From a virus: a DNA stretch of 22,161 nucleotides. The stretch is taken from positions 1-22,161 of IMG/VR virus record IMGVR_UViG_3300037285_000203; one strand, given 5' to 3'. The position numbers were made by a program, and so were the translations under genes. The number at the start of each line of letters is the position of its first letter. The stretch's first letter is position 1. Positions 1 through 22,161 of the stretch are shown one piece after another. Below the pieces are notes generated by a model, which was not told where the DNA came from, searched no databases, and saw nothing but the letters and a program-made list of their open reading frames with translations.

Positions 1-129
1 TGGTTGATTTACAAATGTTCCATCCGACTTTCTGAACTGTAGTTGTGCTGTGCCGCCATTAGCTTCACATCTAAATCCAATATTACCGCCGCCAGCGAAC
101 GGTTCCTGGTGAATTTCTTGTCTTTTCAT
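1..129 (-). CDS. hypothetical protein, N-terminal 43 residues (partial)
   Basis: Reading leftward, an open frame starts with ATG at 129 and runs off the window without a stop. The residues begin MKRQEIHQEP and continue with a Gly-rich stretch (FAGGGNIGFRC). The ATG overlaps the TGA of the holin-like gene in an ATGA arrangement, so translation is probably coupled to the lysis cassette. I do not recognise the family. In lambda-type genomes the genes following lysis lead to terminase, so this may be a small gene between lysis and packaging. The evidence is only the open frame, the coupling and the gene order. Confidence 0.6.
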   Translation of the reverse strand, partial: MKRQEIHQEPFAGGGNIGFRCEANGGTAQLQFRKSDGTFVNQP

Positions 130-359
130 TTCGATACCTTTAAATTGCCGTTCGCGTCACGCTTTAGTGCATTAATTTGGAGTATGTGAATCTCTTGTTC
201 ACGTTTGTTTCTTTGCTTTTGGAAATAATATGTTGTCGCGTAGGTGGCAATACCTAAAAATATTGCTATCCCGCCTACCACTACTTCCATTGTGACAAAA
301 CCATATGTTAAACCCGCTGCTTGTGCCGAATATGATACAAGGGCCGACTTATCGCTCAT
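126..359 (-). CDS. small holin-like membrane protein
   Basis: 77 aa. A short polar N-terminus is followed by a hydrophobic stretch at about residues 16-44 (one long or two short membrane segments) and then a charged tail beginning QKQRNKREQE. Size, topology and position directly after an endolysin fit a phage holin. The pattern (polar start, hydrophobic block, aromatic membrane edge, then Lys/Arg) resembles the HP1-type holin families, but no search was run. Its start overlaps the stop of the upstream gene by one base (TAATG), and its TGA overlaps the next ATG, so the cassette is translationally coupled. As a holin it would form lesions in the inner membrane that release the endolysin. Confidence 0.6.
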   Translation of the reverse strand: MSDKSALVSYSAQAAGLTYGFVTMEVVVGGIAIFLGIATYATTYYFQKQRNKREQEIHILQINALKRDANGNLKVSK

Positions 360-916
360 TAATGGCCCTTAAACGCATTGATTAACCCTGCAAAACCTTT
401 TTGCAGTTGTGGCTTATCATCTATCGTTGCATGACGCGATTGAGTTTCTTTTCTCAAATCACCGAAATAGGCTTTTACTACATAAGCGAAAGTGCCAGAT
501 ACAGTTATAAAGACAAAACCCATTTCATAACTAAACGCTAAGGCTGCGCCCTTGGTTGCATAGACATACGCTACAGCAACGACAAATATTAATGATAAAG
601 TAATTAGCGCATTCATCGCTTTATTGACAATCTTAGCCCTGGTTTCTTGGCCATCTGATTTACACATAGCAACATACCGTTCTGTGCGTCCTTCTTCCTC
701 AACAATGGCCAATTCAATTTTGGCATTGAGTAATTTAGCTTTGTCTGTGGGTGTTAGTGACTCGGTTGCGCTTAGTGCTTGTTCACCCGTTGCGCTAGAT
801 TCAATTCTTTTATCATCGGGTAGAAAGGTATTGATTAATGTTAATGCAGCGGCACCGGCTGGATGGGTACTTATAGCAGCAGTACCAATTGTTTTAAGAA
901 ATCCTAATACATTCAT
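359..916 (-). CDS. two-TM lysis-cassette membrane protein (holin/antiholin candidate)
   Basis: 185 aa. The N-terminal part (1-95) is mostly soluble and Ala/Thr-rich with a helical acidic stretch (LLNAKIELAIVEEEGRTERY). Two membrane segments follow at about residues 103-121 and 130-149, then a basic C-terminal tail. It lies between the endolysin and the small holin-like protein. Its ATG overlaps the endolysin TGA (ATGA). The layout is like the 3-TM/GTA-type holin families (long soluble arm plus hydrophobic hairpin), but this is a topology argument. It could be the true holin, with the 77-aa product acting as antiholin, or the reverse. Confidence 0.55.
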   Translation of the reverse strand: MNVLGFLKTIGTAAISTHPAGAAALTLINTFLPDDKRIESSATGEQALSATESLTPTDKAKLLNAKIELAIVEEEGRTERYVAMCKSDGQETRAKIVNKAMNALITLSLIFVVAVAYVYATKGAALAFSYEMGFVFITVSGTFAYVVKAYFGDLRKETQSRHATIDDKPQLQKGFAGLINAFKGH

Positions 917-1341
917 GGCTTGTACAACTCAAAGTGAACTAGATCGTTAAAAGTCTGGTCAATCGTTCTTCCGTCCATGTCCCAATCACCACCCCATCTA
1001 ATGAGATGTGTGATTTTTCCAGCTTCAAAAAGCTGCCTGGAGATTAAGTCAACATATCCAGCGAACTTAGCCAACGCTTTGTAATCGTCATAATCAACGT
1101 TACCTATTTCAATTATGTATGGCGCGGAGTCGATTGCTTTTGATGGTTTAACATTGTGTTTACCATTCGGCCATCTGACCTTGCTTACGCCATCTGCGAA
1201 AGCTTTGTTTTGCTCGTATTTTTCTCTGTGGCCACATAAAACTGAGTTGTTAATATACTTGGCCAACTCATTCCAGATAGTTTTAATATCTACATCGCAC
1301 GTATCTAGTCGCGCTTGTGATGTTTTGCCGTATGGAAACAT
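913..1341 (-). CDS. endolysin, M15 L-alanyl-D-glutamate peptidase type
   Basis: 142 aa from the ATG at 1341 (MFPYGKTSQARLDTC). The frame is open further upstream, but that stretch contains an intrinsic terminator, and a GAG Shine-Dalgarno-like sequence precedes 1341, so the short start is preferred. It matches the M15/VanY-like phage endolysin pattern: an N-terminal SQxRLDTC block, HREKYEQNKAFADGVSK at about 39-54, a candidate metal-ligand pair H62 and D71, a GGDWDMDG block at 117-124, and a C-terminal DLVHFEL with D133 and H136. The family cleaves the L-Ala-D-Glu bond of peptidoglycan in the periplasm. No signal peptide is visible, so release should depend on the adjacent holin. It is the first gene after the pR'-like promoter and tandem terminators. 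Confidence 0.85.
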   Translation of the reverse strand: MFPYGKTSQARLDTCDVDIKTIWNELAKYINNSVLCGHREKYEQNKAFADGVSKVRWPNGKHNVKPSKAIDSAPYIIEIGNVDYDDYKALAKFAGYVDLISRQLFEAGKITHLIRWGGDWDMDGRTIDQTFNDLVHFELYKP

Positions 1342-1355
1342 AAAATTACTCGCAT

Positions 1356-1380
1356 AAAAAAGCCCCGCACAAGGCGAGGC
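1356..1380 (-). terminator. intrinsic terminator T2 ahead of endolysin
   Basis: On the minus strand a 7-bp GC-rich stem (GCCTCGC with GCGGGGC, one G-U pair) closes a 5-base loop and is followed by six T. It ends about 15 bases before the endolysin start and would block transcription into the lysis genes unless overridden. Confidence 0.8.
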
Positions 1381-1402
1381 AAAGGTCTGGGATTTTACAC
1401 AC

Positions 1403-1425
1403 AAAAAAACCGCAATTAAGCGGTT
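1403..1425 (-). terminator. intrinsic terminator T1 ahead of endolysin
   Basis: On the minus strand the stem AACCGC / GCGGTT with loop TTAATT is followed by a T run. It lies about 30-50 bases after the predicted start site of the 1462-1490 promoter and just upstream of T2, so the two form a tandem block as at lambda tR'. Confidence 0.75.
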
Positions 1426-1461
1426 TGTCTAATCAGAATATAAATACTCCGAGAATGGGCA

Positions 1462-1490
1462 TTTATAGCAAATTGTGTCAGGTCATGCAA
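1462..1490 (-). promoter_or_regulatory. putative late promoter (pR'-like)
   Basis: On the minus strand TTGCAT (1490-1485) and TATAAA (1467-1462) are separated by exactly 17 bases, predicting a start near 1455. The leader would run straight into T1 and T2 before the endolysin, the arrangement of a Q-antiterminated late promoter. The call rests on the motif plus context. Confidence 0.55.
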
Positions 1491-1509
1491 TACACAACTG
1501 TATAAATAA

Positions 1510-1662
1510 TCAGTTATTTTTTTCTAGTATAAAATCAGAAACCTTTACTTTTTCACACCTTGGGCATTTCATATCACATCGAAGCCGCACAAACTCCAAA
1601 CTTAAAACATAAAAATTGCAATATGCACATCTTAAATAATCATGGTTTGATAGCCTATTCAC
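1510..1662 (-). CDS. Com-like zinc-finger protein
   Basis: 50 aa from a GTG at 1662 that lies inside the 3' end of the upstream gene (8-nt overlap). The sequence shows LRCAYC at 10-15 and DMKCPRCEKV at 30-39: two Cys pairs spaced like the single zinc finger of the Com family (phage Mu Com, which stimulates translation of the mom DNA-modification gene). There is no clear Shine-Dalgarno, so translation is probably coupled to the upstream frame. It is the last gene before the late promoter. No mom-like gene is visible in the window. Other small zinc ribbons share such Cys pairs, so the Com assignment is by pattern. Confidence 0.6.
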   Translation of the reverse strand: MNRLSNHDYLRCAYCNFYVLSLEFVRLRCDMKCPRCEKVKVSDFILEKNN

Positions 1663-1882
1663 AATCTAAACGTTGTCTCTTTGCATGATTTATTTCTTGA
1701 GATGAATAGCCATTTAGACACGCCCACTTTTTAAACTTTTTCCAATGCACGAACGCATTTTTATTGCTCATTGAATCAGGTGTGTCTTGATAGTATTGCT
1801 GTAAACGGTCCTGCAATTCACATGTTCTTTCGTCAACAGTAAAAACACATAGATATTGTCCATCAAACTCAATTTCGGTCAC
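1655..1882 (-). CDS. hypothetical small protein
   Basis: 75 aa from a GTG at 1882, preceded by GAGG eight bases upstream. Acidic N-terminal half; basic, Trp/Lys-rich centre (HWKKFKKWACLNGYSSQEI) that could be a short helical binding region. I do not recognise the family. It sits between the mini P-loop gene (13-base gap) and the Com-like gene (overlapping). The 13 bases around its start codon are repeated exactly around the start of the Com-like gene. Confidence 0.6.
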   Translation of the reverse strand: MTEIEFDGQYLCVFTVDERTCELQDRLQQYYQDTPDSMSNKNAFVHWKKFKKWACLNGYSSQEINHAKRQRLDCE

Positions 1883-1895
1883 AATCTAAACCTCA

Positions 1896-2183
1896 TTAAT
1901 TGCGCTTATATTTAGTCTTGCCACCCTTCTTGCGATTACCGCCCCTAAATGAATTGTCCCTGGCCGGTAAATTCATTTTATACTTTTGTTTCATTTCGTT
2001 TAGCATCCAATCAGGAGGGTCACCCATGTAAAAATCATTAAGATCAGGTGTTTCTTCTGGCACTGGTAATTTGTCAATAATGACCACTTCAACGTTGTTA
2101 CTTATCATGTTAATGAATTTTTGAACAAGGCTTTTACCTGCCCTATTACCGCCAACAATTAATATCATCCGGCTGTTATCCAT
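1896..2183 (-). CDS. mini P-loop protein
   Basis: 95 aa. A strand and Walker A motif occupy the extreme N-terminus (ILIVGGNRAGKS, residues 7-18, G-x4-GKS), and a hydrophobic strand ending in Asp (VVIID, 33-37) could act as Walker B. The rest is acidic then strongly basic (GGNRKKGGKTKYKRN). This is far shorter than known P-loop NTPase domains, so it is either a minimal nucleotide-binding protein, a remnant, or a false motif match. The start overlaps the end of the 169-aa gene by 8 nt. It lies in the region between Q and lysis where phages carry small host-interaction genes. Confidence 0.65.
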   Translation of the reverse strand: MDNSRMILIVGGNRAGKSLVQKFINMISNNVEVVIIDKLPVPEETPDLNDFYMGDPPDWMLNEMKQKYKMNLPARDNSFRGGNRKKGGKTKYKRN

Positions 2184-2685
2184 TAGTCATAGCAGCCTGG
2201 ATATGTTGATCCGCTTCACTACCCAAAGCGGCTAAAAACTGAAATGCTGTCTCATATACATGATGATGTGTGTCTGAGTAACTTTGCCTGGCTATGCCTA
2301 TTTCTCTAGCTATGTTAGCCCGTGATACTGGTTTAACTCTCTGCGCTATCTCTATGCCTGTGCGAGTATGCTGTGGCGTTTTATATTCCTCTAAAGCTGC
2401 CCTAACTATTCTCATCAGCGTAGCCGGCGCTATTTTTGTTCTGTGCCGCTTGGACCTTAAAAATAACGTGTTCACTACCGGCTGTTTACTTGATATATCA
2501 TCACAATAAACATAACGAGCTAAACACTCTGCCAAGTTTGATAATTTATCTCCTGTTTTGGGATGCCTAAACGCCAGTGCGCCAGCTACAGTTAGATTAT
2601 CAACCGATACACCGCCGCCACCCACACCGTCAATTGGTTTAGAACTACATGTCAATCTTGCCATCTCATACGCCGCCTGTGCCAT
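2176..2685 (-). CDS. putative late regulator in Q position
   Basis: 169 aa. The C-terminal half contains a helix-turn-helix-like stretch (VSRANIAREIGIARQSYSDT, about 120-139). The N-terminal half has a Gly-rich turn (GVGGGGVSVDNLT) and a helical region with Cys and Tyr. I do not recognise a named family. The argument for a late-gene antiterminator or activator is position: it is the last sizeable gene of the nin-like cluster after NinG, upstream of a promoter followed at once by two terminators that something must overcome. Its start lies a few bases after the stop of the zinc-ribbon ORF. A direct activator or a structural role cannot be excluded. Confidence 0.6.
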   Translation of the reverse strand: MAQAAYEMARLTCSSKPIDGVGGGGVSVDNLTVAGALAFRHPKTGDKLSNLAECLARYVYCDDISSKQPVVNTLFLRSKRHRTKIAPATLMRIVRAALEEYKTPQHTRTGIEIAQRVKPVSRANIAREIGIARQSYSDTHHHVYETAFQFLAALGSEADQHIQAAMTNG

Positions 2686-2691
2686 TATTTA

Positions 2692-2862
2692 TTAGCCTTT
2701 ATCAACAAACTTTAATAAGCATTTTTTACACTCATACCGCTGATTACCTTTTACTACGCCACGTTTCACAACACTATATGAATTGCATCTTGTACAGTGT
2801 GTCGGCTCTCCTGCTAACAGATGATTGTCAATGATGCCGTCTTCTGGCCACTGTGCGTTCAT
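2692..2862 (-). CDS. small zinc-ribbon protein
   Basis: 56 aa, MNAQWPEDG to KFVDKG. Two Cys pairs (CTRC at 23-26 and CKKC at 45-48) flank a short basic beta-rich segment with QRYEC, the pattern of a zinc ribbon such as those at the N-terminus of IS1-type InsA. Such ribbons bind DNA, RNA or protein. The ATG overlaps the stop of the preceding 39-aa ORF in an ATGA junction, and its TAA lies a few bases before the start of the 169-aa regulator, so it fits the coupled operon. In the nin region it may act as a small accessory regulator; the precise role is unknown. Confidence 0.65.
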   Translation of the reverse strand: MNAQWPEDGIIDNHLLAGEPTHCTRCNSYSVVKRGVVKGNQRYECKKCLLKFVDKG

Positions 2863-2978
2863 GCTGATTTACTCATATTTCTGAAAAAACTGGTGTATGC
2901 GGTTGCATTTGTCATGTACATACAATGACTCGTGTAAATACAGAGAACGACAAACATGATGTTTAAAGTGAACCTCAT
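2859..2978 (-). CDS. very small protein with hydrophobic N-terminus
   Basis: 39 aa (MRFTLNIMFVVLCIYTSHCM and onward). Residues 4-15 are hydrophobic, like a short membrane anchor or signal sequence; the tail is polar. It is called a gene because it is joined at both ends by ATGA overlaps, to ninG upstream and to the zinc-ribbon ORF downstream, which is hard to explain by chance. No family recognised. It may instead serve mainly to carry ribosomes from ninG to the next gene. Confidence 0.45.
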   Translation of the reverse strand: MRFTLNIMFVVLCIYTSHCMYMTNATAYTSFFRNMSKSA

Positions 2979-3634
2979 GCTGCTATGTCCTGTAGAATTA
3001 ACCTTCTTTTTTTGCGGTTTCTGGCTCGCCTTGTGAATATCTTTTTGACCCGATTTAGATATTCAACATCATTTTTCTTTAAATCTAATTCGTTGTTATT
3101 TTCAAGCCACTCAACTTTTTCTTTACCAATTTTTTCAATGAGGTTTATTGTGTAATTGGCGTTGACCGTTGCTTCTTTAGACGAGTATTTACCGCCACCT
3201 GCATTACATGGCTTACACTGCTTATGAACATTAAATAATACGAACCTTAACTGGCCTTTTGCGCCTCTACCCTTGAAATGACCAGCATCCCAAGCACCTC
3301 CAAGTTTCGTACCATGCGCCGCTTCAATCTCTTGCCTTGACTTTAAACAGGAAATACATGGCTCGTAGTAGTCACGCTCTCTAATATCCTTATTAAATGC
3401 TGCCTGCGCTTCTGATAGTAATTTACTTTTTGGTTTTATCAGCTCTTTATCCTTTTTGTCCCTGGCATTCGTTATTTTCTTTTCGACTGCTTTTATTCTA
3501 GATTTGTTGTTCGAATCAATAACGTAATCGTACTGGCATGTGTGGGAGCAAAAAAAGCCCAATGGTGTTCTAAATCCATCTTGAAGCGGCTTGTTTTCTT
3601 TGCACCTAGTACAGCGGTTTCTAGAGTTAGCCAT
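2975..3634 (-). CDS. ninG: NinG-like recombination endonuclease (Rap)
   Basis: 219 aa, close to lambda NinG/Rap in length and architecture. An N-terminal treble-clef-like start (CTRCKENKP, then FCSHTC) is followed by a lysine-rich helix. The diagnostic core follows: KSKLLSEAQAAFNKDIRERD, CISC, WDAGHFKGRG, LRFVLFNVHKQCKPCN. Lambda Rap is a structure-specific nuclease that cuts branched recombination intermediates and boosts Red-mediated exchange, which fits the Bet and YqaJ genes on the other arm. The start at 3634 overlaps the stop of the 58-aa membrane protein (TAATG), and AGGG lies upstream. The C-terminus is very basic. Confidence 0.9.
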   Translation of the reverse strand: MANSRNRCTRCKENKPLQDGFRTPLGFFCSHTCQYDYVIDSNNKSRIKAVEKKITNARDKKDKELIKPKSKLLSEAQAAFNKDIRERDYYEPCISCLKSRQEIEAAHGTKLGGAWDAGHFKGRGAKGQLRFVLFNVHKQCKPCNAGGGKYSSKEATVNANYTINLIEKIGKEKVEWLENNNELDLKKNDVEYLNRVKKIFTRRARNRKKRRLILQDIAA

Positions 3635-3810
3635 TATGCAAACGCCCTAAAAACAAGAAAGAAAGGCCAAAAAATAACGATTATGAACTTTGCAACTATT
3701 TGTACTTTCTTATCAACTGAACTTAAATTTAAAGTAAAAATGGTAAAAAGTAGATTCCAAGTGCCAAGACCCATGATTATCCAAATTATTAATACTAATA
3801 AATAAATCAT
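3634..3810 (-). CDS. small two-TM membrane protein
   Basis: 58 aa. Two hydrophobic segments at about 2-27 and 40-57 (MIYLLVLIIWIIMGLG; KFIIVIFWPFFLVF) are joined by a short polar loop with Lys. The ATG overlaps the ninB stop (ATGA) and its TAA overlaps the ninG start (TAATG), so it is embedded in the coupled operon. No family recognised. A membrane protein between NinB and NinG is unlikely to act in recombination directly; interference with the host envelope or superinfection control is a guess. Confidence 0.6.
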   Translation of the reverse strand: MIYLLVLIIWIIMGLGTWNLLFTIFTLNLSSVDKKVQIVAKFIIVIFWPFFLVFRAFA

Positions 3811-4226
3811 GCTGTTTTACTCCTAAGATTCGGCCAGGGAACGTGGAAACCAAAAGAATTACCAAACCATCTGTTTAATTCTTCATGGGTCTGTAGGCAT
3901 TCGACTGTAGATAAGTCGGCAGTTGATGATTTATCAGCTATGGCCTGCTGCGTGGGCCTCCATACGTGAGATTTCACGCTCGATGCGTACCAATCTATTG
4001 TCGGCTTGCTTTTGAGTAGCACCCGCATATCTATACCGCGATCATTTAACTCTTTGGCTACCCATTCAAACCAAAGGTGCATAGAATTATTTTGTAATTG
4101 ACTGCGTTGCTTTTCAGTTGATACCTGGACCATTAACCATTTTTGAAACTCCCAAGTATCTCGAACCTCTTTGATTAGAAGCTCAAGAGAGTCACGGCTA
4201 TTAACTATTCTAAATCTGCCGTTCAT
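3807..4226 (-). CDS. ninB: NinB-like recombination protein
   Basis: 139 aa. NinB-family hallmarks: a central RSQLQNNSMHLWFEWVAKEL helix block (about 41-60) and a C-terminal WFGNSFGFHVPWP block. Lambda NinB (Orf) is a dimeric mediator that binds single-stranded DNA and SSB and helps load recombinase, partly replacing RecFOR. The neighbours agree: it sits between the replication genes and ninG, as in lambda. The ATG overlaps the stop of the loader-like gene (ATGA) and the stop overlaps the next ATG. Confidence 0.85.
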   Translation of the reverse strand: MNGRFRIVNSRDSLELLIKEVRDTWEFQKWLMVQVSTEKQRSQLQNNSMHLWFEWVAKELNDRGIDMRVLLKSKPTIDWYASSVKSHVWRPTQQAIADKSSTADLSTVECLQTHEELNRWFGNSFGFHVPWPNLRSKTA

Positions 4227-4549
4227 GCTGTTTTTTCTTTCCTGACATGTGGATATTTAGCCATCAATCGTTCGCAGTTATCGCAACCGGTAACGCTGGC
4301 TTTTCTTTCAATTTGCAGCGGTTTAATCTCTGGTAAAAAAGCGGTTAGCTCACCGGCTTTAGGCTGGAATTTGGATTTTACAGGGTCAGCTATCCAGCTA
4401 AAAACAGCATTTTCAATGTCTTGTAAGTCATATTTTTGTAATACATGCCAAAAAATACTAATTTTTGCGTCAGTCATTGCCACATAATTTTGGCTAGAAT
4501 ACTGTTCGTTGAGTATGGCCATTGAATTTTGAAATGAAGGCTTAAACAT
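4223..4549 (-). CDS. putative helicase-loader-like replication protein
   Basis: 108 aa in the position of lambda P, overlapping the initiator gene by 8 nt. The first 70 residues are helical, with IFWHVLQKYDLQDIENAVFSWIADP followed by FQPKAGELTAF, a pattern recalling the small helicase-loader/inhibitor proteins of the G39P type. A C-terminal CDNC pair at about 90-93 may bind metal with further ligands. It is much shorter than lambda P (233 aa). If a loader, it would deliver host DnaB to the origin inside the neighbouring gene. The assignment is by position and faint similarity. Confidence 0.5.
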   Translation of the reverse strand: MFKPSFQNSMAILNEQYSSQNYVAMTDAKISIFWHVLQKYDLQDIENAVFSWIADPVKSKFQPKAGELTAFLPEIKPLQIERKASVTGCDNCERLMAKYPHVRKEKTA

Positions 4550-5405
4550 TGCCAGGCCTCCAATTTTGGATAGCTCTGGTGCTGTCTGCCATCGCTTGAC
4601 GTTGGTTGCTCTGTGATTGATTCTTACCTGTATTGAATTTTTTACTGTTTTGCATCCAGTTGCGCCAGGCTGGTAACCATTCTTCCCTTATCTCACCTTT
4701 GCTAGTGAAATGATCGACAAATTGTATTGTCTCAGTTTCTAAATCTACCGTTATTTTTTGTTCCAATGCCCAAGATTTCATTTCGCCAGTGACAGGAAAG
4801 TGTTTAGGTATTTTTGTAGATTGGTTTGGCGAAAAAATACCTTTTTTTGGGAGAGTGCTATGCGCGCTATATATAGTTTCTTTTGTATTAGTTTCTTTTG
4901 TAATAGTTTCTTGTTTCTTATGTGTTTCACTAGGTTGTGAACTTTTGTTCACTGTGCTGTGAACTTCGGTACACAAGGTTGTGAACTTCGGTACACTAGG
5001 TTGTGAACTTTGTTTACTTTGATTGTTCACTAGGTTGTGAACTCCCCATTCACTAACAATGCTATTTATGCCTACTTTTTTATCGTCTTTAAATATTACA
5101 TTTTTTGATAAAAGTGATTTTATTGTGTTGCTAACATGCCCTTTCGACATTTTAGCGTATTTCATTATTTGCGAATTTGTTACCCAATCTGACTTTTTAT
5201 GAAAGCTATACGTTTTACGTGATATTGCTAATAACACTCGCATTTCAACAGCGGTCAACAAAGCCTTGTTTTCTATTATCGTGTCGATTATATCGTGAGA
5301 ATACATTGTGTAGCCTTTACTCAAATCCGCTTTCACTACTGGCCTCTCAAAATTAATTATTTGTGCTGTATTTGCGGTGTTGATTTCTCTCTCGAAATTA
5401 CTCAT
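4542..5405 (-). CDS. O: replication initiator, lambda O-like
   Basis: 287 aa from the ATG at 5405 (MSNFEREINTAN), chosen because GGAG lies five bases upstream; the frame is open 42 bases further. N-terminal winged-helix domain of the phage O family (about 35-130: GYTMYSHDIIDTII, RVLLAISRKTYSFHKKSDWV, NSQIMKYAKMSKGHVSNTIK). A repetitive Ser/Thr/Lys linker (about 140-195) is encoded by the iterons and AT-rich repeats. The C-terminal FVDHFTSKGEIREEWLPAWRNWMQ block resembles the DnaT/O-type DNA-binding end. In lambda, O binds iterons within its own gene and recruits P and DnaB; the same layout is seen here. Confidence 0.85.
   Translation of the reverse strand: MSNFEREINTANTAQIINFERPVVKADLSKGYTMYSHDIIDTIIENKALLTAVEMRVLLAISRKTYSFHKKSDWVTNSQIMKYAKMSKGHVSNTIKSLLSKNVIFKDDKKVGINSIVSEWGVHNLVNNQSKQSSQPSVPKFTTLCTEVHSTVNKSSQPSETHKKQETITKETNTKETIYSAHSTLPKKGIFSPNQSTKIPKHFPVTGEMKSWALEQKITVDLETETIQFVDHFTSKGEIREEWLPAWRNWMQNSKKFNTGKNQSQSNQRQAMADSTRAIQNWRPGNV
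4874..4918 (-). repeat. AT-rich tandem repeat, candidate unwinding element
   Basis: Three 15-bp direct repeats (plus strand TAGTTTCTTTTGTAT at 4874, TAGTTTCTTTTGTAA at 4889, TAGTTTCTTGTTTCT at 4904) abut the iterons on the 3' side of the O gene, the side on which lambda has its AT-rich unwinding region. They encode an ETxTK-type peptide repeat in the protein linker. Confidence 0.6.
4926..5044 (-). repeat. replication-origin iterons inside the initiator gene
   Basis: Five 19-bp iterons start at 4926, 4948, 4970, 4992 and 5026. The best-formed copy on the plus strand is TTCACTAGGTTGTGAACTT, an imperfect dyad (TTCAC, 6 bases, GTGAA). The first four are spaced exactly 22 bp; the fifth is offset by 34 bp. 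Number, length, internal symmetry and location inside the initiator gene match the lambda ori plan. Because 22 is not a multiple of 3, the DNA repeat is conserved across different reading frames, so selection is on DNA rather than peptide. Confidence 0.85.
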
Positions 5406-5413
5406 ACTTACTC

Positions 5414-5463
5414 CGTTGGTAATTAGGCTCCTAGCGTTGTCGCGCATTGATGGAGCCTTTTTA
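5414..5463 (+). ncRNA. possible OOP-like short RNA
   Basis: On the plus strand TTGATT (5380-5385), a 17-base spacer and CATACT (5403-5408) predict a start near 5415. A hairpin (AGGCTCC 5425-5431 with GGAGCCT 5452-5458, containing a smaller inner stem) ends in a T run at 5458-5462. The transcript would be about 50 nt, antisense to the leader and ribosome-binding site of the O gene. Lambda encodes OOP RNA at the equivalent place. The evidence is motif plus position only. Confidence 0.4.
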
Positions 5464-5471
5464 TTGTCTAA

Positions 5472-5789
5472 TTAATGGGTTGAAGGGCTGGTAACTTGAT
5501 AAAAATATTCACCCTCTTTAACCTTTTTAAACTTGTAATTTTTACGAAAGTGGTCACCAAAATCTTTGACGCCTGCACGTTCATTAGCAAGATATTCACT
5601 GGTTGTTAAGTCGCACTTGTGAATTGTTTCAGTGCAATATTGCTTAACTTCGCTTTCAGGTTTTTCAGACTTAACTGTGTACTCATAATATGAATCACCG
5701 TAGCGCCTTCTTTGGCCTGCCTGAGTGCATGTCACATCAAAACCATTATCCAAATGATTGGGCTGTTTACTTTCTATTGAATTAAACAT
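5472..5789 (-). CDS. hypothetical protein upstream of O
   Basis: 105 aa from the ATG at 5789 (MFNSIESKQPNH), preferred over the longer open frame because GAGGAAC lies just upstream. The protein is polar and Tyr/Lys/Glu-rich with three Cys (about 21, 52 and 59) and no signal or membrane segment. It occupies the cII position between cro and O but does not look like CII: there is no helix-turn-helix and the tail differs. The start overlaps the upstream 91-aa gene by 16 nt. Family unknown; a cytoplasmic early protein is likely. Confidence 0.6.
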   Translation of the reverse strand: MFNSIESKQPNHLDNGFDVTCTQAGQRRRYGDSYYEYTVKSEKPESEVKQYCTETIHKCDLTTSEYLANERAGVKDFGDHFRKNYKFKKVKEGEYFYQVTSPSTH

Positions 5790-6049
5790 ATCGTTCCTCG
5801 GCACTTCGTTAGTTGTTGTGTTGCCCCCCTCACCTCGCCAACCAAACCACAACATCGGCAAGCTACGCGACCTGTTAAGGTTTCTGCTTTAGCTTCATCA
5901 GGCGTAGTTGTTGTGGCCTGCCTATCTACTTGGGGAGCGGCGATAGGGTATGCTCGTTTTACATCTAATGTATTGAAAAGGCGGCTTATACGGTCCCTGA
6001 TACACTCGTAAGAATGCAAAAGCGAAATTATGAAACCTATGTAAACCAC
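5774..6049 (-). CDS. hypothetical protein with Cys motif
   Basis: 91 aa from a GTG at 6049 with a weak GAAAAG upstream. The N-terminus is hydrophobic (about 2-12), then a basic helix (CIRDRISRLFNTLDVKRAYP), a Thr/Gln-rich linker, and VACRCCGLVGEV near residue 65, a CxCC cluster that could be half of a zinc knuckle. It follows the structured non-coding stretch 6050-6306 and overlaps the next gene by 16 nt, suggesting coupled expression. No family recognised. The start is uncertain because of the poor ribosome-binding site, and an internal start is possible. Confidence 0.5.
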   Translation of the reverse strand: MVYIGFIISLLHSYECIRDRISRLFNTLDVKRAYPIAAPQVDRQATTTTPDEAKAETLTGRVACRCCGLVGEVRGATQQLTKCRGTICLIQ

Positions 6050-6126
6050 CTTTTCAATAAACTAAGACCCTAATCGCGCAAGCGGGTCAGTCTCGATGTA
6101 AGGAAAAATCTAAACCTTCGCTAGAG

Positions 6127-6182
6127 CATCGGATTGTTTTTGGCCTAGTTCACAAAACCATGAAATGTGAACAACTCCGATG
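6127..6182. other. nested inverted repeats in early leader region
   Basis: An outer inverted repeat CATCGGA (6127-6133) / TCCGATG (6176-6182) encloses an inner perfect one, GTTCACA (6148-6154) / TGTGAAC (6166-6172). The stretch 6050-6306 holds no convincing gene. The inner GTGAAC half-site matches the half-site of the O iterons, so this could be a binding site or an RNA structure in the leader of the 91-aa gene. Confidence 0.5.
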
Positions 6183-6253
6183 AGACAAAGCTTTCGGTAA
6201 CAAAAAACTCGTTTAACGCACTGCCCATATATGCGGCCCTACTGTTTTCACCT

Positions 6254-6279
6254 AAAAACCCTGCGACTTAGGCAGGGTT
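6254..6279 (-). terminator. intrinsic terminator after secreted-protein gene
   Basis: On the minus strand the 8-bp stem AACCCTGC / GCAGGGTT with loop CTAAGTC is followed by a short T run. It lies 28 bases after the stop of the secreted-protein gene and before the 91-aa and O genes, the place of lambda tR1. Confidence 0.75.
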
Positions 6280-6306
6280 GATATTTTGATCCACAATTAA
6301 TTATCG

Positions 6307-6621
6307 TTAGAAGTTGAAAGCCCTTTGCCAACCCACCTCAGTTAAATTGATTGTTAATTCACTGGCCGAGTTCGTCAGCTCAAAGGCTGATTCTGTTATT
6401 CGACTAATCGTTTCTACTTCGCTCACTGCAGTAACACTGAACGCATCAGATTGAACATTAACCGCCTCAATTGATGTGTGTAGTGCTGTTGCTGCTTCAA
6501 CGTTAGCTTGAGCTGAAATAGGCATAAATAGCTCTACTTGCTCAAGGGTGGGTGAAGCGATAGCAAAGGCAGAAAAAGCAATAGCGCAAACAGCGGCTAA
6601 AACTAATCGTGTTTTGTGCAT
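6307..6621 (-). CDS. small secreted protein, unknown function
   Basis: 104 aa with a clear Sec signal peptide: MHKTR, a hydrophobic core (LVLAAVCAIAFSAFAIA) and a likely cut near residue 22-23, before SPTLEQ. The mature part is about 80 residues, Ser/Thr/Ala/Glu-rich, Cys-free and predicted helical (IEAVNVQSDAF, ISRITESAFELTNSASELT). Strong ribosome-binding site: GGAG six bases before ATG. It is bracketed by hairpins at 6671-6688 and 6254-6279, so it behaves as a separate cassette within the cro operon. Periplasmic export suggests a lysogeny or host-surface role rather than replication. No family recognised. Confidence 0.75.
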   Translation of the reverse strand: MHKTRLVLAAVCAIAFSAFAIASPTLEQVELFMPISAQANVEAATALHTSIEAVNVQSDAFSVTAVSEVETISRITESAFELTNSASELTINLTEVGWQRAFNF

Positions 6622-6670
6622 GTGTAACTCCTTGGTTGTGTTGTTTAAAAAACTTCTTATCTGGCACCTG

Positions 6671-6688
6671 AAAACCGCAGTTAAGCGG
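6671..6688 (-). terminator. weak terminator-like hairpin
   Basis: On the minus strand CCGC / GCGG with loop TTAACT is followed by TTTT. It is nearly the same hairpin as T1 at 1403-1425 (CCGCARTTAAGCGG on the plus strand). It separates the 53-aa gene from the secreted-protein gene and has only four GC pairs. Confidence 0.45.
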
Positions 6689-6709
6689 CATTCAAACTGA
6701 TCTTGTTGA

Positions 6710-6871
6710 TCACATCACTTCCATTGCCCAAATCACTAGTACAGTTACAACTACAGCAATTGACTTTTCGTGTCTCTTTGCACGTTTAATCCAGGAATAT
6801 TCACTTATCTCGCATTGCTCACGACGTTTGCTACGCGGTAAATCTATTGGCTTATAACTTTGATCAAGCAT
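6710..6871 (-). CDS. small tail-anchored membrane protein
   Basis: 53 aa, MLDQSYKPIDLPRSKRREQC and onward. The first 37 residues are polar and basic; the C-terminus is a single membrane segment (SIAVVVTVLVIWAMEVM), giving a tail-anchored layout. A strong purine tract (GGGGGGAA) lies five bases before the ATG. It follows the 48-aa gene by 14 bases in the cro operon and ends at TGA 6712-6710, just before a weak terminator hairpin. Function unknown. Confidence 0.7.
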   Translation of the reverse strand: MLDQSYKPIDLPRSKRREQCEISEYSWIKRAKRHEKSIAVVVTVLVIWAMEVM

Positions 6872-6885
6872 AACGTTCCCCCCGT

Positions 6886-7032
6886 TTATCTAAATGTTAA
6901 AATTTTGCCTTTTATAACTTCGGTCCAGGCTTTCTCTGATTTAATCCATTCGTCAAATAACCAAACAAAAACTAAATTGTGAACGCCGCGCTTGTAATAG
7001 AGCCCATCAGATATGTACTGTGCGTTTTTCAT
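6886..7032 (-). CDS. small hypothetical protein downstream of cro
   Basis: 48 aa (MKNAQYISDGLYYKRGVHNL and onward), aromatic and charged, with no membrane segment. Called because its ATG overlaps the cro-like TGA (ATGA), the frame is fully open and the next gene follows closely. The middle, LVFVWLFDEWIKSEKAW, is Trp-rich and could be an amphipathic helix. No family recognised. Genes in this place are expressed early with cro and often modulate host enzymes. Confidence 0.6.
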   Translation of the reverse strand: MKNAQYISDGLYYKRGVHNLVFVWLFDEWIKSEKAWTEVIKGKILTFR

Positions 7033-7271
7033 GCTGCTTTTGACTCTGGCGGGAAAACATCAGGACGTAGTTGTTGGCGTGTAACTTTATAATTAGTAAG
7101 CTTTTCAATAGTCACTGCAAACTTTGGAGAACATCTTTTTTTGGTGGCTGCGAGCCATACATGAACAAGTTGCTGGCTAAGTTTGAACTTGCCTGCTTCT
7201 GTAACCATTTTTGCAAATTGCGTTTGATTGCCCCCTGCTATTATGTCTATGGCTCGTTCTAGGTGTGTCAT
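7029..7271 (-). CDS. cro: Cro-like repressor
   Basis: 80 aa. Short helix-turn-helix protein of the Cro/YdaS type: ERAIDIIAGGNQTQFAKMV (helices 1-2), KLSQQLVHVWLAATKKRCSP (recognition region) and KFAVTIEKLTNYKVTRQQLRPDVFP, the typical C-terminal ending. It is transcribed leftward from the operator region and divergently from the CI-like gene, the standard lambda-type switch. Cro is expected to bind the same operators and lower pRM and early transcription during lytic growth. The ribosome-binding site is weak (GAG well upstream of ATG). Confidence 0.85.
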   Translation of the reverse strand: MTHLERAIDIIAGGNQTQFAKMVTEAGKFKLSQQLVHVWLAATKKRCSPKFAVTIEKLTNYKVTRQQLRPDVFPPESKAA

Positions 7272-7308
7272 TTTGCTTTTTTCTCAAGTTGTTATTAAAC
7301 ACTAAAAA

Positions 7309-7371
7309 ACATACTTTAGTTGTTTTTTAGGTAACAAGCAAGTTTGTTTGCTATACTACAAAATAACTTGT
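7309..7371. promoter_or_regulatory. CI/Cro operator cluster with divergent promoters
   Basis: Three operator-like dyads: ACATACTTTAGTTGT (7309-7323), ACAAGCAAGTTTGT (7334-7347) and ACAAAATAACTTGT (7358-7371), consensus ACA(A)..TTGT, with centres 24 bp apart. Rightward, an extended -10 (TGC then TATACT, 7349-7357) with a poor -35 suits an activator-dependent pRM. Leftward, TTGTTA (7337-7332), 18 bases and TATGTT (7314-7309) suits pR for cro. The same operator types recur at 9035-9072. Confidence 0.7.
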
Positions 7372-7392
7372 TAAATATATGGAATTAATTTT

Positions 7393-7830
7393 ATGGGGTT
7401 GTTTTTAGTGCCGACTATTGGAAGTAGAATTACTACAGCTAGACGGAAGATGGATTTAAGCCAATTTGCTCTAGGTGAAATTGTAGGAACCACGCAGCAG
7501 GCCATTCAGAAAATTGAATCAGGCGACGTTGCACATTCAAGATATTTAGAGCCTATCTCTGCGGCATTGGGTGTTTCTTACAATTGGATTGTCAAGGGCG
7601 TTGCAAGTCCAGGCAGTGCAACTGAGTCTGAGGAATACATTATTACTGCTAGCGATGCGCTTTTAGATGCTCTAAATAGCTTTAAAGCTATAAGTCTGCA
7701 AAAGGGGGTTGATATGTCAGGGTTTGATTTTAACTTGCTTAAAGCGGCGTTTGACGTTTCTTTGAGAGGTAAATTAACAGGCGATTACGTAACCGCCGCA
7801 TTAAGATTAAGCACACTCAAAAAAGCTTAG
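7393..7830 (+). CDS. cI: CI-like phage repressor lacking peptidase domain
   Basis: 145 aa. An N-terminal XRE-type helix-turn-helix (about 8-68: IGSRITTARRKMDLSQFALGEIVGTTQQAIQKIESGDV, then SAALGVSYNWIVKG) is followed by a linker and a short helical C-terminal region. The C-terminus has no S24/LexA-type Ser-Lys peptidase motifs, so RecA-stimulated self-cleavage is not expected. A GTG at 7408 preceded by GGGG is an alternative start. It is transcribed away from cro across the operators. Its stop codon overlaps the stop of the convergent 104-aa gene, with a bidirectional hairpin across the junction. Confidence 0.85.
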   Translation: MGLFLVPTIGSRITTARRKMDLSQFALGEIVGTTQQAIQKIESGDVAHSRYLEPISAALGVSYNWIVKGVASPGSATESEEYIITASDALLDALNSFKAISLQKGVDMSGFDFNLLKAAFDVSLRGKLTGDYVTAALRLSTLKKA

Positions 7831-7844
7831 GCAGTTTTTTTGAG
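7816..7844. terminator. bidirectional AT-rich hairpin between convergent genes
   Basis: CTCAAAAAA (7816-7824) pairs with TTTTTTGAG (7836-7844), with a small GC step inside. It reads as A-tract, hairpin and T-tract on both strands, so it may terminate cI from one side and the SOS cassette from the other. The low GC content makes it leaky at best. It also encodes the C-termini of both proteins. Confidence 0.45.
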
Positions 7845-8141
7845 TTTTAGTGATAACTTAGAGCTCATATTTATAGCTTTAGCCTTTAGACATATGTACT
7901 CACCATAACTGTCTCTTGCCAAGGCATCTTCCGACTCCAAGAATGTTTTTACAACGGTCCTTAACTTACAGTTTTCTGAATACGTGATGTTCGTCACATT
8001 CTGACCAAAACTTACTACATTTGATTCTAATAAAGTATTTTTCCTATCGATAATTACAACTTTGAATTTCATTATTGAATAAATAAACATTAAAATAACG
8101 ACGATAAAAACAAATCCAGCGACTAAATATTTTGTTTCCAC
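7827..8141 (-). CDS. single-TM membrane protein of SOS cassette
   Basis: 104 aa from a GTG at 8141, three bases after the stop of the five-TM gene; GAAGGA lies about nine bases upstream. One N-terminal membrane segment (about 6-24, LVAGFVFIVVILMFIYSIM) is followed by a basic KFKVVIIDRKN and a soluble region of about 70 residues with two Cys (about 58 and 84), ending in a Lys-rich tail. Third gene of the LexA-controlled cassette and convergent with cI (3-nt overlap). Not recognised; partner of the five-TM protein, immunity protein or superinfection-exclusion factor are all possible. Confidence 0.65.
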   Translation of the reverse strand: METKYLVAGFVFIVVILMFIYSIMKFKVVIIDRKNTLLESNVVSFGQNVTNITYSENCKLRTVVKTFLESEDALARDSYGEYICLKAKAINMSSKLSLKLKKTA

Positions 8142-8144
8142 TGA

Positions 8145-8645
8145 TCATATCCTTCTTTTGAATACCGTTTTTGTCAGTACCCTTAAAACATAAACCAAAA
8201 TCACAAGGCTTAAAACCACGTTAGTGGTAGTAATGCTAGTCCTGTAAATAAATCCAACTAAATCAGTATCAAACACCGTTTTATCCAAATATCTAATGAT
8301 CTGCAAAGCTGTCATAAATAAGTAAGCGATTATTACAAACTCACTGACTCTATCGCGCAGTAAATTGCCCCGACTCAAACACCATACTACAATAACAATG
8401 AAAATAGTATTAGTAATGGAAAAGCCTAAATACCAAGCAGTATTTATTTCAAAAAGGTAATCTTCTAGATAAAAAAGTTTCTTTAATTCACTTCTATACC
8501 ACTGCTGGAATATATCAAGAATGACTACAGAAGAAATAACTACAATAAATGCGGTGACTTTTCTTACGCATGATACATAAACAATTAACGAAAAAATTAT
8601 AATTCCCAACGATAAACTTTCAATACACGTAATCAAGTCCCACAT
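8145..8645 (-). CDS. five-TM membrane protein of SOS cassette
   Basis: 166 aa with about five hydrophobic spans (near 8-26, 31-49, 72-91, 102-119 and 137-158) and a basic C-terminus (LTKTVFKRRI). Good ribosome-binding site (GAGGAAT five bases before ATG). It follows the secreted-peptide gene by 19 bases and precedes the single-TM gene by 3, so the three form one operon. No catalytic motif or known family is apparent. An inner-membrane protein co-expressed with a secreted peptide under SOS control could be an immunity, export or depolarising factor. Confidence 0.7.
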   Translation of the reverse strand: MWDLITCIESLSLGIIIFSLIVYVSCVRKVTAFIVVISSVVILDIFQQWYRSELKKLFYLEDYLFEINTAWYLGFSITNTIFIVIVVWCLSRGNLLRDRVSEFVIIAYLFMTALQIIRYLDKTVFDTDLVGFIYRTSITTTNVVLSLVILVYVLRVLTKTVFKRRI

Positions 8646-8664
8646 ACTTTATTCCTCAGTTATT

Positions 8665-8922
8665 TTATCTTTTTGGTGGTTTTGGTGGTTCAGAACCGCC
8701 TCCATTACCCAAGCTAGATGCGCCATACCCCCTTCTACTTGGTGGTTCAGACCCGCCGCCATTGCCTCTTGTAGAGAATTTGCAAAGCTTTGGAACAATC
8801 TTACAAACTAAAGTTTCATTAGACTTTTTATATCTTTTATTTTCTTCACTTGGCTTGGCTGTTACAGCACTCGTAAAAATTGTAAAAAGAAATCCAACAA
8901 ATAATAGTCCAATCAATTTCAT
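8665..8922 (-). CDS. secreted cationic Gly/Pro-rich peptide, LexA-controlled
   Basis: 85 aa. Sec signal peptide (MKLIGLLFVGFLFTIFTSAVTA, cut after residue 22), then a 63-residue basic mature part. This has a charged segment (SEENKRYKKSNE), two Cys at 40 and 47 that could form a disulphide (VCKIVPKLCK), and a C-terminal tail with a repeated NGGGSEPP module (about 53-60 and 72-79) ending in PPKPPKR. AGGAG lies eight bases before ATG. It is the first gene behind the LexA box and promoter at 8943-8995. No family recognised; bacteriocin-like peptide, cell-wall-binding protein or envelope stress factor are hypotheses. Confidence 0.7.
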   Translation of the reverse strand: MKLIGLLFVGFLFTIFTSAVTAKPSEENKRYKKSNETLVCKIVPKLCKFSTRGNGGGSEPPSRRGYGASSLGNGGGSEPPKPPKR

Positions 8923-8942
8923 GTTATTAACTCCTGTTGTGA

Positions 8943-8995
8943 CTGTAGAAATATACAGACATGGGCAATATACAGAAGTAACACAAGCGATTCAA
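8943..8995 (-). promoter_or_regulatory. SOS (LexA) box and promoter of three-gene cassette
   Basis: CTGTAGAAATATACAG at 8943-8958 is a perfect CTGT-N8-ACAG LexA box with an AT-rich centre. Immediately upstream on the minus strand are TTGAAT (8995-8990), a 17-base spacer and TATATT (8972-8967), so the start site near 8960 abuts the box. A degenerate second box (CATG-N8-ACAG, 8960-8975) overlaps the -10. This geometry should give tight LexA repression and SOS induction. Confidence 0.8.
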
Positions 8996-9028
8996 AGTCC
9001 TAGTTGTTTAATTATATCCTACATTTAC

Positions 9029-9072
9029 TTTACAACAAGTTTTATTGTGTCTATATTACATACTTTAGTTGT
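9029..9072 (+). promoter_or_regulatory. pL-like early promoter with repressor operators
   Basis: TTTACA (9029-9034), a 17-base spacer and TATATT (9052-9057) match sigma70 at 5/6 in each box. Operator-like ACAAGTTTTATTGT (9035-9048) fills the spacer, and ACATACTTTAGTTGT (9058-9072), identical to the site at 7309-7323, covers the start site, centre to centre about 24 bp. A degenerate third copy may lie at 9082-9096. This is how lambda CI represses pL. Confidence 0.8.
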
Positions 9073-9120
9073 TTTATTGAAAAACTAAAAACATGCTTTT
9101 AATTAATTAAGGAGCAAGAA

Positions 9121-9441
9121 ATGGAAATGAACACAGCGACAAAGCTATTTACATCGCTAGACATGCAGATGGGTGCGATATTTACCAACGAAGTAAGGCC
9201 AGTAATTTTGGAATTAGAGTTCGAGCGCATGGCTAACCGGTGTATGAGTAGAGGTAGTGTAGATGTAAAAGACACATCCATAAGCATATTGGCAGCAGCT
9301 AAAGATGCTGATGTTAATTGGGCTTACTACGCTATTCAATCGCTAGATCCGATGATGGCCAGGGAGAGCAAGCGCAATCTCGAGGATATTTTGCGCCCTC
9401 ACATAATTGAGTTTATTCGTCAAATTTACGGGAGTAAGTAA
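9121..9441 (+). CDS. hypothetical early protein, first gene of rightward operon
   Basis: 106 aa. AAGGAG six bases upstream supports the ATG at 9121. Soluble, mostly helical, slightly acidic protein (EVRPVILELEFERMANRCM, SRGSVDVKDTSISILAAAKDADVNWAYYAIQSLDP). It lies where lambda has N but lacks the arginine-rich N-terminus of N proteins, so an antiterminator role has no sequence support. The stop overlaps the next start (TAATG). No family recognised. Confidence 0.7.
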   Translation: MEMNTATKLFTSLDMQMGAIFTNEVRPVILELEFERMANRCMSRGSVDVKDTSISILAAAKDADVNWAYYAIQSLDPMMARESKRNLEDILRPHIIEFIRQIYGSK

Positions 9442-9674
9442 TGGCAGTTCAAAACAGTGACGGTACTTATAACCTGACCTTTGAGGTCAAAGGCATTGAC
9501 GTAAGTCTTGCAAATCGAGGACAGATTCAAGCAAGACTTTGTGGATTAAATATTAACACTCTTTTTCAGAAGCTAACAGTGGACCAAATCATTCAAGAAA
9601 TACCTGATATGTCAACGCTGATAGAAGTTTACAACAAAGCTGAGAAAGCACTTTTGGAAGCTAAAGTAGCTTAA
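9441..9674 (+). CDS. hypothetical early protein
   Basis: 77 aa. GGAG six bases before the ATG, which shares its A with the upstream TAA. The N-terminus looks like beta strands (DGTYNLTFEVKGIDVSL), followed by helices (GQIQARLCGLNINTLFQKLTVDQIIQEI; LIEVYNKAEKALLEAKVA). Soluble, single Cys. No known family. A 19-bp sequence spanning its stop codon and the next ribosome-binding site is repeated after the following gene. Confidence 0.7.
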   Translation: MAVQNSDGTYNLTFEVKGIDVSLANRGQIQARLCGLNINTLFQKLTVDQIIQEIPDMSTLIEVYNKAEKALLEAKVA

Positions 9675-9690
9675 CCACTAACAGTAAGGA
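9672..9690 (+). repeat. repeated gene-junction leader, copy 1
   Basis: TAACCACTAACAGTAAGGA contains the stop codon of the upstream gene and the AAGGA ribosome-binding site of the next. It is identical to 9966-9984. Confidence 0.8.
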
Positions 9691-9701
9691 ATAAGACAAC
9701 C

Positions 9702-9968
9702 ATGGGCAAACTACAAGAAGCAGACACGAAAAACCTTCAGCATATGCTTGGTGCTGATAGTCGTTATACGAAAAAACAATGGGGTTTTAGAAATCATTTC
9801 TCCGCTGGCGGTGATGATGTTCTTTCAATGAAGCGATTAGAAAAAGAGGGGTTTGTCAGAGAGATAAAATCAAGCCTATGTGACGATCTATATGTAGCGA
9901 CTGAAGCAGGATGTAAGCACATCGGTTTTAGTAAAAAACAGATAGCTAATGCGATGGAGCCCTACTAA
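9702..9968 (+). CDS. hypothetical protein, winged-helix-like
   Basis: 88 aa. Pattern of helix (DTKNLQHMLGA), basic segment (YTKKQWGFRNHF), helix (DDVLSMKRLEKEGFVREI) and beta wing (DDLYVATEAGCKHIGF), which resembles a small winged-helix or MarR-like fold; this is read from the sequence, not from a match. The ribosome-binding site AAGGAATAA lies in a repeated leader. It sits in the early rightward operon upstream of the recombination genes. A DNA-binding accessory role is possible. Confidence 0.65.
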   Translation: MGKLQEADTKNLQHMLGADSRYTKKQWGFRNHFSAGGDDVLSMKRLEKEGFVREIKSSLCDDLYVATEAGCKHIGFSKKQIANAMEPY

Positions 9969-9984
9969 CCACTAACAGTAAGGA
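9966..9984 (+). repeat. repeated gene-junction leader, copy 2
   Basis: Identical 19 bases to 9672-9690, again spanning a TAA stop and an AAGGA ribosome-binding site, here followed by GTGATG and the start at 9991. Confidence 0.8.
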
Positions 9985-9990
9985 GTGATG

Positions 9991-10266
9991 ATGGAAAAAT
10001 CAATTGATAGAGATGGGAAGGTTTACGATTTTGATCGGGAAGCACTTCAAGATAAGAAAGGCGGGATTGAACTATCTCAACTACGTGATGATGAAATTAT
10101 CATTGCACCAGGTTTGATATATCGAAAATCCAAAGCGAGTAAACCACGCGGTAATTTCACAGAAGTAACATGCCGTTGTGGAACCAAGTTTATGGCTAGA
10201 CCGGCTGACATTAGACGAGGATGGGGTAAAAGTTGTTCTAAGTCATGCGCTGCACAACCTAAGTAA
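9991..10266 (+). CDS. small zinc-finger protein
   Basis: 91 aa from the ATG at 9991, chosen because AGGAG lies five bases before it; GTG 9985 and ATG 9988 in the same frame are too close to that site. The N-terminal half is acidic and polar. The C-terminal half has VTCRCGTKFMARPADIRRGW then KSCSKSCAAQPK: two Cys pairs (CRC, CSKSC) around a basic stretch, like FCS-type zinc fingers. Probably a nucleic-acid-binding accessory protein of the early operon. Confidence 0.65.
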   Translation: MEKSIDRDGKVYDFDREALQDKKGGIELSQLRDDEIIIAPGLIYRKSKASKPRGNFTEVTCRCGTKFMARPADIRRGWGKSCSKSCAAQPK

Positions 10267-10269
10267 AAC

Positions 10270-10287
10270 AGCCCTAATTAAAGGGCT
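10270..10287 (+). terminator. hairpin without T-run in early operon
   Basis: AGCCCT / AGGGCT with loop AATTAA lies four bases after the zinc-finger stop codon. It lacks a T-tract, so it is more likely an attenuator, RNA-stability element or weak terminator than an efficient one. Confidence 0.35.
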
Positions 10288-10347
10288 CACCACCAACTAG
10301 CGGAGTTGTCGAGACAGACGCTAGAAGATAACAAGACGGAGTTTACC

Positions 10348-10614
10348 ATGAGTACATCAATACAGTTAATAGATAAAGTTCACGCTAAGAAACGCGAGTT
10401 TAACCGATGCAAAAAAGGTAGTGCATCAATCACAGAGAATAACGGGACGCTTTTCGTTAAATTCCTAGAGCCTGGTGCATTCGCGCCAATTATGCGAAAC
10501 ATTTTAATCGACGACAAAGCTCGTTTGCAGGCAGTGTATAACGACATTTGCGCGATTGAATTACAGTTTACTCAAGCACATGGAAGTGCGTCTTTAAGTG
10601 AGGTGACACTATGA
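10348..10614 (+). CDS. hypothetical protein upstream of Bet
   Basis: 88 aa from the ATG at 10348, preferred over the longer open frame because ACGGAG lies six bases upstream. Basic N-terminal helix (VHAKKREFNRCKKGS), then strands (GTLFVKFLEPG) and a C-terminal helix (DDKARLQAVYNDICAIELQF). The stop overlaps the bet start (ATGA), so it may be co-translated with and functionally tied to the recombination genes. No named family recognised. Confidence 0.7.
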   Translation: MSTSIQLIDKVHAKKREFNRCKKGSASITENNGTLFVKFLEPGAFAPIMRNILIDDKARLQAVYNDICAIELQFTQAHGSASLSEVTL

Positions 10615-11474
10615 GCACTGAAATCAAAAAAACTTGGACAGAAGAAAATGAATACCTAGTATCTCGCGGTATTGATGAATCAACTTGGGGCGCATTATGC
10701 AACAGCGTTTACCCAGGTGCCAAACCTGAATCAATAGTGATGGCGGTTGACTACTGCAAAGCTCGTAACCTAGACATAATGTTAAAGCCGGTTCACTTAG
10801 TACCAATGAGCATTAAGTTTAACGGTCAATCTGTCATGCGTGATGTACCAATGCCAGGTGTTGGCCTTTACCGCATACAAGCAAGCCGCAGCGGTGACTA
10901 TGCAGGGGCAGATGAACCAATTTTTGGGCCTCTCATTACTCAAGATTTTGAGGGTACTGATTTTAACAAGAACAAAATAACAGAAACTATTACTTACCCT
11001 GAGTGGTGCAAGTATACGGTTTACAAGTTAATTGGTGATCGTGTTGTAAGTTTTTCAGCAAAAGAATACTGGATAGAAAACTACGCTACCCAAAGCAAAT
11101 ATTCAAAAATGCCAAACTCAATGTGGGCAAAGCGCATTCACGGTCAACTAGCCAAATGTACTGAAGCTCAAGCATTACGCAAAGCATGGCCTGAGATTGG
11201 TCAAGAACCTTCTGCCGAAGAAATGGAAGGTAAGCACTATGTTGAGCGTGAAATTAATCCGGTCAGCAAATCTAGTGAGCCAGAGAAAAAGTCAATTGGT
11301 AAGCCTCTTTACACTCAAGAAAGATTTAATGATGAGGCCAATGAATGGGCTAACGCGATGCAAAAAGGCATATTAACGCCAGAAAAAATCATTAAAAGAA
11401 TATCAATTGAGAACGAAGTGCCAGATTTTATTCTCAAGCAAATACATGATCTTACCCAGGAGCAAACAGCATGA
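10611..11474 (+). CDS. bet: Bet/RecT-type single-strand annealing recombinase
   Basis: 287 aa, close to lambda Bet (261 aa). Hallmark blocks: YPGAKPESIVMAVDYCKARNLDIM (about 34-57), KPVHLVPMSIKFNG, MPGVGLYRIQASRSGDYAGADEP, YPEWCKYTVYKLIGDRVVSF and WAKRIHGQLAKCTEAQALRKAWP. The C-terminal tail is variable and acidic. Bet anneals complementary single strands and works with a 5'-3' exonuclease; the YqaJ-type exonuclease follows with an ATGA overlap. GAGG before the ATG supports the start. Confidence 0.92.
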   Translation: MSTEIKKTWTEENEYLVSRGIDESTWGALCNSVYPGAKPESIVMAVDYCKARNLDIMLKPVHLVPMSIKFNGQSVMRDVPMPGVGLYRIQASRSGDYAGADEPIFGPLITQDFEGTDFNKNKITETITYPEWCKYTVYKLIGDRVVSFSAKEYWIENYATQSKYSKMPNSMWAKRIHGQLAKCTEAQALRKAWPEIGQEPSAEEMEGKHYVEREINPVSKSSEPEKKSIGKPLYTQERFNDEANEWANAMQKGILTPEKIIKRISIENEVPDFILKQIHDLTQEQTA

Positions 11475-13291
11475 TTGAATTAGATTTATTACAAGGCAGT
11501 AAAGAATGGCTTGATGCTCGTCGCGTAAACTTTCCAGCAAGCGAAGCACCAATGATGATGGGTGACTCAAAACACATTAGCCGTACAAAATTACTTGATA
11601 GCAAAAAAGGCTGGACCACTGAGGTTGATGATCATTTGCAGAAATTGTTTGATGCTGGTCACTTGGCAGAAGCAATGGCCCGACCCCTTGCAGCAAAACT
11701 TATTGATTCAGAATTATATCCTGTTGTTGGATTGCTTGAAGATACTAAATTCATGGCATCTTTTGATGGTTTGACAATGATGGAAGATATTGCTTTTGAG
11801 CATAAAATTTATAATAAAATTTTGGCTGAAAACGTTTTAAACAGCACAATTGGACCCGATTATTATTGGCAGTTAGAGCAACAATTAATGGTGTCTGGTG
11901 CCGAAAAAGTTCTATTTGTCTGTAGCGATGGCACAGAAGAAAAGTTTTATTCCATGTGGTACGAGTCTATCCCTGAGCGCCGTGAACAGCTAATCGCAGG
12001 TTGGGCGCAGTTCGCTATCGATTTAGAAACCCATGAGCCACAGGCTAAGACTGAAAAGGTTGTAGCAGAAGTAATAAGCGACCTACCGGCTATTAAGTAC
12101 CAAATGAATGGTATGGCGTTAAAGTCTAACCTAGATGATTTTCAACTTTTAGCACTTGCTTTGATAGAAAGCAGTAACGGTACGCTAGAAACGGATCAAA
12201 ACTTCGCTGATGCAGAATCTAGGCAAAAAATATTTAGCAAAGGTGAGGCCGCTTGTGATGATGCTTGTGAGTTGGCGTTAAGTGAGTCTGCCGACATTAG
12301 CGCATTCGTCAACAGCTTACGTGATATAAAAAAGCAACTCAGCCAATCAAGACTACGCGAAGCAAAGCTTGTTAAGGCGCGTAAAGCAGAATTGCGCGAA
12401 AGAATAATTGTTTTGGCAGAGAATGAAGTGTTTGTCCATACCAGTATTTTTAAAAAGCTTGATGTTTTACCACCTGTAAGTGACATTTCAATTAGTGATG
12501 CCATGAAAGGCAAGAAGATGATCGACTCACTCCAAAATGCCGCAGATACAGCCGTATCTAAAATCAAAATTGAACTTAATGGTTGGCTTGAAATTGCTCA
12601 AGAAAACTTATCGTTTATAGAGCATCACAAAAAGTACAGATTCTTGTTTTCAGATTGGCGCAACATTGCATTTAAAGCGAACGATGATTTTAAAGCGATA
12701 ATAAAAATTCGTATATCTGAACACAAGGAAAATGAACGGAAAAAAGCTGATGATCTTCGTGAACAGATACGCAAAGAAGAAGAAACCAAGGCAACAGCTA
12801 AAGCTGCGGCTGAACAAGCTAAGATCAATGCTGAAAATGCGGCGAAAGAAAAGGTTAAGACGGAAGCTACTCAAGCCAAGCTTGACGAAGAAGCCAGGTT
12901 AAGAAATGCAAAGGCCAAAAAAGCGTCTGATGAAATTGAGGCATATTTTTTAAATGCTCAAGCAACTTGGGATGCTGAACAGCTAGAAGCCAGAAGACAG
13001 TCTGAGGGCGCATACGAAAGGACCATTTCTGACGAACGCCTAACCCAACGCACTGGAAACACTCATACAACCAGTGAGCCCGTAGTTGTTCCTAATCCGG
13101 TTACTCCTACAGTTACCCGTGACACCGCTACCAGTTCAACTAAAAGCGTGTTTGGTCGCTTACCAACGTTAATTGAAGCCGCTTTCATAGCCGGTTATCT
13201 GGCCGCACTTCAAGAAACAAAGCTACCAGCAGAGCCCAAGAAACATGCGGGTGCAATGGCTCGTCAATATGCAAGTAATAAGGCTGCGTGA
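11471..13291 (+). CDS. YqaJ/lambda-Exo-type exonuclease with long C-terminal extension
   Basis: 606 aa. The N-terminal domain (1-170) shows the YqaJ/Exo nuclease pattern: start QGSKEWLDARR, E67 in LAEAMARPLA, D99 in SFDG, E110 and K112 in FEHK, and QLEQQLM at 134-140. The family processively digests the 5' strand of duplex DNA to feed Bet. Lambda Exo is 226 aa; the remaining ~400 residues are unusual. They comprise a helical region (about 200-420), a charged Ala/Lys/Glu coiled coil (about 425-505) and a Thr/Pro-rich linker ending in a short helical tail (LIEAAFIAGYLAALQE). The start has CAGGAG eight bases upstream and overlaps the bet stop. Confidence 0.85.
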   Translation: MIELDLLQGSKEWLDARRVNFPASEAPMMMGDSKHISRTKLLDSKKGWTTEVDDHLQKLFDAGHLAEAMARPLAAKLIDSELYPVVGLLEDTKFMASFDGLTMMEDIAFEHKIYNKILAENVLNSTIGPDYYWQLEQQLMVSGAEKVLFVCSDGTEEKFYSMWYESIPERREQLIAGWAQFAIDLETHEPQAKTEKVVAEVISDLPAIKYQMNGMALKSNLDDFQLLALALIESSNGTLETDQNFADAESRQKIFSKGEAACDDACELALSESADISAFVNSLRDIKKQLSQSRLREAKLVKARKAELRERIIVLAENEVFVHTSIFKKLDVLPPVSDISISDAMKGKKMIDSLQNAADTAVSKIKIELNGWLEIAQENLSFIEHHKKYRFLFSDWRNIAFKANDDFKAIIKIRISEHKENERKKADDLREQIRKEEETKATAKAAAEQAKINAENAAKEKVKTEATQAKLDEEARLRNAKAKKASDEIEAYFLNAQATWDAEQLEARRQSEGAYERTISDERLTQRTGNTHTTSEPVVVPNPVTPTVTRDTATSSTKSVFGRLPTLIEAAFIAGYLAALQETKLPAEPKKHAGAMARQYASNKAA

Positions 13292-13656
13292 AACTAAGCG
13301 CACCTAAACCCAAAAACCTAAGCGCCAAACAATTGGCGCTATGGGCCGCGGTAAATAAATCACCACATACTACAACCGATATAGCGAAGCATTGCGGTTA
13401 CTACCGCGCACAAATTATAAGTTGGGTACGTGGTCACCGTGAGCCACTTGACTTTAATTACAACGCGGTAATGCAAGGCATAGTTGAGCTATCAACTGTT
13501 ACCCCTAAAAGACAAAGAATTAATTGGGATCGTAAGGTGCCAATACTTACTAAATATCGAGCAAAAAAAATGAATTACAGTCAAATAGCCAGGAAGTTAA
13601 AGGCTAATCAAAGCTCTGTACGACATGCGTGTCTTAGAAATGGTATTACCGATTAA
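13288..13656 (+). CDS. HTH-type DNA-binding protein
   Basis: 122 aa from a GTG that overlaps the exonuclease stop (GTGA). Two helix-turn-helix-like segments: HTTTDIAKHCGYYRAQIISWVRG (about 27-49) and KMNYSQIARKLKANQSSVRHACLRNGI (about 94-120), joined by a basic linker (TPKRQRINWDRKVP). The second resembles resolvase or sigma-type HTHs. Probably a transcriptional regulator or DNA-binding accessory protein of the early operon; target unknown. AAGG four bases before GTG is a usable ribosome-binding site. Confidence 0.7.
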   Translation: MKLSAPKPKNLSAKQLALWAAVNKSPHTTTDIAKHCGYYRAQIISWVRGHREPLDFNYNAVMQGIVELSTVTPKRQRINWDRKVPILTKYRAKKMNYSQIARKLKANQSSVRHACLRNGITD

Positions 13657-13673
13657 CTACATACAGGTGATTT

Positions 13674-13904
13674 ATGAAAAACTTTAATTCAAATGTTAAA
13701 ATTGCGCTAAAGAACGCATTTAACTCGCCATTAGTCCAAAAATTAAGTCCTGATGAATATGCAATGTTTATTGAAAGTTGCTGCGCTTTGACGCTCAGTA
13801 CAATAATAAAAGAAGAAGGGCATGAGTTCGCTAGAGATTTTTGCCAGGGAAATTTAGATGAAAAAAACGAGTTAGTAGTTCTTCAACAGTCCAAGATGAA
13901 CTAA
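13674..13904 (+). CDS. hypothetical small protein
   Basis: 76 aa, AGGTGA five to six bases before ATG. Helical soluble protein (NVKIALKNAFNSPLVQKLSPDEYAMFIESCCALTLSTIIKEE) with three Cys and an acidic C-terminus. No family recognised. Follows the HTH gene by 17 bases; four bases separate its stop from the next start. Confidence 0.65.
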   Translation: MKNFNSNVKIALKNAFNSPLVQKLSPDEYAMFIESCCALTLSTIIKEEGHEFARDFCQGNLDEKNELVVLQQSKMN

Positions 13905-13908
13905 CCAA

Positions 13909-14094
13909 GTGAAACAAATCGAAATTCAATTACAGCTTTTACGTAGCCCACGCTATGAGCCTTTTTATAATCATATGATTGAAGTGTGGCACCAAAAACC
14001 TAATGACGTTTTTAGACTAATAGAGCGTGATTTTAAATGGCTATTAGATGTTAATTACGTAGGCACAATAGTTAAAAAGAAGGGTGACTTATGA
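13909..14094 (+). CDS. hypothetical small protein
   Basis: 61 aa from a GTG at 13909, no clear ribosome-binding site, so probably coupled to the preceding frame. Helical, Arg/Trp-rich (QLLRSPRYEPFYNHMIEVWHQKP, LIERDFKWLLDV). Its 3' end carries GGGTGACTTATGAGC, the same junction sequence as at 15200-15214, and overlaps the next ATG (ATGA). Unknown function. Confidence 0.6.
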   Translation: MKQIEIQLQLLRSPRYEPFYNHMIEVWHQKPNDVFRLIERDFKWLLDVNYVGTIVKKKGDL

Positions 14095-14426
14095 GCTATT
14101 CAATGGAAGTAATACAGCGTGAAATTGACAAGCTAAAAAACCGTCAATCAAAAATCGAGTTGCTTTTAAAGGTTTGTCCAGGAATTGAATTTCTTGAATT
14201 GCAGGCAGAGCTGGGTAGCAAGCTTTCAAGCGGAGTAGATAGAACATCACCAGATTTTATTAAGTGGCTTCAAGTAGCTGTTAAGAAAGAAAAGTCACTA
14301 AAGTTAAAAATGAATACTTACCAGGAAGACGAAAAAAAGCTGTGGGACGAACAGCTACAAAACATGAGTAAGTTAAATGAATTAATCGTCACATACGCAA
14401 CTTTAAGCTTTAGGAGGTCAGCGTGA
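14091..14426 (+). CDS. coiled-coil hypothetical protein
   Basis: 111 aa, almost entirely helical and charged (VIQREIDKLKNRQSKIELLLKV; KKEKSLKLKMNTYQEDEKKL), consistent with a short coiled coil. AAGGGTGACTT precedes the ATG, which overlaps the upstream TGA. The end overlaps the next GTG (GTGA), with GGAGG inside the coding end serving that gene. No family recognised. Confidence 0.65.
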   Translation: MSYSMEVIQREIDKLKNRQSKIELLLKVCPGIEFLELQAELGSKLSSGVDRTSPDFIKWLQVAVKKEKSLKLKMNTYQEDEKKLWDEQLQNMSKLNELIVTYATLSFRRSA

Positions 14427-14686
14427 GCACTAACAACATAGATGAATCAAAAAAAAGCATAAAATTAAAAATTGGACGGCATGAATACTACATAACAGAA
14501 AATGATGTTTTTATGAATAATGGCAGTATTGTGATGCTGACAACACAATCAAAAGAAAAGCCTGATTGGGGGATTAGACCTAACCCCTGGCTTTCAAAAA
14601 GAGCGATAAAAGAAATTAGCGCCTATCACGATTCACCAGATCCACAGCCTTTTAAATTTGTTGAATTTAAGTTGAAATTAGCATGA
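14423..14686 (+). CDS. hypothetical small protein
   Basis: 87 aa from a GTG with a strong GGAGG seven bases upstream. Starts MSTNNIDESKKS; the following gene starts with the same MSTNNID and shares 20 nucleotides of start region. Beta-rich middle (IKLKIGRHEYYITENDVFMNNGSIVMLTT) with a Trp/Pro motif (WGIRPNPWLSK). No family recognised; the stop overlaps the next ATG. Confidence 0.65.
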   Translation: MSTNNIDESKKSIKLKIGRHEYYITENDVFMNNGSIVMLTTQSKEKPDWGIRPNPWLSKRAIKEISAYHDSPDPQPFKFVEFKLKLA

Positions 14687-15213
14687 GCACTAACAACATA
14701 GATAAACAAAAAACAATGACAGATGTGGAAAACACCCTCTACATATTACAGACATTATCGACTACCGAGTCTCAAGATTTAGAATACGCAGTGATAGAAG
14801 TCTATTATGAAAGTGATTCTGTAAGTAAAAGTGGCTGGCGATACGATATGCCAATGATTGCTGATGCTGCTATCAAAACTATCATAGAGCAAGCAGATAA
14901 ACTTGCAGCGCTTGATGAAAAGGTAATATTACTTGAGAAAGTTGAAACAATATTCAATGAATCACCTGATTTAACCTTTGAGTGTGTTCAAAGACTATTT
15001 AAGGATGAACTGGCTAAACGTGACCTTGTAACTATGTCAACAGGTTTGCAGGCAAGTATTAACGATTGGAGGAAAAACACAGCAGGGCGGTTAGCTTCAC
15101 GCATATCTTACGGAATATTAAAGCAAAAAGGACTAGAGGATCCTGACAAAATACCTGTGACTTGGATTGAAGACTTAATAAAATCTCTGCGCAAGCAAGC
15201 GGGTGACTTATGA
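14683..15213 (+). CDS. hypothetical protein
   Basis: 176 aa. The first seven residues (MSTNNID) repeat the start of the upstream gene. Helical throughout, acidic (TLYILQTLSTTESQDLEYAVIEVYYESD; AALDEKVILLEKVETIFNESPDL), with a C-terminal WRKNTAGRLASRISYGILKQKGLEDP segment. It ends SLRKQAGDL, echoing the end of the next protein (NLRKQASEL). No clear ribosome-binding site; translation coupled through ATGA. Cytoplasmic; function unknown. Confidence 0.65.
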   Translation: MSTNNIDKQKTMTDVENTLYILQTLSTTESQDLEYAVIEVYYESDSVSKSGWRYDMPMIADAAIKTIIEQADKLAALDEKVILLEKVETIFNESPDLTFECVQRLFKDELAKRDLVTMSTGLQASINDWRKNTAGRLASRISYGILKQKGLEDPDKIPVTWIEDLIKSLRKQAGDL

Positions 15214-15554
15214 GCGAACGATTTATTTTTCATAAAACTACGTCTGGTGTCCAGTTACACGATGGCGATAAAGCTATGACTGAGCTTGAAGCTGAAAAAA
15301 TTCTTAACGATCTGTGGAACACCTGCAAAGAGCAAGCAGATAGACTAAAAGAGCTTTTGGCTAAAGTTAAAATATTGGAAGGTAAAGCAGACGCAGAACC
15401 TTTTTTAGTGACTAAGCGCGATTTAGAAATGCAAGCCAAAGGCATTGAGGATTTTATTGAGCCTATGGCGAATAGAAGTGTGCATGATGAAATTGTGTAT
15501 GACCTTGGTCTAGGTCATGCGTTTAATTTACGCAAGCAAGCGAGTGAATTATGA
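15210..15554 (+). CDS. hypothetical protein
   Basis: 114 aa. The N-terminal beta part (RFIFHKTTSGVQLHDGDKAM) is followed by a long helix (TELEAEKILNDLWNTCKEQADRLKELLAKVKILEGKADAEP), likely a coiled coil. Its C-terminus (NLRKQASEL) and the DNA of its junction are near copies of the previous gene's end. ATGA overlaps at both ends. Unknown function. Confidence 0.65.
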   Translation: MSERFIFHKTTSGVQLHDGDKAMTELEAEKILNDLWNTCKEQADRLKELLAKVKILEGKADAEPFLVTKRDLEMQAKGIEDFIEPMANRSVHDEIVYDLGLGHAFNLRKQASEL

Positions 15555-15928
15555 GCAAGTCAAATTTTGAAATTAACAAAGCTGTTGCTGAAAAATTAGG
15601 GTTACTAGTTCAAGAAATGCAAGATTCAGCGCGGACTGGAATGACACCCTCTTATCACGCTCAATACCCTGACACGGTATGGGCAGCTAAAACAGAGAAT
15701 GGGCAACAATCTGAAGCGTGGGAACAAATTTGCTATACAAGATCATGGGCTGATGCTGGACCTATAATTGAAAAGTATAGGATTGCTTTAATTCACCCTA
15801 ACGATATGACTGATGAATGGACCGCTGCAAAGTTTGGAGATATGTGTGACTCAGCCTTATTTCAAAATGAAAATAAGTCACCTTTAGTAGCAGCAATGCT
15901 AGTGTTTCTGGCTATGGAGGTTGTATGA
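15551..15928 (+). CDS. ninX: NinX-like phage protein (DUF2591 type)
   Basis: 125 aa. Matches the P22 NinX pattern: N-terminal FEINKAVAEKLGLLV, a central TRSWADAGPIIEKYRIALI block (in NinX, a 'cNnpaDAwPIIe..kIsi' block), then a helical end. In enterobacterial phages ninX lies in the nin region; here it is in the int-proximal rightward operon just before xis. The role of the family is not known. Starts in an ATGA overlap with the preceding gene. Confidence 0.75.
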   Translation: MSKSNFEINKAVAEKLGLLVQEMQDSARTGMTPSYHAQYPDTVWAAKTENGQQSEAWEQICYTRSWADAGPIIEKYRIALIHPNDMTDEWTAAKFGDMCDSALFQNENKSPLVAAMLVFLAMEVV

Positions 15929-16146
15929 GCGAATTAATACCATGGAAAAGGTTGAACTGGATAGCAGATCAAACTGGTTATGTTGTCGCTACTTTGCGCG
16001 ATTGGTGCAAAGAAGGAACACTGGAACGTGGCAAAGTATGGAAATATGATGGTAAAGGCTTGATTGTTATACATGCTGTGCGCTTTAATGATTGGATAGA
16101 AAACAATGAAGTCCCTTCTACCAGGGGGCGCAAAAAGGTCGCATAG
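15925..16146 (+). CDS. xis: excisionase (Xis-like)
   Basis: 73 aa. The pattern SELIPWKRLNWIADQTGYVVATLRDWCKEG, then VIHAVRFNDWIEN, is the winged-helix excisionase family (recombination directionality factor). Xis bends attachment-site DNA and tips integrase toward excision. A strong GGAGG lies four bases before ATG, and int starts two bases after its stop, so both are made together from the rightward operon and excision is coupled to pL activity. Confidence 0.85.
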   Translation: MSELIPWKRLNWIADQTGYVVATLRDWCKEGTLERGKVWKYDGKGLIVIHAVRFNDWIENNEVPSTRGRKKVA

Positions 16147-16148
16147 CA

Positions 16149-17423
16149 ATGGACAAAAAGATATTAAAACGCCTTGAATCTACTCAGGGCGTATCTTTAA
16201 GGGGTAACGCTCTATTAATATCTTTTAATTTACCAGACCGGCGGCACCAGGTTAAACGCTCTCTTGGTATCGAACCCACCATAGACAACATTCTAAAAGC
16301 CCGTAAAAAATTATCATCTATTGACCTCGATGTTGAGTTTGGATTGTATAACAACGATCAGTTAGCATTCTGGCAAAAACATTTTCCAAGTGATCGCGGC
16401 GCACCTAAGTCATGCTATGAAGTAATGTCAGATTATTATGAATATAAACTTCCTAAAGTTTCCGCATCCACATCGTCAGGCATTAGCATTTCAATAGATA
16501 AGTTTAAAAGTGAGATTGGAGGCATACTGGCCAAGTCGCTAACAACAAGAGATTTAGAGCGAGTACAAACGACATTCATCAACTCAGGTTTAAAAGCCAG
16601 CACCATAAACACGTACTTTGACAGAATAGCGCCAGCGTTCAAGCGAGCACTGAGAGATAAAATTTTAGTAGATAATCCCTTTGCTGACTTTGATCATCTA
16701 TCAACTAAACATGAAGTTGATGATGTGGATCCCTTTGACTCGTCAGAGTACAACCGCATTATTGAAAAAATCAAAGAGCCAAGTGATCGGAATATGGTCA
16801 CGCTATTATTTTGGACCGGTTTACGTCCAGGTGAATTAGCCGCTTTAGCCTGGGAAGACATTGATTTAAAAAAACGTGTGTTAAAAGTTGTTAGAAATAA
16901 ATCAGGCAGTAAATACAAACTACCCAAAACTGAATCGTCAGTTAGAGAAATAGAACTACTTGAGCCAGCTTATCAAGCATTACTCGCACAGAAAGAAATT
17001 ACCTTTATGCTGAAAAAATTTGATGTTCCTGTAGTCTTGGCATTCAAAGACATAAGGACTGATGTTTGCAGGTTTGTTTTCTACCGCATACCAGGTGGCA
17101 ATAATGGAGGGGGATCTAAACCATCACCTTTTAGCACTTCACAAATATTTAATAATGAGAAGTGGAATAACTTTTTAAGAGTGGCCGGTGTGCGTTGGCG
17201 TAGACCATATCAAACTAGACATAGTTATGCGTCTTGGTTGTTGTCAAATGGTGCAGAGCCATTATATGTTGCCAAACAGATGGGTCACAAAGATTGGGGC
17301 ATGATCAGGAACATTTATGGCAAATGGATCGAACAAGAACCGCTGTCATATCGTGATGCGTTGAATGAAAAATTAGGCTTCAGTGGAGCATATATGGAGC
17401 ATAATAAAGGTATAAACAGTTAA
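16149..17423 (+). CDS. int: tyrosine-family phage integrase
   Basis: 424 aa with the full integrase layout: N-terminal arm-binding region (1-85), SAM-like core-binding domain (about 90-182) and catalytic domain (195-405). Catalytic residues: R226 in TGLRPGE, K260 in LPKTESSVREI, YQTR at 354-357 (tyrosine in place of the usual histidine of HxxR, a known variant), H380 in MGHKD, and nucleophile Y390 in RNIYGKW. It mediates attP x attB recombination and, with Xis, excision. The 3' end itself carries a repeat belonging to the presumed attP. Length and order are normal; no truncation. Confidence 0.92.
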   Translation: MDKKILKRLESTQGVSLRGNALLISFNLPDRRHQVKRSLGIEPTIDNILKARKKLSSIDLDVEFGLYNNDQLAFWQKHFPSDRGAPKSCYEVMSDYYEYKLPKVSASTSSGISISIDKFKSEIGGILAKSLTTRDLERVQTTFINSGLKASTINTYFDRIAPAFKRALRDKILVDNPFADFDHLSTKHEVDDVDPFDSSEYNRIIEKIKEPSDRNMVTLLFWTGLRPGELAALAWEDIDLKKRVLKVVRNKSGSKYKLPKTESSVREIELLEPAYQALLAQKEITFMLKKFDVPVVLAFKDIRTDVCRFVFYRIPGGNNGGGSKPSPFSTSQIFNNEKWNNFLRVAGVRWRRPYQTRHSYASWLLSNGAEPLYVAKQMGHKDWGMIRNIYGKWIEQEPLSYRDALNEKLGFSGAYMEHNKGINS

Positions 17424-17611
17424 GTATATGAAATATATAGGAAATAGTATGTGGTATGTAATTTATTCAGAAGATGTTCTGTACCTTTCCGAGTAGTTAC
17501 GTATCACGCGCCACACATAGCCTAAGCCATATATAGCAAGGGATGGCGACCAAGATGCTATTAGGTTTAATTAGGATTAATTAGGTTTGTTTGTGGAGCA
17601 TATCTGGAGCA
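17383..17611. other. presumed attP region with arm-type repeats
   Basis: A 19-bp direct repeat, GTGGAGCATATATGGAGCA (17383-17401) and GTGGAGCATATCTGGAGCA (17593-17611), one mismatch, each holding two TGGAGCA motifs 11 bp apart, brackets a 190-bp stretch. Inside it are three 10-bp tandem repeats (TTAGGTTTAA 17561, TTAGGATTAA 17571, TTAGGTTTGT 17581) and an inverted repeat CAGAA-GATG-TTCTG (17468-17481). The non-coding stretch 17424-17651 has no gene; location next to int and the repeats suggest arm sites and core, but the crossover point is not identifiable here. Confidence 0.65.
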
Positions 17612-17651
17612 GGCAACGATCTACTAACACAATAGTTAAATAGGAGGGTTT

Positions 17652-17960
17652 ATGTCAACAGTGCTATCAATGGTTCCTAGTAATTTGACTGAGCTATCTA
17701 AAAGAACAGTGCAATGTTTAAAATGCCATGGATATGAAACAAGAGAGGATATACTTGAAGGTGTTATCAACGGTTACATAGATCCAAAAAGGGAATATGG
17801 TATTGCTAACTATGGCAAAAAATCACACAAAGAAGTGCTCGATTGGCTTGGTGAAGATGCAATAGTAAAACGTCCTTTGACAGAACAACATATTAAAAGA
17901 ATGATTGGTATTTTAGATTGGTACGGCTACACAGTATATGACGGTATACCTAGAAGGTGA
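17652..17960 (+). CDS. RNA polymerase alpha-CTD-like protein
   Basis: 102 aa. GGAGGG three bases before ATG. The segment LTELSKRTVQCLKCHGYETREDILEGVINGYID, IANYGKKSHKEVLDWLGE (about 12-67) has the plan of the RNA polymerase alpha C-terminal domain: helix with RT..CLK, loop, helix, then the conserved GKKS turn and a final helix. In the host, alpha-CTD binds UP-element DNA and activators. A free-standing phage copy could recruit or decoy transcription factors. It lies on the far side of attP from int, so it would end up beside the other prophage end after integration. Confidence 0.65.
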   Translation: MSTVLSMVPSNLTELSKRTVQCLKCHGYETREDILEGVINGYIDPKREYGIANYGKKSHKEVLDWLGEDAIVKRPLTEQHIKRMIGILDWYGYTVYDGIPRR

Positions 17961-17985
17961 ACATTACCCACAAATATGAGGATTT

Positions 17986-18291
17986 ATGGAAACCAAATAC
18001 AGCGATAAAACCCAAGCTATGATTGATAACTTAGATAAGCAGATCCTTAAAATGATGTGGTTGAACAAATCTAGAATTGAAAACCAAATGATGAGTACAG
18101 CAAGCCCAAGCTTAGTCCCATTTACTTATGAAGATCTACAAAAGGCAGAGTTGATGATTAGTGAATGCCCTATTACAAAAGCTCTAATGCAAGAAAAAGC
18201 AAAAGTATTAATGTTTGAGACTAAATCTATCTGGTTAGTCGAGCAACCTATGTCAATGCGCTCTGCTGTTTTACTCACAGACATTGCATAA
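17986..18291 (+). CDS. hypothetical protein
   Basis: 101 aa, GAGG about four to five bases before ATG. Helical and Met-rich (DKTQAMIDNLDKQILKMMWLNKSRIENQMM; YEDLQKAELMISECPITKALMQEKAKVL). No membrane segment or signal. Follows the alpha-CTD-like gene by 25 bases, probably in the same transcript. No family recognised; as the last rightward gene before the converging late operon it has the position of a lysogeny-expressed cargo gene. Confidence 0.6.
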   Translation: METKYSDKTQAMIDNLDKQILKMMWLNKSRIENQMMSTASPSLVPFTYEDLQKAELMISECPITKALMQEKAKVLMFETKSIWLVEQPMSMRSAVLLTDIA

Positions 18292-18335
18292 TAATAAATA
18301 TTACTATTGCGTAAGATTAGTTATGTTTTTAATTA

Positions 18336-18350
18336 GGGGCTATTAACCCC
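18336..18350. terminator. weak hairpin between convergent genes
   Basis: GGGG / CCCC with a 7-base AT loop lies in the 64 bases between the rightward unknown gene and the leftward late operon. There is no strong T-run on either side; it may help terminate both. Confidence 0.35.
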
Positions 18351-18355
18351 ATCAA

Positions 18356-18805
18356 TTAATTACTAAAGTAAGCTTTAATTTGCTGGCTTGCTTCTTCTTG
18401 TGTTGTTGCTCCTGCGACTACACCAAATACGTGCAAGTAATCATCTTCAAAACGTGCTGTTTCGGTTTCTTGATAGAACTTACACCATAACCAGAAATAT
18501 CTAGTATGGTACATTTCATTGAACAACCAAGACTCTCCAGTAAGAACTCTAGGGGTCGCTGCTGTCATAAATTCGGCTGCTTGTCTTATTGATAGCAGCA
18601 CTGCTGAAGGTCTATCCGTCTCAGCTAGTTCATGATCAAAGAGAAGCACTTCTTCAACTCCAACTAACAACTCAGCGGGAGGGCAATGGCAATGTACTCT
18701 GTTGACTCCATCGTGAGGAGCGCCCACCATAGAGGGCCACTTCTTGTACCATTCCAAAGCAGGGTTAGTAACAGCGGTTTGCTCGCTTATCATTGACCAC
18801 TTCAT
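18356..18805 (-). CDS. hypothetical protein at end of late operon
   Basis: 149 aa. GGAGG seven bases before ATG, inside the end of the tail-fibre gene (4-nt overlap). Composition: aromatic and acidic, with HCHCPPAELLVGVEEV near 39-54 and a Trp/Tyr-rich block MYHTRYFWLWCKFYQE. Its place directly after the fibre suggests a tail-fibre assembly chaperone or accessory tail protein. Sequence alone does not show a family. Confidence 0.6.
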   Translation of the reverse strand: MKWSMISEQTAVTNPALEWYKKWPSMVGAPHDGVNRVHCHCPPAELLVGVEEVLLFDHELAETDRPSAVLLSIRQAAEFMTAATPRVLTGESWLFNEMYHTRYFWLWCKFYQETETARFEDDYLHVFGVVAGATTQEEASQQIKAYFSN

Positions 18806-20331
18806 TGCGATACCTCCGCAATCTCCAACACTTGTCTGTTAGATATATTAGATATAGTTTGCACAAAAGACTGCCCCGCAACCCTGTTGAAGGATGGGGT
18901 ATTATTATTAAAAGGGATTACAATGTCAGCAAAATTACCGGCGGTATCATAGTCTACATTCGGTGTGCAATCTCTTAACCTTACTTTATCACTACCTACT
19001 GGTGTGGTAGCTGTAAGCTCCACTAAATATCTTGAGCCAGTAGAGAGCTTTGAAAACCTTAGGTTACAGTTATTTATATTGCCGTCAGGTGTATCTATAG
19101 TAAAGCTTCCATCTCCGTTATTCGTCCAATCTGACCCGATTCTATCAGTTGACCCGACTTCATTTTGACCTAGCCAACCATAATCATCACTAGCAATAAA
19201 CTCTGAACCAGCATTGTTGAGATTAACGGCTGTTAAATATGGCGTTGCATTTGGTATGTCTTTAACTGATATTCTTTCTATATCAACAAAGTCACCGCTG
19301 GAGTGACCTGTAACAATCGTGCCAATATGCATAGTAGTAGCTGTAGCTACAAAAGTTAGGCTAACATTTATTCCGCTTGCATCATCGCGCGATGCTGTTA
19401 CTGAATTTAAAGTCTGGTCCTCTGAAACCCTTAATCTAGCGTTAGCTGATGCATTGCTTGAGTTAATTAAGCTTTCTACTAAATATGTATTGCCTACAAC
19501 TAGACTAGTCATAGCTGCTGCAGACCCAAACGTAGAACTTGAGTCTGCCGTAGACCTTAAATTGCCGTTAGAAACAGTAATTACACTATCATTTCTTGGA
19601 GAATCCCAACCTGTTGCATTAGCAAACACTACATTTGGTATTTCTTCGCTTCCTAAAGTAGCGGCTTTATTTATAACTGTTGGCTGTATTGCTGTGTACT
19701 GTTTGTCCAAAGGGGCATCAATTACTAAAACATCATCGTTATAAAGTTTAAAGTCAGCCAAGAAACCAGTAAAAGTAACAAAGTTATTATTTTCACCTGC
19801 ACCGACTTTCATAATATCTATATTTGTTAAATCGGGTACTTGATTAGAGTTTAAAGTTTCATTGAGAACTAGCGTCCCGTTATTAGACACCTTTAAAGTA
19901 TTTGCTGCATCGTCATAGATTAAATTTATTTTATTTAGCTTGCCGTCCAAAACATCAACACCAGATGTAGCCACAAATTTATTGGAGCCAGCGCCCCTTG
20001 AAAATACCCCGACACCGCCATCTGGCCTTGTTATTACCGTAAATATATTACCAGCAGTGTCGGTTATACCGAAAACTCGTCTATCAGCTTTAAAGGTGCC
20101 AGCTAATAAAAACTCTACTTTAAAGCCTGCATTAAATACAGGGGGAGTATTAACTAAATAATGCTGTGAACCACTACCTAGAAGGGGTGTAAAAATACGT
20201 CTTATTGCTGCGGCTATTGGTTTTACTGGGTTTACTGCGTTAAGGTTTAGAAGTGGTATATATATGCCCGTTGTAGGCTTTCTAAAAATTGAGTCAATAG
20301 GTGACTTAGTTATTGGCATAAGTGAGTTCAC
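18802..20331 (-). CDS. tail fibre / receptor-binding protein with LamG-like domain
   Basis: 509 aa (GTG at 20331, or ATG at 20319; neither has a good ribosome-binding site). The N-terminus is short and possibly virion-anchoring. About 50-215 looks like a concanavalin/LamG beta-sandwich (FKVEFLLAGTF, KINLIYDDAANTLKVSNNGTLVLNETL, FTGFLADFKLYNDDVLVIDAPLD). The rest is Ser/Thr/Asn-rich beta repeats resembling carbohydrate-binding modules (VFANATGWDSPRNDSVITVSNGNL; IGSDWTNNGDGSFTIDTPDGN; SRYLVELTATTP). This composition is typical of host-recognition fibres. It lies near the end of the late operon, as the distal tail genes do in lambda. Confidence 0.75.
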   Translation of the reverse strand: MNSLMPITKSPIDSIFRKPTTGIYIPLLNLNAVNPVKPIAAAIRRIFTPLLGSGSQHYLVNTPPVFNAGFKVEFLLAGTFKADRRVFGITDTAGNIFTVITRPDGGVGVFSRGAGSNKFVATSGVDVLDGKLNKINLIYDDAANTLKVSNNGTLVLNETLNSNQVPDLTNIDIMKVGAGENNNFVTFTGFLADFKLYNDDVLVIDAPLDKQYTAIQPTVINKAATLGSEEIPNVVFANATGWDSPRNDSVITVSNGNLRSTADSSSTFGSAAAMTSLVVGNTYLVESLINSSNASANARLRVSEDQTLNSVTASRDDASGINVSLTFVATATTMHIGTIVTGHSSGDFVDIERISVKDIPNATPYLTAVNLNNAGSEFIASDDYGWLGQNEVGSTDRIGSDWTNNGDGSFTIDTPDGNINNCNLRFSKLSTGSRYLVELTATTPVGSDKVRLRDCTPNVDYDTAGNFADIVIPFNNNTPSFNRVAGQSFVQTISNISNRQVLEIAEVSQ

Positions 20332-20379
20332 TTTTAATTGTGTTATTGTGTAACCCTCAAACTTTGAGAGTAAATTTTT

Positions 20380-20550
20380 ATGAGTAGGAAAACATCAAGA
20401 GAATTAATCGACGAGTACAACAGTGGTCGTCCACGCAAAAGTGCTCTAAAAATATTCTTAGAGCATTTTAAGTTTTGGGGTTTCTTTTATGTGATTGGCT
20501 TCCTTGCCTTTATTATAATTAGTGATGTTTATATAAAGTGGTTTACTTAA
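20380..20550 (+). CDS. small TM protein nested antisense in late operon
   Basis: 56 aa, ATG at 20380, GAGAG upstream. A polar, basic N-terminus (MSRKTSRELIDEYNSGRPRK) is followed by a strong C-terminal membrane segment (FWGFFYVIGFLAFIIISDVY). It reads against the late genes, between the polyvalent-protein stop (8-nt overlap) and the fibre start, and has a short palindrome (CTCAAACTTTGAG, 20356-20368) just upstream. An independently transcribed membrane protein inserted among late genes is the usual form of a lysogenic-conversion (moron) gene such as superinfection exclusion. Family unknown. Confidence 0.6.
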   Translation: MSRKTSRELIDEYNSGRPRKSALKIFLEHFKFWGFFYVIGFLAFIIISDVYIKWFT

Positions 20551-22161
20551 CTTTATTATATCGACTGTTAAACCTGGCAACCGTTTCTTTCATCTGATCT
20601 TGAACTACATCAAGTTGCCGTTCTCGCTCTGCAAATGCTAACGAGTCGTCAGATTCAATCCTGTCACGCTTCTCTCGTAGTGCTTTCATGCGCTGGTCTG
20701 AGATTTTCATCAATCCTTTTAATCTAAACGTCCCTATATTCTCCTGTCTATATTCTAATTTTTCTTTACCTCGAAGTAATTTGAACTGAGCCTCTACATT
20801 CTTTAGTTCTTGCCTGGCATCATAAAAACTACTTATATCTGCAAAGGGCCGTATTTGACCGTTAAGCTGTCTGGCAAACGGAATGCTATTCAATTCAAGA
20901 TTTCCACCTCTTGCGACAGTGTTAGCGTTATCGGTCGCTCTCATAGAGAATCGATACAATCCACCTAATGTAAATTCCATCATATGCTCAATTGAGTCTG
21001 GGCTAATATCAACGTAGCCACTTTTGTACTCGCTTCCCCCACCTAAACCCATAAACTCGTTCATAAACTTTGACACAACTTTGTAAGCTTCTGGTGTGCT
21101 ACGCATAGACATTTCAGCATCAGCTTTTTGAGGACCAAAGGACAAGTTTTCACGGTAGATTTGACCACCGAAGAAGTTTTTGTTTATGGCTAGTTCAACT
21201 GCTGGCTTGCCAATCGTCGGTATGCCTGCAAGTAACAGCGATTCGGCTGCGTTATCACCGACCGGCGAACCAAGTGGAATGAATGAGCCATAAGCAGATA
21301 AAGCCATTTCAGCAAGCAAGTCACCTTTCTTACGTATTTTGCTATTAACTGCTGCCTCGGCAGCATCACCTAAGTTATAGAAAATGTTGTAACCATAAGG
21401 CAAAGGTACTTTCCAATACTCGCCAGGCTCACCACCTAGCAGTGATTTTAAAATAACTAAGTTACGCTCTCTAACGCCTTTCGGTATTTTATCCCAATAG
21501 GGCTCACCGTCTTCATCCTCACCACCCATTTCACGACTCAGCAAAGCAAATCCCACGGCACTCATGGTAATGCCGCCTGCAATTTTTTGCGCTCGGTTTA
21601 GCTTGCGCTTGCCTGTCTGTTCATCTTTTATCGGAGTGAGTATTGCTCTAGCAAAGTTGGCATTACCTTGAACTGCTGCATTGAAGAACATAAACAAACT
21701 GTTGAGCAATGTACCCATTTCACCTTTACGGTTAAAGTTGACCGTTAAGTTTTTGGCAAAGCTTGCGGATTTTACTCTGCTCACGTTGGCTTTTCTGGCT
21801 TCAATATACGCAGATAACCTAACGCCGTTCTCAATCGAGCTATTAGCGTGTTCGACAAAATCCAATACCGTCTTCTTGGTTCGTGCTAGGTTACCTTTAA
21901 AGTTTTTCTTACCCATATTTAATTGGGACTCTAAATCTTTAGCAATCTGGTTTACGTCTTTAGAATCAAAGTAACCAGTTTTGGCACCGTCTTCTAAAAA
22001 CTCAGTGATATACGTGCTAATTTCACTGTCCTGGTCCAGCGTACCCCTAGAGTGTTGCCATAGTGCGCGAACGGCTTTAGTTGTTCCTTTAACCATCTTG
22101 GTAGCAATAGCTTTATCTTTTACTTTTCCGTCAGTTATATCTTGTTCAGCAAGCGCATTGA
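20543..22161 (-). CDS. large polyvalent / DNA-ejection-associated protein (C-terminal part)
   Basis: The frame runs off the right edge; the visible part is about 539 aa and continues in frame upstream of the first Met at 22096, so it is the C-terminal portion of a larger protein. It contains the LPD38-like signature of large polyvalent phage proteins: SIENGVRLSAYIEARKANVSRVKSASFAKNLTVNFNRKGEMGTLLNSLFMFFNAAVQG, then PKGVRERNLVIL, YGYNIFYNLGDA and NFFGGQIYRENLSFG. A long charged helical C-terminus follows (KALREKRDRIESDDSLAFAERE). Such proteins are packaged and injected with the DNA; in short-tailed phages they are internal virion proteins. Precise role here is inferred. Confidence 0.75.
   Translation of the reverse strand, partial: NALAEQDITDGKVKDKAIATKMVKGTTKAVRALWQHSRGTLDQDSEISTYITEFLEDGAKTGYFDSKDVNQIAKDLESQLNMGKKNFKGNLARTKKTVLDFVEHANSSIENGVRLSAYIEARKANVSRVKSASFAKNLTVNFNRKGEMGTLLNSLFMFFNAAVQGNANFARAILTPIKDEQTGKRKLNRAQKIAGGITMSAVGFALLSREMGGEDEDGEPYWDKIPKGVRERNLVILKSLLGGEPGEYWKVPLPYGYNIFYNLGDAAEAAVNSKIRKKGDLLAEMALSAYGSFIPLGSPVGDNAAESLLLAGIPTIGKPAVELAINKNFFGGQIYRENLSFGPQKADAEMSMRSTPEAYKVVSKFMNEFMGLGGGSEYKSGYVDISPDSIEHMMEFTLGGLYRFSMRATDNANTVARGGNLELNSIPFARQLNGQIRPFADISSFYDARQELKNVEAQFKLLRGKEKLEYRQENIGTFRLKGLMKISDQRMKALREKRDRIESDDSLAFAERERQLDVVQDQMKETVARFNSRYNKVK

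Follow-up and report, generated by a model that had tools for sequence, protein, structure and literature searches.

The three-gene operon described here lies in a phage immunity region and encodes an exported peptide, a five-transmembrane (5-TM) protein, and a single-transmembrane (1-TM) protein. The peptide and the 5-TM protein very probably form a charge-matched cognate pair, a conclusion that rests on covariation between the two proteins and is much surer than any output through the phage repressor. As a whole, the operon can be read, with a probability of roughly 0.4, as a prophage module of an exported peptide and its membrane partners that forms part of the phage immunity unit and has the state of the lysogen as its output. 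The peptide/5-TM/1-TM trio is apparently an undescribed family.

The window (the whole stretch of DNA analysed) is an IMG/VR virus record of 22,161 bases. The record is a fragment; thus, further SOS genes may be missing from it. Its genes follow a lambdoid order, with a cro-like protein of the YdaS family (7029-7271, - strand; PF15943, E 4e-13), a divergent cI-like repressor of 145 aa (7393-7830, +) that contains HTH_3 only and no S24 peptidase, and a RecE-like exonuclease and an integrase, both on the + strand. The trio operon (8922-7827, -) is situated, as the preliminary description correctly placed it, between the cI-like gene and a leftward-type (pL-type) operon that runs from 9121 on (+). 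It contains the genes for the peptide (85 aa; 8665-8922, -), the 5-TM protein (166 aa; 8145-8645, -), and the 1-TM protein (104 aa, GTG start; 7827-8141, -). The three genes can be taken as real, since homologues of all of them are found in the same order, and the gaps of 19 nt (peptide/5-TM) and 3 nt (5-TM/1-TM), with all genes on the minus strand, agree with the single tight operon that had been proposed. The operon is convergent (tail-to-tail) with cI, the cI-like and 1-TM stops overlapping by 4 nt. Inside cI, 30 nt past the last trio stop, lies a weak terminator-like hairpin (7780-7797, -; 1 found, 1.4 expected in shuffles), and the trio transcript could end there. Elsewhere in the window, positions 20543-22096 (-) encode the C-terminal portion of a phage protein of very large size, truncated where the record stops, which matches PHROG 616 (2793 positions) and has a weak DarB-like match.

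The trio belongs to a gene family that lies mostly on chromosomes of the Rheinheimera family, a point absent from the preliminary description, as were the conserved GNGGGxEPP motif of the peptide and the link to repressors without S24 that are discussed below. Profile searches detected the 5-TM protein first in 52 of 297 and then in 92 of 397 Rheinheimera-family genomes, a single genome having as many as nine or ten copies; Rheinheimera tangshanensis and R. faecalis (L014, L015), for example, carry the three-gene set on the chromosome. A class-wide search gave a single positive among 369 Gammaproteobacteria genomes, namely the query's own, and the trio family looks confined to the Rheinheimera family. 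In most loci the order is small peptide gene, 5-TM gene, 1-TM gene. Almost every 5-TM homologue has an upstream peptide gene, so the genes are co-inherited, contrary to the refuting case of no co-inheritance named in the preliminary description. Scanning IMG/VR DNA for the peptide motif yielded three further phage contigs with the trio (L049, L053, and L055); 5-TM peptide patterns gave no IMG/VR match. The set also occurs on plasmids, where weak, unannotated tblastn matches, present in 59 plasmid records, represent the three genes; these lie beside sul1/qacE on 2 of the 3 plasmids read (NZ_MZ465533.1, NZ_KP688397.1, and NZ_OR492670.1; L011-L013). The copy on large Vibrio and Acinetobacter plasmids, beside sul1/qacE, is nearly identical to that of R. 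tangshanensis, and an IncC Klebsiella plasmid has an incomplete copy that is closer to the R. faecalis type. Plasmid trios probably hitchhike with a Rheinheimera-derived fragment, and the L013 copy is probably decayed.

Searches for known relatives leave the family unnamed. No Pfam or NCBIfam model was found for the 5-TM protein, and for the trio Pfam, NCBIfam, PADLOC, and PDB gave no match. The sole match is PHROG 31674, an unnamed family that is likewise a 5-TM protein and that matches 28 of 29 5-TM family members (best E 4e-14); it comes without an attached peptide, partner, or mechanism. Weak Pfam matches to YbhQ (E 0.018), SelK, and YxzE were judged to be chance. Among PADLOC defence profiles the best E is 0.012, for the window 1-TM protein, with none for the peptide or the 5-TM protein. 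A profile search of PDB sequences with the 5-TM protein was negative, and its best Foldseek match among PDB folds (E 0.41) is not significant. A designed helical bundle (VIA Z 9.2) and GPCR/rhodopsin-like folds (Z near 7) were set aside, their scores lying in the range of unrelated bundles. In BFVD, three unnamed phage proteins were matched by fold with probability 1.0 but E of 0.04-0.2. Neither the window 5-TM protein or peptide nor the relatives L026, L032, and L055 match INPHARED phages, and megablast of the whole window against phages gave no match. A literature search, with subscription papers and preprints mostly outside its scope, found no description of the family.

Expression of the operon appears to be under SOS-type control. 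A LexA box, CTGTAGAAATATACAG (8943-8958), is present, as had been reported, and lies 20 nt upstream of the operon; it is the sole CTGT-N8-ACAG in the window (0.21 per window expected by chance) and agrees with CTGTATATATATACAG at 14 of 16 positions. Taken alone, a single box in the window is weak evidence of a LexA site. Across the family, LexA-like boxes matching at 13/16 positions or better lie upstream of 7 of 94 peptide genes, where about 0.5 would be expected from random stretches of the same loci (0.55% with such a box), and five of the seven stand at roughly -31 to -44 relative to the likely peptide start. Because boxes are enriched family-wide, the window box is not a fluke. The seven boxes all belong to copies linked to a repressor (7/35 vs 0/59, p 0.0007, a value to be taken as indicative, given that the 13/16 threshold was set after the window box was seen). 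They include L064 and L141, the phages whose repressors are nearest to that of the window (54% and 43% identical, respectively). The box begins 8 nt downstream of the -10 of a promoter-like TTGAAT-N17-TATATT (8967-8995, -; 9/12 matches). The promoter had been called well formed; it is correctly placed before the box and the RBS, but its match is no better than chance, since 7 promoter-like matches are found in the window vs 7.2 in shuffles. A second, weak LexA-like site, CTGTATAAATAATCAG (1498-1513; 3 mismatches), is present near the lysis-side genes.

The peptide is predicted to have a Sec signal that is cleaved after VTA (residue 22). The predicted mature peptide, of 63 aa, is cationic (14 K/R vs 5 D/E) and contains a cysteine pair (C40-x6-C47) and two GNGGGSEPP motifs, at residues 53-61 (8740-8766, -) and, as read in the peptide sequence, 72-80 (8683-8709, -). 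Homologous exported peptides are found in relatives, and the window peptide shares with them the GG..xPP motif in a small protein encoded upstream of the 5-TM gene. Family peptides carry 1-5 motif copies, of GNGGGxEPP, LGSGSGNEPP, or GGGIRPP type, whatever their leader. By crude pattern rules, a Sec-like leader is present in 38 of 94 peptides, 26 of which also have a C-x3-7-C pair; 31 have a FlgM-like N-terminus without cysteine, and about 11 a double-Gly-like leader. The corresponding profile matches are weak (FlgM-like, E 0.009; ComC-like, E 0.057, in one relative). Since the leaders differ while the C-terminal motif stays the same, these data suggest that the motif acts outside the cytoplasm. 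Its association with the 5-TM protein is also seen at the DNA level. Among 397 genomes scanned, GNGGGxEPP is encoded at 11 sites in 7 genomes, all seven of which have a 5-TM gene, and 9 of the 11 sites directly adjoin one; the reversed control pattern has 0 occurrences in the same genomes. Two other proteins have similar sequences. The window integrase (16149-17423, +) contains NNGGGSKPSP, probably a coincidence. In a prophage of genome G043, a 143-aa ORF beside cro (L155:4373-4804, -), with a C-terminal TM segment, carries five different motifs (GNGGGIEPP, GYGEQPT, GNGGGNEPP, GDGEEPP, and GDGSGGKPT), the prophage's own trio being of the NRPP/E118 type; this ORF is possibly a multi-specific decoy or cross-talk protein.

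The 5-TM protein is modelled by AlphaFold2 as a five-helix bundle (pLDDT 94.8). Net loop charges over 114 sequences alternate (N -0.8, L1 +1.4, L2 -0.2, L3 +1.8, L4 -0.9, C +2.3); therefore, by the positive-inside rule, the protein is predicted to be N-out/C-in. In this topology the conserved residues W71, Y72, Q115, R118, D121, R/K122, Y134, and N142 are all on the periplasmic side. The window protein has the full outer-face set of W-Y, QxxRxxDR (with K at 122), Y, and N; Q115-xx-R118-xx-D121-K122 (codons at 8280-8303, -) forms a conserved face near the periplasmic end of helix 4. An AgrB-like protease or CAAX-type 5-TM protein was considered and dropped, there being no conserved Cys/His pair; the only candidate, H90, is on the cytoplasmic side. 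The 1-TM protein is modelled, with moderate confidence, as one long helix, with a predicted cytoplasmic tail that resembles those of L032/L064 and L141. Thus, the Sec-like leader and the TM predictions support the proposal of an exported peptide with membrane partners. In one locus (L093; G205:C1, 4842-7925), five 5-TM genes stand in tandem with no peptide or 1-TM gene between them.

The first motif covaries with residue 118 of the 5-TM protein. This pairing was first spotted by eye, as EPP peptides with Arg118 and RPP peptides with Asp118, and was tested afterwards. When the peptide residue before the P is acidic, position 118 is R/K in 44 of 47 copies and never D/E; when it is basic, 118 is D/E/G/A in 16 of 17. 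In a scan of all well-filled 5-TM columns, none shares more mutual information with the peptide charge class than column 118 (0.343, the next being 0.154 at position 122), and 0 of 20,000 label shuffles attain this value. The remaining columns, which have one tree in common with column 118, thereby control for relatedness. When strict PP cores are required and sequences are deduplicated at 60% identity, R/K118 accompanies 24 of 28 acidic and 0 of 8 basic peptides (p = 1.6e-5), the basic ones pairing with D, E, G, or A. Strongly supported branches provide only 7 independent contrasts, of which 4.8 are concordant and 0 discordant (median p 0.06). The window conforms, with Glu in the peptide and R118 in the 5-TM protein. 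Covariation of this kind is strong evidence for direct recognition between peptide and 5-TM protein, in which the contact itself is inferred.

Charge-matched pairs also strengthen the analogy, drawn in the preliminary description, to bacteriocin/immunity operons. In a toxin/immunity system, the SOS-released peptide would be a bacteriocin-like or self-directed envelope toxin, the 5-TM protein its cognate immunity protein, and the 1-TM protein an accessory, and the lysogen would use the system against non-lysogens or competing prophages. This explanation is tentative in its own right, yet nearly as likely as control of lysogeny. It accounts for the charge-swap pairing, for SOS control as in colicins, and for the several differently paired copies per genome. 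The L093 array of 5-TM genes without peptides, set against only 2 of 11 GNGGGxEPP sites away from a 5-TM gene, fits immunity genes as well; that peptide orphans are rarer than 5-TM orphans speaks against the lysogeny reading and fits toxin/immunity at least equally. Like class II microcins and bacteriocins with their membrane immunity proteins, the trio combines a small exported peptide, a membrane match, and SOS control, and some trio peptides share their double-Gly-like leaders (ComC-like, E 0.057). However, beyond that one weak leader match there is none to known bacteriocin/immunity families in Pfam or NCBIfam, nor is a dedicated exporter adjacent in the window. The repeated GNGGGxEPP motif, variable leaders, and repressor link are also unlike those systems, and the repeated tail, rich in Gly and Pro, does not have the look of a membrane-active sequence. 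Furthermore, a toxin/immunity function leaves unexplained the absence of S24 from linked repressors and the co-divergence of CI and trio. The LexA box, the membrane proteins, and the peptide-5-TM covariation could also be explained by an SOS-induced membrane toxin causing TisB- or Hok-like growth arrest, in which the 5-TM protein is a channel and the peptide its external lid or antitoxin. This is improbable, for the 5-TM protein is a well-packed bundle of 166 aa rather than a single amphipathic helix, and chromosomal copies persist at conserved sites.

What sets the control of lysogeny beside a cargo toxin as a serious alternative is that the trio is linked to repressors without a self-cleavage domain. 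A short convergent repressor is present within 1.3 kb at 38 of 112 5-TM loci; as a control, a repressor is near 12 of 310 other genes taken from some of the same loci, and 9 of these 12 are trio genes. Peptidase_S24 is found in 0 of 37 linked repressors scanned, HTH_3 in 27, and Phage_CI_repr in 18. The trio is tail-to-tail with a short cI-like repressor in all four phages examined in this respect (window, L049, L053, and L055), whereas S24 repressors are found in the three relatives without a trio that are closest by RecE (69-73% identical). After deduplication, similarity of CI correlates with that of the 5-TM (r 0.48) and 1-TM (r 0.46) proteins, compared with r 0.38 between 5-TM and 1-TM and r 0.20 between the pL-side neighbour and 5-TM. 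Because CI and trio track each other as well as 5-TM and 1-TM do, we therefore treat CI plus trio as one inherited module rather than chance cargo, to which shared phage ancestry contributes. About two thirds of trios have neither an adjoining repressor nor a LexA box; thus, the ancestral function of the trio must be independent of CI. Most repressor-linked trios likewise lack the box.

The layout also allows transcription itself to be the effector: a LexA-driven transcript running antisense into cI would lower the repressor, and the proteins would be secondary. In its favour, CI and 1-TM genes are tail-to-tail, with 3' ends -38 to +74 nt apart in 22 of 31 loci. It is nonetheless very unlikely, since the transcript may stop at the hairpin 30 nt beyond the trio, covariation reflects selection on the proteins, and most copies have no LexA box.

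The closest systems combine a non-cleavable repressor with a LexA-controlled antirepressor, as in Gifsy-1 and -2 (GfoR/GfoA; also 186 Tum and N15 AntC). Gifsy repressors, of 136 aa, are non-cleavable and are induced via LexA-controlled antirepressors (PMC3121763). The window resembles these phages in having a short repressor (145 aa) without a self-cleavage S24 domain and a LexA box before a partner locus (PMC3121763). Gifsy antirepressors, in contrast, are small, soluble, and encoded away from the immunity region, whereas the LexA-driven locus of the window encodes an exported peptide and two membrane proteins beside cI. Lambda rexA/rexB are also located between cI and pL and include one multi-TM protein. 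Unlike them, the trio is on the opposite strand from cI and convergent with it, rather than co-transcribed, has its own LexA-box promoter, and encodes an exported peptide; in addition, no Rex family appears among its Pfam or PHROGs matches. Strand, sequence, and promoter thus exclude Rex, in agreement with the preliminary description. A superinfection exclusion or anti-phage system expressed in the lysogen from the rex position would suit the membrane proteins and the placement between cI and the pL-type operon in the same four distinct phages. It is an unlikely explanation, given that there is no Rex or PADLOC match, that a LexA-controlled system is weakly expressed in an unstressed lysogen, and that an exported peptide paired with a 5-TM protein is not a Rex feature. 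The true rex position is occupied in L064, where a 146-aa exported protein with no Pfam match (4313-4753, +) is encoded between cI and the trio.

Taken together, the pairing, the outward-facing site, the co-inheritance with non-cleavable repressors, and the SOS box are suggestive of a module that senses a peptide and feeds into lysogeny. In this module, DNA damage would free the LexA box, and the peptide would be made and exported through Sec. The GNGGGSEPP tail would then dock on the side of the 5-TM protein that faces the periplasm, where Glu of the peptide would meet Arg118; from there the 5-TM and 1-TM proteins together would relay the signal to the cytoplasm. The most likely output would be the lysogen state, via the adjacent non-cleavable repressor, with a presumed step from 5-TM/1-TM to CI. 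The module would thus supply or tune an SOS or neighbour signal that a non-cleavable repressor cannot sense itself.

A more specific form of this reading, and a rather doubtful one, is a Gram-negative counterpart of arbitrium, in which the phage would encode both a damage-made exported peptide and the inner-membrane receptor for it, and this receptor would control a non-cleavable repressor. In the arbitrium system (AimP/AimR) of Bacillus phages, the exported peptide is likewise encoded by the phage, carries a short active motif at its C-terminus, and has a cognate partner; control of lysogeny would be a further likeness. However, AimR is a cytoplasmic DNA-binding receptor, whereas the trio partner is a predicted inner-membrane protein with its conserved site facing outward, in Gram-negative hosts. 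Beside the peptide gene there is no AimR-type cytoplasmic TPR/HTH receptor; the adjacent HTH protein is cI-like and has no TPR. If such a counterpart exists, lysogens would signal damage to each other, with specificity coming from one charged residue pair.

Whichever function applies, sequence data alone suffice to match a peptide with its membrane partner, through one pair of charged residues, and this widespread family is tied to phages whose repressors are unable to sense DNA damage by cleavage. Stress or neighbour sensing by such prophages thus becomes directly testable with point mutants, and in function the trio may stand for a new system of peptide signalling or of exclusion, or for a new class of bacteriocin.
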